From assembly GCA_947378425.1 (NCBI GenBank), contig CANCJV010000004.1:1-64000 (forward strand): a DNA stretch of 64,000 bases, given 5' to 3'. Position 1 is the stretch's first letter. Each line of letters starts with the position of its first letter. A program made the position numbers and the translations under genes. The DNA is from Synechococcaceae cyanobacterium (GTDB taxonomy: Bacteria; Cyanobacteriota; Cyanobacteriia; PCC-6307; Cyanobiaceae). A model generated the notes under the pieces. The model ran no database searches. It was not told the DNA's origin and saw nothing but the letters and a program-made list of their open reading frames with translations. Below are positions 1 to 64,000 of this stretch, in pieces.

Positions 1-1115
1 TCGACGGACCGATCCGGGGACTGGAGCGCAACGATCTGCTCGAAGCGGCCCGGTTGATCACCCCCGACTGTGACCTGCCTTTCAGCACCGCGCCGATGGA
101 TCCGCGCCTGGCCTGGAAGGTCGGCCAGCTGGAAGGCCAGCACGAGGCCCAGGATCTGCGCGGCCAGTTCGTGCCGAACGCCATCAGTGTCCACACCCCC
201 CGGCGACTGATCACCCTGGTCCCCACCCTCGATGCAGGGCGGCCGCTCGAAACCATGGTGGCTGCGTACTGCCCCCTGCCGGACGAGGGTGGAGCCGGCG
301 CCGCCTGCGGCGATGCGATCGTGCTGCGCGGCGGCATGGAGGCCCTGCGCCAGGGCCTGCCCCTGATCCAGCCCTTGATCGGTGATGACCTGCCCTGCTG
401 GGTCTGGTGGAACAGCAGCCTCGATGAACCGCCGGAGATGCTGGAAGCCCTGGCCCCGCCACCGCGGCGGCTTGTGATCGACACCTCCCTGGGGCAACCG
501 GCCCGCTGCCTGGATGTGCTGGTGGAGAGGATCGAGGCGGGGCAGGCCGTCAACGATCTCAACTGGCTGCGGCTGCGCAGCTGGCGCGAATCGCTGGCGA
601 TGGTGTTCGACCCTCCCTCCCGTCGCGACGCCCTGGCCCACGTCGTCCAGCTCGACATCGACGTCGAGGGGGATCATCCGGTGAAAGGGCTGCTGCTGAC
701 CGCCTGGATGGCCGACCGGCTTGGCTGGCACCTGATCGACAGCTCCGCGACCGAGGAGCCCGGCGGCATCAACGCCGAGTTCCAACGCACCGATGGCACC
801 GCCGTGCGCTTCCGCCAGATGCCGGTTCCGGTCGGCGTTCCCAAGGCCCACCCGGGTGCGATCGTGGGCCTTCGCCTCATCTGTGAACCCCCCGACCGCC
901 CTCCCCTATGCATCATCCTCTGCTCGGAATCGGGGGGCTGCATGCGGCTCGAATCGGGTGGCATGGCGGCGATGGAGCTGGTGGAGGAAGTTGTTCCTCT
1001 GCCCGAGGAGAACGAAGAGATGGAAATGGCGCGCCTGCTCGGCGGCGGCCACGACACCACCAATCCCCTGCTGGCGTCCTCCGCACCGCTGGCCGCCATG
1101 ATCCTGCCGCGCTGA
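1..1115 (+). CDS. opcA: Glucose-6-phosphate dehydrogenase assembly protein OpcA, 3' part
   Basis: OpcA is the redox-responsive allosteric activator of glucose-6-phosphate dehydrogenase (Zwf) in the cyanobacterial oxidative pentose phosphate pathway. The frame is already open at base 3, so the start lies outside the window and the TTG at 54 is internal. About 370 residues are visible, most of a roughly 430-residue family member. The call rests on overall resemblance, including the PNAISVHTPRRLITLVPTL stretch and the DDLPCWVWW segment typical of cyanobacterial OpcA. In many cyanobacteria zwf lies directly upstream, which would be off the left edge. The next gene follows after only 4 bases, so co-transcription with cobyrinate synthase is likely. 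Confidence 0.88.
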   Translation, partial: DGPIRGLERNDLLEAARLITPDCDLPFSTAPMDPRLAWKVGQLEGQHEAQDLRGQFVPNAISVHTPRRLITLVPTLDAGRPLETMVAAYCPLPDEGGAGAACGDAIVLRGGMEALRQGLPLIQPLIGDDLPCWVWWNSSLDEPPEMLEALAPPPRRLVIDTSLGQPARCLDVLVERIEAGQAVNDLNWLRLRSWRESLAMVFDPPSRRDALAHVVQLDIDVEGDHPVKGLLLTAWMADRLGWHLIDSSATEEPGGINAEFQRTDGTAVRFRQMPVPVGVPKAHPGAIVGLRLICEPPDRPPLCIILCSESGGCMRLESGGMAAMELVEEVVPLPEENEEMEMARLLGGGHDTTNPLLASSAPLAAMILPR

Positions 1116-1119
1116 GCCC

Positions 1120-2595
1120 TTGGGCTGCCTGATCGCCGCCCCCTGCAGCGGCAGTGGCAAAACCCTGCTGAGCCTCTGCCTGATCGCCAGCGCCCGCCAG
1201 CGGGGCCAGAGCATCCAGCCCTTCAAGGTGGGCCCCGACTACCTGGATCCCCAGTTGCTGGCGGCGGTGGCCCAGCGGCCCTGCCGCAATCTCGATCCCC
1301 TGCTCTGCGGCGCCGAATGGGTGCGGCGCTGCTACAGCTGGCATGGCAGCCGGGCCGATCGGGTGCTGGTGGAAGGGGTGATGGGCCTGTTCGACGGGCG
1401 CGGCCCCAGCAGCGAAGGCAGCTCGGCGGCGGTCGCTGCCCTGCTCGATCTGCCCGTGGTGCTGGTGGTGGAGGCCTCCCGCCAGGCGGGCTCTCTGGCG
1501 GCCCTGGTGCGCGGCTTCCGCGATCACGGGCCACCTGCTGTGACGCTGGCGGGGGTGGTGCTCAACCGGGTGGGCAGTGAACGCCATCGGGCCCTGCTGG
1601 CGGAAGCCCTGGCGTCGATATCGGTTCCCCTGCTCGGCGTTCTCCCCCAGCACCCCAGCCTTGATCTGCCCTCGCGGCACCTCGGCCTGCTGCCCCCCCA
1701 GGAACTCGACGATCTGGGGGAGCGGCAACGCCTCTGGGCGCAGCTCGCCGAGGAACACCTGGATCTGGAGCGGCTCTGGCCCCTGCTCGAGCCGTCAGCG
1801 CCACCGCAGCAGACCACGGACCCGATCACCTGGGCCCTCTCAACCGTTGGGCCCCAGCCCCGGATGGAGGCCGTCCCCCCAGGCCAGCCGCTCCTGCCGG
1901 TGGCGATCGCCACGGATGCCGCCTTCCACTTCCGCTACCCCGAGGCCGCCGAACTGCTGCGGGCCGTGGGCCTGGAGCCCCAGGCCTGGAGTCCCCTGGC
2001 CGACGAGCCCCTGCCCCCCGATTGCAAGGCGGTGCTGCTGCCCGGGGGTTACCCGGAACTGCATGCCGAGAACCTGGCGGCCAGCCGGCGCAGCCTCAGC
2101 CAGCTGGCCGATGCCGCCGGCGCCGGCCTGCCGATCGTGGCCGAGTGTGGCGGCTTGCTGCTGCTCGGCCAGCAGCTGGAGGATGGCGAGGGCCGCAGCC
2201 ATCCGATGGCGGGAGTACTGCCGCTGAGGGCCCGGCGGGGCCCGCTGAGCCTTGGCTACCGCGAGGCTCAGGCCAGTGTCGACGGCCTGCTGGTCCGCAG
2301 GGGCGAACGCCTGATGGGTCACGAATTTCACCGTTGGCAACTGGAAGCCGATTCGGCGTTGTCAACGGCGACGAACTTGTGGCAGCTTGAAGGCTGGGGT
2401 TCTCCACGGAGGGCGGAAGGATGGACGAGCGCGAACATTCACGCAAGCTGGCTACATCTCCATTGGGCTGGGTGCCCGGGGATTCCCCGGAGGCTGGCCG
2501 CCGCAGCCGGGCACTTCGGGCTGCAGCCGCCGAACGGCGCTTTCTGCAACCCTCCGAACATCGCCTCAGTCCTCCCAGTGAGCGCTGGCGGCTGA
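1120..2595 (+). CDS. cobB/cbiA: Cobyrinate a,c-diamide synthase
   Basis: ATP- and glutamine-dependent amidation of the a and c side chains of cobyrinate in cobalamin (pseudocobalamin) synthesis. The N-terminus holds a deviant P-loop, APCSGSGKT at residues 7-15. The DETHIG-type ATPase half is followed by a glutamine amidotransferase half with the nucleophile Cys343 in AECGGLLLLG. The last recognisable motif, HASWLHLHW, ends near base 2465, so the final residues to 2595 look like read-through tail. The start is a TTG, 4 bases after opcA. The 3' end overlaps the acylphosphatase frame by up to about 175 bases, which suggests translational coupling. Confidence 0.9.
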   Translation: MGCLIAAPCSGSGKTLLSLCLIASARQRGQSIQPFKVGPDYLDPQLLAAVAQRPCRNLDPLLCGAEWVRRCYSWHGSRADRVLVEGVMGLFDGRGPSSEGSSAAVAALLDLPVVLVVEASRQAGSLAALVRGFRDHGPPAVTLAGVVLNRVGSERHRALLAEALASISVPLLGVLPQHPSLDLPSRHLGLLPPQELDDLGERQRLWAQLAEEHLDLERLWPLLEPSAPPQQTTDPITWALSTVGPQPRMEAVPPGQPLLPVAIATDAAFHFRYPEAAELLRAVGLEPQAWSPLADEPLPPDCKAVLLPGGYPELHAENLAASRRSLSQLADAAGAGLPIVAECGGLLLLGQQLEDGEGRSHPMAGVLPLRARRGPLSLGYREAQASVDGLLVRRGERLMGHEFHRWQLEADSALSTATNLWQLEGWGSPRRAEGWTSANIHASWLHLHWAGCPGIPRRLAAAAGHFGLQPPNGAFCNPPNIASVLPVSAGG

Positions 2596-2846
2596 ACGTG
2601 CGCGGCCAGGTGCAGGGAGTGGGCTATCGGGCCGGCTGCCTCAAGCGCGCCAACGAGCTCGGCCTCAGTGGCTGGGTGCGCAATCTCGCCGATGGCTCGG
2701 TGGAAGTGGAGGCCGAAGGTATCCCGCTGGTGCTCAGCGAACTGCAGCTGTGGTGCGAGAAGGGCCCCCAGGGTGCCCAGGTGAGCAGTGTGGCCAGCAG
2801 CCGCGTCCCCCCCACCGGATCGGACTGGTTTGACATCCGCCGCTGA
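2421..2846 (+). CDS. acyP: Acylphosphatase
   Basis: Hydrolyses carboxyl-phosphate bonds of acyl phosphates in the cytosol. The domain spans roughly the last 85-90 residues: the phosphate-binding loop GQVQGVGYR supplies the catalytic Arg, and GWVRNLADGSVEVEAEG supplies the catalytic Asn. Only the C-terminal part is homologous. The preceding 55 or so residues overlap the cobyrinate synthase frame and look non-domain. There is no ATG, GTG or TTG just before the domain except a GTG at 2598, which would delete the first beta strand. The real start is therefore uncertain, and a coupled upstream start (ATG 2421 or an internal GTG) is likely. Confidence 0.85.
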   Translation: MDEREHSRKLATSPLGWVPGDSPEAGRRSRALRAAAAERRFLQPSEHRLSPPSERWRLNVRGQVQGVGYRAGCLKRANELGLSGWVRNLADGSVEVEAEGIPLVLSELQLWCEKGPQGAQVSSVASSRVPPTGSDWFDIRR

Positions 2847-3780
2847 GCCCAAGCCCAGCGGCGGCCTGGAGCTATGGCTGCTGCGCCATGGCGCCACCGA
2901 ATGGTCCCGCAACGGCCGCCACACAGGTCGCAGCGATCTGCCCCTGTTGGCCGAGGGTGAAGACGAGGCCAGGGCCCTGGCGCCGCTGCTCCAGGGGGTT
3001 GCATTCACGGCCGTGGCCACCAGCCCGCTGCAGCGCGCCCGACGCACCTGCGAGCTGGCGGGCCTGACCGAGGGCGCCGAGGTCTGGGACGATCTGCGGG
3101 AGTGGGATTACGGCGCCTATGAGGGCATCACCACCGCCGAGATCCGCCGCAACCGGAGCGATTGGACGCTCTGGAACCACGGCTGCCCGGACGGGGAGGA
3201 TGGCGAAGCAGTCCAGATCCGCTGCGAGCGGGTGATCGCCCGCGCCCTGCCCTTGGCCAGCCAGCCTCCACGGCGCAGCACCGCGGACGCCAACGCCGCA
3301 AATCCAGCACCACCAGCCGTCACCATGGGCGGCAACGGGCCTGCCAGCTCCGCACCTACCAGCGATGGATCTGCAGCCAGCCACTCACCAGTCCCCCCCG
3401 GCAGCGTCCAGACCAATCCCGTGCCCGATCGCACCTTGGCAGCGGCAACAGGCTGGCCAGAGGGTGTCACTGGAGCTGGCTCTGAGCCCAGCAGCCTCTC
3501 GTCTGCCAGAACCCCTCGACGGAGCAGCCCGCCAGCCCCTCTCCCAAACGGCAGCCCGGCCTTGAGCCGTGAAGTGCCTTGCCGGATCGCCCTGTTTGCC
3601 CACGGCCATCTGCTGCGCAGCCTGGCCGCCACCTGGCTCGGCCTGGGTGCCCGCGGCGGGGCCCTTTTCGTCCTCGGCACCGGCGGCTTCAGCGTGCTGG
3701 GCTACGAGCGAGACCAGCGGGCGTTGCTGCATTGGAACGTGACGATCCACGGAATGCCGGGGATTGCCGGAAGGTCCTGA
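2830..3780 (+). CDS. Histidine phosphatase family protein with a long low-complexity insertion
   Basis: Member of the phosphoglycerate-mutase-like histidine phosphatase superfamily. It has the phosphohistidine motif LRHGATEW near residue 20, the companion Arg in TSPLQRARRT, and the second catalytic His at about residue 258 in FAHGHLLR. Relatives are usually about 200 residues; this one is 316 because of an insertion of about 105 residues (about 142-246) rich in Ser, Pro, Ala and Thr between the two catalytic halves. The TTG at 2830 is preferred because it overlaps the acylphosphatase stop by a few bases and starts close to the domain; GTG 2788 is the longer alternative. The substrate is unknown. 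Confidence 0.8.
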   Translation: MTSAAEPKPSGGLELWLLRHGATEWSRNGRHTGRSDLPLLAEGEDEARALAPLLQGVAFTAVATSPLQRARRTCELAGLTEGAEVWDDLREWDYGAYEGITTAEIRRNRSDWTLWNHGCPDGEDGEAVQIRCERVIARALPLASQPPRRSTADANAANPAPPAVTMGGNGPASSAPTSDGSAASHSPVPPGSVQTNPVPDRTLAAATGWPEGVTGAGSEPSSLSSARTPRRSSPPAPLPNGSPALSREVPCRIALFAHGHLLRSLAATWLGLGARGGALFVLGTGGFSVLGYERDQRALLHWNVTIHGMPGIAGRS

Positions 3781-3791
3781 ATCGCTGCTCA

Positions 3792-3827
3792 GGCCAACGC
3801 CGTCACCGGCCGGTGACGGCGTTGGCC
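3792..3827. terminator. Perfect 36-bp palindrome, probable terminator
   Basis: The 36 bases form an exact inverted repeat with 18-base arms and no spacer, starting GGCCAACGCCGTCACCGG. It lies 11 bases after the stop of the phosphatase gene. RNA from either strand would form a very stable GC-rich hairpin. There is no T-run, so termination is inferred from position only. A protein-binding palindrome is the alternative. Confidence 0.6.
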
Positions 3828-4276
3828 CAGACAGGGCTGGCCGCTTCCAGATTGGCCCCATCGCCGATGGCACTGGATTACCCAGCAAGTTCTGCCGATA
3901 CCGGATCAGTCTCAGCCAGGGCTTTCATCACCTGGTGAGGACCCAGCAGAGCCTTGGCAGCACGCCACTCCACGGAGCGAACTGGGTCATCAAGCCGTGG
4001 CAAAGGGGATTCAGGCACCCGACCAGCACGTCTGTCCGGTGTGGCGCCTGACCCCGATGGGAGTGGGACATTCCCATGCCTCTGATGGCCCGTACCTTGC
4101 CTGTCGACAGCTGGTCTGAAGTCCCAGCCCGGCACGAGAGCTGCCGCTGAGGTGACCGCTTTCGCTCAATTCAGACGGCCTGGCATCAGCGGCCCTGAGC
4201 GTCCATCCACCGCCAACAGTTCTGAACCTGGCGATCACAGTGACCGCCAGAATGGCGGCTGAGCTGCAGTCCGGCC
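3828..4276. other. Intergenic stretch with no supported gene
   Basis: About 450 bases between the palindrome and the GAP-family gene. A minus-strand open frame (3878-4135) ends in a plausible-looking helical segment, but it has no recognisable family or start signal. I see no RNA gene. The GAP-family promoter is expected here but no clear -10/-35 pair stands out. Confidence 0.4.
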
Positions 4277-4963
4277 CTGAACCTTGCAACCCTCTGGAGC
4301 GAACTGCTCGGCTTTGCCCTGGCGATCGGTTTCAGCCCCCTCCATATCGCCCTGTTGCTCCTGCTACTGGTGGGCGCCGATCCCCTGCGTCGCGGCGGCT
4401 GGTTCGTCGCCGGCTGGCTGCTCATCTCTGCCCTGGAGGTCACCCTGCTGCTGACCGTGGGCCATGGCCTGCTGCTGAGCATGGACAAGGGAACCTCCCA
4501 TCGCACCGGCCTCGATCTGCTGGCGGCCGGAGTGCTGCTCGGGGTGGGCATGAAACAGCTGCTCGATCGCAAGGAGAGCTCTGGGGCGCCGGCCTGGGCC
4601 GGCCAGCTGGATCGTTTCTGCGCCATGCCGCTGCTGCCTTTGCTGGGACTGAGCGCCCTGATTCAGGTGATCAGCCCCGATGACGTGTTTCTCTATGCCA
4701 AGGCCAGCGGCGAGCTGCTGGCGGCAGGCCTTGGAGCAGGCCAGGAGCTGCTGAGCGGCGGGCTGTTCAGCCTCGCCACCGGGACGCTGCTGCTGGTGCC
4801 GTTTCTGGCGGTGCTGCTGCTCGGCCAGCAGCGGGTGCAGCCGGCCCTGCAAGGCAGCAAGCAATGGCTGTTCAGCAACGCCGACCCGATCGTTGGGGTG
4901 GCGAGCCTGCTGCTGGCCGTCTACTTCGGCTGGCAGGGCGTGGAAGGACTCCGGCTCGGATAA
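4277..4963 (+). CDS. GAP/LysE-like integral membrane protein
   Basis: Six-helix membrane protein resembling the GAP/Sap family related to LysE exporters. The hydrophobic segments follow the family order, with the first helix reading GFALAIGFSPLHIALLLLL and a D-P-[LF] turn after it. The family-like N-terminus extends upstream of the TTG at 4355 to about 4277, but that extension has no ATG, GTG or TTG before the in-frame stop at 4241. Either CTG 4277 is used or the protein starts late at 4355. The substrate is unknown. It is convergent with folC. Confidence 0.65.
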   Translation: MNLATLWSELLGFALAIGFSPLHIALLLLLLVGADPLRRGGWFVAGWLLISALEVTLLLTVGHGLLLSMDKGTSHRTGLDLLAAGVLLGVGMKQLLDRKESSGAPAWAGQLDRFCAMPLLPLLGLSALIQVISPDDVFLYAKASGELLAAGLGAGQELLSGGLFSLATGTLLLVPFLAVLLLGQQRVQPALQGSKQWLFSNADPIVGVASLLLAVYFGWQGVEGLRLG

Positions 4964-5141
4964 GGCCCGGCCGCTGCCGTGCTCATGATCAGGTTGGAGC
5001 CTTCCCTATGGATCTCAGCCTCACTCAGCAGACGCCAGGTGCGACCCACGCTCTGGCCTGAAGGCAGTGATCACCATGAAGAATGGGCTACTGAGCCAGT
5101 GGCCATGACGGCTGCCGGAACCTCAGAACAGAAGCCGGGTC

Positions 5142-6518
5142 TCATGGATGGGCGAGCTGCTGAGCGGGGGGATGCCGAGCTCCCTCCAGGGGATCCAGCA
5201 GGGGCATCACTGCACCCAGAAGATGCAAGGAACCACTCACCACGGGCAGGGGGCCTGGGGCCGTGAGCCAGTCGAGCCCCGCCACCAGATCGGTGGCGGC
5301 TTCGATCTGCGCGGCCAGGGCGGGGCGCTCGGCCATCAGGTCGGCGGCACTCCAGCTGAGGTGATGGGGAATGGCGACGACTGCCAGCCGATCGCCTGGA
5401 GCCAGAAGGGCATCAAGCAGCTCCGGCGCCTGCTTGTGGCGCTGGATCCCCAGCAGCCAGCGGCGTCCATGCTGACGGTCGAGCTCCTGGCGCAGTGCCA
5501 GGGCCGCCGGCGGGTTGTGGGCACCGTCGAGCAGCAGCGGGCGGCCCTGCCAATCGCGGCGCTCCAGACGTCCGGGCCAGCGGGCGGCGGCCAGGCCCTG
5601 GGCGATGGCCGTTGCGTCCACGGGCCAGCCCCGCCGCGCCAGGGCCTGGGCCATGGCCTGGGCCACAGCGGCGTTGCTGCGCTGCCAGAAGCCGGCCAGT
5701 CCCAGCGGTGGGCCGCCGTGCTCCGGGGCCGCCAGGGGTTCAAGCCAGCGCAGCTCACAGTTGTGCCGGCGGGCTTCAGCGTTGAGCACGGCGGCCACCT
5801 CAGGGTGCTGAGGGGCGCTGAACGCCAGGCAACCTGGCCCCATCACGGCCGCTTTTTCACGGGCGATTGCCGTCAGGGTGGCGCCCAGATGCTCGCGATG
5901 GTCCAGGCCGATGCTGCCGAAGCCGATCAGGGAGCGCTGCGGATGGGCCGTGGTGGCATCGAGGCGGCCACCGAGACCCACCTCCAGGATCACCAGATCG
6001 GGGGCCTCGCTGGCGAAGCGATCGAAGGCGGCCGCGGTCAGCAGCTCAAAGGGGGTGAGCTGATGGCGGCAGCCGATCGGCTGCCAGCGAACCAGGTCGG
6101 CGCGCAGCTGCTCGGCACTGATCCAGACATCATTGAGCTGGATGCGCTCGCACCAGCTGACTAGGTGGGGCGAACGGTAGCTGGCGCAGTGGAGGCCGGC
6201 GGCCCGCAGAATCGCGTGCAGCAGCGTGCAGATCGAGCCCTTGCCGTTGGTGCCGGCCACCTGAACGGCGGCAAAGCGGCGCTCGGGATGGCCCCCCTCG
6301 CCCAGCGCCGCCCGAAGCCTCTCCAGCCCCAGATCGACCCCGCGCCGGGAGAAGGGCTCCAGCAGGTCATCGAGATTGACGGGGGCGGGCAGGCCGAGGG
6401 CGATCGACGACCCCGCCGGCTCCCGCACGCCAGAAGCACCTGCTGAAGCGCCCCAACCCGACACCTCGGTGATCCGTGGCGGGCTTGCCGCAGTGCCGTC
6501 CAAGGGCGGAACGGACAC
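5142..6518 (-). CDS. folC: Folylpolyglutamate synthase / dihydrofolate synthase
   Basis: Mur-ligase family enzyme that adds glutamate to dihydropteroate or to folates, using ATP. The P-loop GTNGKGS is at residues 89-95. It is followed by the LEVGLGGRLDATT segment, which in FolC binds Mg and substrate, and by the C-terminal DGAHNPPA motif. At 458 residues the length is normal for the family. The first 40 or so residues are poorly conserved, so a later start is possible. The start lies 1 base from the stop of argD, placing it in an argD-folC operon. Confidence 0.92.
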   Translation of the reverse strand: MSVPPLDGTAASPPRITEVSGWGASAGASGVREPAGSSIALGLPAPVNLDDLLEPFSRRGVDLGLERLRAALGEGGHPERRFAAVQVAGTNGKGSICTLLHAILRAAGLHCASYRSPHLVSWCERIQLNDVWISAEQLRADLVRWQPIGCRHQLTPFELLTAAAFDRFASEAPDLVILEVGLGGRLDATTAHPQRSLIGFGSIGLDHREHLGATLTAIAREKAAVMGPGCLAFSAPQHPEVAAVLNAEARRHNCELRWLEPLAAPEHGGPPLGLAGFWQRSNAAVAQAMAQALARRGWPVDATAIAQGLAAARWPGRLERRDWQGRPLLLDGAHNPPAALALRQELDRQHGRRWLLGIQRHKQAPELLDALLAPGDRLAVVAIPHHLSWSAADLMAERPALAAQIEAATDLVAGLDWLTAPGPLPVVSGSLHLLGAVMPLLDPLEGARHPPAQQLAHP

Positions 6519-6519
6519 C

Positions 6520-7737
6520 TCAGGACAGGCTGATCAGGGCTTTCTCCAGGCGCTGGATCAGCTTGCGCAGATGGCGGGGGCGGATCACCAAGGGGGGCAC
6601 GATCCGCACCACCCTGGGTCCGGCAGGCACCAGCAGCAGCCCTTCCGCCATTGCCACCTTGACCAGCTCCGCTGCCATGGGGCCCTGCTCGGAGAGCACC
6701 ACACCTTGCAGGAGGCCCCAGCCCCGCACCGCATCGATGGTTCCGGGATGGCGGCCGGCCAGTTCGGCGAGTTGATCGATGAGGAACCGCTCCATGCCCT
6801 GGACGTGCTCCAGCAACCGGCGGCGCTCGATTTCCGCGATCACCGTGAGCGCGGCACGACAGGCGAAGGGATTGCCACCGAAGGTGCTGGCATGGTCGCC
6901 GGGGCGGAAGTGATCGAAGGCGGCCTTCACCGCCAGGGCACCGATGGGGATGCCACCGCCCAGGCCCTTGGCCATGGTGAAGGCATCGGGTTCAACGCCA
7001 AGCCGCCCGTGGCCCCACCAGTGGCCGCTGCGGCCGACACCGATCTGAACCTCATCGAAGATCAGCAGGATCTGCCGTTGATCGCAGAGCTCGCGCACCC
7101 GGCGGAAGAAGGCCGGATCTCCCGGGATCACCCCGCCCTCGCCCTGGATCGGTTCAAGCAGCACGGCGGCCACCCGCGGCCCCTCGGCCTCGCACTCCGC
7201 CAGCAGGGCTTCAAAGGCGCTGATGTCGTTGTAGGGGAAATAGCGGAAGCCCTCCACCATCGGCTCGAAGCCCTGGTGATATTTCGGCTGGCCCGTAGCG
7301 GTCACGGCGGCCAGGGTGCGGCCGTGAAAACTGGCCTGGGCCGTCAGGATCACCGGCCGCTCGATGCCGCGGACCACATGGCCGTGCTTGCGGGCCAACT
7401 TGATGGCGGCCTCGTTGGCCTCAGCGCCCGAATTGCAGAAAAAAACCGCCGCAGCCGCGCTGCGCTCACAGAGGGCCCGGGCCAGGGCTTCCTGCTCAGG
7501 TATCCGGTAGAGATTGGAGACGTGCTGCAGTTTGCCGAGCTGACGACAGAGGGCACGGCGCAGCACCGGATCACTGTGGCCCAGGGTGCAGACAGCGATG
7601 CCAGCTACCCCATCGAGGTAGCGGCGGCCGTTGCTGTCGTACAGCCAGACACCCTTGCCGCGGACCAACTCAAGCGGGTAACGGGCGTAGGTGCCCATCA
7701 CCGCCGATGCATCGGGACTGATTGGGGTCGCAGACAC
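6520..7737 (-). CDS. argD: Acetylornithine aminotransferase
   Basis: PLP-dependent class III aminotransferase converting N-acetylglutamate semialdehyde to N-acetylornithine in arginine synthesis. The PLP-phosphate loop NSGAEANEAA is at residues 102-111, the cofactor Asp is in IFDEVQIG at about 227, and the Schiff-base Lys257 is in TMAKGLGGG. At 405 residues the length is typical. The start ATG gives MSATPISPDA, followed by the family-like VMGTYARYPLELVRG. It is transcribed with folC, away from tRNA-Leu. Confidence 0.94.
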   Translation of the reverse strand: MSATPISPDASAVMGTYARYPLELVRGKGVWLYDSNGRRYLDGVAGIAVCTLGHSDPVLRRALCRQLGKLQHVSNLYRIPEQEALARALCERSAAAAVFFCNSGAEANEAAIKLARKHGHVVRGIERPVILTAQASFHGRTLAAVTATGQPKYHQGFEPMVEGFRYFPYNDISAFEALLAECEAEGPRVAAVLLEPIQGEGGVIPGDPAFFRRVRELCDQRQILLIFDEVQIGVGRSGHWWGHGRLGVEPDAFTMAKGLGGGIPIGALAVKAAFDHFRPGDHASTFGGNPFACRAALTVIAEIERRRLLEHVQGMERFLIDQLAELAGRHPGTIDAVRGWGLLQGVVLSEQGPMAAELVKVAMAEGLLLVPAGPRVVRIVPPLVIRPRHLRKLIQRLEKALISLS

Positions 7738-7808
7738 CTTGGCTCAGGCAGGAAGTGACGACGAAGAAACTGCACTCTGAGGTGCCGCAGGGGACTCCAA
7801 AGAGTGGA

Positions 7809-7890
7809 TGGGAGCGGTGGGACTCGAACCCACAAACCCGAAGGCGCTCGATTTTGAGTCGAGTCCGTCTACCAATTCCGGCACGCTCCC
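7809..7890 (-). tRNA. tRNA-Leu (CAA)
   Basis: Read on the minus strand, the acceptor stem GGGAGCG pairs with CGCTCCC. The anticodon stem CTCGA/TCGAG encloses the loop CTCAAAA with anticodon CAA, which decodes UUG. There is a short variable arm with a TTCG loop, as in class II leucine tRNAs, and a T-arm GTGGG-TTCGAGT-CCCAC. The discriminator is A; the CCA end is not encoded directly. Confidence 0.95.
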
Positions 7891-7924
7891 GTGCTCGCGA
7901 TCTTAGTCCTCGACTGGGCTACGA

Positions 7925-7948
7925 CGGGGCCGATGCTGAACGGCCCCG
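7925..7948 (-). terminator. Hairpin after murA
   Basis: Eight-base arms CGGGGCCG and CGGCCCCG flank an 8-base loop, starting 6 bases after the murA stop on the minus strand. There is no clear T-run; it is called a terminator by position. Confidence 0.55.
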
Positions 7949-7954
7949 CCTGGC

Positions 7955-9328
7955 TCAGGCCGCCAGTGGCAGGCTGGCCGGTTCGTCATGGAGACGACGG
8001 ATCACGGCACCCACACCGTTGAGCTTGCCTTCCAGATCGGCGTAGCCGCGATCAAGGAACTCCAGGCCGCGCACGGTGGTGGTGCCCTCGGCGGCGAGAC
8101 CGGCGAGCACCATGGCTGCCGAAGCCCGCAGGTCGGTGCCGTGCACCGGGGCACCGCTGAGGCGCGCCACACCCTCGATGAAGGCGGTATTGCCCTGCAT
8201 GCGGATGGAGGCCCCCATGCGCTGCAACTCAGCGACATGCTGGAGCCGGTTCTCGAAGATGTTCTCCACGATCATGCTGCTGCCTTCCGCCGTGGCCAGC
8301 AGGCTCATGAACGGCGCCTGCAGATCGGTGGGAAAACCGGGGAAGGGCTGGGTGCGCAGATCGACGGCGCCGATGCGCTGGGCGTCGATCACCACCCCGA
8401 GGCCGTCGTGCTGAATGCGGCAGCCCGCCTCTTCGAGCTTGGTGAGCACGGCACCGAGATGTTCAGGCACCACGGGGGCAACCCGCAGCAGCGAGCGGGT
8501 GATGGCGGCAGCCAGCAGAAAGGTGCCCGCCTCGATGCGGTCGGGGATCACGGCGTAGTCGGCAGCATGCAGGCGCTCGACACCGACGATCGTGATCGTG
8601 GGGCTGCCGGCGCCACGGATCCTGGCCCCCATCGCAATCAGCAGCCGGGCCAGGTCGATCACCTCGGGCTCCTGGGCAGCGTTGTCGATGGTGGTTTCGC
8701 CATCGGCCAGAGCGGCCGCCATCATCAGCGTTTCGGTGGCTCCAACGCTGGGGCAATCGAGATGGATGTGGCCGCCGGTCAGGCGATGGCCGCGGCCCGG
8801 CACCACGGCGGTGACCACCCCATGATCGATGGTGACCTGGGCACCGAGGGCCTTGAGCCCCTTGACGTGCTCGACCACCGGACGGGAGCCGATCTGGCAT
8901 CCTCCGGGCAGGGGCACCTGGGCCATGCCCATACGGGCCACCAAGGGGCCGATGCAGAAAAAGCTGGCCCGCAGGCTGTTGACCAGCTCATAGGGCGGAG
9001 CGGCCTTGGTGACGTGCTCGCCGTTGAGCTCGATGCTGTCACCACTGCGGGTCACGGCCACACCAAGGGCGCCGAGGATTTCACCCATGCCGGTGATATC
9101 CGTGAGAGGCGGCACATTGCGCAGCCGCAGAGTGTCGCGCGTGAGCAGACAGGCGGCCATCAATACCAATGCCGAATTCTTGGCACCACTGACCAGAATT
9201 TCACCGGAGAGGGACCGGCCGCCCAGGATTTCGAGCCGGGGCTGGCCCAGGGAGGCTGCCGGAGCCATGTCGGCCAGAGAAAGCGTGCTGGAACGTTTCG
9301 AAGATGTGGGGACGGCGGTACTGGTCAT
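7955..9328 (-). CDS. murA: UDP-N-acetylglucosamine 1-carboxyvinyltransferase
   Basis: First committed step of peptidoglycan synthesis: transfer of enolpyruvate from PEP to UDP-GlcNAc. With ATG 9328 the protein has 457 residues. It shows SGAKNSAL with Lys50-Asn51 that bind UDP-GlcNAc, and [10 protein letters not shown] with the catalytic and fosfomycin-target Cys144. The frame is open further upstream to about 9691, but that part shows no homology. The first 25 residues (Ser/Thr-rich) are not part of the fold. Confidence 0.94.
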
Positions 9329-10418
9329 GGTCGGGCTGTCCACACAGATCGTCTGGTTCGGAGATATTGACAATGAAAGGACACACCGTCTAGGTGGCCG
9401 CCACTCAAACTGGCTTGTTCTAGCAGCGGGGGGTCCAGGCCCCCAGGGCTCTCTTCTTGGAAAGGCTCCTGGGGTTGGTGGCCCGGCCGGGGGGCCGCAG
9501 TCCAGACAATGTTGATTCTGGCGAGGTCGCGCCGAGATCAGCAGTGGCAACACGTCCGCGGATGCGGCGGAAACAGTGGACGCGCCAGCCTCAGGCTCTG
9601 TGGTGACCAGATTCGCCACATGCAATCGCCAAAACTCAGTCTCAGCCTTGCCTTTGCCCTGATGATTCCACTGACCAAATCGACGTTTCAATGACCTTTG
9701 CGCGCACTCAACCCATCGGAATGACCCTATTTTGACTGCATTCCCACAATGAATTGAACCTGAAGCAGCACGTTAGGCAGGGCGCAAACGGTCAAGATTT
9801 GTACGCCTCAGAGAGCAGACCAAGACCATTGAAGGCACGTCCTATGCATCAACCAGCGCGGACGACATCAGCTCAGCTCCCGAGACCTTGCCAGCTGCCA
9901 CCAACTACATCAAGGAAACCGCAAGTAAAAAGATAAAGCCAGAACCGCGCGGTTCGACACTCAAAGAGATCTATTATTGCGTCACAGATGCAAAGACTGA
10001 GGCATAAGCAGTCGCCAGCCTGAGGATAGCCTGGGGACGAGTGCCCTCATGCAAAGAAGAGAAAAATCCCCTTCAGAATGCATGTCTCGAGATCAGCAAT
10101 GCGGCTGCGCTGAGGCGCAGACGTGCCATCCAGAGGCCAGGACCCGGAAGCATTCGAAAGCTGAATCCAAAGCATTTACGCAGCTCAGATAGAACCAGAC
10201 AACGTTTGACCGTTGTTCACGCCACGAAGAATCGCCAGATGGCCAAATGGAAGCCATAGGGAGTAGCGGCGCCCTTAAGCCGGTGGCCTGATTGCATGAA
10301 GGCTTGAGCCAGGGCTCAGAATAACTCATGACAGGGAATAAATACAAGAAAAAACCAATGGGGCAGCCCTCCATGCGTATCGAAGCGGCTCTCAGCGCCG
10401 TCCGGCAGCTTGAGAGGC
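9329..10418. other. Gene-poor region with decayed coding traces
   Basis: About 1.1 kb without a convincing gene. It contains the murA promoter region. A signal-peptide-like start, [17 protein letters not shown], begins at 9620 but stops after 24 residues. From about 9776 to 10007 another plus frame is open without a usable start codon and reads like coding sequence, with pieces such as TIEGTSYASTSADD and STLKEIYYCVTDAKTEA. Together these may be the remains of one secreted protein gene broken by frameshifts. Base composition is less GC-rich than the neighbours. No RNA gene was recognised. Confidence 0.4.
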
Positions 10419-11222
10419 CTACTGAGCCCGGACCCGGTCAAAGGCATAGCCGTCCATCGCGATCACATGGTCGGTGATGCCGCGATGGAAGGCGCGGGGT
10501 TGGGCATCGGCTCCGGCTGCTCCGAGTGCGATGAACAGCGGCAGCAGGTGCTCCTCGCGGGGATGGGCGCGCACAGCATCGGGCTGGCTCTGCCGGAAGT
10601 GCAGCAACGAATCCACCTGGCGGCCTGTCAACTGCGCGTAGATCCAGTCCGAGAAGCGCTCGGCGTAGCTGGTGTCGACTCCGGCGCCCCGTTCCGCCTG
10701 CTGCCAGTCCCGCAGGTTGTGGGTGATGTTGCCGGAGGCGACGATCAGCCAGCCCTGCTCGGCCAGCGGCGCCAGAGCCTGGCCTAGGCGATAGGCGTGC
10801 TCCGCTCCGCCGTGATGCTGAAGAGACAGGGGAACGACGGGCACATCCGCCGCGGGGAAGAGATACCGCAGCGGCACCCAGGCCCCATGGTCCAGGCCGC
10901 GGCGCGCATCCATCTTCACCGGGTGTCCCACGGTTTGCAGGGCGTCAATGACCTCCTGCGCGGCCTGGGCGCTGCCACTGGCCGGGTACTGAATCGCGTA
11001 CAGAGCGGGATCGAATCCACCGAAGTCGTGGATGGTCTCCAGTCGGCTGGCCGTGCCCACGGTGAGCACCTCCGTCTGCCAATGGGGACGGATCACCAAG
11101 AGCGCCCGAGGCCTCTCCAGTTCCCTGGCCAGGGCTGTCAACGCAACACTGGCGGCGCCCGGCTGGATGGCGACCAGCGGCGAGCCGTGCGCAACGAACA
11201 GAACCGTCAGAGGGTTAGCCAT
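10419..11222 (-). CDS. DODA-type extradiol ring-opening dioxygenase (YgiD-like)
   Basis: Class III extradiol dioxygenase related to 4,5-DOPA dioxygenase and E. coli YgiD, a metal-dependent opener of catechol rings. Metal-site histidines are visible in VAHGSPL near residue 12, the GLDHGAWVPL motif near the middle, and SLQHHGG. ASGNITHNLRDW further on is also typical. With ATG 11222 the length is 267 residues, as expected; the frame is open to 11456 but that part is not homologous. The gene stands alone and is divergent from the exporter operon, so its physiological substrate is unknown. Confidence 0.85.
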   Translation of the reverse strand: MANPLTVLFVAHGSPLVAIQPGAASVALTALARELERPRALLVIRPHWQTEVLTVGTASRLETIHDFGGFDPALYAIQYPASGSAQAAQEVIDALQTVGHPVKMDARRGLDHGAWVPLRYLFPAADVPVVPLSLQHHGGAEHAYRLGQALAPLAEQGWLIVASGNITHNLRDWQQAERGAGVDTSYAERFSDWIYAQLTGRQVDSLLHFRQSQPDAVRAHPREEHLLPLFIALGAAGADAQPRAFHRGITDHVIAMDGYAFDRVRAQ

Positions 11223-11549
11223 CCCGCGTTCCACCACGAGGCGCACAGTCTGGCGCGGTGATTCGGGCCCAGAACGCCACAGACCCAGCCCGCCAACGGG
11301 CGAACCCTGCCATGGAACACCGGCGATCTCCGCACCACGACCCCGGCGCTGTGGTGACGAAACCAAGGTCTCCTTGGTTCCGTAGGCATGGGCTGGACAG
11401 AGACTGTCACAGAGCGAAGGCCTGCCAGTCACATCTTGTTCATCTTTTACGAGCAAGCTGGGGGCAGATCGGATCGATGCGCATGCAGCAAGACGCCGAA
11501 GAGTGCAGCTTCAGCTGGTCTGGATGTTCCCCCATCGCGTTGACATGAG

Positions 11550-12785
11550 GTGGATCTCGTCTCCCCGGTGAAAGTTCCCACTGGAAACCGGCGTTGGCTG
11601 GTGATCGCTGTCGTTTCTGGGGCCGTGCTGCTGGCGGTCGGTGGGGGACTTGCTCAACTGGGGCGCCAGCGGGATCGACAGCGGCGTCTGCAAGCCGAAA
11701 CAACAGTGGTTGTGCGCAGGGATGTGACGATCAAGGTCTCAGCAGCCGGTTCGATCAAGCCGCTCACCCCGGTGAACATCAGCCCCAAGGCGGCCGGCAA
11801 GGTGGTGGCGTTGCTGGTGGATCAGGGTGATCAGGTGAAAGCGGGGCAGATCGTGGCCCGTATGGATCACAGCAACCTCGTGGGACAGCTGCTGCGAGAG
11901 CGGGGCAATCTGGAGGCCGCCCAGGGCAACCTGCGGGAAGCAGAAGCCCAGCTCCTGTCGATCAAGGCCAACTTCCGCAGCAACCAGCAGCTCTACCAAG
12001 CCGGCGGGGTGAGCCACAACGACTACACAGCCAGCCAGTCGCAGTTCCTGGCTACCCAGGCCCATATCCGCTCTCTACGCGCCCAGGTGGTCCAGGCCCA
12101 GGGCGATCTGAAAACAGCCCAGGCCCTGATGAATGACACGGTGATCCGGGCTCCTTTCAGCGGTGTGGTCACCCAGAAATACGCCAATGTCGGCGCCTTC
12201 GTGACACCCACCACCTCCGCCAGCGCCACCACCTCCGCCACCTCCTCCTCGATCCTCGCCCTGGCCGGTCCGCTGGAGGCGGTGGCCTCCGTCTCGGAGA
12301 TTGATGAGCCCTCGATCTACAAAGGCCAGCCGGTGCAGATCCGGGTGGATGCCTATCCCGATCTGGTGGTGCATGGACGTGTGCGCCTGATTGCCCCCGA
12401 GTCGGTGGTGGTGCAGAACGTGACCAGCTTCGAAGTTCGGATCACGATTGACCATCGCGACCTGGCCGGGCTGCGCTCGGGTATGAACATCACCGCCGAC
12501 TTCCTGGTGGGAGAACACAGGAATGCTCTGCTGATTCCCACCCCGGCCATCGTCAGCCAGAAGGAGGGCACCGGTGTTTACCTGCTCAGCAACGGGCTGC
12601 GCCCGCTCTTTCACCCCATCAAGGTGGGAGCCACCGTCGGTAGCGCTACGGAAGTGCTGGCCGGCCTGAAGGAAGGCGAGCGGATCTACATCACCTTCCC
12701 CGGGTCCCGCAAGCCCAACGGCAAGCCGGTGACGGCATCCTCGCCCCTTGCCCAGCCGGGTGGGGCGGGTCGTCCCCCCCGCTGA
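11550..12785 (+). CDS. Membrane fusion protein of an ABC exporter (MacA/HlyD-like)
   Basis: Periplasmic adaptor that links an inner-membrane ABC transporter to an outer channel. One N-terminal membrane anchor (about residues 14-35) is followed by the lipoyl-like half PVNISPKAAGKVVAL, a coiled-coil hairpin (about residues 115-190), the second lipoyl half TVIRAPFSGVVTQKY, and a beta-barrel domain. An odd Thr/Ser/Ala-rich stretch (about 217-232) interrupts the second lipoyl half. The start is a GTG at 11550; GTG 11568 is also possible. It is first in a three-gene operon. Confidence 0.85.
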   Translation: MDLVSPVKVPTGNRRWLVIAVVSGAVLLAVGGGLAQLGRQRDRQRRLQAETTVVVRRDVTIKVSAAGSIKPLTPVNISPKAAGKVVALLVDQGDQVKAGQIVARMDHSNLVGQLLRERGNLEAAQGNLREAEAQLLSIKANFRSNQQLYQAGGVSHNDYTASQSQFLATQAHIRSLRAQVVQAQGDLKTAQALMNDTVIRAPFSGVVTQKYANVGAFVTPTTSASATTSATSSSILALAGPLEAVASVSEIDEPSIYKGQPVQIRVDAYPDLVVHGRVRLIAPESVVVQNVTSFEVRITIDHRDLAGLRSGMNITADFLVGEHRNALLIPTPAIVSQKEGTGVYLLSNGLRPLFHPIKVGATVGSATEVLAGLKEGERIYITFPGSRKPNGKPVTASSPLAQPGGAGRPPR

Positions 12786-12799
12786 GGTCCTGGGAGTCC

Positions 12800-14110
12800 A
12801 TGGCCAGATTGAGTTCACCTGCTCTGCTTCCCAGTCCCCAGGAGCGACGACGCACCCGTGCGGAGCTGACCTGGGGGGATCTGCTGGAAACCATTGCTCT
12901 GGCCTGGTCGTCCCTGGTGTCCAATCGGCTGCGTTCAGCCCTGACCATGTTGGGGGTGATCATCGGCATCGGGGCCGTGATCACGATGGTGACCATCGGT
13001 CGCGGGGCCCAGAGCCAGACCGAAGCCCAGCTCAAATCCCTGGGCTCCAACCTGATCTTTGTTCAGAGCGGCGTTGCGGCCACCAACAGCCCGGCCTCCA
13101 GGGGAGCAGGCTCGGCCACCACCCTGGTCTGGGATGACGCCAAGGCGATCGCCCATTCCGCCTCCTCGGTCGCCAACGTCGCCCCTGTGCTCAACCTCCG
13201 CTCCCAGGTGGTGTTGGGGGAACTGAACACCAGCACCACGGTGGTGGGCACCACCCCGGAGTACAAATCAGTGCGAGATTTTCTGCCACTGACGGGTCGC
13301 TTCTTCAACCAGGCCGAGCTGGACCGGACGGATCGCGTGGCGCTGCTGGGGCAGACCGTGGTGGACAGCCTGGGCCTGACCCCCTCCAGTGCATTGGAGC
13401 GGACGATTCGCATCCGTGGGGAGACCTTTCAGGTGATTGGCACCCTGGAGTACAAGGGGGTCAATTCCTTTCGCGACCAGGACGACCAAGTGCTGATCCC
13501 GCTGACCACCATGGCCAGCCGCATTGTCGGTGTCAACGCGATCTCGGGGATCTCACTGGACAGCATCTCGGTATCAGCCACCAGGCCATCCGAAATGGAA
13601 GCGGCCCAGTACCAGATCACCAATCTTCTGCGCTTGCGACACAAGATCATCGTTCCGAGGCAGGACGACTTCCTGATCAGGAATCAGGCTGATCTGGTCA
13701 GTGCATCCAACTCTGTGGCCAACATCTTCACCTCTCTGCTTGGGGGATCGGCGGCCATCTCCCTGATCGTCGGTGGAATCGGCATCATGAACATCATGCT
13801 GGTCTCGGTCAGCGAGCGCACCCGGGAGATCGGCATTCGACGCGCCATCGGTGCCCGCTCCAGCGACATTCTTCGTCAGTTCCTGGTCGAAGCGGTGGTG
13901 CTCTCCCTGTTCGGGGGATTGCTGGGCACAGCCCTGGGGGTGGTGGCGTCGATGATCATCAACGCGGTCTTCGGCTGGCCGGCGGGTGTGGCGCTGGATG
14001 CCGTGGTGCTCTCGCTTGGCTTCGCTCTGGCCATCGGTGTGTTCTTCGGGGCCTACCCGGCCAACAAAGCAGCCCACCTGGATCCGATCGCCGCCCTCAG
14101 GAGCGATTAG
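12800..14110 (+). CDS. ABC transporter permease, MacB type
   Basis: Four-helix MacB/FtsX-type permease. The first transmembrane helix follows LVSNRLRSALTMLGVIIGIG at about residue 38. A large periplasmic domain spans about residues 70-300, and three C-terminal helices include GGIGIMNIMLVSVSERTREIG, a signature of the family. These permeases usually act mechanically on a periplasmic adaptor rather than moving substrate through the membrane. It lies 14 bases after the adaptor gene and 3 bases before the ATPase gene. The exported substrate cannot be read from sequence. Confidence 0.88.
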   Translation: MARLSSPALLPSPQERRRTRAELTWGDLLETIALAWSSLVSNRLRSALTMLGVIIGIGAVITMVTIGRGAQSQTEAQLKSLGSNLIFVQSGVAATNSPASRGAGSATTLVWDDAKAIAHSASSVANVAPVLNLRSQVVLGELNTSTTVVGTTPEYKSVRDFLPLTGRFFNQAELDRTDRVALLGQTVVDSLGLTPSSALERTIRIRGETFQVIGTLEYKGVNSFRDQDDQVLIPLTTMASRIVGVNAISGISLDSISVSATRPSEMEAAQYQITNLLRLRHKIIVPRQDDFLIRNQADLVSASNSVANIFTSLLGGSAAISLIVGGIGIMNIMLVSVSERTREIGIRRAIGARSSDILRQFLVEAVVLSLFGGLLGTALGVVASMIINAVFGWPAGVALDAVVLSLGFALAIGVFFGAYPANKAAHLDPIAALRSD

Positions 14111-14113
14111 GCC

Positions 14114-14779
14114 ATGATCCAGCTGGTGGGCATCAACAAGACCTATGCGATGGGTGAGATGCTGGTGCCGATCCTGAGGGATATCGATCTCACCATCCTG
14201 CGGGGGGAGTACACCGCGATCATGGGGGCATCGGGGTCGGGAAAATCCAGCCTCATGAACATCATCGGCTGCCTGGAGCGTCCGAGCAGCGGCAAATACT
14301 ACTTTGATGCCCGTGATATCACCACCCTCAGCGACAACGAACTGACCGACATCCGCAACTTCCGCATCGGCTTTGTCTTCCAGCAATTCAATCTGCTCAC
14401 ACGGCTTACGGCCCTTGAGAATGTGATGCTGCCCATGGTCTACGCCGGCTACTCGCGGTCTGAGCGACGGCGGCGGGCCGAGGCGATGCTGGTGCAGGTG
14501 GGACTGGGCGATCGGCTGGCCAACCGGCCCAGTCAGCTCTCCGGTGGCCAGCAGCAGCGGGTGGCGATCGCCCGTGCCCTGGTGAACCAGCCGGATCTGC
14601 TATTAGCCGATGAGCCCACCGGTGCCCTGGATTCACACACCGGGGCGGCGGTGATGGATCAACTGACGGCGCTGCACGACGAGGGGCTGACGATCGTTCT
14701 GGTCACCCACGACGCCCAGGTGGCTGGCCGCGCCGGGCGCATCGTCCGGCTCCAGGACGGCCGCGTCGTGGCGGGCTGA
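14114..14779 (+). CDS. ABC transporter ATP-binding protein, MacB/LolD type
   Basis: Stand-alone nucleotide-binding subunit for the preceding permease. It shows Walker [10 protein letters not shown] at 38-46, Q-loop Gln90 in FVFQQFNLL, signature [10 protein letters not shown] at 142-151, Walker [13 protein letters not shown] around 162-173, and the H-loop in LVTHD. The length of 221 residues is typical of this subfamily. The split adaptor-permease-ATPase layout resembles DevBCA/MacAB sets of cyanobacteria. Confidence 0.92.
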
Positions 14780-14964
14780 GGGCAGCCGACGGCAGCATCG
14801 ATGGCCGCCTCGATGGCGGCGTCGAGGTCGTCAGAGGCGGGGATTCACTCCCAGGCAAAGACTGTGAGACGTGGGAACCAAACCATTTCAGGGAAACGTT
14901 TCTCCAGGCTGAAACTCTTCAACATGCCCCAATTGAGCAGGTCCCAGTCCTGGACACAAGCCGA

Positions 14965-15822
14965 TCAAGCATGAACAGAAATACTGAATCCCTGATCAGC
15001 CGCGAGAACAGCATATTTAGACCTCAAGAAAGAAACCAGTTGATCGACCATTGCCCATTCAGCATTTTCCCGCAAAACCACAACAGATTCAACGTAGCGA
15101 TGGCTAAAATCAACACCAAAGTCGACGGCAAATTCCTGTTGACCGATTAGCGAAAAAGTTGGGATAGACCAGGCAACATCGTGTCTTTTACCCAATGATG
15201 CCGAGACATCGCTCTGCACAAAAGCCTGACTGAAGAGCAACCTGGCGCACTCCTTTGCCTCATGGCACATGTAGGACTGCGGCGCAATTGCGCCGAGCTC
15301 GGAAATGTCGGCACTCGAAAGCCTGCGTTCATGGACAAGTGCATTATCAGCATGGGCCACCAATCGCACGGGTGACTTGTAAATATCAAAACATTGATAG
15401 CGATCATCAGTATCAAGTGGCCGCTGAATCCCTTCAGTGATCAGGGCATCGATCACGCGATTGTCAAGGAGCTGGAAAGCATCACGACAAGGCTCAGTGC
15501 ACTTGACTGGGTTGCTGATCCATCCGGAGGGCAGGTCATTCTTGATGAGCAGATTAGTCCAATGTGTTGACTGTAGTCGCAATCTTACATAGGCTGCAAA
15601 TCTATGCTGTTGATGCACCTCGCGTTGCATCAACAGGAGAATATCTGAGCCTATGCCTGAAACTTCACAATGGCGACCTGATCTCAGGCCGAGGATTTCA
15701 GTCACGCGACCACAATACCTGCTGATCGTGCTCTGATTATAGTGAAGAATCGAGCCAACTTGACTACCATTACGAAGCCACCTGTAAACGTCAAACGCCT
15801 CGAGTTCATCGACGCTAATCAC
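14965..15822 (-). CDS. LysR-type transcriptional regulator, divergent
   Basis: The N-terminus looks like a winged helix-turn-helix: residues about 5-45 contain DVYRWLRNGSQVG and the recognition-helix-like YNQSTISRYCGRV. The remaining 230 residues could form a LysR-type periplasmic-binding-like effector domain, with VIDALITEG and RLVAHADNALVHERRLS at the places where LysR proteins have similar strings. Identity to the family is low, so this is a fold-level call. The gene is visibly less GC-rich than its neighbours, uses AT-ending codons more, and sits beside a broken transposase, which suggests transfer. No divergent target gene is intact. Confidence 0.6.
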   Translation of the reverse strand: MISVDELEAFDVYRWLRNGSQVGSILHYNQSTISRYCGRVTEILGLRSGRHCEVSGIGSDILLLMQREVHQQHRFAAYVRLRLQSTHWTNLLIKNDLPSGWISNPVKCTEPCRDAFQLLDNRVIDALITEGIQRPLDTDDRYQCFDIYKSPVRLVAHADNALVHERRLSSADISELGAIAPQSYMCHEAKECARLLFSQAFVQSDVSASLGKRHDVAWSIPTFSLIGQQEFAVDFGVDFSHRYVESVVVLRENAEWAMVDQLVSFLRSKYAVLAADQGFSISVHA

Positions 15823-16199
15823 AATTGGGAAACGAGAAACACGGCAGGACTCACAAAAATTTGAGGTCGAAGCATTTGAAGCAATGATTCAATCCTATCC
15901 CAGGGCCTACGAGTGCCGCTCATGCCGCTGATGTTGATTCCCAGGAGGCAGATTCTGCAGCCCACCTCGAATGCCGAATGGAGACTCGTAAGGTTGAGGG
16001 AAGAGCAGCAATGGTCTTGACACAAGCGAGGGCATCGGCCTCATTGCTCACTGACTGAATCCCCCCAGACCTCATCACCACCGCCGGCGACTGAGGCCAT
16101 AGCTGTTGCGCCGTCGCCTAAAGGAAGGCCACCAGGATCGTGATCTGCAGGAATTTGGCCCCACGGACGGAACGAACAAGTGGGCCTCAGAGACCGGCA
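15823..16199. other. Intergenic, low coding signal
   Basis: About 380 bases between the LysR-like gene and the transposase remnant. Only short frames without recognisable products are present. It should contain the LysR-like promoter and perhaps the 5' end of the decayed transposase; I could not identify terminal inverted repeats. Confidence 0.4.
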
Positions 16200-16657
16200 T
16201 TGCCCTCATGTGGGCTTGTGGGGTGGAAAAGTATACGGCTGTTGCCGCGCTTGCTGGCGCAAAAGGAGCCCCCCCCCCGGGTCGACGACTTCCTGATCGT
16301 CGACAACGACTGCACCCACAAGCACACCGTGGAGTGAAGCACTTCCGCGCAGGGATAAGTACACTTCTGACTCGCGCAGCAGCCACGGTTTCATCGTCCA
16401 CTCCACGCCGACGTACGCGTCATGGTTCAACCAGGTGGAGGGCTGATTGGGGACCATCACCCAGCGAGCAATCTGGCGTGGCATTGTCTTGAGTGTGAAA
16501 GAACTGATCGCCATAGCCCGAAGGGCATCTGCTTGCCATCAATCGAGCACTTCATCGCTCATACAACAAGGACTCATTCCCATTCGCTTGGACTGCAACC
16601 GCCGATTCGATCCTGGAGAAGCTCCAGCGGCTTTGCTCTCAAATTCCTTGGACATAG
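16200..16657 (+). pseudogene. IS630-family transposase remnant
   Basis: DDE transposase of the IS630 type, broken by several frameshifts and stops. Pieces appear in order in different plus frames: DDFLIVDNDCTHKH (the second catalytic Asp region) near 16285-16330, STPTYASWFNQVE (the conserved segment ending in the catalytic Glu) near 16395-16437, then ITQRAIWRGIVLSVKELI, and the typical C-terminal ADSILEKLQRLCSQI ending at the TAG at 16655. A poly-C tract near 16267 coincides with one frame change. No intact copy is present in the window. Confidence 0.8.
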
Positions 16658-16843
16658 CACTAGGTAGGAATCCTTATGGCCTCGTCTCTGGTGTGATCGG
16701 CTACCGCCGAAGGCGCCGCACTGCCTTTGTTTAGTGAGTGGATGAGGGTCTTGCTTGCTCACACCCTCTCCGATCCCCAGGCTCCTCCGGCTGACCCGCC
16801 CCGATCCAGGAGCCGAGCCAACGTTCCCTTAACATCTCGATCC

Positions 16844-17266
16844 ATGATCACCACTGTCTCCATGGATGCCGCCACAGCCTTTGCGGCCATTGCCCTGGCA
16901 GCCGTTTCCTGGGATGGCACACTCACCATGGCCGGTTCCCGGGCCCTGCGCCATTCCCTGGACTATCGACTGCCATTTCAGCACTACGGCGATGAAAAGA
17001 TGGTGCAGATGATGAACACCCTGCTGGCGGAGCTGCGCCACAAAGGGCCCCAGCATCTGATGGTGGAAGCCGCCGAAGCCCTCGATCGGCCCCAGCGTTC
17101 CACCGCCTACGCCGTGGCCGCCGAAATCATGCGCTCCGACGGCCCCCTGGAGGCCGATGAGCTGAACATCCTTTCGAATCTGGCCAACACGCTCCAGCTG
17201 TCCAACGAGCAGACCGCTCAGGTTCTGGCTGTGATGGATCTGTTGCATGCCGACGTGCTCTCCTGA
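16844..17266 (+). CDS. TerB-like (tellurite resistance family) protein
   Basis: Small alpha-helical protein resembling the TerB/DjlA-type seven-helix fold. VAAEIMRSDGPLEADELNIL near residues 88-107 has the acidic, metal-binding-like pattern seen in TerB domains. ATG 16844 gives 140 residues; an upstream extension to 16727 is open but not domain-like. The role is unknown: TerB domains occur in stress and membrane-associated systems. It is convergent with the small gene at 17270. Confidence 0.6.
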   Translation: MITTVSMDAATAFAAIALAAVSWDGTLTMAGSRALRHSLDYRLPFQHYGDEKMVQMMNTLLAELRHKGPQHLMVEAAEALDRPQRSTAYAVAAEIMRSDGPLEADELNILSNLANTLQLSNEQTAQVLAVMDLLHADVLS

Positions 17267-17269
17267 GCT

Positions 17270-17485
17270 TCAGGGCTTGGCGTCTGGATCAAGAGCCTTC
17301 ATGGCGTCATCCAGGCGCTGACGCTCGGCTTTGCTGGAAGCATCGACAGCCTGCTGAGCCTGATGTTCTGGAGCTTTCCCGGGGGACGGCGGATGGCTGG
17401 GCTGGCCTGTGGGGCTGCCGACCAACAGGCGACTGATCAGGACCCCGGTCAGCACCAGAGCCAACAGCAGACCGATGAGTTGCAT
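17270..17485 (-). CDS. Small single-pass membrane protein, unknown
   Basis: ATG 17485 gives 71 residues. The N-terminal hydrophobic helix QLIGLLLALVLTGVLISRLL is followed by a Pro/Ser-rich linker and a charged helical tail (ERQRLDDAMKALDPD). The stop is only 3 bases from the convergent TerB-like stop. I do not recognise a family; small proteins of this layout are common in picocyanobacteria. Confidence 0.55.
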   Translation of the reverse strand: MQLIGLLLALVLTGVLISRLLVGSPTGQPSHPPSPGKAPEHQAQQAVDASSKAERQRLDDAMKALDPDAKP

Positions 17486-17724
17486 GGGTGGGCAAGGCGG
17501 GAACTCATGCTGGCGTGGCTCGGCCAAACAGCCAGTCCTGAACCAGCGGACAGCCGAGCTCAATCAGGAGCTGTTGCTCTGTCTCTCAGCTTCGCCCCCA
17601 CAGCCACCATCGACGGAGAGCGCTGCCGACCTTGTCCATCCACCAGGATCTCGCCATCACGCGGATCCGAACAGCAGGGTCTGATGCCGATGCATCGGGC
17701 CCAGGCCAGGTCGAAGGACGGGGT

Positions 17725-18141
17725 TCAGGCCCTGGGGGCAGGGCCAAGGCAGCGCTGGGCCAGGGCGTAGCCCAGAGCCGTCAGCAGCAGGCCCCCCACC
17801 AGGCTGACCAGCAGCACCACCAGGGCGGGCATCGCCAGGCCGTGTTGCAGCGCCCGGCTGAGCTGCAGGATCCAGGAGGAGAAGGTGGTCAGCGAGCCGC
17901 AGAAGCCGATGCCGCCCCAGAGAAACAGACGGGCCCGTCTGGGTGGCTGGGCCGCCAGGGCACCGATCAGCAGGCAGCCGATCAGGTTGGCGAGCAGATC
18001 GGCGCCAACCAGGCCCCGCAGACCACCGATGGCCTGATCCGCCACCAGTTCAAGGTGCCAACGCAACAGAGCGCCGGGGATCGCTCCGGCCGCCACCAGG
18101 GCCAGATCAGCCATTTCCCGCTGCAACCGTTCGCGCTTCAT
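17725..18141 (-). CDS. crcB: Fluoride channel subunit CrcB/Fluc (first copy)
   Basis: Four-helix Fluc fluoride exporter subunit. Family marks are GAIPGALLRW at the N-terminus, NLIGCLLIG in helix 2, and GFCGSLTTFSSW in helix 3, which carries the Phe and Ser/Thr track and the central Na site. ATG 18141 gives 138 residues. Its ATG overlaps the TGA of the second crcB copy by 4 bases (ATGA), so the two are translationally coupled. Paired copies usually form antiparallel dual-topology dimers. Confidence 0.88.
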   Translation of the reverse strand: MKRERLQREMADLALVAAGAIPGALLRWHLELVADQAIGGLRGLVGADLLANLIGCLLIGALAAQPPRRARLFLWGGIGFCGSLTTFSSWILQLSRALQHGLAMPALVVLLVSLVGGLLLTALGYALAQRCLGPAPRA

Positions 18142-18578
18142 GTCGGGGCGCCCAGCCTGAGGCCGATCGTCATCGCCAACAGGCCGCCCAGGACGGAGCT
18201 GCCCACCAACAGCAGGGCTTCCACCGCGTTGCGCTGACGCCACAGGGCATGGAGTTCGGCGATGAAGCTGGAAAAGGTGCTGAAACTGCCCAGAAATCCC
18301 GTGCCCAGCAGCAGCATCAGCCGGCGGGATCCCTCCCCACAGCTCTCCTCCAGGCTCACCAGCAGCCCGAGCACGAAACAGGCCAGAAGATTGACGCCCA
18401 CCGTGCCCCAGTGGCGCCGCGGCACCATCGGCTCCAGGTGGTTCACCATGCGGAAGCGCAGCCAGGCGCCGGGTACGGCCCCGAGGGCGACCAGATAGGC
18501 CGCACCGGCCTCGCCGTGGAGTGTCGAGGCGGAGACCATGGGGGGACGAGCTGGAGCCGCGGGGTTGGCTGCCGCCAT
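18138..18578 (-). CDS. crcB: Fluoride channel subunit CrcB/Fluc (second copy)
   Basis: Paralogue of the coupled downstream copy. It has GAVPGAWLRFRM, NLLACFVLGLLVS and GFLGSFSTFSSF at the matching places. It is 146 residues from GTG/ATG 18578, or about 133 from the internal ATG at 18539. It begins 16 bases after the stop of the P-type ATPase gene, in the same minus-strand operon. Differences between the two copies, for example in the Arg/Lys content of the first loop, are consistent with opposite membrane orientation; that is inference. Confidence 0.87.
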   Translation of the reverse strand: MAAANPAAPARPPMVSASTLHGEAGAAYLVALGAVPGAWLRFRMVNHLEPMVPRRHWGTVGVNLLACFVLGLLVSLEESCGEGSRRLMLLLGTGFLGSFSTFSSFIAELHALWRQRNAVEALLLVGSSVLGGLLAMTIGLRLGAPT

Positions 18579-18594
18579 TCTCAGGCCTGAGTCG

Positions 18595-21024
18595 TCATGG
18601 CCTCCGGCGCAGCAACGCCGCCCCCAGCGCGGCCAGCAACAGACCCAGGCCGCTCGCCAGCAGCACCAGCAGATTGAGCCAGGCCGGCAGGGGCACCAGG
18701 CCCAGCAGGCGCTGGAGCCCGGGCAGGTTGATCGTCAGCAGCCACAGCCCCAGGCCGATGCCGGCTCCCGCCGCCGTCAGGGCGCTGGGCCGCCCGGCAT
18801 TGAGCCAGACCAGGCCGCCGCTGGTCAGCAGCAGCAGGGCGAACACCAGGGTCCGCTCGATCGCCACACTCTCGCCAGCCCCTGCCAGGACCCCTCCGGA
18901 GGCCCAGCCATGCGCCTCCGACCAGGCCAACAGCCCTGCGGCAGCGAGCAGCACGGCTGTTCCCTGAATCACAGCCCGCTGCCAGAGCTGATGGCCGAAC
19001 AGGGGCGCGTCGGGCGGCCGCGGGGGAACCCGCATCAGGGCGGGCGCCGCCGGCAGGGCCTCGAACACCAGCGTGCAGGCCGGATCGATCACCAGATGCA
19101 GCAGGGCGATGTGCATCGGTAAGAGCAGCAGGGGCTGGCCCGGCAGCAGCAGCGGCAGCAGGCCAAGGGCTGCGATCGGCAGGTGAATCGCCAGGGTGTA
19201 ACCCAGGGCCCGATGCAGGTTGCTGTCCACTCGCCGCCCCAGGGCCAGGGCCTCCACCAAGGCGGCGAAGGTGTCATCGAGCAGCACCAGATCGGCGGCC
19301 TCCCGGGCCACGGCCGTGCCGCGGCGGCCCATGGCCACCCCGATGTCAGCGGCCTTGAGGGCTGGGGCGTCATTGACGCCGTCGCCGGTCATGGCCACCA
19401 CCTCGCCCCGCCGCTGCAGGGCCCGCACGAGGGCCAGCTTCTGCTGCGGCATCACCCTGGCGAAGATGTCAGTCCGCTCCGCCGCCAGCGCCAACTCGGC
19501 AGCCGTCATCGCCTCGAGAGCGTCGCCACAGAGCACAGGGCCAGCCGGCAGCCCGGCCTGATCGCCGATCGAGCGGGCGGTGATCGGCCCGTCGCCGGTG
19601 ATCATCACCACCCTCACGCCAGCGCCCTGGGCGGCCTGAATCGCGGCGGGCACCTCCGGCCGCAGGGGATCGGCCAGGCCGATCAGGCCCACCGGCGCGA
19701 AGGGCACGTCATGGAGCCGTTGCGGCGGCCCCTCAGCGGCGAGGCTGCGATGGCCGTCAGCGAGGGCTTCGCCATCGAAGCCCCGGGCCACCGCCAGCAC
19801 CCGCAGCCCCTGACCAGCCATGGCACTGACGGCGGCCAACAGCGCCTGGCGCTCGCCTTCGCCCAGATGGCAGAGATCGACGATCGCCTCCGGCGCCCCC
19901 TTGGCGGCCAGGCACCAGTTGCCCGAGCCGTCTTTCCAGAGGCGGGAGAACACCAGCAGATCGCTCTGCAGGGGGTATTCGCGCTCCAGGGGCCAATCGG
20001 GATGGAGGTGTTCCGTACCGCCGAGCTGGTCACTCGCCAGCCGTTGAATCGCCCGCTCCATGGCGTCCACCGGATCACCGCGGCTGGCCAGCACCGCCAG
20101 TTCCAGCAGCTGGTGCAACGGTTCGCTCAGGGGCTCGCCGGCCTGCCAGGAGGCCCGCTGCGGCCAGCTCAGCAGGCACTGCACCCCCATGCGGTTTTCG
20201 GTCAGGGTGCCGGTCTTGTCGACGGCGAGCACGGTGGCACTGCCGAGGCTCTCCACCGCCGCCGGCCAGCGGGCCAGGACGCCGATGCGGGCCAGACGCA
20301 AGGCCCCCAGGGCCAGGAACAGGCTCAGGACGACGGGAATTTCATTGGGCAGCACCGCCAGGGCCAGAGCCAGGGCGGCCAGCAGGGCCCGGGGCCAGTC
20401 GCCGCTGAGGCTTCCCTGGATCAGCGCCAGGCCAGCACAGAGGGCCAGGGCCAGCAGGGTCAGGCGGGCGGTGAGCCGGCGGGTGTGGCGTTGCAGGCGG
20501 GTGGGGGGTGGTTCCACCGTGGCCAGGCTGTGGCCGATCCGGCCCAGTTCGCTCGCCTCACCGATCGCCGTCACCGCGGCCCAACCCCGGCCACTCGTCA
20601 CCAGGGACCCGGCCAGAATCCGGCCATCGGGGGCTTCGCGGCTCACTGGCAGGGATTCGCCCGTGAGTAGCGATTCATCCAGCCACAACCCCACGGCCTG
20701 ATGGAGCGTGGCGTCGGCCGCCACCCGATCCCCCTCTTCCAGCCGCAGCAGATCCCCGAGCCGCAACTCCTCGGCCGCCAGGTCCAGTTCGACATCGCCG
20801 CGCCGCACCCGGGCCCTGGGCGCCGACAGCCGGGCCAGCTCAGCGAGGGCACGGTGGCTGCGCAGCTGCTGCAGACCGTCGAGCAGGCTGATCCCCGCCA
20901 CGAACCCCAGCAGGATCGAGGCATCCACCGGTTCGCCGATCAGGCCGTAGATCAGGGCGCAGGCCAGCAAGAGCAGATTGGTGGGCTCCAGCACGCCGAG
21001 GGTGGGCAGGCGCCGCTTGGCCAT
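18595..21024 (-). CDS. Cation-translocating P-type ATPase
   Basis: About 809 residues from ATG 21024. Ordered motifs: actuator-domain TGES at 121-124, phosphorylation site DKTGTLT with Asp269, KGAPE in the nucleotide-binding domain, and the hinge MTGDGVNDAPALK. Transmembrane helix 4 carries PNEIP at 226-230, where Ca/Mg-type pumps have PEGLP or similar and P1B metal pumps have CPC. There is no N-terminal metal-binding domain. This places it near the P2/P3-like pumps, but the ion cannot be assigned. It is spaced 1 base from the ABC gene upstream and 16 bases from crcB downstream. Confidence 0.88.
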   Translation of the reverse strand: MAKRRLPTLGVLEPTNLLLLACALIYGLIGEPVDASILLGFVAGISLLDGLQQLRSHRALAELARLSAPRARVRRGDVELDLAAEELRLGDLLRLEEGDRVAADATLHQAVGLWLDESLLTGESLPVSREAPDGRILAGSLVTSGRGWAAVTAIGEASELGRIGHSLATVEPPPTRLQRHTRRLTARLTLLALALCAGLALIQGSLSGDWPRALLAALALALAVLPNEIPVVLSLFLALGALRLARIGVLARWPAAVESLGSATVLAVDKTGTLTENRMGVQCLLSWPQRASWQAGEPLSEPLHQLLELAVLASRGDPVDAMERAIQRLASDQLGGTEHLHPDWPLEREYPLQSDLLVFSRLWKDGSGNWCLAAKGAPEAIVDLCHLGEGERQALLAAVSAMAGQGLRVLAVARGFDGEALADGHRSLAAEGPPQRLHDVPFAPVGLIGLADPLRPEVPAAIQAAQGAGVRVVMITGDGPITARSIGDQAGLPAGPVLCGDALEAMTAAELALAAERTDIFARVMPQQKLALVRALQRRGEVVAMTGDGVNDAPALKAADIGVAMGRRGTAVAREAADLVLLDDTFAALVEALALGRRVDSNLHRALGYTLAIHLPIAALGLLPLLLPGQPLLLLPMHIALLHLVIDPACTLVFEALPAAPALMRVPPRPPDAPLFGHQLWQRAVIQGTAVLLAAAGLLAWSEAHGWASGGVLAGAGESVAIERTLVFALLLLTSGGLVWLNAGRPSALTAAGAGIGLGLWLLTINLPGLQRLLGLVPLPAWLNLLVLLASGLGLLLAALGAALLRRRP

Positions 21025-21025
21025 C

Positions 21026-23167
21026 TCAGACCAGTGCCTCGAGCGACCAGCCGCCCTGGCCATCGAGCTGGAGCTGTCGCTGATGAAAGGCCCGCAGACT
21101 GCGGCGATGGCCAACGCTGATCAGGGTGCAGCCCCGGGCGATCAGATCGCCGTAGAGATGCGCTTCGCTGGCCAGATCGAGGGCGCTGGTGGCCTCGTCG
21201 AGCACCGCCAGGTTGGGCTGGTGGAGCAGCAGCCTGGCGAAGCCAAGCCGCTGTTGTTCGCCCCCCGAGAGCACCCGCGACCAGTCACTGATTTCGGCCA
21301 GATCGGGATGGCGTTGCTCCAGGGTCTGCAGCCGCACCTGACGCAGGATCGCGCGCAGCAGGCTGTCGTCGATGGCCTCGGCATCGGCAACTCCTGGAAA
21401 CAGGATCTGCTCCCGCAGGCTGCCCAGGGTCATGTAGGGAGCCTGGGGCAGCACCATCATCGCCAGGGCGTCGCTGCGCTCGATCGAGCCAGCGGCCGCC
21501 GGAGCCAGCTCACTCAACACCCGCAGCAGGCTGGTCTTGCCGCAGCCGCTGGGACCGGTGATCAACAGGCGATCCCCCGGCTCGATCACCAGATCAAGCT
21601 GGCGGATCAGGACCTCACCGCCGCCCCCCTGGGTCACGGTCAGGCCGTCGAGCCGCAACAGGGCAGACATTGCCCTGCCCGACGGGATCGCCGGATCGGC
21701 GGGGGCAGGGGCTGCGCCCAGCGCGACATCAGCGCGTCGTGTCTGGGCCGGGAGCTGCACCACCGGGAGCTCGGCTCTCGAGGCCAGGCTGCTCGGCGAC
21801 GGGCTGATGGCTGGCCGGTTGATCGGTGCCGGGGCGATCAGAGGGGGCTGGTGTCCCTGGGCATCAGGGGCCGGGTCGGCCAGGGTTTCGAGGCCATGGC
21901 CCACCACCTGGCTGAGGCTGCCGATCCGCTCGAGGCTGGCGAACAGGCCGGCGAAGCTGTCGGCTCGATCGATCAGGAAGGACAGGGACGACTGCACCTG
22001 GCTGAAGGCGATGCTCGCCACCGTGAGTTGCCCCAGGCTGACCCTGCCGGCGAAATACGCCACCGACAGGACCAGATAGGGAACGAACTGCATCAGAAAC
22101 GCATAGAGGCCGGTGCTCTGTTCGACCAGTGCCCGCCAGCGGATCAGGCGTTCGAGGTTGCTGAGCAGCCGCCCGAAGCGCCGGCGCAGCTCCAGGGCGA
22201 TCGGTTGTTCACCCCGGAAAAAGGCGATCTTTTCGGCGTTGTTGCGGATGTGGATCAACGCGAAGCGGAACTCGGCTTCCAGGGCCTGCTGGCGGAAGTT
22301 GAGGCCCGCCAGGCGGCGCACCAGCCTGACGATCACGCCATTGCCGATCAGGGTGGCGATCAGCAGGGTGAACACCAGAGTGTTGCTGATGCCGATCAAC
22401 ACCACGATGTAGGCGCCCAGCGACAGCAGCGAGGCACTGAAGCCAAACGCCAGATCCGTGGAGCTGGAGACGCTGCGCTGGATGTCTTCGGCGATCCGCT
22501 GATCGGGATTGTCAACCTGAGCCAGCAGTGGCCCCTCCGCCTCAAGGCGGTAATAGGTGAGCCCGCCCAGATAGCCCCGCTCCATCGAACTGGTGCTGGC
22601 ATCCCGCCAGGCCAGGGCGAAGCGCTGCTGACCGTAGGTGTTGAGGAACTGGATCGGCAGGGTGAGCAGGTAGATCACCACCAAGCCGATCGCCGTGCCC
22701 CAGAACGCACTGGCACTGCGGCGGTTGAGGGCGTCCATCACGGCGCCGTTGCCCTCGGTGAAGGCCACATCCACGGCGGTGGTGAGCACCAGCAGGCCCA
22801 GCAGCACCGCCAGCGCCAGCCAGCGGCGGCGCAGGGGCAAGGCCATGGCGCCCAGTTGCAGCAGCAGCAGCCCAAGGCTGAGGAACGTCAGCAGCAGGGC
22901 GATCAGCCAGTGCCTGTCCTGCACAAACAGATCCAGAGCCGGTTGCAGATAGGGAAAGGCGAGGCTGAGGCGATCCGGACCCAGGAGCGCCTGGGCCAAC
23001 AGGGTGAAGGCCCCCACCAGCAACGCCGCGGTTCCCAGGGCGGCGCCGGCCGTGCAGGGCAGGAGGCCCAGCCAGTGGCGCCAGCGGCGCTGCCGGGCCG
23101 GTGGCAGCAGAAAGCCATTGCTGAGGGCAGCGAAATCGCCGATGAAGCGGCTCAGGGAGTGGGTCAT
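21026..23167 (-). CDS. ABC transporter, fused permease/ATPase of the SbmA/YddA (ABCD-like) type
   Basis: 713 residues. The N-terminal half (about 1-420) has six or more transmembrane helices, with LNRRSASAFWGTAIGLVVIY and TYYRLEAEGPLLAQVDNPDQRIAEDI as in the ABC_membrane_2 family of SbmA, BacA and peroxisomal ABCD proteins. A Pro/Ala-rich linker (about 430-490) leads to an ATPase domain with Walker A TGPSGCGKTS, signature LSGGEQQRLG and Walker B LAVLDEATSALD. Cyanobacterial relatives are little characterised. The ATG overlaps the upstream stop by 4 bases. Confidence 0.87.
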   Translation of the reverse strand: MTHSLSRFIGDFAALSNGFLLPPARQRRWRHWLGLLPCTAGAALGTAALLVGAFTLLAQALLGPDRLSLAFPYLQPALDLFVQDRHWLIALLLTFLSLGLLLLQLGAMALPLRRRWLALAVLLGLLVLTTAVDVAFTEGNGAVMDALNRRSASAFWGTAIGLVVIYLLTLPIQFLNTYGQQRFALAWRDASTSSMERGYLGGLTYYRLEAEGPLLAQVDNPDQRIAEDIQRSVSSSTDLAFGFSASLLSLGAYIVVLIGISNTLVFTLLIATLIGNGVIVRLVRRLAGLNFRQQALEAEFRFALIHIRNNAEKIAFFRGEQPIALELRRRFGRLLSNLERLIRWRALVEQSTGLYAFLMQFVPYLVLSVAYFAGRVSLGQLTVASIAFSQVQSSLSFLIDRADSFAGLFASLERIGSLSQVVGHGLETLADPAPDAQGHQPPLIAPAPINRPAISPSPSSLASRAELPVVQLPAQTRRADVALGAAPAPADPAIPSGRAMSALLRLDGLTVTQGGGGEVLIRQLDLVIEPGDRLLITGPSGCGKTSLLRVLSELAPAAAGSIERSDALAMMVLPQAPYMTLGSLREQILFPGVADAEAIDDSLLRAILRQVRLQTLEQRHPDLAEISDWSRVLSGGEQQRLGFARLLLHQPNLAVLDEATSALDLASEAHLYGDLIARGCTLISVGHRRSLRAFHQRQLQLDGQGGWSLEALV

Positions 23168-23598
23168 CGGGGGCTGCCGCTGGCGGGTTCGGGCTCACCC
23201 CGCAGCCAGGCCGGACAGGCCTCGGCGAGCAGGCTGCGCTCAAGCGCATCGGCGCGGATGGCCAGGGAAGCACCGGTGAGGGTGTAGTAGATGAAGCCGA
23301 GACGATTGCGATAGAGCACCGGGTGGCTCGCCTTGAGCACCTGTTCGCTCTGCTGCCGGCAGTGGAGCAGGGCCCGGTAGTCCGTGGCCGGCTCGCCGGC
23401 ACCAGCCGCAGGCGGCGTTTGATTGGCATTGGCCTGCTCCGCCTGGCGTGTGAGCGGACCGCAGATCCGCTCCCGCACCTGGCGGACCAGGGTCAGCTCG
23501 GCAGCCATGGCCTGGGTCGCCAGCTCATCGCGTTCCAGGCGCAGGGCTCGACAGCGGCTGACCTCCAGAGCCAGCGCCGGCGAAGCGAGGGCCACCAC
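23164..23598 (-). CDS. Exported protein, unknown
   Basis: About 144 residues from GTG 23598. The N-terminus MVALASPALALEVSRC looks like the end of a signal peptide with an ALA cleavage site. The frame upstream is open and hydrophobic (PLAAALV) but offers no start codon, so the signal peptide may be short or use a rare start. The mature part is helical with four cysteines (SRCRALR, RICGPL, LLHCRQ, EACPAW). It leads the ABC/P-ATPase/crcB operon through a 4-base ATGA overlap. I do not recognise a family. Confidence 0.55.
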   Translation of the reverse strand: MVALASPALALEVSRCRALRLERDELATQAMAAELTLVRQVRERICGPLTRQAEQANANQTPPAAGAGEPATDYRALLHCRQQSEQVLKASHPVLYRNRLGFIYYTLTGASLAIRADALERSLLAEACPAWLRGEPEPASGSPR

Positions 23599-23780
23599 CA
23601 GGGCAGCGGCGAGGGGGGCGTAGCTGGGGCTCAGGGTCGCAGGGAGTCCCTGGCTGGCGCGGAAACGTTCGAGGCGTGGCCGATCGATGGCGAGAAGATG
23701 GCTGCGGGCCGACGCGATCGCCGGATGCCCAGGCTAGATCGATGCATCCGCCTAGATTTCGATCCGATCCAGAGGATGCT

Positions 23781-24383
23781 GTGACCAGGGCAACCGCGCT
23801 GCCCGCCGCCGAACGCCGCAGTCTGGCGGTGCAGGCGCTGCTGGAACTGGCGGCGGAGACGGCTCCCGATCAGATTTCGACGGCGGCGATCGCCGTGCGG
23901 ATGGGCACCAGCCATGCGGCCCTGTTCCGCCATTTCCCCAGCCGCGATGCCCTCTGGGCCGAATCGGTGCGCTGGGCCACGGGCCAGCTGGAACAACAGT
24001 TCGCCGCTCTCGCCGCCGAGGGCTGGGCCGATCCCTTGGCTGAGGTGGAGCAGATGCTGCTGCTCAATGCTGACTTCGTGTCGCTGCATCCAGGCCTGTT
24101 GCGCATGTTCTTCGCCGAAGTGCAGCGGCCCCAGGCGAGCCCGGCCCGCCAGGAGTGCCAGGCTTTCATGGCCCATTTCCGCCAGCGGCTCTTTGACCTG
24201 CTGACGGCCGCTGACGAGCGGGGGATGCTGCGCTCTCCCCTGCCGGCGGCGGCCCTGGCCAATGTGTTGCTGGCCTGCTGCGAGGGGTTGATGCTGCAGG
24301 GCCTGGTCCACGAGTCTCTCGAAGATCTCGCGAGCCGAACCCGCGAGGCCCTGCCCCTGCTGTTGCCGCGTCCAGCCGGCTGA
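23781..24383 (+). CDS. TetR-family transcriptional regulator
   Basis: N-terminal TetR DNA-binding domain: AVQALLELAAETAPDQISTAAIAVRMG then the recognition helix SHAALFRHFPSRDALW, residues about 14-60. A 140-residue ligand/dimer domain follows. GTG 23781 places the start just before the domain; ATG 23742 is the alternative. It is divergent from the exported-protein/ABC operon and convergent with the EmrAB-like pair, so either could be its target. Confidence 0.85.
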   Translation: MTRATALPAAERRSLAVQALLELAAETAPDQISTAAIAVRMGTSHAALFRHFPSRDALWAESVRWATGQLEQQFAALAAEGWADPLAEVEQMLLLNADFVSLHPGLLRMFFAEVQRPQASPARQECQAFMAHFRQRLFDLLTAADERGMLRSPLPAAALANVLLACCEGLMLQGLVHESLEDLASRTREALPLLLPRPAG

Positions 24384-24483
24384 CTGGAGGCCCCAACTCC
24401 CTCGCTCAGCAAACTGCTCTGCCGTTGCGCTGTTGACTCGGCCCTGCCTCAGGCCCTCCTGTCGGTTGCTCTCGGGGACTCGC

Positions 24484-26106
24484 TCAATGACCCGGAGCGG
24501 ATCGTGCCGGCTCCGGACGACCGAGCAGCAACACCAGAGGAATCGCCAGCAGGAACACCAGGGCCACCAGGTGGAAGACATCGCCGAAGGCCAGCAGGGC
24601 GGCCTGCAGATCCACCTGGCGGCTGACGATTTCCAGGGCCTGCTGATCGCCTTCACCGCGCATCATCCCCCGCATCGCCAGGAATTGGCGCAGCAGAAAA
24701 AGATGCTGCTGCAGCTGGGGATTGGTGCTGCCCAGGTGTTCCAGCAACTGGGCCCGATGCACGGCCCGCTGGTGATCGAGCACCACGGTGAGCACGGCGA
24801 TGCCGAAGGTGCCACCGAGCTGACGGGTGAGGTTGTAGAAGCCGCTGCCCGAGCCCACATCGTGCTTGGGCAGGGGCCCGAGGGTGGCGAGGCTCAGCGG
24901 CAGGAACATCATCACCGTGGTGGAGCCCCGCATGATCAGAGGCCAGAACAGGCTGCGCTCGCCGGTATCCGGTCCGATCGTCGCCAGGCTGGTCATGGTG
25001 AGCACCATCAGCAGGGCCCCCACGGCGATCAGCAGGCGCGGGTCGAAGCGGTTGATCACCTTGCCCAGCAGCGCCATCGTCACCGCCGAGGCCAGGGCCC
25101 CCGGCAACATCAGCAGGCCCGTCTGGGTGGCGGTGTAACCCAGCACCGACTGGGCAAAGATCGGCACCACGAACACCGTGCCGTAGAGACCGATTCCCAG
25201 CACGAACGAGAACACACTGCCGGCGGCCAGGGAACGATGGCGCAGCACCCGCAGATCCACCGCCGGATTGAGGCTGCGCAGTTCCCACCAGACAAACAGA
25301 GGCAGGCCGATCGCCGCCATCAGGGCCAGTTGTCGGATGCCCTGGTTCTCGAACCAGTCGTATTGATGGCCCTGTTCGAGCACCAGCTGCAGGCTGCCCA
25401 GGCTGATGGCCATCAGCGCAATGCCGGACCAGTCAATGCGACCGGAGTAACGGCCGGCGGGATCCGGGGGCTGATCCGGATCCATGAACGCCAGAGCCAT
25501 CAGCACCGTGAGCAGGCCGAAGGGCACATTGATGAAAAAGATCCAGCGCCAGCCCAGACCATCGGTGAGCAGGCCCCCCAGGGTCGGGCCCAGGGCCGGG
25601 CCGGCAAGCACGACGATGCCGAACACCGCCTGACCAACGCCCTGCAGGGACTTGGGCACCGTGCGAAAGATGATCGCCTGGGCCTTGGGCAGCAGGCCGC
25701 CGCCCAGGAGCCCTTGCAGGATGCGGGAGAGCACCAGCACGGTGAGATTCGGGGCCAGCCCACAGAGCACCGAAGCGCCGGTGAAGCCCAGCAGGCAGAA
25801 GACGAAATAGTTGCGCTGACCGAACAGCTCTCCAAGCCATTCGCTCAGCGGAATCATGATCACGCTGGCCATGGCGTAGCCGGTGACCACCCAGCCCACT
25901 TCCGCCAGGGTGGCGCCGAGATTGGCCTGGATCTGGATCAGCGCCACGTTGGTGATGCTGACGTCGATGATCTCCAGCAGGGCCCCGATCGAGGCCGTGA
26001 GGACGATCAACCACTGGCGCAGGGTGAGGGTGCTAGGTGACTCCGCCGGGCCCACCTCCAACGCCGTACCAGGCGACGCCGTGCCCTTCAGCCCCGCGCC
26101 GCTCAT
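24484..26106 (-). CDS. DHA2-family drug:H+ antiporter (EmrB-like)
   Basis: 540 residues with the 14-helix layout of DHA2 major facilitators. Motifs: LLEIIDVSITNVAL in helix 1 (D-x-x-x-x-N-V-A-L), GWVVTGYAMASVIMIPLSEWLGE covering helix 2 and motif A, and the motif C region GPALGPTLGGLL in helix 5. It is coupled by a 4-base ATGA overlap to the upstream adaptor gene. Together with the adaptor it would form an EmrAB-type efflux system; no TolC-like channel gene is nearby. Confidence 0.9.
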   Translation of the reverse strand: MSGAGLKGTASPGTALEVGPAESPSTLTLRQWLIVLTASIGALLEIIDVSITNVALIQIQANLGATLAEVGWVVTGYAMASVIMIPLSEWLGELFGQRNYFVFCLLGFTGASVLCGLAPNLTVLVLSRILQGLLGGGLLPKAQAIIFRTVPKSLQGVGQAVFGIVVLAGPALGPTLGGLLTDGLGWRWIFFINVPFGLLTVLMALAFMDPDQPPDPAGRYSGRIDWSGIALMAISLGSLQLVLEQGHQYDWFENQGIRQLALMAAIGLPLFVWWELRSLNPAVDLRVLRHRSLAAGSVFSFVLGIGLYGTVFVVPIFAQSVLGYTATQTGLLMLPGALASAVTMALLGKVINRFDPRLLIAVGALLMVLTMTSLATIGPDTGERSLFWPLIMRGSTTVMMFLPLSLATLGPLPKHDVGSGSGFYNLTRQLGGTFGIAVLTVVLDHQRAVHRAQLLEHLGSTNPQLQQHLFLLRQFLAMRGMMRGEGDQQALEIVSRQVDLQAALLAFGDVFHLVALVFLLAIPLVLLLGRPEPARSAPGH

Positions 26107-27308
26107 CGATGATGCACGCGCACATTGGCGGAGAGACCGGGCACCAGCTTGACCTTGATGGCCGGATCGATGCGGGGATCGAGGGCAATGCGGGCGGTGA
26201 CCCGCTGCACCACCTTGGTGAAGTTGCCGGTGGCGTTTTCCGGCGGCAACAAGGCGAAGCGGGCCCCCGAGGCCGGCGCGATGCTCACCACCCTTCCCTG
26301 CAGCACCCGACCAGGGAAGGCATCGATGCGCACTTCAGCCTCCTGGCCGGGATAGAGGGCGTCCAGCTGGGTTTCCTTGAAATTGGCCTCCACCCAGGGG
26401 GTGCTGCCCACCAGGGTCATCAGCGGCTCGCCCGGCTGCACCTGCCGACCCGGTTCGGCACTGCGGGCCCCGACCCGGCCGGGCGATGGCGCCACGATCT
26501 GGGCGTAGGACAGCTCAAGCCGGGCCCGGGCCAGGGCGGCGGCGGCCTGCTGCACCTTGGCGGCGGCAGCCCCTGCTTTCTGCACATCGACACCCACCTG
26601 GCTGAGACTTGCCTGGGCGCTCTGACGACTGGCGCGACTGCTGGTGAAATCCCCCTGAGCTTTGAGGAACGTCGCCCGGGCGCGGTCCGCCTCCTGCTGG
26701 GAGACACCGCCTTCGCGCACCAGAGATTCCAGCCGCTGAAGATCGGCGGCGGCCCTGGCCAGTTCGCCGCTGGCGATCTGCTGGGCAGCGAGGGCCTCGT
26801 TGCCGGCCGCATCGGCGCGGCTGGCGGTGGAGCCGGCCTGGGCGCGCATCGCCTGGGCCTCCCGTTCGGCTGCCACCAGATCGGCCTGGGCCTGCAGCAA
26901 TCGTGCCCGCGAATCCCTGGGGTCGAGCAGCACCAGCAGATCCCCCGGCTTCACCTCCTGGTTGTCCTGCACGGGCACCCGCACGATCATGCCGGCGACG
27001 CGGCTGGAGATCTCGGTGAGATCGGCCTGCAGCTGAGCGTTGTCGGTCTCTTCGAGGCCCCAGTGGCTGACCACCCAGCCCCCGATGCCACCGGCGGCGA
27101 GCAGGCCAAGAACAGCCAGCAGAATCTTGCGGCCCTGGGGATTGCCGCCCGGACGCTGGGGATGGATCGGAGTTGCAGATCCTGAGCCAGTTTCGATCCG
27201 GCTGGCCCGCTCTGTCATGGCACCCTGCCCCTTTCCATTCACGGCTTCGGCCACGGTCTGCTGATCTGCATTGCCCTGCTGCATCCCCTCGGCGGCTGAG
27301 GACCCCAT
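26103..27308 (-). CDS. HlyD/EmrA-family membrane fusion protein
   Basis: Adaptor partner of the DHA2 transporter. One membrane anchor (ILLAVLGLLAAGGIGGWVV) is followed by lipoyl half ISSRVAGMIVRVPVQDNQEV, a long alpha-hairpin (about residues 105-235), the second lipoyl half IVAPSPGRVGARSAEPG, and a beta-barrel with VEANFKETQL, a hallmark of EmrA-type adaptors. ATG 27308 is chosen; GTG 27329 is an alternative start 21 bases upstream, inside an imperfect inverted repeat (GTGAG...CTCAC). Confidence 0.88.
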   Translation of the reverse strand: MGSSAAEGMQQGNADQQTVAEAVNGKGQGAMTERASRIETGSGSATPIHPQRPGGNPQGRKILLAVLGLLAAGGIGGWVVSHWGLEETDNAQLQADLTEISSRVAGMIVRVPVQDNQEVKPGDLLVLLDPRDSRARLLQAQADLVAAEREAQAMRAQAGSTASRADAAGNEALAAQQIASGELARAAADLQRLESLVREGGVSQQEADRARATFLKAQGDFTSSRASRQSAQASLSQVGVDVQKAGAAAAKVQQAAAALARARLELSYAQIVAPSPGRVGARSAEPGRQVQPGEPLMTLVGSTPWVEANFKETQLDALYPGQEAEVRIDAFPGRVLQGRVVSIAPASGARFALLPPENATGNFTKVVQRVTARIALDPRIDPAIKVKLVPGLSANVRVHHR

Positions 27309-27744
27309 CGAAAGTGAGTACCTGCTCACAGCATCGTAGGTGGCACCCCTGGCCAGGCCTGGCCCAGCTCACCACATTCCTTTGAGCTGGCGGCCCCTTC
27401 ACGGCTGCTTCAGGTCCCGGCCGCTCAGACCATCCGCCGCTTCGCCCTGGTGTCAACGCTGGAACTTTGGAGAGGCTTCTCAGCCCTGTCCAGGCCCCTC
27501 GCGATCTCTGCACTTCACGCGGCGGATTTGCGCCGAATGGCCTTGGCGGCCGCAGCAGTGCGTAGTCAGCTGCTATCAAGACACCGGATTCAGCGCGATT
27601 CCTAGCCAGCGTCACCCAGGAATTGGTGGGAGATCGAAATGCTCAGGCTGAATCCCATTCCGTTGTTGGCCAGTCTTTGCAATTCCACGATTGTGATTCG
27701 CAGCCTGTTGAATGACTCCTGCTTGATTCGCCCCTGCCTGAATC
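27309..27744. other. Divergent promoter region
   Basis: About 435 bases between the efflux operon (minus) and the outer-membrane-like gene (plus). It has a small inverted repeat GTGAG-N6-CTCAC at 27314-27329, just at the efflux start, which could be a regulator site. No gene is supported; short frames here have no family features. Confidence 0.4.
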
Positions 27745-28725
27745 GTGATCGTGTTCGCTGAGTGCTCCAGGCCCATCGCCCCGCTGCCGGTACTGCTTCC
27801 TCTGCTGCTCGGCCTGGCGCCACTTCTGGCTCCCCCGGCCCTCGCCGCTGGGGCTGGCTCTGAGCAGCCTGCGGGGGCGGCGGCAGGTCCACCCCAGTCC
27901 CAGGCAGCAGAGCTGCCAGCAACCGCAGCGCCCACGTTGGGATCTGTTCCAGGGGGAGCCCCACTGCCGGCAGCACCGGCCCAGCCCGCCACCCCCTGGG
28001 CCGGCACCTTCGAGCTCTACGGCTTTCTGCCCCTGCGCACGGAGACGGGGCTGGAGATCGGCCAGCGCTCGACCAGCTTCGATGTGGGTCTGGGCACCCT
28101 GCTGAGCAAGTTGAAATGGGCCAGTTCGGGCCGGGCCTCGCTGGAGTACGGACGCCTGGGGGTCCTCGGAGATGTGCGCTATGACCGACTCGGCGCGATC
28201 GCCTCGCGCAGCGGTCCGCGGGGGCTGGTGCGCCTGAAAGCGGAGACCGCCTTCAACGCCACGGTGGCTGATCTGGCCCTGCGCTATCGCTTCGGGGCCC
28301 GCGAATCAGCCCATGGCAAAGCAGGAGAATTCAGCCTGATTCCCTACGCCGGTGTTCGCATCATTGACACCAACTTCGGTGTGACCACCACCGGCAACCT
28401 GCTGCGGTTCGAGCGCCAGGTGAGCCGGGAGCTCAGCCACACCTGGGTGCAGGCGCTGCTGGGCACCCAGGCCACGGTGTTCCTGGCACCGCGGCTGCGA
28501 CTGTTCGGTCGCGCCGATGTCGGCGGCTACGGCAGTGGCGAGGCTGAGAAGCTCTCGGGCAATGCCCAGCTGGGCCTGGGGTACGCCCTGGGCAACAACA
28601 CCGACCTCAACATCTCGTGGCGCTATCAGGGATTGGACTGGAACAACGGCGCCAGCGGCCGCAGCCAACGGGGGATCAGTTCCGACGCCAATGGCGTTGA
28701 AATTGGTCTCAAGTTCTTTTTCTGA
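27745..28725 (+). CDS. Outer-membrane beta-barrel-type protein, unknown
   Basis: 326 residues from GTG 27745. A signal peptide (about 1-35, LLPLLLGLAPLLAPPALAAG) is followed by an Ala/Pro-rich linker (about 36-85). The mature part has alternating polar/hydrophobic strands (TFELYGFLPL, TSFDVGLGTLL, ARLRLFGRADVGGYG) and ends in a run of phenylalanines (GLKFFF), the terminal signature recognised by the BAM machinery. It resembles small single-domain barrel proteins; no substrate is implied. It is convergent with the transglutaminase gene. Confidence 0.7.
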   Translation: MIVFAECSRPIAPLPVLLPLLLGLAPLLAPPALAAGAGSEQPAGAAAGPPQSQAAELPATAAPTLGSVPGGAPLPAAPAQPATPWAGTFELYGFLPLRTETGLEIGQRSTSFDVGLGTLLSKLKWASSGRASLEYGRLGVLGDVRYDRLGAIASRSGPRGLVRLKAETAFNATVADLALRYRFGARESAHGKAGEFSLIPYAGVRIIDTNFGVTTTGNLLRFERQVSRELSHTWVQALLGTQATVFLAPRLRLFGRADVGGYGSGEAEKLSGNAQLGLGYALGNNTDLNISWRYQGLDWNNGASGRSQRGISSDANGVEIGLKFFF

Positions 28726-28751
28726 CCTGCAGATCATCTGACCTGCAGATC
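28721..28751. repeat. Tandem duplicate of a 15-base unit at convergent gene ends
   Basis: TCTGACCTGCAGATC occurs twice in direct tandem (28721 and 28737, 16-base period). The first copy contains the stop of the barrel gene and the second carries the stop of the convergent transglutaminase gene. It is probably a local duplication. Confidence 0.75.
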
Positions 28752-29588
28752 GATGGCGTAGCCGAGGCTCGAGCTCACGCCCGTGCCCCGATAACTACCA
28801 CTGACCGCAGCCGCCAGGCGATGGTCGGGGGCGGCCGCCAGCACCAGATGGCCATCGGCCACCGCCAGCCCCAGGCTGGGGTCATAGCCGCGCCAACCGC
28901 CGCCGGAGAGGTAGACCTCGGCCCAGGCATGCAGCTCGTGTTCGGTCACCTCCGGCGGATGGTGCATCGAGTAGCCACTGACAAACCGGGCCGCCAGCCC
29001 CTGGGAGCGACAGGCTTCGATGTACAACATGGCGGTGTCCCGGCAGGCCCCCTGACGATGTTCAAGGGTTTCAGCCGCCGTCATCGGATCCCCTTCCAGC
29101 CGGCCGATGTGGTGGAAGCCCCGGTGAATCGTGTCCGCCAGCTGCATCAGAAAAGCGAGGGTGTCTCCCTCCACCTCCCGGGCCAGCTGGGCAGCCCAGT
29201 CACTCACCACGGCGGCGATCGGCGGATGGGCAGAGGCGAGGCAGGGGCCCAGAGAGAGTCGTTCGGCCTCGCTGTATTGCAGCGGCAGGCGCTGCTGGCC
29301 GGCATCGGTGAGAATCCAGTCGAAGGGGTTGTGGCGCAGCGTTTCCACCTCCATCGTCACCGCCAGCTCCAGCTGGTCGCGTTGATCGTCGAACCACAGA
29401 ACCCAGGCGTCATTGCCATCGGCCTCCACCACCTCACAGGCTCCGCTTGCAGGGGCCAGCACGTTGAACTGATGGCTGATCAGCCGCTGGCTGACATCGC
29501 GGCGCGGCGACAGCCGCACCGTCATCGGTTCCAGGAACACGGGCCGCCCGTAGAGGTAGGTGAGGCTGTGGCGAATCTGAAAGCGCAT
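28734..29588 (-). CDS. Transglutaminase-like cysteine protease family protein
   Basis: 284 residues with the bacterial transglutaminase N-terminal region (RFQIRHSLTYLYGRPV) followed by the core. The catalytic triad is visible: Cys in RQGACRDTA, His in ELHAWAEVYL, and Asp in YDPSLG. Relatives are cytosolic proteases or amidases of unknown substrate. It is followed on the same strand (upstream) by the unknown gene at 29607 with an 18-base gap, a probable two-gene operon. Confidence 0.85.
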   Translation of the reverse strand: MRFQIRHSLTYLYGRPVFLEPMTVRLSPRRDVSQRLISHQFNVLAPASGACEVVEADGNDAWVLWFDDQRDQLELAVTMEVETLRHNPFDWILTDAGQQRLPLQYSEAERLSLGPCLASAHPPIAAVVSDWAAQLAREVEGDTLAFLMQLADTIHRGFHHIGRLEGDPMTAAETLEHRQGACRDTAMLYIEACRSQGLAARFVSGYSMHHPPEVTEHELHAWAEVYLSGGGWRGYDPSLGLAVADGHLVLAAAPDHRLAAAVSGSYRGTGVSSSLGYAIDLQVR

Positions 29589-29606
29589 GGGGGCAGTATT
29601 TGTTGC

Positions 29607-30002
29607 TCAGCTGAGCACATCACGCAACTTGTCCTCGAGGCGGGAATTCACCTCAAGACAACCCAGCGGTTCGCTGCCAAGATCCTCAACCAGGTGATGA
29701 AAGTGAAGCGAAAACCAGGACAGAAACAACTCAAAGTCGCGCGATCGGGGCCACAGCTCCTGATCGCGGCACCAGAGGCTGAGCTCAGCTGCGAAGATCG
29801 CCCCGTAGCAATCCTGCAGGCAGGCCAACGCCTGCGACTCGTCGTCGTAGGTGGGGATGAGGTAGAGGCTGCTTTCGCCCCCGGGATTCTGACGTTCCTG
29901 CGGCGTCCAGAAGGGGCGGGTCCAGTCCACCATCGGCTGCCTTGGGGTCACCGCCACGGCACAGCGGTTGACCACGCTCATCGGAGGGTCGACCACAGTC
30001 AT
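29607..30002 (-). CDS. Conserved-looking cytosolic protein, unknown
   Basis: Up to 131 residues; ATG at 29979 would give 123. The sequence is mixed with many aromatic residues (DWTRPFWTP, LFLSWFSLHFHHLVEDLG) and no signal peptide. It is probably co-transcribed with the transglutaminase-like gene. I do not recognise a family. Confidence 0.55.
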   Translation of the reverse strand: MTVVDPPMSVVNRCAVAVTPRQPMVDWTRPFWTPQERQNPGGESSLYLIPTYDDESQALACLQDCYGAIFAAELSLWCRDQELWPRSRDFELFLSWFSLHFHHLVEDLGSEPLGCLEVNSRLEDKLRDVLS

Positions 30003-30166
30003 GAAGAGAGGGATGAGGCAGCCATGACCGTAAGACTGAACCCTGCGCGACGCCTCCGCAATCCTGCGGTTTCGATTGCGATGTCCTCACAAGCTGTGTG
30101 CTTGCCAGCGATGCGATCGCCGGCGAGGCAATCGCCGAGGCCCCGGCCAGTCAACCGGGAAGAACG

Positions 30167-30802
30167 ATGAGCCCGCCTTCCACAAACAGCCCATCGCCTC
30201 GGCACCTGCAGCGAAGCTTCTGGCGCCGCCCCTGGGTGCTGGTGGCCACCGCTCTGGCCAGCCTGCTGGCCTACGCCTGCACCAGTCATCTGCCGATCAT
30301 TCCCTCCACCCTGCTCAGTTCCCTGGCCCTGGCCGGGGGGGCGTCCTGGAGCGGTCGACTGCAGCTGAGGGCCCCGCTGCTGGCGTCGGCGCTGGGGGGT
30401 GTGGGCGGAGCGGTCGTCGGCACGGCGATCGTGCTCTCGCGCAAGGCCCTCGTTACCGTCCCTGAAGCCAATCTCGGCCAGAGGGCCACTGTGCTGATCA
30501 TGCTGGCCCTGGCGGGGCTGGTCGGTGGACTGGTGCTGGGCACCAATGCCAGCCGCGCCGACCGCCGCCAGCCGCGCGATGTATTGCGCTCGATCAGTGC
30601 CCTGACCACAGGCATCTTTGCCATTCTCGTGATGATCGTCTTCGTGCATTCGGGCTTGGATCGGGCCCGCACCTTCTCCAGCCGGCTCAGCACCTCGCTG
30701 ACGATTCTTGTGGCCGCCGTGGTGTTACCGGGCTGGCTTGCCAGCCAGTTCGCTCCCAGCCGATCGCCAGCTCGCCGCCCCCCGCCGGATCGCTCCCCAT
30801 GA
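30167..30802 (+). CDS. Multi-pass membrane protein, unknown
   Basis: ATG 30167 gives 211 residues with about five hydrophobic segments (VLVATALASLLAYAC, LLASALGGVGGAVVGTAIVL, IMLALAGLVGGLVLGT, GIFAILVMIVFVHSG, ILVAAVVLPGWLA). The C-terminus is Pro/Arg-rich. Its stop overlaps the next ATG by 4 bases, so it heads a three-gene operon of small membrane proteins. No family was recognised. Confidence 0.6.
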   Translation: MSPPSTNSPSPRHLQRSFWRRPWVLVATALASLLAYACTSHLPIIPSTLLSSLALAGGASWSGRLQLRAPLLASALGGVGGAVVGTAIVLSRKALVTVPEANLGQRATVLIMLALAGLVGGLVLGTNASRADRRQPRDVLRSISALTTGIFAILVMIVFVHSGLDRARTFSSRLSTSLTILVAAVVLPGWLASQFAPSRSPARRPPPDRSP

Positions 30803-31203
30803 CCATGGCCGACCTCGTCGAGCAGCTCCTGGTGCCACTGGCCACGGCCACACGGCTGTTGCTGGAGTGCCTGTCGGTGCTCACTGTGCTGGCGGGCCTG
30901 CTCGCCACCGCCGGCGGTGCCCTGGCCAGTTTCAACCGCCGACTGCCGCGCCGCCCCTTCAATCGTGTCCGGCTCAGCTTCGGCAGCTGGTTGGCCCTGG
31001 CCCTGGAATTCCAGCTCGGCGCCGACATCGTCTTCACCACCATCAGCCCCTCCGGTCAGCACCTGGTCCAACTGGGGGTGGTGGCCGTGATCCGCACCTT
31101 CCTCAATGTGTTCCTGGCCCGGGAGATCAGCGCCGAGGAGGCGCTGGAACGGCAGTCCGCCCCTGGCCAGAGCAGGGCTTTCCCCACCACCGCAGGCGAA
31201 TGA
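30799..31203 (+). CDS. DUF1622 family membrane protein
   Basis: 134 residues with three hydrophobic segments. The run RVRLSFGSWLALALEFQLGADIVFTTISP, read in pieces, matches the DUF1622 pattern (R-x-x-L-G-x-x-L-x-L-x-L-E-F-x-L-x-A-D-I). The family is of unknown function. It is coupled on both sides by ATGA overlaps. Confidence 0.75.
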   Translation: MTMADLVEQLLVPLATATRLLLECLSVLTVLAGLLATAGGALASFNRRLPRRPFNRVRLSFGSWLALALEFQLGADIVFTTISPSGQHLVQLGVVAVIRTFLNVFLAREISAEEALERQSAPGQSRAFPTTAGE

Positions 31204-31586
31204 TGAATCTCACCGATCAGCTGGCCAAGGAACGCAACCGGGCGGCGGCGGAGCGCACCCTGATGGCCTGGATCCGCACCTGTCTGTCGCTGATCAGCTT
31301 CGGTTTCGGCCTCGACAAGATCATCGCCGCCATCAATTCCAGCCGCCTCGGCAACCACGGCCATGCCCAGCTGAGTGTGCGGCTGGTGGCGGTGGCCTTC
31401 GTGCTCACCGGCATCCTGGCGATGCTGGCGGCCACCGCCCAGCATCGGAAGATCCTGCGGCGTCTGCAGCGGGATGACTTCGTTTACAGCGAGGAGCCGT
31501 CCATCGCCCTGGCCACCGCCGTGCTGATCGCCCTGATCGGCATCCTGGCCCTAGTGCTGCTGCTGGCCGGGGCGCTGGCGTCCTGA
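31200..31586 (+). CDS. DUF202 family membrane protein
   Basis: 128 residues. The N-terminus has the DUF202 pattern: LAKERNRAAAERTLMAWIRT followed by three transmembrane helices. DUF202 proteins include a domain found in vacuolar transporter chaperones, but free-standing bacterial copies have no assigned role. ATG 31200 overlaps the DUF1622 stop. Confidence 0.8.
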   Translation: MMNLTDQLAKERNRAAAERTLMAWIRTCLSLISFGFGLDKIIAAINSSRLGNHGHAQLSVRLVAVAFVLTGILAMLAATAQHRKILRRLQRDDFVYSEEPSIALATAVLIALIGILALVLLLAGALAS

Positions 31587-31652
31587 GGTCTTGAGCCGCC
31601 TCAGAAGGCAGCCGCTGCTTGGCTCTGTTTCTAAGTCGTCACTCCGTTCGCC

Positions 31653-32528
31653 ATGGTTCAGCTCCTGATCAAGACCAGCCTCTTCGCCTTGATGCTGGCC
31701 CTGGGCCTCGGTCTGGAGGTCACGGCGCTGCAGCAATGCCGGCAGCGACCGGCCCTGCTTCTCCGGGTGCTGATCGGCACCTGTCTGCTGGTGCCCCTGG
31801 CGGCCCTGGCGCTGATCAAGATCAGCCTGGCCCTGAACGTGGCGCCGCCGGTGCGCTTCGGCATCGCCCTGATGGGTCTCTCGCCCAGTGCGCCGCTCAC
31901 CCTGCACAAGGCCGGCAGGAAGGGAGGGGTTCGAGAAATGGCGGCCCTGCTGCAGGTGCTGGCGGCGATCGCCGCGATCGTGACGATTCCGCTGATGGCG
32001 GATCTGTTCCGTCAGGTGTTCTCCGTCAAGGGGTGGGATCTGGCCCCCGCCGATGTGGCGTTGCAGGTGCTGGTGGCCCAGGTGCTGCCCCTGCTGCTCG
32101 GTCTGGGCCTGAGGCGCTGGTTCCCGGCCGTCGCGGCCCGCTTGGTGGGACCACTGGAGAAAGTGGCGAATGGCCTGCTGCTGCTGTTGCTGCTGGTGAT
32201 CCTGGGCCTGACGCTGCCGGCCCTGGGTTCGTTCCTGGCCGGCAATCTGATCGCCGTGCCGCTGATGGCCGTCATGGTGGCGCTGAGCCTGGCGATCGGC
32301 TGGCTGCTGGCGGGCCCCGATCCGGCGGAGAGCACCACCACAGCGTTGGTCACCTCGATGCGCAATCCGGGCCTGGCCCTGTTGTTCGCCGCCAGCCACG
32401 CCCCCGGGATTCCGGCGGTGAAACTGGCGGTTCTCAGCTACGTGCTGGTGACGGTCATCGTCTCGGTTCCCTTCCTGATGGCGCAGGGCCGCCGGCGCAC
32501 GGAGCCGGCCCAGGCAGCAGAGGAGTGA
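31653..32528 (+). CDS. Bile acid:sodium symporter (SBF/BASS) superfamily protein
   Basis: 291 residues with about nine hydrophobic helices. The N-terminal LALGLGLEVTALQ and the later TTTALVTSMRNPGLALLFAA are laid out as in Na-dependent SBF-like transporters (the E-x-x-x-x-x-x-R-N-x-x-L segment). The substrate is unknown; plant and cyanobacterial BASS proteins move organic or inorganic anions with Na. A terminator-like hairpin follows, before the sulfatase gene. Confidence 0.7.
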   Translation: MVQLLIKTSLFALMLALGLGLEVTALQQCRQRPALLLRVLIGTCLLVPLAALALIKISLALNVAPPVRFGIALMGLSPSAPLTLHKAGRKGGVREMAALLQVLAAIAAIVTIPLMADLFRQVFSVKGWDLAPADVALQVLVAQVLPLLLGLGLRRWFPAVAARLVGPLEKVANGLLLLLLLVILGLTLPALGSFLAGNLIAVPLMAVMVALSLAIGWLLAGPDPAESTTTALVTSMRNPGLALLFAASHAPGIPAVKLAVLSYVLVTVIVSVPFLMAQGRRRTEPAQAAEE

Positions 32529-32561
32529 CAGAAGCAGAAAGGAGCCTTCAGGCTGCGGAAC

Positions 32562-32580
32562 CGCAAGGTTTGCGTTTTTT
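32562..32580 (+). terminator. Intrinsic terminator
   Basis: A short stem CGCAA/TTGCG with loop GGT is followed directly by six T residues, 34 bases after the stop of the SBF-like transporter gene. It separates that gene from the sulfatase. Confidence 0.6.
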
Positions 32581-32695
32581 GGATGGCCCGCCGCTGACAG
32601 TGTGAGCACAATTGCCGGGTCCTACGGCGGCAGTAACCGGTGACTTCGCCGGCAGCGCTGTCGTCCCTTGCCCGTTTCGCCAGCTGGTGCTCCCG

Positions 32696-34201
32696 ATGCC
32701 CAACAGCCAACCGAACATCCTGATCCTCTGGGGCGATGACATCGGCCAGAGCAATCTCAGCTGCTACAGCCATGGCCTGATGGGGTATCAGACCCCGAAC
32801 ATCGACCGGGTCGCCAAGGAGGGGGCCAAGTTCATCCACTACTACGCCGAGCAGAGTTGCACCGCCGGCCGCGCCGCCTTCATCAGCGGTCAGAGTGTGG
32901 TTCGCACCGGCCTCAGCAAGGTGGGACTGCCTGGAGCCGAGCTGGGCTTCAAGGCCGAGGATCCCACCATCGCCGAGCTGCTCAAGCCCCTCGGCTACCG
33001 CACCGGCCAGTTCGGCAAGAACCACTTCGGCGATCGCGATGAGCATCTGCCGACGATGCATGGCTTCGATGAGTTCTTCGGCAACCTCTACCACCTCAAC
33101 GCTGAAGAGGAACCGGAACTTCGCGACTATCCCCAGCCTGAGGATTTCCCCCATTTCCGCGAGCGTTTTGGTCCTCGCGGCGTGATGCACTGCTGGGCCA
33201 ACGACGATGGCAGCCAGCGGATCGAGAACACCGGCCCGCTGACGCGCAAGCGGATGGAGAACGCCGACGACGAGTTCATGGCCGAAGCCAAGCGTTTCAT
33301 CCGTGACGCCGTCGCTTCCGGGGTTCCGTTCTTCGTGTGGTTCAACACCACCCACATGCACTTCCGCACCTACGCCCGTCCGCAGGATGTGGGCCGCAGC
33401 GGCCGCTGGCAGTCGGAATACCACGATGTGATGATCTATCACGACGAGTGCATCGGTGAAATGCTCAACCTGCTCGATGAGCTGGGCGTCACAGACAACA
33501 CGATCGTCATGTATGGCACCGACAACGGCCCCCATATGAACAGCTGGCCCGATGCCGGCATGACCCCCTTCCGCAGCGAGAAAAACACCAACTGGGAAGG
33601 GGCCTTCCGGGTGCCGGCCCTGGTGCGCTGGCCCGGCCACATCGCCCCGGGCAGTGTGATCAGCGGCATCGTCAGCCATCTCGACTGGCTGCCCACCCTG
33701 GTGGCGGCTGCCGGTGAACCCGAGATCAAGCAGAAGTTGCTGGAGGGCCACCAGGTCGGTGACAAAACCTTCAAGGTTCATCTTGATGGCTACAACATGC
33801 TCGACTACTGGACGGGCAAAACCGACAAGAGTCCGCGGGTGGAGTTCTTCTACTTCTCTGACGACGGCGATCTGGTCGGATTGCGCTACGACAACTGGAA
33901 GTTCGTGTTCATGGAACAGCGCCAGAGCGGCACCTGTCAGATCTGGGCTGAACCCTTCATCAAACTGCGGGTACCGAAGATCTTCAACCTGCTCACCGAC
34001 CCCTATGAGCGGGCCGATATCACCTCCAACACCTACTGGGACTGGATGTTCGATCATGTCTTCCTGTTGGTGCCGGCCCAGACCTATGTGGCCCAGTTCC
34101 TGTCTTCCTTCCAGGAGTTCCCGCCCCGACAGAAACCTGCGAGCTTCTCGGTGGAGGATGTGATCGATCACATGACCCAGGCCGCCAGCGGCGGGGCTTG
34201 A
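32696..34201 (+). CDS. Arylsulfatase (type I, formylglycine-dependent)
   Basis: Hydrolyses sulfate esters. ATG 32696 gives 501 residues. Metal-binding Asp14-Asp15 are in LWGDDIGQ. The maturation motif is CTAGR with Cys55 (C-x-A-x-R instead of the common C-x-P-x-R). TGQFGKNHFGD carries the Lys-x-His pair, and YGTDNGPH the second metal pair. There is no signal peptide, so it is probably cytosolic unless exported by Tat without an obvious leader. The formylglycine-generating enzyme follows 34 bases downstream and is the probable maturase. The natural substrate is unknown. Confidence 0.9.
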   Translation: MPNSQPNILILWGDDIGQSNLSCYSHGLMGYQTPNIDRVAKEGAKFIHYYAEQSCTAGRAAFISGQSVVRTGLSKVGLPGAELGFKAEDPTIAELLKPLGYRTGQFGKNHFGDRDEHLPTMHGFDEFFGNLYHLNAEEEPELRDYPQPEDFPHFRERFGPRGVMHCWANDDGSQRIENTGPLTRKRMENADDEFMAEAKRFIRDAVASGVPFFVWFNTTHMHFRTYARPQDVGRSGRWQSEYHDVMIYHDECIGEMLNLLDELGVTDNTIVMYGTDNGPHMNSWPDAGMTPFRSEKNTNWEGAFRVPALVRWPGHIAPGSVISGIVSHLDWLPTLVAAAGEPEIKQKLLEGHQVGDKTFKVHLDGYNMLDYWTGKTDKSPRVEFFYFSDDGDLVGLRYDNWKFVFMEQRQSGTCQIWAEPFIKLRVPKIFNLLTDPYERADITSNTYWDWMFDHVFLLVPAQTYVAQFLSSFQEFPPRQKPASFSVEDVIDHMTQAASGGA

Positions 34202-34235
34202 AGACCTGCTCGCAGTCCCGGAGCAGACTCCACTG

Positions 34236-35243
34236 ATGGCCCCCCGCTCCCGGTCCGTCGATCCTGCCCGCCCAGGGAGACGCCTGCCAGGCAGGCCCCC
34301 CAGTCGCGAGATGGTCTGGATCCCTGCGGGTGCCTTCCAGATGGGTTCGGATCACCATTACCCGGAGGAAGCCCCAGCCCATCGGGTTGAGGTCTCCGGG
34401 TTCTGGATCGATCGAGCGCCGGTCACCAACGCCGAGTTCCTCAGGTTCGTCAAGGCCAGCGGCCATCGCACCCTGGCCGAGCTGCCGGCGGATCCGGCCG
34501 ACTATCCGGATGCGCTGCCGGAGCTGCTGGCCCCCAGTTCGATCGTGTTCGTGCCCCCCGCGCGAGCGGTGGCTCTGGACAATCACTACAGCTGGTGGCA
34601 GTACATCCCGGGGGCGGATTGGCGCCATCCGGAGGGACCAGGCAGCTCGATCAAGGGACGGGATCGTCATCCAGTCGTTCACATCAGCCACCGTGATGCC
34701 CTGGCCTACGCCGCCTGGGCCGGCAAACAGCTTCCCAGTGAGGCGGAGTGGGAACGGGCCGCCCGCGGAGGGCTGGAGGCTGCGGAATTTGCCTGGGGAG
34801 CGGAGCTGCATCCGGCAGGTCAGAGGCTGGCCAACACCTTCCAAGGTGATTTTCCCCATCACAACACCCGCTTGGATCGCTGGGAACGCACCTCACCGGT
34901 CGGCTCCTATCCCGCCAATGACTACGGCCTGGTCGACATGATCGGCAATGTCTGGGAATGGACCGATGACTGGTATCAGAACCACAGCTCCCGGATCCGG
35001 GCCGACAAGGAAGCCGGGGGCTGCTGCAGCGCCGGCGATCCCCGCGGCGGATCGCAGCAGGACAGCATCGATGCGAACTCCCAGCACGGGTTAGTACCGC
35101 GCAAGGTGGTCAAAGGCGGCTCATTTCTGTGTGCGCCCAGCTACTGCCGTCGTTATCGACCTGCGGCGCGCATGGCCCAGGGGATTGACACCAGTACGTG
35201 CCATCTGGGTTTTCGCTGCATTGTGCGCAGCGACAACTCCTGA
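34236..35243 (+). CDS. Formylglycine-generating enzyme (SUMF1 family)
   Basis: Oxidises the sulfatase cysteine to formylglycine. The protein has 335 residues with the family opening MVWIPAGAFQMGSD, PVTNAEFLRF, LPSEAEWERAARGG, and NVWEWTDDWY. Most important, the C-terminal KGGSFLCAPSYCRRYRPAAR keeps both catalytic cysteines (Cys299 and Cys304, spaced C-x4-C), as in aerobic copper-dependent FGE. Many SUMF1-like proteins in bacteria lack them. The genuine active site and the adjacent sulfatase argue for a dedicated maturation pair. Confidence 0.92.
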   Translation: MAPRSRSVDPARPGRRLPGRPPSREMVWIPAGAFQMGSDHHYPEEAPAHRVEVSGFWIDRAPVTNAEFLRFVKASGHRTLAELPADPADYPDALPELLAPSSIVFVPPARAVALDNHYSWWQYIPGADWRHPEGPGSSIKGRDRHPVVHISHRDALAYAAWAGKQLPSEAEWERAARGGLEAAEFAWGAELHPAGQRLANTFQGDFPHHNTRLDRWERTSPVGSYPANDYGLVDMIGNVWEWTDDWYQNHSSRIRADKEAGGCCSAGDPRGGSQQDSIDANSQHGLVPRKVVKGGSFLCAPSYCRRYRPAARMAQGIDTSTCHLGFRCIVRSDNS

Positions 35244-35374
35244 GCCAGCGCCAGCGAAGCTTCTATCGCGAAATGTGTCATATCCAGCCCGCGAGGCTGC
35301 CGTCAACGACCTGCATGGACATGCTTCAACCATCTCCTCCTTTCAAAGGAGCAATTGTCTCCACCCTCACTTGC

Positions 35375-35992
35375 ATGCATCAGCCAACGGTCCCTGAGGG
35401 CGTGTGCCTGAAGCCCACCCGCCGCGATTCGCCCAGTCACTCGAACCACCACCTGCGCAGTCGATCTGGTTCTGATTGGATCAACCGCTCGATCCAGAGC
35501 CTGACCAGCAGCGCCGTCCAGCCACTGCTCCTTGCCGGCTGGGTGACAGCGTCTTTGCTGACGGCAACTCCCGGCCGCAGTGCTGAGGTGTTGCTCTACA
35601 AGCTGGAAACCCAGTGCAGTCAGGAGGGTGCGGCTGCAGTCAACTGCACGGTCGAGGCGATCGATGAAGGCAAGAGCACCCGCTATCGCCATCACATCGG
35701 CCAGACCATCAAAACGGTGCGCATCACGGATGATCCGTTGACGATGACACTCTGGAAGCCTGAGGCCAAGCGCTGGTTGTCCATCCGCAATGCTTCCGGT
35801 CGCTTCTCCACGAACACGGTCTGCTTCAACGATCAGGATCTCTGCGTCATCAACCCCAACTACCTCAACAGTGTTCGTCAGGACAGCCCAGCCAAGATGG
35901 CTGGACGAGATCTTGTCATGGTGCATTTCGGCGCCGATGGCCGCGTGGATGCGAGCTGCTACGACGCTGGCTGCGAGGTGGTGAAGCGATGA
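35375..35992 (+). CDS. Exported protein, unknown, coupled to the glycine-rich repeat protein
   Basis: The start is uncertain; ATG 35375 gives 205 residues. A hydrophobic segment VQPLLLAGWVTASLLTATPG followed by RSAEV looks like a signal peptide with a late start. The mature part has an even number of Cys residues (QCSQ, NCTV, VCFN, LCVI, SCYD, GCEV), as expected for disulfides. Its stop overlaps the next ATG (ATGA). No family was recognised. Confidence 0.6.
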   Translation: MHQPTVPEGVCLKPTRRDSPSHSNHHLRSRSGSDWINRSIQSLTSSAVQPLLLAGWVTASLLTATPGRSAEVLLYKLETQCSQEGAAAVNCTVEAIDEGKSTRYRHHIGQTIKTVRITDDPLTMTLWKPEAKRWLSIRNASGRFSTNTVCFNDQDLCVINPNYLNSVRQDSPAKMAGRDLVMVHFGADGRVDASCYDAGCEVVKR

Positions 35993-37017
35993 AAGCGCAT
36001 TCTGGCCTTGGCCTGGTGCTGGCGGGGCTCCTGGCCCTGCCGGTCCTTCCGGCTGGAGCATCATGGCGTCCTTCCAGCCAGACCGCTGGTCCGGAGGCGA
36101 ACAGCCTCGTGGCCCGCGGGGGCGGCGGCGGCGGTGGTGGTGGTCGCGGCGGCCGTGGCGGTGGGGGAAGCCGTGGCGGTGGCGGTAGTCGCGGCGGCGG
36201 TGGTGCCCGCACCGGCTTCAGTACGGCCGGCGGCGGCGGCGGGCTGAACCGGGGCGCCAGTCGTCCGGATGGCGGCTGGAGCAATAATTCCCGCGGCTCC
36301 AGGGCTGGTGGCGGCCCCAGCCTCGATCGTCGTCCAGCCGTATCCTCCGGCACCAATCGTGGAAGCGGGGCCACCAACTTCGGCGATCGCAATCCGGGCA
36401 ACCGCAACCTGAATGATCGCAATCCGGGCAATCGCAATCCGGGCAATCGGAATCTGAGTGATCGGAATCTGAGTGATCGCAATCTAAATGATCGCAATCT
36501 GGGGGGCCGCAATCTGAATGATCGTAATTTCAGTGATCGCAACCTCAATCAGAATCTGAACCGCAACGTTGAGCGCAACTGGAATCGCACGGTCAACATC
36601 AATGCCGTCAATCTCCGTCCCGGTTGGGCACGTCCCGGCTGGGGCTACGCCCGCCCCTGGAACTATGGCTGGTATGGGGGCTGGGCGACTCCCACCTGGG
36701 GCTGGTGGGGAGCCCGGGCAGCGGTCTGGGGGATCGGCACTTTAGCCAGTGCCGCAATCATCAATGAGGCTGTCGATAACGCTATCAACAGCCAACAAAC
36801 GATGATCGTTGTACCCAACAGCAGCTATCAGTTATTGTATGGAACAGTGCAGCCAATCGGCAGCAACAGTGTGCAGTTCAATGCCAGTATTGATGGTGCC
36901 ACCTATCAGCTGACAGCAGATTGCCAAAGTGGCCTGCTCAATGGCGTTCAACCAGCCAGCTCAGCTGAAGCCGAGCTGTTGAATGCGGCCTGTCAGGTTG
37001 CATTCGGCAACAGTTGA
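35989..37017 (+). CDS. Secreted glycine-rich protein with five-residue RN repeats
   Basis: 342 residues. A signal peptide (about 1-24, LVLAGLLALPVLPAGA) is followed by four zones: an Arg/Gly-rich zone (about 42-100), the pentad repeat zone (about 132-186), a Trp/Tyr/Gly-rich zone (PGWARPGWGYARPWNYGWYGGW), and a conserved-looking C-terminal domain of about 90 residues with the start VVPNSSYQLLYGTVQP and two Cys. The layout suggests a surface or matrix protein, but the function is unknown. It is co-translated with the upstream exported protein. Confidence 0.75.
   Translation: MKAHSGLGLVLAGLLALPVLPAGASWRPSSQTAGPEANSLVARGGGGGGGGGRGGRGGGGSRGGGGSRGGGGARTGFSTAGGGGGLNRGASRPDGGWSNNSRGSRAGGGPSLDRRPAVSSGTNRGSGATNFGDRNPGNRNLNDRNPGNRNPGNRNLSDRNLSDRNLNDRNLGGRNLNDRNFSDRNLNQNLNRNVERNWNRTVNINAVNLRPGWARPGWGYARPWNYGWYGGWATPTWGWWGARAAVWGIGTLASAAIINEAVDNAINSQQTMIVVPNSSYQLLYGTVQPIGSNSVQFNASIDGATYQLTADCQSGLLNGVQPASSAEAELLNAACQVAFGNS
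36115..36250 (+). repeat. Gly/Arg low-complexity coding tract
   Basis: GGC/GGT-rich repeats encode runs of glycine broken by Arg and Ser (RGGGG units). Such tracts are prone to slippage; the frame is kept throughout. Confidence 0.8.
36382..36546 (+). repeat. 15-base coding repeats, 11 units
   Basis: Eleven successive 15-base units encode pentads of the form (G/S/N)-(D/N/G)-R-N-(L/P/F), such as SDRNL and GNRNP. The DNA copies differ at a few positions (typical unit AGTGATCGCAATCTG), so the array is diverged tandem duplication rather than recent slippage. The spacing and Leu every fifth residue resemble pentapeptide-repeat proteins, but the central residue is Arg rather than Ala-D/N-L-x-x. Confidence 0.8.
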
Positions 37018-37039
37018 AATCTTCAAAGATCTTGGGCTC

Positions 37040-38890
37040 TCAGCTGGTTACGACTCGATTGCGCCCTTCCAGCTTAGCCCGGTAAAGGGCGTGTTCGGCT
37101 CGGTTAATGAGTGATTCGCTGTCATCGTTACCTGTTCTCAGGCAAGAAATGCCAATGCTGATCGTGACACTGATCTGCTGATCATCGTTTGTGATCACCT
37201 TGCGTTCGACTGCCTCAAGAAATTTTTCAGCGAGCAATTCCGCAGATTCCATCGAGCACATTGGCAATATCAGACTGAATTCAGCATCGCCACTCCTGCA
37301 GAGGCAGTCGGTCGTTCTTGATCGAGCTTGCATATCTGCAACCAAATCAATCAAAACCTTTTCAACCATCGACTGTCCGTAACTATCTCGAATCTGTTTG
37401 CAGTGATCAACTTCGAAGCAAATACAACTGAGCTCGCTACGATCTCGATTGCTACGTTGCAGCTCAAAATCCAAGCGACGGTACAGCTCATGACGGTTGA
37501 AGCAGCCCGTCAGCGGGTCCGTGGTGTTGAGGGTGTTCACCTCCTCCCTGGAGGTCTTGAGTCTGATCCTGGCATTTCGCAAATCATCGTGCAAGCCATT
37601 GATCAAATTGCTACGCTGATTGAGCAGGACTATGACATGATTGAGGTCAACAATGAAGCCTGTCCTCAATGGCTTCAGCGTTGAGGGCTTGGGCACTTGC
37701 AAACCCTTCCCAGCAGAGACAGGCTCAGCCTCCTGTTTCGCCGCACCACGAAGATGGAGCAGACTGAATTGCTTCGATAACTCATAAGCAAGCATTTCAC
37801 TGATAAGCACGGCAAATAACAAGCTCCAGGCCAAAATGCTAATATTTTGAATACTCTGACGCTGCAGTTCTTGAATCAGCTCCCGGGCAGGCTTGATCGC
37901 AATGACGCTGACGGGTTCATTCGATTTGGCGAGATAGGAATCCTGACCTGTGCTGACCTTGGCCAGGTCCAGCTTCCAATAGCTGTTGACCAGGCGACTG
38001 AACTGAGTCAACGATTGAGATGTCGAGAGCAATTCCAGTCCTCTTATCTTGACTGCAATATCATTGTTTGATTTGTGACTATACGACAAGGCCTTAAAAA
38101 GACCTGGGTTCGATTGGAAATGCTGGGGCATGGCAGATATTTTATTTCGCTCAAATTCAATCAATTCACCACTGTCATGCAGGGAATCGGCAAGTTCCTG
38201 AAGCTGATCATCCCTTGCCGTTGCCACGACCCTGGCAATCATTTGCAGACGTTCCAGCTCTCCTTTTTCACTGACCTGCATCGACTGATTGGAAACAATG
38301 GTCAGGATAATCAGACTTGGTGTGATCATGGAGACCATCATCAGAGCCATGACCATGCCATGCACAGGAATCGCTTTAGAGCGGTCACTCGACGACCACA
38401 AAATCCTGAAAATCAGAAAAAGACTGAAGCCAATTGTTGTATTGATCACACCGTTAAGAGATTGCTTAATCGCCATTAGCAGCATATGGCTAGGATCAAG
38501 ATTGATGGCAAGACCGAACAAGATAAACACCATTGGAATACCAATGATGGCCCAATAGAGAACATCAGCGAGAATAATTCGACCATTAGCCCGCTTGTTA
38601 TCGGTATTGCCGAAAACCTGCAGATAAGACCTGAGCCATAGCAGCTCGATCATCACCGTCAGGGCACACCAGGGATAACCCCAGATTTTCCACGTGATAA
38701 CGCTGGCACTAATCCCCACCAAAAGCCCAATATCACCAAGCAGCAATAGAGAAAAGACACCGAGACTGGATCCCAATAATAATTCAAAGCCAAAGAAAAG
38801 TTCAAGGCACATCAGATTCAGCCCAATGGCGATCACACTCAGGATCAGGGCCCAGATCCACTGCTGCCTCTGCCTCGGGTCGATGATCAT
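37040..38890 (-). CDS. Membrane protein with degenerate GGDEF domain
   Basis: ATG 38890 gives 616 residues. About six N-terminal membrane helices (from WIWALILSVIAIGLNL) are followed by an extracytoplasmic stretch, another helix (ILAWSLLFAVLISEML), a coiled coil and a GGDEF domain (about 450-616). The catalytic loop reads SGDAEF in place of GGDEF, and the first motif reads VDHCKQIRDSYG with Arg where cyclases have Asn. The inhibitory I-site R-x-x-D (RTTD) is kept five residues upstream. It is therefore more likely a c-di-GMP sensor or inactive than a cyclase. The gene is less GC-rich than its neighbours. Confidence 0.82.
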   Translation of the reverse strand: MIIDPRQRQQWIWALILSVIAIGLNLMCLELFFGFELLLGSSLGVFSLLLLGDIGLLVGISASVITWKIWGYPWCALTVMIELLWLRSYLQVFGNTDNKRANGRIILADVLYWAIIGIPMVFILFGLAINLDPSHMLLMAIKQSLNGVINTTIGFSLFLIFRILWSSSDRSKAIPVHGMVMALMMVSMITPSLIILTIVSNQSMQVSEKGELERLQMIARVVATARDDQLQELADSLHDSGELIEFERNKISAMPQHFQSNPGLFKALSYSHKSNNDIAVKIRGLELLSTSQSLTQFSRLVNSYWKLDLAKVSTGQDSYLAKSNEPVSVIAIKPARELIQELQRQSIQNISILAWSLLFAVLISEMLAYELSKQFSLLHLRGAAKQEAEPVSAGKGLQVPKPSTLKPLRTGFIVDLNHVIVLLNQRSNLINGLHDDLRNARIRLKTSREEVNTLNTTDPLTGCFNRHELYRRLDFELQRSNRDRSELSCICFEVDHCKQIRDSYGQSMVEKVLIDLVADMQARSRTTDCLCRSGDAEFSLILPMCSMESAELLAEKFLEAVERKVITNDDQQISVTISIGISCLRTGNDDSESLINRAEHALYRAKLEGRNRVVTS

Positions 38891-39124
38891 TGCTGGCAAG
38901 ACTGGTCTCAACGGCCTTTGCCAGGCTACGAGGCTGTCGAGCTTCGATCCGTGCCTCCGTTCTCCACAGACGCCCGTAGATCCGCCCAGATCCCTGTGGC
39001 TACAACAGATGTGCCAGGTCATGGAACATGAACCAGACCCTGGGCCTCCCCCGGCTTTGAGGACAGGTCACCAGGGGTGAAGCCATGACCTCCAGACTGT
39101 CGATCAATCAGCAACCCCACCCAG

Positions 39125-39289
39125 TCACGACGCCGGTTCACGACACAGCAGCAGCAGGCTGCTGCGCACTGCCTGCAGAAGGGCCTCTACTGCAACATCG
39201 TCAGGGTTGAAGGAGGTGGCGTCGAGGCCGAGGGCAATGCTCCACTGACTGTGCTCGGCGGGGTCTGGGCGCTCGGTGAGGCTGGCCAT
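39125..39289 (-). CDS. Small protein, unknown
   Basis: ATG 39289 gives 54 residues: an acidic N-terminal part (TERPDPAEHSQW) and an amphipathic helix (VAVEALLQAVRSSLLLLC). It was chosen as coding because the composition is protein-like and it lies alone between two longer genes. No family was recognised. Confidence 0.4.
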   Translation of the reverse strand: MASLTERPDPAEHSQWSIALGLDATSFNPDDVAVEALLQAVRSSLLLLCREPAS

Positions 39290-39454
39290 GAGGTAAGCGC
39301 GTTCAGCGCGACGCTCGACCCCCATCCTGTGGCGGCCGGCGTTGAGAGACTCGTGGAGCTCCCCTGGGCGGTGACCAGACGGGATCCTTCAGTAACAGCG
39401 ATGGGGCGGCTGGATCCAAGGAGATCCAACGAGAGCCGTGAGAACCGAATGGAC

Positions 39455-40417
39455 CTAACCAGCCGACTCCAGCAGGTTGATCCGATACAGCACGTCCTCA
39501 AGTGCCGCAGCAGCTGTGATGGCGCTGTAGCGCTGGGGGTTGGCCGGGGTGCAGCAGCTGGCCAGGGGGGAGAGCACCGTCCAGGGTCGGGGATGGCAGA
39601 ACTGCACAACGCTGTAGCGCTCGTCACTCGCCCCAGAAGCCGCCACCACCCGATGCCAGCCCGCCGGGATCAACCCGTTGCTGAGCCGCTCCAGCATCAG
39701 ACCGGTGTTGATGATGACGCGCCCCTGGGGCGGCACAGCCTCGACCCAGCGGCCATCCACCCGCACCTGCAGCCCGGCGGCGGTGGCCCTTGGCAAGGCC
39801 GTGATCAGATTGATGTCAGCGTGAGCCGCGGCCCAGACGTGGCCCATCGCCGGAGCTCCCGCCATGGGCGGATAGCGGATCGCCCGGGTCAGGGTCGGGG
39901 CCTCGGCTGTCATCTCATCGAAGAAGATTTCGGCGACGCCAAGGGTGAGCGCAATGATGCGGAGAAAGCGGCGTTGCAGGGCTGCCACCGCCTGGTGAAA
40001 GGCGACCAGAACCGCCGTGATCCCCGGCACCACCTCCTCCGGCAGCAGCTGCTCGGGGTAGTTGCTCGGATAGTGCCGGCGAAGGGGATGGGCTGACGGA
40101 ATCGGCACGGACCAGTTGAGCATCTCCTTCCAGTCCGCCTGGAGGCTGCCGGCCGCCGTTTCCACCAGCAATCCGGTGTATCCGGTCTGGCCATGGGCTC
40201 CAGGGGCCACGAAGCGCTGCTTGATCGACGGCTCCAGTGAGAAGAAGCGAGCCAACAGGCCATAGGCCGTATCGAGCAGATCCTCCGGCAGATCACAGCG
40301 GGTGTAGACAAAACCCGTCTGCAGACTGCGTCTTACCCCGTCGACCACTGCGGCCCGGTTGGCCTCGCCGCCGCGCTCGAAGGCCAGCAGATCGATATCG
40401 AGAATGGAGCTCGTCAT
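39455..40417 (-). CDS. Fe(II)/2-oxoglutarate oxygenase, isopenicillin N synthase-like
   Basis: ATG 40417 gives 320 residues. The N-terminal part matches the plant-type/IPNS layout (DGVRRSLQTGFVYTR). The iron triad is visible as H-x-D in AAHADINLITALP, with the distal His in GWHRVVAA. The 2OG-binding R-x-S motif is in ERYSVVQF. Relatives hydroxylate or desaturate small molecules; the substrate is unknown. The 320-base upstream region contains no other gene on this strand. Confidence 0.85.
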   Translation of the reverse strand: MTSSILDIDLLAFERGGEANRAAVVDGVRRSLQTGFVYTRCDLPEDLLDTAYGLLARFFSLEPSIKQRFVAPGAHGQTGYTGLLVETAAGSLQADWKEMLNWSVPIPSAHPLRRHYPSNYPEQLLPEEVVPGITAVLVAFHQAVAALQRRFLRIIALTLGVAEIFFDEMTAEAPTLTRAIRYPPMAGAPAMGHVWAAAHADINLITALPRATAAGLQVRVDGRWVEAVPPQGRVIINTGLMLERLSNGLIPAGWHRVVAASGASDERYSVVQFCHPRPWTVLSPLASCCTPANPQRYSAITAAAALEDVLYRINLLESAG

Positions 40418-40669
40418 ACAGAAATGTGCTGCAGCCCATGGGCTGGTGTCCGGGGGTCGCCGGCATGCCGCGCTCTGGAGACTAGAGGCCCGAAGGGCGT
40501 CGATCCCGGGAATCTTCGTCATGGGTCCCGGTGACGAACACGAGACCTGCGCCAGCAGCAGCCTGCTGTCGATCCCCGGTGACGGCGCTTGAACCCCGCG
40601 TCCCACCAGTCGCCCACCCCAGGACCCCAGAAGGCCCCGCCCAGGAGCCAATTCCACCCTGGTCAGACC

Positions 40670-40691
40670 AGTACAGAAGTACTAATATTTA
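40670..40691 (+). promoter_or_regulatory. LexA-box-like palindrome over a promoter
   Basis: AGTACAGAAGTACT (40670-40683) is a perfect 5-base inverted repeat with a 4-base spacer and fits the reported cyanobacterial LexA pattern RGTACNNNDGTWCB at every position. A -10-like TATTTA lies at 40686-40691. The next start codon, of the DUF3104-like gene, is 54 bases downstream. LexA in some cyanobacteria regulates genes other than DNA repair. Confidence 0.6.
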
Positions 40692-40736
40692 TACGTACCA
40701 TCCCTGGCGACCGCTCCTGCGCGGCGTCTGTCTGCC

Positions 40737-41003
40737 ATGGCTCCCGGACAGATTGATCCAGCGGTCGCCCCCCTGAGGCTGGCCAATCCCCACCGCTTCC
40801 GCGACGTGCGCCGCGGTCACCTGGCCGTTGTGGCCATGGCTGGCCGTCCCTGGTTCATCGGCCGGGTCTGCGAGGTGAGTTGTCGCCAGGGAAGCCGCAC
40901 CCCCGGCTTCGTCAGGGTGATCAACATCGACAGCGGCGAACCGGAACGGGTGCCTGCCCCCTGGATCGTCGAACTGATGTCGGAGCGGGGCCTGCTGCCC
41001 TGA
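40737..41003 (+). CDS. DUF3104-like small protein
   Basis: 88 residues. The pattern VRRGHLAVVAMAGRPWFIGRV, then SRTPGFVRVINIDSGEPERVPA, matches the layout of DUF3104 proteins, which are largely restricted to picocyanobacteria: an SH3-like small beta protein with W-x-x-G-x-V and x-V-x-N-V-D-T-G segments. Function unknown. It is the first gene after the LexA-like box and may be transcribed with the rhomboid gene 50 bases downstream. Confidence 0.6.
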   Translation: MAPGQIDPAVAPLRLANPHRFRDVRRGHLAVVAMAGRPWFIGRVCEVSCRQGSRTPGFVRVINIDSGEPERVPAPWIVELMSERGLLP

Positions 41004-41052
41004 GCCCTCCAGACTGGTCATCACCACTCCACGGCGAGCTGCCAGCCGGCGC

Positions 41053-41601
41053 ATGATCAAACTGCCGTCCTCCCTGGCCCTGCCTCCATTGCTCCTGGCG
41101 ATCGCCTGGGGCCAGGAACTGATCGACCAGTTCATCTTTGCCGGTCACTGGAATCTGGCGATGGTGCCGGGGGGATCCGTCCTTGGCGTTCTGACCGCCC
41201 CGTTCAGTCACGCTGGCTTCGGCCATCTGATCAGCAACAGTCTCTGGTTCCTGCCCCTCTCCTGGCTGGTGCTGGCCAAGGGGCGACGCGATTACCTGGC
41301 GGTCTGGATCGGGGTCTATGCCACCGCCCTTCCGGTCTGGTTGTTCTGGCCGGTGGGCAGCCATGGCCTCTCCGGGGTGATCTATGGCCTGCTCGGGTAT
41401 CTGCTGGTCATCGGCTGGCTGGAGAAGCGGCCGCTGTCCCTGCTGTTGTCCCTCGGTTGCCTGGGGCTCTACGGCGGGCTGTTGCCAGCGCTGTTGCCCT
41501 TCTTCAGCCCTGCCGGCGTCAGCTGGATCGGCCATGCCTCCGGCTTTGCCGGCGGGGTGCTGGCTGCCCTGGCGATCCATCGCGAGCCCACCCCCGCCTG
41601 A
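41053..41601 (+). CDS. Rhomboid-family intramembrane serine protease
   Basis: 182 residues with six predicted helices. Catalytic features are the helix 2 His-Asn segment GHLISNSLW, the nucleophile Ser in GLSGVIYGLLGY (G-x-S-G), and the catalytic His in WIGHASGFAGG. It is a short rhomboid without extra domains. It is followed 16 bases later by the aspartic protease-like gene. Confidence 0.88.
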   Translation: MIKLPSSLALPPLLLAIAWGQELIDQFIFAGHWNLAMVPGGSVLGVLTAPFSHAGFGHLISNSLWFLPLSWLVLAKGRRDYLAVWIGVYATALPVWLFWPVGSHGLSGVIYGLLGYLLVIGWLEKRPLSLLLSLGCLGLYGGLLPALLPFFSPAGVSWIGHASGFAGGVLAALAIHREPTPA

Positions 41602-41616
41602 GTCACCACCCTCCCC

Positions 41617-42597
41617 ATGCCCCCGCCCCTGCTGCTCGCCCTCGTCACCGCCCTGATCCAACTCAAAGGCGCGCCGCTGTCGGGGGGGACCCTCCGCGGC
41701 AGCGCCTCGATCCACCTCGAGCGAGCCAATGGCGGTGATACGCCCGTGTTGACCATGGCCAGTCCTGGCGGCGTCGTGCGGCTGCTGCTCGACAGCGGCG
41801 CCTCCTCGACCATGGTGACCCCGGAGCTGGCCCAGCGCCTGGGACTTCCCAGCCAGGCTCTCACCGACCACGGGATTGAGCTGGCCGGAGGCGGTTCAGG
41901 CTGCGCCGCCCTTCAGCCACGTCGCACCCGCCTGCCCAAGCTGGAGCTGCGCAGCGAGGGGCAACAGGGTTCACTGCGACTGAGCGGTGTCGAGGCCCTG
42001 GTGATGCCGGTGGCGGCGCTGCCCACGGGGATTGATGGCGTTCTGGGAATCCCGAGCCTGCGCCAGGTACCGCTATGGATCGATCCCCAGCGCAACCGGC
42101 TTGCCCTGGGGCCAGCGGCCCTGAGAGCGGCGCGGGCCGCTCCTCCCAGCGCCTCGAGCCTCACGATCCCGTTGCATTGGCGGCGCGGTGTGCCGCTGTT
42201 GGAGCTCCACAGCCCGGGGGCAGTCGTGCCTGCCTTGGCGGACACCGGTGCCGAGGGACTGTTCGTCAGTCCGGCCCTGGCGGCCCGGCTGCAGGCCCTC
42301 GGCCCCGCCGAGCCGCTGCGCCTGACTGGTTTCTGTGGCGAGCAGGCGGTGGAGCTGCGGCGCTACGGAAGCCTGTCGCTTGGCGACCTGCCTCTGGCCG
42401 ACCCGTCGCTCAGCACCCTGGCTCTGGGCGATGGGGGCAGGAACCGAGCCCAGCCAACGGCTGTGGCGGCGATCCGCATCGAGAATCCGATTTTCGCTCA
42501 GCTGGGGGTTGAGGCGATCGTCGGCCAGGAACTGCTGCGCAGCCGTCCCCAGCTCTGGCGGCTGGAGAGCCAACCACCCCGGCTCGAGTTGCGATGA
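41617..42597 (+). CDS. Retropepsin-like aspartic protease with two D-(S/T)-G motifs
   Basis: 326 residues. The catalytic-type motif LLLDSGASSTMV is at about residue 65 and the second, ALADTGAEGLFV, at about 207, each followed by the flap-like pattern and a GIDGVLGIPSLRQVPLWID or VGQELL segment. This is the two-lobe arrangement of a pepsin-like single-chain enzyme, made from two retropepsin folds. The N-terminus LLLALVTALI may be a weak signal anchor. Its stop overlaps the next ATG (ATGA). Confidence 0.8.
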   Translation: MPPPLLLALVTALIQLKGAPLSGGTLRGSASIHLERANGGDTPVLTMASPGGVVRLLLDSGASSTMVTPELAQRLGLPSQALTDHGIELAGGGSGCAALQPRRTRLPKLELRSEGQQGSLRLSGVEALVMPVAALPTGIDGVLGIPSLRQVPLWIDPQRNRLALGPAALRAARAAPPSASSLTIPLHWRRGVPLLELHSPGAVVPALADTGAEGLFVSPALAARLQALGPAEPLRLTGFCGEQAVELRRYGSLSLGDLPLADPSLSTLALGDGGRNRAQPTAVAAIRIENPIFAQLGVEAIVGQELLRSRPQLWRLESQPPRLELR

Positions 42598-43157
42598 CCG
42601 CCCTCACCCTGCTGGGTTCCCGCCTCGTCGAGGCCCTGACGGCACCCTTCGCTGTGGCACAACTGGCAATCGTGCTGGGCCTGTTCGGACTCTTCGGGCT
42701 GCTGGCATTCCCCCTGGGACTGGCGTCGGGTCTGCTCAGGCCCCCTTGGCGCCAACTGACAGCGAAGGCCTGGTTGCGGCTGGGGGCCAGCCTGGTGCTG
42801 ATGCCGGCGTTGCTGGAGGAGGGGCTGTTCCGGGTGCTGCTGCTGCCCAGGCGAGTGCTGGAGCTGGAGCCACTGGGCCAGGCGGGCTGGGTCGCCCTGA
42901 GTGTGGGCTTGTTTGTGCTCTATCACCCGGTATCCGGTTGGCTCTGGTATCCGGAGGGCCGTTGGCTGTTTCAGCAGGGCCGCTTTCTGGTGCCCTGCAG
43001 TCTGCTCGGGTTGGTGTGTGTGATCGCCTACGCCTGCACCGGATCGCTGTGGGCTCCGATGTTGCTTCACTGGATCACGCTGTTGATCTGGCTGGGGCCC
43101 TGTGACGGCGGCAGGGATCTCACGGATAGGCATTCGGCACGAAGAACTGCTCGTTGA
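42594..43157 (+). CDS. CPBP-family intramembrane glutamic protease (CAAX-protease-like)
   Basis: 187 residues with four or five helices. The family motifs are E-E-x-x-x-R in LLEEGLFRVLLL, H in VLYHPVSGW, and H in APMLLHWITLLIW. Bacterial CPBP proteins are linked to peptide maturation and immunity, but most lack a known substrate. It is coupled to the aspartic protease gene. Its 3' end overlaps the convergent ppk2 gene by 38 bases. Confidence 0.8.
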   Translation: MTALTLLGSRLVEALTAPFAVAQLAIVLGLFGLFGLLAFPLGLASGLLRPPWRQLTAKAWLRLGASLVLMPALLEEGLFRVLLLPRRVLELEPLGQAGWVALSVGLFVLYHPVSGWLWYPEGRWLFQQGRFLVPCSLLGLVCVIAYACTGSLWAPMLLHWITLLIWLGPCDGGRDLTDRHSARRTAR

Positions 43158-44043
43158 GCGGCGGCCGCTGATAGTCCCCGCCACTGCGGCGCGGCGGCAA
43201 CTTGATCGCCTTGGGGGTCATGTCTTCGTAGGGCACCTTGGAGAGCAGATGGCGAATGCAATTGAGGCGGGCTCGTCGTTTGTCATCGGCCTCAACGGTG
43301 AACCAGGGAGCCTCGGGAATGTTGGTGTGGGCAAACATCTCGTCCTTGGCTCTCGAGAATTCCACCCAACGATCGCGGGATTCGAGATCCATCGGGCTGA
43401 GCTTCCAGCGCCGGGCGGGATCCTTGAGCCGGGAGCGAAAACGCAGTTCCTGCTCTTCATCGCTGACCGAAAACCAGTACTTGATCAGGGTGATGCCACT
43501 GCGCACGAGCATGCGCTCGAATTCAGGAGAGGACTGCAGAAACTCGTCCACCTGGGCAGATGTGCAGAATCCCATCACCTTTTCGACGCCAGCCCGATTA
43601 TACCAGCTTCGATCAAAGATGACGATTTCACCAGCAGCTGGGAAATGCTCCACGTAGCGCTGGAAATACCATTGGCTTTTCTGCTGATCCGAAGGGGTGC
43701 CCAGGGCCACCACGTTGCAGCCGCGGGGATTGAGCGGCTCGGTGATGCGTTTGATCGTGCCCCCCTTGCCGGCCGCGTCGCGGCCTTCAAAGATCACAAT
43801 CAGGCGATAGCCCGTATCTTTGATCCAGTACTGCATCTTGACCAGTTCAACCTGGAGCCGGATCAGTTCCTTCTCGTAGAGATGGCGATCCATCCGGAAG
43901 GAGCCATCACTGGGACCTTCCCTGCTCAGATCTTCGAGGGTGGCGGAGGGCTGGTACTGCTCGCCATTGGCTTCATTTCTGCCGTTGCTGTGGGTAGCCG
44001 TTGCTGCCTTGGCGTGTTTCTGGCCTGACTTGTGCTTGCCCAT
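43120..44043 (-). CDS. ppk2: Polyphosphate kinase 2
   Basis: Transfers phosphate between polyphosphate and nucleotides. 307 residues with a Lys/Gly-rich N-terminal tail, then the PPK2 core: Walker A FEGRDAAGKGG, the lid and Walker B motif DRSWYNRAG, then RFRSRLKDPARRWKLSPMD. The single-domain length fits class I/III PPK2. Its stop region overlaps the convergent CPBP gene. Confidence 0.93.
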   Translation of the reverse strand: MGKHKSGQKHAKAATATHSNGRNEANGEQYQPSATLEDLSREGPSDGSFRMDRHLYEKELIRLQVELVKMQYWIKDTGYRLIVIFEGRDAAGKGGTIKRITEPLNPRGCNVVALGTPSDQQKSQWYFQRYVEHFPAAGEIVIFDRSWYNRAGVEKVMGFCTSAQVDEFLQSSPEFERMLVRSGITLIKYWFSVSDEEQELRFRSRLKDPARRWKLSPMDLESRDRWVEFSRAKDEMFAHTNIPEAPWFTVEADDKRRARLNCIRHLLSKVPYEDMTPKAIKLPPRRSGGDYQRPPLNEQFFVPNAYP

Positions 44044-44080
44044 GGCGTCGCCGGTTCAGGAGATTCACGCCAAGCCTGGC

Positions 44081-44245
44081 TCAGATCAAGGCCACAGGCA
44101 CACCCACGGGGCCCCACTGGGCGATCAGCTGCTCCATCCGCACCAACTGATAGCGGCTCTGCTCGTTGGGTTCACTGACGTAGTGACGGCGGAGAGAGTC
44201 CAGCTCAAGCTGCAGCGCAGTCAGCACAGGGTGGTTCTCGTCCAT
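44081..44245 (-). CDS. Small protein, unknown (54 residues)
   Basis: ATG 44245 is preceded by AAGGAGGT (44248-44255), an almost complete Shine-Dalgarno sequence, though only 2 bases before the ATG. The product is a mostly helical acidic/basic protein (ENHPVLTALQLELDSLRRHY, EQSRYQLVRMEQLIAQ). The coding phase is consistent to TGA 44081. It lies upstream of ppk2 on the same strand. No family was recognised. Confidence 0.65.
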   Translation of the reverse strand: MDENHPVLTALQLELDSLRRHYVSEPNEQSRYQLVRMEQLIAQWGPVGVPVALI

Positions 44246-44413
44246 ACACCTCCTTCAACCTCCAAACCTTAATCGATCCTGGAAATTTGGCATCAAACAC
44301 CAACCGGCCCTCTGGAGTACGGGTGTGGAGGCATCCTTGGCCTGGTGTTAAGCACCAGGCACGATCGGCGCCAGCACTGGCATCAGTTGGGGCGGAAGGA
44401 TCCGGGCCACTGC

Positions 44414-44877
44414 ATGGATCTGACTCCGCATCTCGATCGCTCGCAGGCGCCCGGCTCGACGATCTGATGCTTGCGGGCTGTGTCAGCGGCAAGGTGACCT
44501 TCGCCATGAAAGGTCGCTTTCTGCTGCGATCGGTCTGAGAAGGCTTCCAGGACCGGAGCCTGATCGGCTGCGCTGTCACCGATGAGGCCTCCTGTCTGGA
44601 GTATCTGGCGAGGGATCCCTGCGAACTGCTGATCTGTACGGACCACCTCGAAGGCGGCCATGCTTTTGAGCTGGCCCGCAAGGCGCGTCATGTCCATGGT
44701 GCCCTGAAAGTGGTGCTGGCCCTCGGGGATGTGATTCCGGTGGACTCGGGGCAAGCACCCTGGCTGGAGGCGGTGGGCACCGAGGCCGATGTGGTCGATG
44801 ACCAACGGCCGCTTCAGGCCGATGTGGTGATTGTCTGTGCCGATGGTTTGCCCGTGAAACAGACTTTGCATCCCTGA
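44414..44877 (+). pseudogene. Broken response-regulator-like gene
   Basis: A start MDLTPHLDRSQA at 44414 is in a different frame from the following RLDDLMLAGCVSGKVTF, so a frameshift occurred near 44450. The second frame has an in-frame TGA at 44536 in the middle of the domain, then continues as LIGCAVTDEASCLEYLARD, CELLICTDHLEGG and VVLALGDV, which resembles a receiver-like domain of cyanobacterial two-component regulators. It ends at 44877. It is probably not functional. Confidence 0.6.
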
Positions 44878-45021
44878 CAAACCGCTGGACCCGCAAGGCC
44901 ATCGAATCCACCGTCAGCGCCTCCCTGGAGATTCAGCTCAGCGCTCCCCCGGCACCGGTGCCTGTTCCCCCAGCCGAGCTGGATGGCAAATCAGCCCCTC
45001 CTGGCCATCGCCAAAGGGTGA

Positions 45022-46116
45022 TTGTTCAAGTTGGACAGGGCCGCGCCCCATCAGCGCCGACAATGTCTTCAATTCAACGGTGGCAGCTTGGCGGCGGCAT
45101 CCCTTCAGTCCAGGTCCTCCAGGGCCGATGGCGGTTCCAATGCCGCCGATCTGCTCAGTACCGCTCAGCTGGCCCAGCTCAATGAACGGCGCGATGGCCC
45201 CGGCCTGAGACAACTGGCGCTGCACGGGGCCGTGTTGCTGGCCGGTGTCCTGCTCTGGGGCCTGCCGCTCGCCGGTTACGAGCCCGCCGGTCTGCCGATC
45301 CCCTGGCCCCTGCGGCTGCTGGGGCTGCTGTTGCTGGGCCTGGGCCTGGCCTTCGGTTTCTGTGCGATGCATGAGTGCGGCCATCGCACCGCCTTTGCCG
45401 GCCGCAGGCTCAACGACAACGTCGCCTGGTGGGCCGGAGTGCTGAGCTTTTACAACGCTGATTTCTATCGCCGCTACCACCAGTGGCATCATCGCTACAC
45501 CCATCTGGTCGGACTTGATCCTGAGCTTGAGGACAGCCCTCCCACCACGCTCGCAGCCTATCTTCTGGAGCTGAGCGCCATCCCTTGGTGGATCGGGAAG
45601 GTCCGAGGCCATTGGGCCGGAATGCGGGGAGACTTCGCTGGCAATCCCTACATTTCAGACGACGCGATTCCAGCCGTACGCCGCTCGATCCAGCTTCAGA
45701 TCGCTGTCTATGGGGTGTTGCTCCTGGCCTCCATTCCTGCCGGCAACGGTTTGCTGTTGTGGTGCTGGCTGTTGCCTCTGGCGCTGGCCCAGCCGCTGCT
45801 GCGCTTCGTGATGATGGCCGAACACGGTGGCTGCCCCTTTGTGCCGGACGGTCTGAGCAACACCCGCACCACCCTCACCCTCGCCCCCTTGCGCTGGTTG
45901 ATGTGGCAGATGCCCTTCCACGCGGAACATCATCTTTATCCCTCCATGCCCTTCCATGCCCTGGCAAGGGCCCACGGGCTGATCGCACCCCGACTCGTGC
46001 ACTGCGATCAGGGTTATCTCGCTGTTCACGTCAGCTTCCTGGCCGACCTCAGCACCCTCGCCCCGCCGCAGCCCACGCCAACGGCCTCTGCAGCCTCGGC
46101 TTCGGGTCAGCGCTGA
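45022..46116 (+). CDS. Membrane fatty acid desaturase / beta-carotene hydroxylase family protein
   Basis: 364 residues from TTG 45022; the real start may be later because the first 40 residues are low complexity. The three histidine boxes of membrane di-iron enzymes are clear: HECGHR, HQWHHRYTH, and HAEHHLYP, with AEHGG before the last. Helices flank them. In cyanobacteria such proteins desaturate lipids or hydroxylate carotenoids (CrtR type); the exact substrate cannot be read. Confidence 0.78.
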   Translation: MFKLDRAAPHQRRQCLQFNGGSLAAASLQSRSSRADGGSNAADLLSTAQLAQLNERRDGPGLRQLALHGAVLLAGVLLWGLPLAGYEPAGLPIPWPLRLLGLLLLGLGLAFGFCAMHECGHRTAFAGRRLNDNVAWWAGVLSFYNADFYRRYHQWHHRYTHLVGLDPELEDSPPTTLAAYLLELSAIPWWIGKVRGHWAGMRGDFAGNPYISDDAIPAVRRSIQLQIAVYGVLLLASIPAGNGLLLWCWLLPLALAQPLLRFVMMAEHGGCPFVPDGLSNTRTTLTLAPLRWLMWQMPFHAEHHLYPSMPFHALARAHGLIAPRLVHCDQGYLAVHVSFLADLSTLAPPQPTPTASAASASGQR

Positions 46117-46135
46117 GGCCAGCCGAGCCCTTCGA

Positions 46136-47227
46136 GTGAGTCAGTCAGCGATCAGGCCTGATGCCCTTCCAGCCCACCGCAACCCCTTGATCAGTTCCAG
46201 CGCCACAACGTCGGTCGATCACACTTTCCCGCTCGGCGATCTGCAGTTGCGGAGCGGCCAGACCCTGAGCGGCGCCCGGCTCTCTTACCGCGTCTATGGC
46301 GAACTCCGCCAGGATCGCTCCAACCTGGTGCTCTATCCCAGCTCCTACGGCGCCTGGCCCGAGGATATCGACTGGGTGGTGGGTCCGATTCTGGACCCCG
46401 GGCGCTGGTGCATCGTCCTGGTGAGCCAATTCGGCAATGGCCGCTCCAGCAGCCCGAGCAACGGCGGTCCAGGTCTCCAGGAAGGGGGCTGGCCTGTCAG
46501 CCACGCCGACAACGTCTCCGCCCAGCGCCGCTTGCTGGAGGAGCGTTTCGGGGTCGAGAGTCCGGCCCTGATCTACGGCTGGTCGATGGGAGCTCAGCAG
46601 GCCTATCACTGGGGCGTGCTCGAACCGGAGCGCAGCCAGCGCCTCTGCTGCATCTGCGGCACGGCCCGCACCACCCCCCACAACCGCCTGTTTCTGCTGA
46701 GCCTGCGCCAGGCGCTCACGGCCGATCCGGTCTGGAACGGCCATGGCTTCGATGGCGTGCCGGAACAGGGCCTGCGCAGCTTCGCCCTGATCTATGCCAG
46801 CTGGGCTGCCAGCCAGCCCTTCTACCGGCGCGGTGGCCACCTGGATCTGGGCTACACCGATGTCGAGAGCTACGTGGAGCAGGCCTGGTTGCCCGCCTAC
46901 CGCCGCCACGATGCCCGCGATCTGATCGCCATGCTCGATGTCTGGCTGGCTAGCGATGTGGCCGCCGCTGCCGGACTGGCCAGCGGCGATCCCCAGGCCG
47001 ACCTCGCCGCGGCCCTGGGCCGGATCCGGGCCCGCTGTGTCGTGGTGGCGGGCCGCCATGACCTCTACTTCCCCCCCGCCGACTGCGCCGCAGAAGCGGC
47101 CCTGATCCCCTACACCAGCTTCGAGGTGCTCGAATCCGACCTGGGCCACCGGGCCGGCAATCCCCGCGACAGCCTGGCCGAGCAGGCCCAGTTGCGCGCC
47201 GTGGTGGAGGCGCTCTGCCGCAGCTGA
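46136..47227 (+). CDS. Alpha/beta-hydrolase, MetX-like
   Basis: 363 residues from GTG 46136. The layout resembles homoserine acetyltransferase (MetX): LSYRVYGEL, FGNGRSSSPSN, nucleophile Ser in GWSMGAQQAYHW, catalytic Asp in AGRHDLYFP, and His in DLGHRAGNP. The position of each motif fits. The catalytic triad is complete, but the active-site environment differs from true MetX (no acyl-CoA site visible), so it may be a hydrolase of unknown substrate. Confidence 0.75.
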   Translation: MSQSAIRPDALPAHRNPLISSSATTSVDHTFPLGDLQLRSGQTLSGARLSYRVYGELRQDRSNLVLYPSSYGAWPEDIDWVVGPILDPGRWCIVLVSQFGNGRSSSPSNGGPGLQEGGWPVSHADNVSAQRRLLEERFGVESPALIYGWSMGAQQAYHWGVLEPERSQRLCCICGTARTTPHNRLFLLSLRQALTADPVWNGHGFDGVPEQGLRSFALIYASWAASQPFYRRGGHLDLGYTDVESYVEQAWLPAYRRHDARDLIAMLDVWLASDVAAAAGLASGDPQADLAAALGRIRARCVVVAGRHDLYFPPADCAAEAALIPYTSFEVLESDLGHRAGNPRDSLAEQAQLRAVVEALCRS

Positions 47228-47380
47228 AGGTCCGGGCGGCGAGCCTGGAGCCTGCGACATCCGGATTCGGCCCACCCTGAACCCGAGGCGGCACCGGATC
47301 GCCCTAGACCCGCTGGTGTATCAGCCAAAACCGGGCTCAGCCCCATCGTCTCCATCCCCCTGCAAGCACCGCCTGTCCCG

Positions 47381-48631
47381 ATGACCGACCTGGCTCTTTT
47401 TGCCGCCGACCACGGCATCCGCCATTTCCTCTTTTCCTTCGCCGATCTGTTCGGAGTGCAGCGAGCCAAGCTCGTGCCCGCCTCGGCCGTGGCCGATCTG
47501 GCCGCCAATGGCGCGGGATTCGCCGGCTTTGCCGCCTGGCTGATGATGACGCCGGCCGATCCGGACGTGCTGGCCCATCCCGATCCGGCCAGCCTGATGG
47601 TGCTGCCCTGGCAGCGGGAGGTGGCCTGGGTCGCTGCGGATCTCTCCGTCGAAGGAGTACCGCTCGAGCAGGCACCACGACGGGTGCTGCAGCGGCAGCT
47701 GGAGCGAGCCGCCGCCCTCGGTTTTGAGTTCCGCAGTGGCGTCGAGGCGGAGTTCTTCCTGCTTGATCCTCTCGAGGGTGGCGTGGCGGATCGGCTGGAT
47801 CACCAGGCCAAACCCTGCTACGACCAGCTGGCCCTGATGCGCCGCTATCCACTGATCAGTGAGCTGATCGGCGCCATGGAAGAGCTGGGCTGGGGCCCGT
47901 ATCAGGCCGACCATGAGGACGCCAACGGCCAGTTCGAACTCAACTGGACCTATGCCCCTGCGCTCACCACCGCCGATCGGCACGCCTTTTTCAAGGTGAT
48001 GGCCGCCACCCTGGCTGAAAAGCATGGCTGCGGCGTGAGTTTCGATCCCAAACCGATCGCCGATCTGACCGGCAACGGCGCCCATCTGCATGTGTCGCTC
48101 TGGGATGACAGGGGCCGCAACCTCTTCCCTGACCCCTCCGGTGAGAAGGGGCTGTCGCCGTTGGCCTATCAATTCCTGGCGGGACTGCTGGCCCATGCCC
48201 CGGCCCTCTGCGCCCTCACCAACCCGGTGCCCGCCAGCTACCGGCGCCTGGCCCGCGCCGACACCAGCTCCGGCGCCACCTGGTCACCGGCCTGGATCAG
48301 CTACGGCGGCAACAACCGCACCCACATGGTGCGCATCCCCGACGAGCAACGGCTGGAACTGCGGCTCGCCGATGGCGCCGCCAACCCCTATCTGCTGCAG
48401 GCAGCTGTCCTGGCGGCCGGTCTTGACGGGATTGAGCGGCAATTGGATCCAGGCCGCCGCAGCGACGCCAACGCCTACACCGATCCACCGGAGTCGGGCA
48501 CGGCCAGACCGCTGCCGAGCAGCCTCGCGGAAGCCCTGGAAGCCTTCCGCCAGGATCAGGTGCTGCGGCAGGCCCTCGGCGAATCCTTTGCCCAGGCCTA
48601 CGACGCTCTGGCCCCCAGGCGTACAACCTGA
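47381..48631 (+). CDS. Glutamine synthetase family protein, GlnT type
   Basis: 416 residues, shorter than type I GlnA. Catalytic motifs are EAEFFLLDP, DHEDANGQFELN, NGAHLHVSLWD and RLELRLADGAANPYL, as in GlnT and gamma-glutamylmethylamide/gamma-glutamylputrescine-type ligases. It may couple glutamate to ammonia or an amine. It is separate from the type III glnN at 57 kb, so this window encodes two diverse GS-fold enzymes. It is monocistronic; the next gene is convergent. Confidence 0.8.
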   Translation: MTDLALFAADHGIRHFLFSFADLFGVQRAKLVPASAVADLAANGAGFAGFAAWLMMTPADPDVLAHPDPASLMVLPWQREVAWVAADLSVEGVPLEQAPRRVLQRQLERAAALGFEFRSGVEAEFFLLDPLEGGVADRLDHQAKPCYDQLALMRRYPLISELIGAMEELGWGPYQADHEDANGQFELNWTYAPALTTADRHAFFKVMAATLAEKHGCGVSFDPKPIADLTGNGAHLHVSLWDDRGRNLFPDPSGEKGLSPLAYQFLAGLLAHAPALCALTNPVPASYRRLARADTSSGATWSPAWISYGGNNRTHMVRIPDEQRLELRLADGAANPYLLQAAVLAAGLDGIERQLDPGRRSDANAYTDPPESGTARPLPSSLAEALEAFRQDQVLRQALGESFAQAYDALAPRRTT

Positions 48632-48664
48632 TCCAGGCGCCGCCAGCCGGACGCGTGCCAGGGC

Positions 48665-49762
48665 TCAACCACTGGCCATGGCCGCCTGACAGCTGCGAGC
48701 CACCATCCCCTCCTCGTCGGCAGCCACGATCAGCAGTTCAAAGGGTTGCAACCAGGCCAGGGCGGCCTCCAGTTCCGAGCGCAGCTCACCATCGTGTTCA
48801 CCGATGCCGCCAGTCAGGGCAATCACGTCCACGCCCCGCAGGCTGGCGGCCATGGCGCCGATCCCCTGAAGCAGCCGATGGCGAAACACCGCGATCGCCA
48901 GGCTGGCGCCAGGATCGGCGGGGCCAGCCTCTCGGCCGGCGCTCAGTCGCCGCAGTTCGCGCATGTCGGCCGTGCGCTCCGACAGAGCCAGCAGTCCCCC
49001 TTCGTGGTTGAGGGCCTGATCCAGCTCGGCCAGGCTCAGTCCCTGGCGCAGCTGATGCAGCAGCAGGCCCGGATCGATCGAACCGCTGCGGCTGGCCATC
49101 ACCAGCCCCTCCATCGGTGTGAAGCCCATGGTGGTGGCGATGCTGCGGCCGGCTGCAATGGCGCACAGGGAGCAGCCGGCACCGAGATGGGCACTGATCA
49201 GGCGCGGTGAGCCAGGCCGTCCGCCTGCGCGCCAGCGGCGCTGCACCACCTCGCTGACGTGCTGATGGCTGAGACCATGGAAACCGAAACGGCGCAGGCC
49301 CTGGCGCCGCCAGCTGACCGGAATCGCGTAGGTGGACTCCTCGGTGCCCAGGCTGGCGTGGAAGGCCGTATCAAAACAGGCCCACTGGGGCACCTGGGGC
49401 TGCCAGGTGGCCAACCAGCGCATCAACCGCAGTGCCACGGCGTTGTGCAGGGGCGCCAAGGGCACCAGCTCCTCGATGGCCGTCAGCACCTCAGCATTGA
49501 TCGGCGTGGCTTCGGTGAAGCGCAGACCACCGTGCACGACCCGATGACCCGCCAACAGCAGACCCTGGCCACCAGGCCCCAGCCAGGGGGCCAGGGTCTG
49601 GGGCAACCAGGCCTCCAGCAGCCGCTCAAGATCGTTGTCCTGGCTGGCCAGCGGCGACCAGTTGCGCTGCTCTCGAACCAGGATCTCACCGGCGGCAGAC
49701 AGCACCGAAAGCTTGAGACTGGAGCTGCCGGCATTGAGCACCAGCAGCGGCTGCTCCCTCAC
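48665..49762 (-). CDS. ackA: Acetate kinase
   Basis: Interconverts acetyl phosphate and acetate with ATP. 365 residues. Motifs: N-terminal [34 protein letters not shown], and HLGAGCSL. It overlaps the phosphoketolase stop by 4 bases, so the two are one operon: the phosphoketolase makes acetyl phosphate and AckA converts it to acetate plus ATP. Confidence 0.94.
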
Positions 49763-52215
49763 GATTCGCCGTCAGGCAAGGTCCAGCGCCACTCGGTGAC
49801 TTCGGGAGAATCGGTGCCATGAGCGTGGGCATAGGCGCGGTGAATCAGGATTGCCTCCTTCATGCGTTCCTTGACGTGGGCGGCCCTGGAACCGAGGCCC
49901 GGCAGGCGATCGATGACATCGATGACCAGATTGAAACGGTCAATCTGGTTGTTCATCGCCAGCTCGAGAGGCGTGTTGATGTTGCCCTTTTCCTTGTAGC
50001 CACGCACATGGAAGTTGGCGTGATTGCTGCGGCGATAGGTAAGGCGGTGAATCAGCCAAGGATAACCGTGAAAGTTGAAGATCACCGGCCGATTGACGGT
50101 GAACAAGGTATCGAAATCACGATCGCTGAGGCCATGGGGATGTTCCTTGGGCTCGGTGAGCGCGAACAGTTTCACCACATTGAGCACGCGGATGCGCAGG
50201 CTGGGGATTTCTCGGCGCAGAATCTCGACGGCAGCCAGGGTCTCCTTGGTGGGAATGTCGCCGGCGCAGGCCATCACTACATCGGGTTCATCCGGTTCGC
50301 GGCCGTGGTGGTCGTTGCTGGCCCAGCTCCAGAGGCCGATACCCTTGGCCACGTGCTGGCGGGCCGCCTCAAGATTGAGATACTGAAGATGGCTCTGCTT
50401 GTCGGAAACAATGATGTTGCAGACATTCGGTTCGATCAACGCCTCTTCGGCCACCGCCAGCAGGGCATTGGCATCGGCGGGCAGATACACCCGCACCACC
50501 TCTCCACTCTTGTTGCCGGCCAGATCGATGAAGCCGGGATCCTGATGGGTGAAACCGTTGTGATCCTGGCGCCAGACAGTGGATGAGATCAGGCAATTCC
50601 AAGCGCCGATCGAGGCGCGCCAGGGGGCATGGTGCAGGCAGCTCTCAAGCCACTTGGCGTGCTGATTGAACATCGAGGCGATCACATGGGCAAAGGCTTC
50701 ATAGGTATGGAAGAAGCCATAGCGACCGGTGAGCAGGTAGCCCTCCATCATTCCCACCAGGGTGTGCTCCGACAGCATCTCCACCACCCGTCCCTCCCGG
50801 GACAGGTGGCCGCCGTCGGCGTCCTCCGGCAACAGCTCCTCCATCCACACCTTGCGACTGCGCTCATAGATCGCCTGCAGGCGATTGGAGGCCGTTTCAT
50901 CGGGGCCAAAGACGCGCAGGGAGTTGGGATTGTGCTCAATCGCATCGCGAAGCAGGGCACCCAGGGGCGCCGTGTTCTCCGCCTCCAGCGAGCCCGGCCG
51001 CTCAAGATTCACGGCATAGGCCTCCACCGGTGGCAATTTCAGCTTGCGGCGCAACAGGCCGCCATTGGCATGGGGATTGGAGCCCATGCGATGGTTCCCC
51101 TCGGGTGCCAGGGCCTGCAGCTCCTCCACCAGGCGGCCGTTCTGATCGAACAGCTCCTCGGGCCGGTAGCTGCGCAGCCATTGCTCCAGCAGTTGCAGCT
51201 GCTCGGGATTGCTGGCCGGTGCCGGCAGCGGCACCTGGTGCGAACGCCAGAAACCCTCCAGCTTGCGGCCGTGGAGCTCGGCCGGACCGGTCCAGCCCTT
51301 GGGGGAGCGCAGCACGATCATGGGCCAGGCGGGCCTGTGGGCCACGCCACTGGCGCGGCATTCGGCCTGGATGGCGCGGATGCGGCCGGTGGCCCCATCC
51401 ATGGCGGCGGCCATCGCCCGGTGCATCGCCAGCGGTTCATGGCCTTCAACGAACAGCGGCTCCCAGCCGTAGCCGCGCATCAGGCTGGCCAGCTCCTCGC
51501 GCGGAATGCGGGCCAGCAGGGTGGGATTAGCGATCTTGTAGCCGTTGAGGTGCAGCACCGGCAGCACCGCCCCATCGCCGATCGGGTTCAGAAATTTGTT
51601 GATGTGCCAGGAGGTGGCCAGGGGGCCGGTTTCGGCCTCGCCATCCCCCACACAGGCCAGGGCGATCAGGTTGGGGTTGTCGAAGACGGCGCCACAGGCA
51701 TGGGAGAGGACGTAGCCCAGCTCACCGCCCTCATGGATCGAGCCGGGCGTTTCGGGGGTGCAGTGGCTGCCGATGTGGCCCGGGAAGGAGAACTGCTTGA
51801 AGAAACGGCCCATTCCCTCGAGGTCCTGGGACTTGTCGGGATAGACCTCGCTGTAGCTGCCATCGAGGTAGGTGGGGCCGAGCACCCCGGGGGCACCGTG
51901 TCCCGGACCGGAGAGATAGATCATCTCCAGTTGATGGCGGCGGATCAGCCGATTGGCGTGGGCCCAGATGAAGGCCTGGCCGGGACTGGATCCCCAGTGG
52001 CCGAGCAGGCGGGCCTTGATGTGCTCCGGCTGCAGCGGTTCCCGCAGCAGGGGATTGGCGCGCAGATAGATCATGCCCACCGCCAGGTAGTTGGCGGCGC
52101 GCCACCAGGCATCCAGACGCAGCAGCTCCTGCTCCGTCATCTCCACCGCCAGTGACGGCCAATCGACGGCCTGCCCAGCGGCAAGGTCAGCAGCAGCGGA
52201 GGAGGAGAACACCAT
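49759..52215 (-). CDS. xfp: Xylulose/fructose 6-phosphate phosphoketolase
   Basis: Thiamine diphosphate enzyme cleaving ketose phosphates to acetyl phosphate. ATG 52215 gives about 818 residues, which fits the family and the [17 protein letters not shown] start. Characteristic segments are [12 protein letters not shown], the ThDP-binding region [30 protein letters not shown], and HDNGF-type [12 protein letters not shown]. It forms an operon with ackA. This bypasses part of glycolysis and, in cyanobacteria, operates in carbon use at night or in mixed growth. Confidence 0.94.
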
Positions 52216-52883
52216 GGATCGGCGGACCATCGGGGAAGAACACCGGGGCCAGCCCTGAGAGGGGCATGACTCGGGGGCAGAGTCACTCGACACGGTCCGG
52301 AACGCAAGGGTCGCTTGTGTCAGCCGATGCCGACAGAACAGGCATGAATACCCATGGCGCCTCGGGGCGCTCGGGGCAAAAGTGGTGACATCAATCGGGG
52401 AGGTCCAGTGATGGAAGACACGCCACCCAATCGAACGTCAGGAGTGAGCTGACCGCAGGCCCCTGCTCCAACAGTCTTGTTCTGAATCTTCGGTTTTCAG
52501 GTTCCCAGCGAATCATCCGATGCACCGTTCACCGCGTCCTGCCGCCTCCACCCCGGAGCACTCCCATGGCAGACCGCACCAGGTGCCCCCGGGTTGACGG
52601 AAACCGATCCCTTGGATGCTCGGCCCCAGGTGCCACCTTCGGCAACTCCGCCCCAACCGATCCTCCTGTTCCATACCCGCTGACGACTCATCGATGGCGA
52701 GCGCATGACGGTCAAGATCCGATCCGGCTCCTGCCGGCGCCTGGACGCAACCGCATCACCCATCCCCGGCCCTGAGCGGCCATTCGTCTGATCAGCCATT
52801 GCAAACCGTTCCCGAGGCCCGGTCCCCCCAGGGGGTCGGGCCTCATTCTTGGGATTACGATCCCAGCCGATTCCGGAGTCGCC
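52216..52883. other. Intergenic region with two tandem hairpins
   Basis: About 670 bases without a supported gene, containing the phosphoketolase promoter. Near its right end are two hairpins: GAGGCCCG/CGGGCCTC (52814-52844), with a C-run/G-run inner stem, and GGGAT-TACG-ATCCC (52851-52864). They lie just upstream of the small gene at 52884 and could be its leader, or the terminator of an unseen RNA. I looked for SRP RNA, RNase P and tmRNA signatures and saw none. Confidence 0.5.
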
Positions 52884-53075
52884 ATGCTGATCGGTGAGGT
52901 GTTTCTTGAAGCGCTGTCCACTGGCATCGTGACCCAGGACGAGATCGACTGGCTCACCATCAACCAGGCCAACTTCAGCCGCGAAGAAGAAGCCAAGGCG
53001 CTCAAGATCGGCCGCCTTCTCGATGAAGGACAGCTGCAGATCGGCTGTCGCATGCTGGGTCAGCCCCACGCCTGA
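52884..53075 (+). CDS. Small protein, unknown (63 residues)
   Basis: ATG 52884, MLIGEVFLEALSTGIVTQDEIDWL, then a helix with EEEAKALKIGRLLDEGQLQIGC. It looks like a well-formed small globular protein with two helix-turn-helix-like segments. It lies convergent with the ArsS gene. Family not recognised; small proteins of this shape recur in picocyanobacteria. Confidence 0.65.
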   Translation: MLIGEVFLEALSTGIVTQDEIDWLTINQANFSREEEAKALKIGRLLDEGQLQIGCRMLGQPHA

Positions 53076-53099
53076 TCAGCGGCTGGATCAGTTGCCTGA

Positions 53100-54089
53100 T
53101 CAGCTCAGGGCGCCGCCGCAGCTGGAGCCACCACCGGCTGTACAGCCCCAGCAATGCTCCGCGACCCGAACGGCAGAGCCTTCAGGATTCAGGGTCAGCA
53201 GATCGCTCAACTGGGCCGATTCGTCCGTGGCGCCATCGCCTTCGGCCGCAGCGGCACCAAGGGCCTGCCGGCTGAGCCCCAGGTCCAGCATCTGGTTGAA
53301 GTCACAGTCATGAAGTCGGCCCCGCCAGTCCACGCTGATCAGGTGGCGGCACATCACGGCCTCGAGATTGGCCGGTCGATGCTGACGCCGCAGCAGCTCC
53401 CGGTAAGGTTCCAGTTCGCCACTGGCGCGCAACACGGCCTCGAACCGGCGGATCGGCATGTTCGCCAGGGCATAGAGATCGTTGAACACCACGCCATACG
53501 TGCTGCCGAGCACACGCCGGTAGTCGGCTTCCAGGCCCTCCTGGGGAGGCGGCAACACCGGCCCCTGGGGGTTGTACACCAGAACCAATTCCAGGCCGGA
53601 GCCCCGCTGGCCGTAGCCGAGGGCATTGAGCTGGCGCAGCCCCTCGATGCTGCGCTGGAAGACACCATCGCCCCGCTGGCGATCGACGTTGTCTTCCAGG
53701 TAGCAGGGGAGGGAGGCCACCACCTTGACCTGCTCCTGGGCCAGAAAGGAGGCCAGATCCTCCTGGCCCGGCTCGCTGAGGATGGTGAGGTTGCAGCGAT
53801 CGATCACCGCGACTCCGATGCGGCGAGCGTCCCGGACCAGCGCGCGGAAACCGGGATGGAGTTCGGGGGCGCCCCCGGTGACGTCGAGGCAGCCGATGCC
53901 CCTGGCTTCCAGCACCCGGGGGATCAGCGCCAGGGTGCTGCTCGCCATCATTTCCACCCGGCTCGGCCCCGCTCCCACATGGCAATGACTGCAGCTCTGG
54001 TTGCAGCGATAACCGAGGTTCACCTGCAGGGTGGTCAGCGAGCCGCGGCGGACGGCCGGGAAGGCGGCGTGGGCAAGGGTGCTCGTCAT
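53100..54089 (-). CDS. arsS: Arsenosugar-type radical SAM protein ArsS
   Basis: Radical SAM enzyme of the ArsS family, involved in making arsenosugars from dimethylarsenic. ATG 54089 gives 329 residues. The iron-sulfur cluster motif CNQSCSHC (Cys29, 33, 36) is followed by VTGGAPELHP. The C-terminal half carries further cysteines in an auxiliary-domain-like pattern (MCRHL, HDCDFNQM, HCWGCTAGGGSSC). No ArsM methyltransferase gene lies adjacent in the window. It is divergent from the FMN reductase gene. Confidence 0.85.
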   Translation of the reverse strand: MTSTLAHAAFPAVRRGSLTTLQVNLGYRCNQSCSHCHVGAGPSRVEMMASSTLALIPRVLEARGIGCLDVTGGAPELHPGFRALVRDARRIGVAVIDRCNLTILSEPGQEDLASFLAQEQVKVVASLPCYLEDNVDRQRGDGVFQRSIEGLRQLNALGYGQRGSGLELVLVYNPQGPVLPPPQEGLEADYRRVLGSTYGVVFNDLYALANMPIRRFEAVLRASGELEPYRELLRRQHRPANLEAVMCRHLISVDWRGRLHDCDFNQMLDLGLSRQALGAAAAEGDGATDESAQLSDLLTLNPEGSAVRVAEHCWGCTAGGGSSCGGALS

Positions 54090-54201
54090 TGGCGAGAGGG
54101 TAGGGCGCAGCCACCCCCGCCGCCGGATCCTTCCGACAAGCAACGCTGGTGAAGCCCGCCAGGATTCGGGAACGCCCGCTCCTCCCTGCCCGCCCCTTCC
54201 C

Positions 54202-54729
54202 ATGGCTCCGATGCACCCCGATCTGCTCGTGATCAGCGCCAGCAATGGCGAAAATCTGCGCCTGGCCGAGCGCTTCGCCGCCTGCGGGCGCTCCCGGGGG
54301 CTGACGGCCCAGGTGCTGGATCTCACCGAGGAGTGCCTGCCGTTGTTCACCCCCCGCCAACTGGCGGCCAGCGGTGCTCCTGCGGCGATCGGCGCACTGA
54401 GCGAACGGCTGGCCTCAGCCCCTCGCTGGGTGATCTGCGCACCGGAATACAACGGCTCGATTCCGCCTGTCCTGACCAACGCCATCGCCTGGTTGTCGGT
54501 GCAGGGGGAGGACTTCCGCAACCTGTTCAACGGCCGACCGATCGTGATCGCCAGCCACTCGGGCGGGGGCGGTTACGCCGTGCTCACGGCCCTGCGCATT
54601 CTGCTGGCCCATCTGGGCGCTCACGTGGTGGGCCGCCAACTCGTCAGCAACAGCTCCCGGCCCGCCCGGGACGAAAGCATCGAAGATCTGATCGATCGGC
54701 TGCGCCAGCTGGAGCCGATTCAGCTCTGA
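54202..54729 (+). CDS. NADPH-dependent FMN reductase-like flavoprotein
   Basis: ATG 54202 gives 175 residues of flavodoxin-like fold. LLVISASNGENLRLAERFA is the FMN-phosphate site and APEYNGSIPPVLTNAIAWLS is the NAD(P)H-FMN reductase signature; ASHSGGGGY follows. It is divergent from arsS with a 112-base intergenic region, so it could belong to the same arsenic process (as ArsH does elsewhere). Its stop overlaps the convergent glycosyltransferase by 10 bases. Confidence 0.8.
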   Translation: MAPMHPDLLVISASNGENLRLAERFAACGRSRGLTAQVLDLTEECLPLFTPRQLAASGAPAAIGALSERLASAPRWVICAPEYNGSIPPVLTNAIAWLSVQGEDFRNLFNGRPIVIASHSGGGGYAVLTALRILLAHLGAHVVGRQLVSNSSRPARDESIEDLIDRLRQLEPIQL

Positions 54730-55931
54730 GCCCTGTCCAGGCTCTGGGGGACCGTCGCCAGGGAGCGACCCCGCCAGGTCCAGCCCCGGCCGGTGAGAGT
54801 GCGCCACACCGACACCGGGGCGATGGCGCCGATGATCAGGCCGCCCAGCCCCGCCAGCCACCAGTGGGTGAGGGGCAGGCCGAAGTGCTGGCGGCTCCAG
54901 AGCCGCAACGCCAGCTGCAGGGTGATGGCGCCGAGGCAGGCCGGCAGCAGCCAGGGCGCACCGAGCAGCAGCCACACCGCCAGGCCCACGGGCACCAGCA
55001 GCCAGGGCACGGTGAACAGCAGGACCACCACGGCGCCAGCTCCCAGGGCCCGAACTACATCCCGATCCAGCCCCAGCAGCCAGTTCTTGCTCCATCCCTC
55101 CCAGAGTGCAGCGAAATCGCGATACATGCGCAGGCTCAGGCAATCGGTGGCCAGCAGATACCGCAGCCGCAGCCCCCGGCCCTTGATCGCGCGGGCCAGA
55201 GCCAGATCCTCAACCACGTCGCCGGCTACGGCCCGATGGCCGCCCACCGCGGCGTAGGCCGAGCTGCGGAACAGCATGAACGGACCTGCCGCGAAAGCCA
55301 GGGGATCCTCCGGATCGTTGGCGCGCTCGATCGGAAAGCCAAGACCCAAAAGGCTAACGATGATGGGCTGCACCAGCCACTCCGCCAGACAGCCACAGCG
55401 CAGCCGGGGGGCCAGGCTGAGCAGATCGGCGCCGCTGTGGATCGCATCAGCCAGGGCCCTGGGCAGGGCATCGGCGGCGGGCCTCAGATCCGCATCGATG
55501 AACAACAGCCAATCGGGTGGTGAAGGGCGCCCCTGCAGATGGCGCCAGCCCACCTCACAGGCCCAGTTCTTGCCCACCCAGCGCTCCTCGCCAGGCCTCG
55601 GGCCCGCGGCCAGCAGCTGGACGTGGGGATCGCCGGAGGCAGCCTCAAGGGCCAGCGCCGCGGTGCCATCGCTGGACTCGTCATCGACCACCAGCAGGGA
55701 CCAGGTGCTGCAGGGGGGCTGGCTGGCCAGCAGCACCGTCACCAGCTCAGCGATGTTGTCGGCCTCGTTGTATGCCGGCACCACCACGGCCAGGCTGGTG
55801 TCGGGCAAGGTGGTGCCTGAAGCCCCCTGACCCGGCGGCCCCAGGCGCGGTGCCCGGCTGATCACCCACTGCAGTGCCGACAGCATCAGGGCAAGCCCGC
55901 CAAACGCCCCCACGGCCAGGACGAGGGCCAT
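54720..55931 (-). CDS. Family 2 glycosyltransferase, membrane (HpnB-like)
   Basis: ATG 55931 gives 403 residues; TTG 55952 is a 7-residue longer option. One N-terminal helix is followed by a GT-A domain with VVPAYNEADN, VVDDESSDGT, GKNWACEVG, D-x-D in LFIDADLRP, and later GDVVEDLALA and the KNWLLGLDRD region. Three C-terminal helices (VVLLFTVPWLLVPVG and others) follow. The order and membrane topology match hopanoid-associated (HpnB-type) glycosyltransferases, but the acceptor is unknown. Confidence 0.8.
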   Translation of the reverse strand: MALVLAVGAFGGLALMLSALQWVISRAPRLGPPGQGASGTTLPDTSLAVVVPAYNEADNIAELVTVLLASQPPCSTWSLLVVDDESSDGTAALALEAASGDPHVQLLAAGPRPGEERWVGKNWACEVGWRHLQGRPSPPDWLLFIDADLRPAADALPRALADAIHSGADLLSLAPRLRCGCLAEWLVQPIIVSLLGLGFPIERANDPEDPLAFAAGPFMLFRSSAYAAVGGHRAVAGDVVEDLALARAIKGRGLRLRYLLATDCLSLRMYRDFAALWEGWSKNWLLGLDRDVVRALGAGAVVVLLFTVPWLLVPVGLAVWLLLGAPWLLPACLGAITLQLALRLWSRQHFGLPLTHWWLAGLGGLIIGAIAPVSVWRTLTGRGWTWRGRSLATVPQSLDRAQS

Positions 55932-56080
55932 CCCCAGGAGGAGGTCGGTCAATCGCGGCGCTCCAGCTGGGGCCTCTCTACTGCAATCCGGACCGCAACC
56001 CAGCGCCACTCCCCTGCCGCAGGGGAAGGGACGACAGGGGGACCGCGGCACAGCAGGATGGGAGGGTTGGCGCCGATGTC

Positions 56081-56446
56081 ATGGCCCGCTTCCTGGTGGT
56101 GCTCAAACCCCGTGACTCCATGCCCTGCCGGGATCTGATCGCTGGCATCGATGCGCTGGTGGACCAAATGGGTGCCCAGGTCGACCACCGCACCCCGGCC
56201 CACCTCAGCGCCATGCTGCGGGACACCGGTGAAAACCTGCGCCTGCAGCTGTTCGCGGATGTGCAGGCCAAAGCCCAGGGACCTGTCCTGGAGCTGGTGC
56301 TGATGAGCCGGGAGCCGATGGGCCGCGGCGCCCCCCAGACCCTGCAACGGTTCATGAACCTGGTGGATGTGGTCGCCGACACGATGCCTGGCCTGGATCT
56401 GGTGTTCCGATCCGACCGGGACGGCCCCTTGCCGGATCGAGGCTGA
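56081..56446 (+). CDS. Conserved-looking cytosolic protein, unknown
   Basis: ATG 56081 gives 121 residues. A mixed alpha/beta protein: ARFLVVLKPRDSMPCRDLIAGIDALVDQMG, GENLRLQLFADVQ, PVLELVLMSREPMG, then a helix before LDLVFRSDRD. It precedes the small membrane-protein gene by 4 bases. Family not recognised. Confidence 0.55.
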   Translation: MARFLVVLKPRDSMPCRDLIAGIDALVDQMGAQVDHRTPAHLSAMLRDTGENLRLQLFADVQAKAQGPVLELVLMSREPMGRGAPQTLQRFMNLVDVVADTMPGLDLVFRSDRDGPLPDRG

Positions 56447-56450
56447 ACCC

Positions 56451-56891
56451 ATGACACCGATCAGCACCCGGAGCCTTGGCTCCCTCGCCCCCCCCGTCCA
56501 GCTCATCCCACCCAGGGGCTATCGCCCCCTGGCCTGGCTGGGCCTGATCGCCAATGGGCTGACGCTTCCCCTGGTTCTGGCCCTGATCATGCTCAGTCCC
56601 ACCTGGCGCATCACCCACATCGCTCTGGGTGCCGGAGCGGTGCTGCCCTGCGCCGCTGTCGGCATCGTTGCCAGCGTTGCCCTGTTGCAGTGGCGTCACT
56701 GGGGCCAGGTGGTGGCGATTGTCGCCCTCTCGATCAGCCTGGCGATCAGCCTGCCCTACGGCGTTGTCCGGCTGGTGCTGATCCCCGCCGACCGAGCGCT
56801 GGTGGCGGTGCTCGCCGCCCTGCTCTGGACGGCCAACGTGGCGATCCTGGTGTACTGGTGCAGACCTGCCGTGCGCCGCTACCTGCGCTGA
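56451..56891 (+). CDS. Four-helix membrane protein, unknown
   Basis: ATG 56451 gives 146 residues with four hydrophobic segments, such as [20 protein letters not shown], and a short charged C-terminus ([11 protein letters not shown]). It shares an operon with the previous gene and ends 45 bases before the hairpin ahead of glnN. No family was recognised. Confidence 0.55.
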
Positions 56892-56920
56892 GGGAGCCGA
56901 GGCCGCCGAGCCAGGCCTGG

Positions 56921-56985
56921 GATAATTCTGTAGCAATGACGCCATACAAGGGGCCTGCCGGCCCCTTGTATGGGGGCATACGTCA
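56921..56985 (+). promoter_or_regulatory. glnN leader: -10-like box and strong hairpin
   Basis: GATAAT (56921-56926) could be a -10 box. It is followed by a perfect 14-base-pair hairpin, CCATACAAGGGGCC (56942-56955), loop TGCC, and its complement to 56973. TGACG (56937-56941) just before it can pair with CGTCA (56981-56985) just after it, closing an outer stem with a 7-base bulge. A GGGA lies before the GTG start at 56996. The element could be a leader structure or a terminator of the upstream gene; it has no T-run. I saw neither the glnA RNA (glutamine riboswitch) consensus nor a GTAN8TAC NtcA box. Confidence 0.5.
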
Positions 56986-56995
56986 GGGATGTTTC

Positions 56996-59164
56996 GTGCC
57001 CAGCCCCCAACGCCTCGCAGTTCTGCAGACGATCCAGCAACGCCGGCCCATCGCCACCGCGCCGATCCAGAAACTCGATGAGCTCTGGGCCAGCGACGTC
57101 TTCACGCTGGATCGCATGAAGGCGGCCCTGCCCAAGGACATCTTCAAATCGGTGCAGCGCACCATCAAGGAGGGCAGCAAGCTCGATGTCTCGGTGGCCA
57201 ATGTGGTCGCTCAGGCCATGAAGGAGTGGGCCACCGGTCGGGGAGCCCTCTACTACTCCCACGTTTTTTACCCTCTCACCAACCTCACCGCTGAGAAGCA
57301 CGACGGCTTCATTGCTCCCCAAGGCGATGGCAGCGCCATTGCCGAGTTCACCGGCAAGCTACTGGTGCAGGGGGAACCCGATGGTTCCTCCTTCCCCAAC
57401 GGCGGTATCCGTTCCACATTCGAGGCCCGGGGCTACACGGCCTGGGACGTCACCAGTCCGGCCTATCTGATGGAGACACCGAACGGTGTCACCCTCTGCA
57501 TCCCCACGGTGTTCGTCTCCTGGACCGGCGAGGCCCTCGACCACAAGACTCCCCTGCTGCGTTCGATCGCCGCCGTCAACAAACAGGCCCAGCGGCTGTT
57601 GCGTCTGCTGGGTGAAGTGGATGTGGCTCCGGTGAACTCCAGCTGCGGTGCCGAACAGGAGTACTTCCTGATCGACAGCGCCTATGTGCCGCTGCGCTCC
57701 GATCTGCTGCTGGCGGGACGCACCCTGTTCGGCCGCCCCTCCGCCAAGGGGCAACAGTTCGACGATCACTACTTCGGCGCCATCCCGGAGCGGGTGCAGG
57801 TGTTCATGCAGGACGTGGAGCGCCAGCTCTACAAGCTGGGCATCCCCGCCAAGACCCGCCACAACGAAGTGGCTCCGGGTCAGTTCGAGATCGCGCCGTT
57901 CTTCGAGGCGGCCAACGTGGCCACCGATCACCAGCAGCTCACCATGACCATTCTTCGCAGCACGGCGAAGAAACATGGCCTCTCCTGCCTGCTCCACGAA
58001 AAACCCTTCGCCGGCATCAACGGCTCCGGCAAACACGTCAACTGGTCGATCGGCAACGCCACCCAGGGCAATCTGCTCGATCCTGGCCACACCCCCCACG
58101 ACAATCTGCAGTTCCTGTTGTTCTGCGGTGCCGTCATCCGCGGCGTTCATCTTTACGGGCCGCTGTTGCGGGCAGCGATCGCCACCGCCAGCAACGATCA
58201 CCGCCTGGGGGCCAATGAGGCGCCGCCAGCGATCATCTCGGTCTATCTGGGCAGCCAGCTCGAAGATGTCTTCAACCAGATTCGCGAAGGGCGTCTCACC
58301 GATTCAACCATCGGCGGCATCATGGATTTCGGTGTAGACACCCTGCCCGAATTCCCCAAGGATGCCGGCGATCGCAACCGCACCTCGCCCTTCGCTTTCA
58401 CCGGCAACCGCTTCGAATTCCGCGCTGTGGGTTCCGGCCAGACGGTGGCCGGTCCCTTGGTGGTGCTCAACACCGTGCTGGCTGACGCCCTGGGCTGGGT
58501 GGCCGAACAGCTGGAGGCCAGGGTGGCGGCGGGCAGCTCCGTGGAGAGCGGCGCCCTCGCGGTCCTGCAGGATGTGATGAACCAACATGGTGCCGTCGTT
58601 TTCGGCGGCAATGGCTACTCCGAGGAGTGGCATCGCCTGGCCGTCGAAGAGCGGGGTCTGGAGAATCTGCGCACCACCGCCGATGCCCTGCCGGTGCTGA
58701 AGCGCGACAACATCCGCGACCTGTTCTCCCGCACCGGAGTGCTCACGCCGGTGGAGCTGGAAAGCCGTTTCGAGGTCTGCGCCGAGCAGTACATCCTGGC
58801 CATTGAAGTCGAAGCCAAGTTGGCGGTCCAGATTGCCCGCACTCAGATCTACCCAGCAGCCCTGCGCTATCTGGGGGAACTGGCAGGCTCGCTGCAACTG
58901 CAGAGCTCCATGGGCCTGCCCGTCTCACCGGAAACCTCCCAACACGTGGCCGCCTACGTCCAGCAGCTCAACAATGTCTGCAGCGAACTCCAGGCCGCTC
59001 TGGATGCGGCTCCCCACGGCACCGATGCCCATCTGCGCTATAGCGCCGACAGCATCGTGCCGCTGATGGATCAGCTTCGGGTGGCGGTCGATGGCCTTGA
59101 GGCCCTGGTCGACGACAATCTCTGGCCGCTGCCCACCTACCAGGAGATGTTGTTCATTCGCTGA
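56996..59164 (+). CDS. glnN: Type III glutamine synthetase
   Basis: Assimilates ammonium into glutamine; GSIII is a large dodecameric enzyme. GTG 56996 gives 722 residues, the usual length, and starts [16 protein letters not shown], as many GlnN proteins do. Conserved blocks are [58 protein letters not shown], and [20 protein letters not shown]. In cyanobacteria glnN is normally induced under nitrogen limitation. The leader hairpin lies just upstream. Confidence 0.95.
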
Positions 59165-59415
59165 TTCGTTGCTCCAGGGCGCCTGACAATCCCAGGGACC
59201 ATGACAGGCTCCTTGGGACTTGTCAGGCGAATCCAGCGATCACTCCCTGAGGGCCATGCGGCACTGCCTGGGATGCGGGTGGGGCTGAGGGGATGACCCG
59301 CGGTGGGAGTCATCCTTTTGAATGGGGGCTCCACGTTTCGCTCGCCGCTGCAGGCCATGGCGCTTCACCTTCTGGCCGTCACAGCGAGGCTGGGTTGCAT
59401 GGCTGCCCAGACCTG

Positions 59416-60075
59416 ATGGCCTTCAACCGCAGTCTCCGCCACCACAGCCTCGGCGCCAGGGACATCCTCCCTTTTTATGACAGCGTCTTTGCGGTGGCCT
59501 TCACACTGCTCGCCTTCAACCTGCCGGATCGCCTCAGTGTGGTGGTGGGTACCCCCCAGCTACTGGACACCCTGGCCTGGTACGGACTGAGTGCGGTGGC
59601 GGTGTTCCTGTACTGGCTCAAGCTGCGGCGGCTGGTGCTGCTCGATCGCTTCGTGCAGCTGCCCCAGCTGGGTCTGATTGGCCTCGGGCTGCTGACGGTG
59701 GTCCTGGTTCCCAAGCTGGCGAGCCTGGTGCTGCGCCATGGCATCGGTCAAGGGACGCTGTTGCAATGGACCCTGGCCCAGGTGGTCAACACCACCTGCC
59801 TTGGCTTCCTGTTGCTGTTCAACATCATCTGTCTGCTCTATGCCATCAGCCTGCAACGTCGCCGCAGTCATCGCCGCCGCAGTGACCGTTTACTTCAGGG
59901 GGTGATCACCACTCAGCTGCTGGGATTGGCAGCGATGATGGTGTTGATGGTGCTGGAGTTGAGTGTTCCCTGGTTTGACAATCAGTATGTGTTCCTGTTG
60001 CCCCTGATTCTGGTGGCTGAGGAACTCAGCGTGCTTCAGGTGCTATATCGACTGACGCCACCGGTGCAGCCATGA
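59416..60075 (+). CDS. TMEM175/DUF1211-like membrane protein (first of a pair)
   Basis: ATG 59416 gives 219 residues with about six helices. The first helix reads RDILPFYDSVFAVAFTLLAF, which follows the TMEM175 pore motif R-x-x-x-x-F-S-D-G-V-F-A-I-A-x-T-L-L with Tyr for Ser and Ser for Gly. Bacterial TMEM175 proteins are potassium-leak channels. Its stop overlaps the ATG of a paralogue by 4 bases. Confidence 0.55.
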   Translation: MAFNRSLRHHSLGARDILPFYDSVFAVAFTLLAFNLPDRLSVVVGTPQLLDTLAWYGLSAVAVFLYWLKLRRLVLLDRFVQLPQLGLIGLGLLTVVLVPKLASLVLRHGIGQGTLLQWTLAQVVNTTCLGFLLLFNIICLLYAISLQRRRSHRRRSDRLLQGVITTQLLGLAAMMVLMVLELSVPWFDNQYVFLLPLILVAEELSVLQVLYRLTPPVQP

Positions 60076-60785
60076 GTCAGCAGCAACGCCACATTTTTCG
60101 TGGCTTGCGTAGCCGTGAGGTGTTGCCGTTGTTCGATGCTGTCTTCGCCGTAGCCTTCACCCTGTTGGCCAGTGGCGTGCCCGAGCACCTGATGATGGGT
60201 ATCGGTGGAGTTAACAGCTTGTTGTTGGCCATCGCCAGCTTCCTGCTCAACGGGGTGGCGGTGTTGCTCTACTGGTTCAAATTGAGGCGGCTTTTGGTGA
60301 TCGCCCGCCAGCTCAACCCTCCCCAGGTGCTGCTGAGCTTTGCCAGCATGCTCACGATCGTGGTGCTGCCCAAGCTGTCAGCCTTGGCCCTCGTCTATGG
60401 CGGCGGCACCGGCAATGTCTTCATCTGGACCTTCTCCCAGGAGGTGAATGTGGTGTTCCTTGGAGCCCTGTTTCTGTTTGACGGCTTCTGCCTGCTGTTC
60501 GCCCTCAGCCTGCGTCGCCACCGCCCCAGGGCATCCCACACCCAGCAGGAACTGACCACGGCAATTCAGGCCCAGGCCATCGGTTTTGCCGTCCTGGTAC
60601 TGCTGGGTGCCATGGAATTGATGTTTAGCTGGTTCAACAATCAGTACGTCTTGCTGGTGCCCCTAGTACTGCTGCTGGAGGAGGTTCTTGTGGCTCGTCG
60701 CTTCACCGATGCTGTGGTTGCACGCTCAAGGATGAAGGCGCCTTGCTCCGACTGTCTGGAGCTCCCATGCAGAGAGCATGGCTGA
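60072..60785 (+). CDS. TMEM175/DUF1211-like membrane protein (second of a pair)
   Basis: 237 residues, clearly paralogous to the preceding gene: same helix order, with SREVLPLFDAVFAVAFTLLAS in the first helix, FKLRRLL versus LKLRRLV in the loop, and WFNNQYVLLVPLVLLLEE versus WFDNQYVFLLPLILVAEE near the end. It has an extra charged C-terminal tail with Cys residues (CSDCLELPCREHG). Translationally coupled to its partner, which suggests a hetero-oligomer. Confidence 0.55.
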   Translation: MSQQQRHIFRGLRSREVLPLFDAVFAVAFTLLASGVPEHLMMGIGGVNSLLLAIASFLLNGVAVLLYWFKLRRLLVIARQLNPPQVLLSFASMLTIVVLPKLSALALVYGGGTGNVFIWTFSQEVNVVFLGALFLFDGFCLLFALSLRRHRPRASHTQQELTTAIQAQAIGFAVLVLLGAMELMFSWFNNQYVLLVPLVLLLEEVLVARRFTDAVVARSRMKAPCSDCLELPCREHG

Positions 60786-61124
60786 GGCCAGCTGATTCTG
60801 GGTGATCTGAAGACTGGGATTCACCCCTTCATCCTGTCATCATCTTCAAGACTCATTGATCTGGAGGCCTGAAATGTCACCAAGCAACATAGCGACAAGG
60901 CTCTTGATCCTGCAGGCTCTGATCAACAACACTCAGCCTGTATAGCGAGCTCTTGGTGAGAGTTTGCCAGCCTGATTGACCAGATCAGGTTGTTCTGTTT
61001 ATTGTTGAAATCCTGCAACGCTTCCGGTGTTGACGACCGATTAAGTACCTCTCTTCCTGCAAGGGGTGACAATGGCTCCATGGAGAGTGCTCCCGAACTC
61101 CTCCGCGATCCGCCCCCTTTGCCG
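60786..61124. other. Intergenic, no gene seen
   Basis: About 340 bases, less GC-rich than the flanks. It should carry the promoter of the SDR gene. No small gene, RNA or clear terminator was recognised. Confidence 0.4.
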
Positions 61125-61790
61125 ATGGCGACCTACCTGATCACCGGTGCCAATCGCGGCATCGGCTACGAGTTCTGCCGCCAGTTGCAGGAGCGGGGCG
61201 AGGAGGTGGTGGCCGCGTGCCGCACGCCCTCGCAGCCCCTGAAGCAGCTGGGGGTTCGAGTTGAACCCGGGGTCGACATCACCTCTGAGGAGGCCGTCAA
61301 CAGCCTGGTGGAGCGGCTGGACGGCCTGGCAATCGATGTCCTGATCAACAACGCCGGCATCCTCGAGACGACCAACCTGGAGAATCTCGATCTGGAGAGT
61401 GTGCGCCGCCAGTTTGAGGTGAACGCCATTGGCCCCCTGCGCCTCACCCGGGCCCTTCTGCCCCATCTCCATCCGGGAGCCAAGGTGGTCCTGATGACCA
61501 GCCGCATGGGTTCGATCGAGGACAACAGCTCCGGTGGTTCCTATGGCTATCGGATGTCGAAGGTGGCGCTCTGCATGGCAGGCAAATCCCTGTCCCTTGA
61601 CCTGAAACCCCGTGGCATCGCTGTGGCCATCCTCCATCCCGGTCTGGTCAGCACCCGCATGACCGGCTTCCATGCCGGTGGCATCAGCGCCGCTGCGGCG
61701 GTGCAGGATTTGCTCCGCCGCATCGATGACCTGACCCTGGCGACCACGGGCACGTTCTGGCATGCCAAGGGCCAGGTGCTGCCCTGGTGA
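61125..61790 (+). CDS. Short-chain dehydrogenase/reductase (SDR)
   Basis: ATG 61125 gives 221 residues starting MATYLITGANRGIGYEF, the nucleotide-binding T-G-x3-G-x-G motif. NNAG follows in INNAGIL, and the catalytic Y-x-x-x-K is YRMSK, with Ser in MTSRMG. It ends with the HPGLVSTRM segment. An upstream extension to ATG 61080 is possible but not domain-like. Substrate unknown. Confidence 0.88.
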   Translation: MATYLITGANRGIGYEFCRQLQERGEEVVAACRTPSQPLKQLGVRVEPGVDITSEEAVNSLVERLDGLAIDVLINNAGILETTNLENLDLESVRRQFEVNAIGPLRLTRALLPHLHPGAKVVLMTSRMGSIEDNSSGGSYGYRMSKVALCMAGKSLSLDLKPRGIAVAILHPGLVSTRMTGFHAGGISAAAAVQDLLRRIDDLTLATTGTFWHAKGQVLPW

Positions 61791-61835
61791 GCGCCGCTCT
61801 CCTCTGGGCCCCAAGGGGATGGTGGCGGGACTGGA

Positions 61836-61907
61836 AGCCGGCTAACGGATTTGAACCGATGACCTTCGCTTTACAAAAGCGCTGCTCTACCACTGAGCTA
61901 AGCCGGC
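61836..61907 (-). tRNA. tRNA-Thr (UGU)
   Basis: Minus-strand cloverleaf with acceptor GCCGGCT/AGCCGGC, D-arm AGCTCAGTGGTAGAGC, an anticodon arm whose loop TTTGTAA has anticodon UGU, and T-arm with TTCAAAT. The T-stem has one mismatch. The anticodon decodes ACA and related Thr codons. The CCA end is not encoded. Confidence 0.92.
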
Positions 61908-62042
61908 CTGGGCACATGGCCCGGGGGGAGTTTAGAGGCCGGGCGGCCCCCGGCATGCGCCCCTTGGCAAGGCGATCGCCAGATCGGCCGGCTGTCCTGC
62001 TCCGCTGCCTCCAGAGCCCCAGTGGGCTCAGACTCCGATCCC

Positions 62043-62288
62043 ATGCCTGACCCCATGCCAACGCCAGCCCCGACCTCCATCAACCCACCATCGCGAGCGC
62101 TGAGCCTGGCTCGTTTCACGGTGCGAGGCCTGCGCATCACCGCCAGCACGGTGGCTGTGGTGGCCTTGCTTCGCCAGCAGTGGCTGGCTGGATCCTGCTT
62201 CTCCGTGGCCTGGCTGCTGATCCTGGTGGCACCTCGCTTCTTCCCCAGCCTGCAGGAAGCCATGCCGGCACCACCAAATGGTGAGTGA
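62043..62288 (+). CDS. Small membrane protein, unknown
   Basis: ATG 62043 gives 81 residues: a Pro/Thr-rich N-terminus and two hydrophobic stretches (ITASTVAVVALL and FSVAWLLILVAPRFFP). GTG/ATG at 62022 is an alternative start. Not recognised. Confidence 0.5.
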   Translation: MPDPMPTPAPTSINPPSRALSLARFTVRGLRITASTVAVVALLRQQWLAGSCFSVAWLLILVAPRFFPSLQEAMPAPPNGE

Positions 62289-62526
62289 TCAGGTCGATGG
62301 GTCGGATCGGCTGGCGGGCTTCAAGAGTGAAGGTGTTGAATCCAGGTGATGACGATCGGCATGTCCAGCCTCTCTAGCAACGGGCGGAACCTGTCGAATC
62401 CGTGGCGATGGAGTTCTTTGCCCCCCTGAGCCTGGCAGGGAGGATTCCAGCCCCTGGCCCTCCTGGCTGCAGCGAAGCCAGGGATCATCTCAACGGATCA
62501 GCGAACTGGACGCGTGCGGTTGCGAA

Positions 62527-62829
62527 TCAGGAATTGGCGTGATGAGGTTCGTCGCAATCCTGTTCGTAGGCCAGGTCGAGGAGAGAACGCTGCGAATCCA
62601 TCCACATCTCGGCCAGGTCTTCATTGGAGAGGCCGTTCTTCTGGGCTTCTTGCAATCGCTGATTTGACTGCGCTCTCACCGCAATACGACGCCAACCTTC
62701 CAGCTGCAGATCGTGGATGAGGAGGTCGATGCAGGGATAACTTCTCAGAACATCGTCTGCAAATTCGAGACCCTGGAGAGCTTCCAGGCAACGAATGGCA
62801 CGCGCTGTCTTTTCGCAGGGATACTCCAT
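62527..62829 (-). CDS. Small protein, unknown (100 residues)
   Basis: ATG 62829 gives 100 residues, largely helical and acidic, with CLEALQGLEFADDVL, LIHDLQLEGWRRIAV and NGLSNEDLAEMWMDSQ. Well-formed coding composition; family unknown. Confidence 0.6.
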   Translation of the reverse strand: MEYPCEKTARAIRCLEALQGLEFADDVLRSYPCIDLLIHDLQLEGWRRIAVRAQSNQRLQEAQKNGLSNEDLAEMWMDSQRSLLDLAYEQDCDEPHHANS

Positions 62830-62924
62830 GAAAAAGTAAAGCGGAGCATGAATGCTTTGTAAAGCATAGGTAAACCATAGCCTTCGGTGATCGCTTCCGG
62901 CACCTTTGGATGTCGAAGTCTTTG

Positions 62925-63098
62925 TTAAGAGTCGGCCGCGGATTCGAGGAACGTGATCGCCAGGTCAACGGCCAACAGGACGAGTGCTTCATTGGCCCGG
63001 TAGGAATCGGCCCGACCTCCCGCACTGGCAGAGGCTCGGATCAGCAGATTCAACTCACAAAGCAACTGCAGCTGGCGACAGATAGGAGCCTGGGTCAT
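62925..63098 (-). CDS. Possible small protein (57 residues)
   Basis: ATG 63098 to TAA 62925. The product would be helical (CRQLQLLCELNLLIRAS, ANEALVLLAVDLAITFLES) and looks more protein-like than the frames over it, but there is no Shine-Dalgarno sequence. It lies upstream of the 100-residue gene on the same strand. Confidence 0.35.
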   Translation of the reverse strand: MTQAPICRQLQLLCELNLLIRASASAGGRADSYRANEALVLLAVDLAITFLESAADS

Positions 63099-63677
63099 CC
63101 GCAGCAGAAATCACCAGCGCCTTCACTGCCAAAGGCCGTCCGATGGTCAGGCCGAAGATCCACAGGCGTTTCGGCGTGCTGAGTCCTCAGAACAACCTGG
63201 AGAGAAGCTCAGCCCGGGAGACCAGGACGTCCGTGGCAGGAGATTCCAAAGCCTTGCACAATCTCAGGACCATCAAAGCATTAACCAGTTTCTTGCCAAT
63301 AAAAGTCATTGATCATTTGTTGGCTTGGACAGGGCTGAAAAACCAGCTTGATCGCCCCGCTCGGCCGGCTGCCTTTGGCACATGCAATTATGCCGCTCAA
63401 AGCTATGTTTGAGTAGGTATACATCGTTTTGACTGGCCTCTTTTTCGGTCAGTTCTCAACGCTTTCGAGTGATTTTAATTTCAGTTTGTCTGCCTGGATC
63501 CAAGCCCCTTCGCCCACACTCTGCTGCTGGTGCCACGTGCCTCTGGCTGGGCATCGACCCAGAACCGGCAAGGGGTTCTGCAACACCAGAGAGAGCGTGC
63601 CCCGCCGGCGGCTCAGGGCTGGAGAGGGGCCGGACGACCCACGGGTCGCTCCAGTCGCTGGCTGCAGACCATCTCAA
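63099..63677. other. Intergenic, no gene seen
   Basis: About 580 bases, partly lower in GC (around 63,250-63,480). Short frames occur on both strands but none shows a family feature or good start. No RNA gene was recognised. Confidence 0.35.
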
Positions 63678-64000
63678 TCAGGCTGCCAGCACGAGATCGG
63701 CGGATCGAAGCCGTGGCTCTGGATTCTCCGAGACTCCCCTGGGCTCGACAGCGACTAGTGCGAACGACGTCGCATCGCCTCCGACGAGCAGCGACCTGCC
63801 AGCCGTCTTGCCTCTCGCCCATCTCCCTGGGACAACGAGGCGAACCACGGCAGTGCTGAGCGCATGGCGGAGATCCAGAGCGATGAACCAGGAGCCCCTG
63901 GCAGAGCAGCTCTGAAGGGCATCTGCTAGTCCCGGCCACGGATCTCCGCCAGGGCGGCCGCCGGTGGTCAGGCCTGGCAGGTCGGCAACTCCTGACAGGA
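63678..64000 (-). CDS. Partial reading frame at the right edge, possible YcaO-like C-terminus
   Basis: The minus strand is open from the window edge to TGA 63678, about 107 residues in phase with an unseen upstream part. The middle reads SWFIALDLRHALSTAVVRLVVPG, in which D-L, then V-V-R-x-V-V-P-G, follow the spacing of the YcaO C-terminal region (V-D-L-T-x-P-x-x-x-x-P-V-V-R-V-V-V-P-G). The rest does not match clearly. It could be a divergent or decaying YcaO-domain protein, or a chance open frame in GC-rich DNA. Confidence 0.35.
   Translation of the reverse strand, partial: LSGVADLPGLTTGGRPGGDPWPGLADALQSCSARGSWFIALDLRHALSTAVVRLVVPGRWARGKTAGRSLLVGGDATSFALVAVEPRGVSENPEPRLRSADLVLAA

Follow-up and report, generated by a model that had tools for sequence, protein, structure and literature searches.

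A run of rhomboid, tandem retropepsin-like and CPBP protease genes as a candidate membrane-surface proteolysis locus in Cyanobiaceae

In Pseudomonas, the rlo operon encodes a secreted retropepsin-like protease, RloA, together with RloB and RloC, and RloA has been compared with RimB (PMC12239564, in the part of the text available). The likeness to the cyanobacterial locus described here is that a retropepsin-like protease, itself exported, has a genetic link to a membrane protein bearing an extracytoplasmic domain, whereas the rlo partners are, in the same part of that text, an inactive transglutaminase-7TM protein and an ATP-grasp protein rather than intramembrane proteases. Unlike RloA as described there, the cyanobacterial aspartic protease (ASP) carries two lobes in one chain. 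This architecture, with one aspartate in each lobe, is shared with the bacterial pepsin homologues of family A1, which the available portion of PMC2761423 reports from seven species without signal peptides, and in which the strings ‘cyanobacter-’, Synechococcus and Cyanobium do not occur. Pepsin lobes are described in that portion as alike only in short motifs, while the lobes of ASP align more widely. The enzyme classes of the run are each known; the literature searched, where subscription journals are thinly covered, yielded no case of an exported-type tandem retropepsin linked to a CPBP protease.

The locus lies in a window of 64,000 nucleotides, the whole stretch of DNA analysed, at positions 1 to 64,000 of contig CANCJV010000004.1 of a Synechococcaceae cyanobacterium (assembly GCA_947378425.1). 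On the forward strand, a rhomboid serine protease (41053-41601, 182 aa; PF01694, 3.6e-15), its Ser/His kept in the alignment, is followed by ASP, a two-lobe (tandem) retropepsin-like protease (41617-42597, 326 aa; PF13650 in two stretches), and by a short CPBP (CAAX/Rce1-like) intramembrane protease with its characteristic motifs (42594-43157, 187 aa; PF02517, 2e-12). All three exceed the curated cut-offs in a Pfam search of the window's ORFs, and their catalytic residues are intact, which bears out the tight run of three proteases, two of them from intramembrane families (rhomboid and CPBP), proposed in the original prediction. Its spacing needs one correction, as the ORF coordinates give the 4-base ASP/CPBP overlap (ATGA) as stated and a rhomboid/ASP gap of 15 rather than 16 bases; this spacing, taken by itself, is compatible with an operon. 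No sigma-70-like site was found 5′ of the run on the forward strand, and no terminator-like site in 40300-44200, where shuffled sequence averages 2.5. The run is bounded upstream by a divergent 2OG-Fe(II) oxygenase gene (39455-40417, reverse strand; PF03171, 3.2e-12) and downstream by a convergent PPK2 polyphosphate kinase gene (43120-44043, reverse strand; PF03976, 1.9e-103). The 3′ ends of the CPBP and PPK2 genes overlap by 38 bases (43120-43157), and many of the genus loci read show such an overlap, of 7-38 bases. In the window's clade, dN/dS is 0.03-0.13 for the rhomboid (8 pairs of 5 sequences), 0.24-0.41 for ASP (9 pairs of 6) and 0.33-0.40 for CPBP (9 pairs of 6), computed on part of the possible pairs among five to six sequences per gene. 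None of these values resembles that of a pseudogene, and by this measure purifying selection acts on each of the three genes in the clade.

The rhomboid scores 56.9 bits against PF01694 (cut-off 22.6), with the GxSG serine and the TM6 histidine both present. The GLSG serine is found in 33/33 aligned homologs (two fragments omitted), and the WIGH histidine is kept in all of these except L150, whose rhomboid gene is frame-broken, giving two separate matches in genome G025. The closest NCBIfam model is rhombosortase (TIGR03902), yet the window protein reaches only 28.3 bits against a cut-off of 84; the genome holds two matches to GlyGly-CTERM, the rhombosortase substrate signal, neither above cut-off. 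On both grounds, assignment to the rhombosortases is rejected.

ASP matches Asp_protease_2 (PF13650) with 71 bits (cut-off 24.3, 1.4e-19) over two stretches that carry the D-T/S-G motif. Its aspartates D59 and D209 are invariant in the 22 aligned genus homologs, which represent every ASP-bearing genus genome but G023 (22 of 23; the C-terminus of L117, from G021, is frame-broken). An AlphaFold (AF2) model of good quality (pLDDT 85.7, pTM 0.85) has as its best structural match a putative endopeptidase of Bacteroides fragilis (PDB 9iy9; Z 21.2, 257 residues at 3.1 Å), at only 16% identity; our literature search found no paper on this structure. Pepsins come next (Z about 15), and Foldseek returns tethered HIV protease dimers and the mycobacterial PecA/PE_PGRS-type protease Rv0977 (PDB 4ehc). 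The sequence match to PecA is weak, its 13.6 bits being far under the curated cut-off of 150 bits, and no PE domain was found. By model and fold comparison, ASP has the family A1 layout of a single two-lobed chain in which each lobe supplies one aspartate, and it is predicted to be a single-chain pepsin-type protease carrying both aspartates. In sequence it leans towards retropepsin-type proteins: no pepsin-family Pfam model is among its matches to E 1, and its ten PDB profile matches up to E 1 are all weak (E at least 0.08) and comprise nine retropepsin-type proteins, one CheY and no pepsin.

Aligned with each other, the two lobes of the window ASP share 31% identity over 136 residues (E 9e-9, composition correction off), or 50% identity over 34 residues (E 1.9e-7) with the default correction, and the two lobe profiles match over 106 columns (E 2e-8). 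Within-protein BLASTP of lobe against lobe gives E <0.01 in 25 of 30 ASP homologs, a weaker value in four and no match in one. In a tree of the lobes of these 30 homologs from 11 cyanobacterial families (L232, with a cut lobe 2, was dropped), first and second lobes are split by one branch with 100/99 support, which means that the 11 sampled families share one duplication. A search of the class found ASP matches in 56 of 242 genomes, many of them weak and over one lobe alone, and 23 loci from other families were read (L220-L242). Six homologs (L221, L222, L223, L228, L229 and L233) have DTA in place of DTG in lobe 2, which argues against full activity in them. In keeping two recognisably duplicated halves in one chain, the cyanobacterial ASP displays the step proposed for the origin of pepsin, and the family lends itself to studying, in a natural example, how a dimeric protease turns into a single-chain one. 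Many ASP relatives, including L125, L181 and members of other cyanobacterial families, have N-termini that look signal-like by eye. The hydrophobic N-terminus of the window protein is unusual and very short (MPPPLLLALVTALIQL, with no positive residue), which makes export in the window lineage unsure.

The CPBP protein scores 47.7 bits against PF02517 (cut-off 22.4), with the EExxxR, FxxxH and third-helix histidine motifs present. The long CPBP proteins read in genus relatives have 775-844 residues and run from an N-terminal hydrophobic segment through a strongly conserved domain of about 570 residues (the N-domain) to the CPBP bundle; the window protein comprises the CPBP part only, at 187 residues, and the other short forms, frame-broken ones aside, have 183-220. 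The window protein is a shortened form of these long relatives, and the rest of the long protein has no significant match in the window.

Besides the CPBP models, the long proteins match no Pfam or NCBIfam family that would cover the N-domain, and no solved relative of note was found (best E 0.44). Its AlphaFold model is poor (pLDDT 55, pTM 0.42) and was for that reason excluded from the fold search. An invariant histidine and cysteine are seen in the N-domain of the long forms (L132:5922-8246, L124:5126-7657, L168:6867-9419), and its conserved motifs, HxFGGIGG, TGHFA[FY]G and [SN]C..QDS, form an H...H...C series that may resemble circularly permuted papain-like folds. From these motifs, the N-domain is a possible Cys/His hydrolase or transferase. 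It is also found in proteins of a second type, where it follows a GFSGG-bearing region that resembles an alpha/beta-hydrolase by eye; one such protein (L190:7602-10481) has no Pfam match, and a paralog of this type is encoded on the window's own contig, outside the window (L211:2452-5454, equal to C4:114951-117953). Genes of this second type adjoin a small membrane protein gene and, in one genus (g53), ASP; there, in L216 and L217, the gene after ASP encodes a membrane protein with a weak Yip1 match under the cut-off, and the N-domain paralog comes next.

Conservation of the run was assessed in 37 genomes of the same genus, including the window's own (G000, 3.63 Mb), with gene calls in relatives from a home-made gene finder; loci were read for 36 of them, and G011 was judged from match positions alone. 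The rhomboid matches all 37 and ASP 23. Rhomboid, ASP and CPBP are contiguous in 12/37, nine of them clean (G000, G014, G015, G016, G020, G031, G032, G033 and G034) and three with defects, the trio being split across two contigs in G028 and the CPBP frame broken in G007 and G021. Six have rhomboid and ASP without an adjoining CPBP (G001, G005, G018, G029, G035 and G036, the rhomboid being cut by a contig end in G005 and G036). Another 13 have the rhomboid followed by a long CPBP gene with no ASP between them (G002, G003, G004, G006, G008, G009, G011, G012, G013, G017, G022, G024 and G025); in this class, G013 has ASP elsewhere in the genome and G025 is the genome with the frame-broken rhomboid. 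The last six have neither partner beside the rhomboid (G010, G019, G023, G026, G027 and G030). The rhomboid therefore adjoins ASP and/or CPBP in 31/37 genomes, while the upstream genes vary (2OG, c7, c26, c47), and the ASP and CPBP frames overlap by 4-13 bases in 10/10 intact junctions read, by exactly 4 in seven. From the six rhomboid-ASP-only and 13 rhomboid-CPBP-only genomes, it follows that no member of the trio strictly needs the others. These gene-order states cluster by lineage on a rhomboid tree, with seven changes among five states against a shuffled mean of 18; about half of the inner branches of this tree are weak (14 of 29 drawn open), N-termini were trimmed to the last 190 residues, and proteins of 150 aa or fewer (L127, L128) and L139, which the gene finder did not call, are omitted. 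Two side observations concern individual records. In L144 (G027), a short remnant of the N-domain of the long CPBP (residues 248-339, at 63% identity) lies between the rhomboid and PPK2 genes, which suggests loss of the long-CPBP gene there, and L165 (CALPNT020000061.1), titled ‘Bifidobacterium breve’, carries the cyanobacterial protease locus and is probably a mislabelled metagenome bin.

Among 300 genomes of the family, the ASP profile matches 38 and a long CPBP query, which also picks up the N-domain paralog and remnants, matches 62; the two coincide in 33 of the 38 ASP genomes and in 8/9 ASP genera. In 30 of these 33, the match reaches the CPBP part, and in G018, G131 and G278 it covers the N-domain only. 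Fisher tests of the co-occurrence are strong, computed without correction for phylogeny. Positions were taken from these 33 ASP genomes, the remaining five being without a CPBP match. In 18 of the 38, ASP has a same-strand CPBP match no more than 1.5 kb downstream, namely four in the window's genus and 14 of the 27 outside it, the latter in three genera (g58, g71 and g74); in 20/38 no CPBP follows within that distance. The CPBP match of G246 is split in two, and two further ASP genomes carry the N-domain paralog 1.8 kb downstream of ASP. Outside the genus the gap is 50-97 bp in six genomes and about 1.4 kb in eight. In two loci with the wider gap that were read, L181 (6908-8227) and L174 (6899-8236), a membrane protein of about 440 aa with a zinc-ribbon-like end, its zinc-ribbon match being under the Pfam cut-off, is encoded between ASP and the long CPBP. 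L181 comes from Synechococcus sp. WH 5701, and its long-CPBP gene is itself in two pieces.

The rhomboid lies within 25 kb of ASP in 0/24 of the out-of-genus ASP genomes with both positions listed (27 out-of-genus ASP genomes in total). In the genomes compared, no rhomboid-ASP link is seen outside the window's genus, and the ASP-CPBP pair, being adjacent in three other genera where the rhomboid, if listed, lies elsewhere, looks older than the trio. Neither a rhomboid nor a CPBP match was found in the 1.5 kb flanks of the 23 ASP loci from other families. The expectation of synteny in related genomes thus stands in that the run recurs, contiguous in a third of the genus set, and falls short in that its distribution is patchy and other subsets are common; separation in close relatives, which had been named as counting against a functional run, is likewise found in part, both within the genus and outside it. 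In genus g53 (L212-L215), a long CPBP gene lies about 2.6 kb from a rhomboid on the same strand with a 2OG oxygenase gene between them, the block spanning about 5-6 kb on one strand, a hint that the rhomboid/CPBP/2OG neighbourhood may be old.

We put at about 0.5 the probability that the three genes form a small membrane-surface proteolysis locus, belonging to one Cyanobiaceae-type lineage and assembled around the older ASP-CPBP pair. The three proteases would be co-transcribed. ASP would work outside the cytoplasm, cutting exposed parts of membrane or exported proteins, and CPBP, joined in this lineage by the rhomboid, would cut inside the bilayer, so that the three would act in turn, or in place of one another, on overlapping sets of envelope proteins. 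The rhomboid, which matches 200/300 family genomes against 38 for ASP and so shows no dependence on it, would be a more widely kept enzyme with its own job that sits in the locus here. A substrate shared by the proteases of the run is plausible, and the best-supported functional link is that of ASP with CPBP at the membrane surface. This reading is favoured by the adjacency, co-occurrence and overlapping frames of ASP and CPBP, by the adjacency of the rhomboid within the genus, by the signal-like N-termini of ASP relatives and by the LexA comparison given below. It is weakened by the short N-terminus of the window ASP, the 20/38 ASP genomes without a following CPBP, the subsets of the trio, the empty flanks in the 23 other-family loci and the missing sigma-70-like site ahead of the run, as well as by the fact that conservation of a neighbourhood can persist without function. 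The run names candidate partners for the little-studied intramembrane proteases of cyanobacteria.

The original prediction had also suggested that the run may be under a LexA-like promoter; the corresponding rival reading is an operon in which LexA controls a small upstream gene and the three proteases as one transcript. The small gene (40737-41003, forward strand, 88 aa) is preceded by a LexA-type box, AGTACAGAAGTACT (40670-40683, no strand assigned), that fits the pattern RGTACNNNDGTWCB for cyanobacterial LexA boxes (PMC3091678, available part). The window holds three matches to this pattern against 0.08 expected, two of them being the two strands of the 40670 site and the third, at 57652, lying inside a long ORF (56996-59164) and being taken as chance; genome-wide there are 14 matches against 87 for a reversed control, which makes the pattern alone weak. 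Only 49 bases, with no terminator-like site, separate the small gene from the rhomboid, and read-through into the proteases is possible in the window genome. It would not be a conserved control. The small gene was called in 14 genomes. In 12 of them (the window, L119, L120, L132-L138, L141 and L150) the box lies just ahead of its predicted start or overlaps it, and L116 and L118 have a one-mismatch form; the box stays there when opposite-strand genes part the small gene from the rhomboid, as the home-made gene calls have it in 13/13 relatives. G014, which the rhomboid tree places as sister to the window, has the trio without the small gene. The box hence belongs to the small gene and tracks it rather than the rhomboid, conservation in front of the proteases themselves not being observed, and we consider regulation of the whole run by LexA very improbable. 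The small gene is in its own right a candidate SOS gene across the genus, by its kept box. The DUF3104 name given to it does not hold up as a family assignment, as the window protein has no Pfam DUF3104 match and three of four homologs score 11.8-14.5 bits against a cut-off of 27; ‘DUF3104-like’ is used here as a label.

Common descent could by itself have kept three independent proteases in an operon-like slot with no common substrate, and this neighbourhood inertia is a tentative but serious alternative. The families differ widely in prevalence (rhomboid 200, ASP 38 and CPBP/N-domain 62 of 300 genomes), several subsets of the trio exist within the genus, and in none of the 24 out-of-genus ASP genomes with both positions listed is the rhomboid near ASP; inertia accounts less readily for the overlapping ASP and CPBP frames and for the recurrence of the pair in three other genera with different gaps (about 50-97 bp or about 1.4 kb). 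A further possibility is that the true partner of ASP is the N-domain and not CPBP, ASP processing or regulating the N-domain protein and the window lineage using its unlinked paralog at C4:114951-117953. ASP does adjoin the N-domain in two architectures, joined to CPBP and behind the hydrolase-like region, yet the window clade retains CPBP and not the N-domain beside ASP, and the chemistry of the N-domain is read from motifs alone, its model having a pLDDT of 55; we think this partnership unlikely.

Within the proposed membrane-surface locus, ASP may have a switch of its own, an idea we rate as speculative and improbable. By analogy with the retropepsin fold, C96 in lobe 1 and C240 in lobe 2 may sit at the tips of flap-like hairpins able to meet and form a disulfide, which would lock the flaps over the active site until reduction opened them. 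An oxidising compartment would then keep this redox-gated ASP shut, and reduction would let ASP and CPBP start proteolysis at the membrane. In the ASP model, C240 lies at the turn between two lobe-2 strands and C96 in the corresponding part of lobe 1, where the model's confidence is low. The two cysteines are invariant in the 22 genus homologs; among the 30 wider homologs, both are present in 28, exactly one in none, and neither in two, L241 and L242, which are sister rows, so that their absence there probably reflects one loss.
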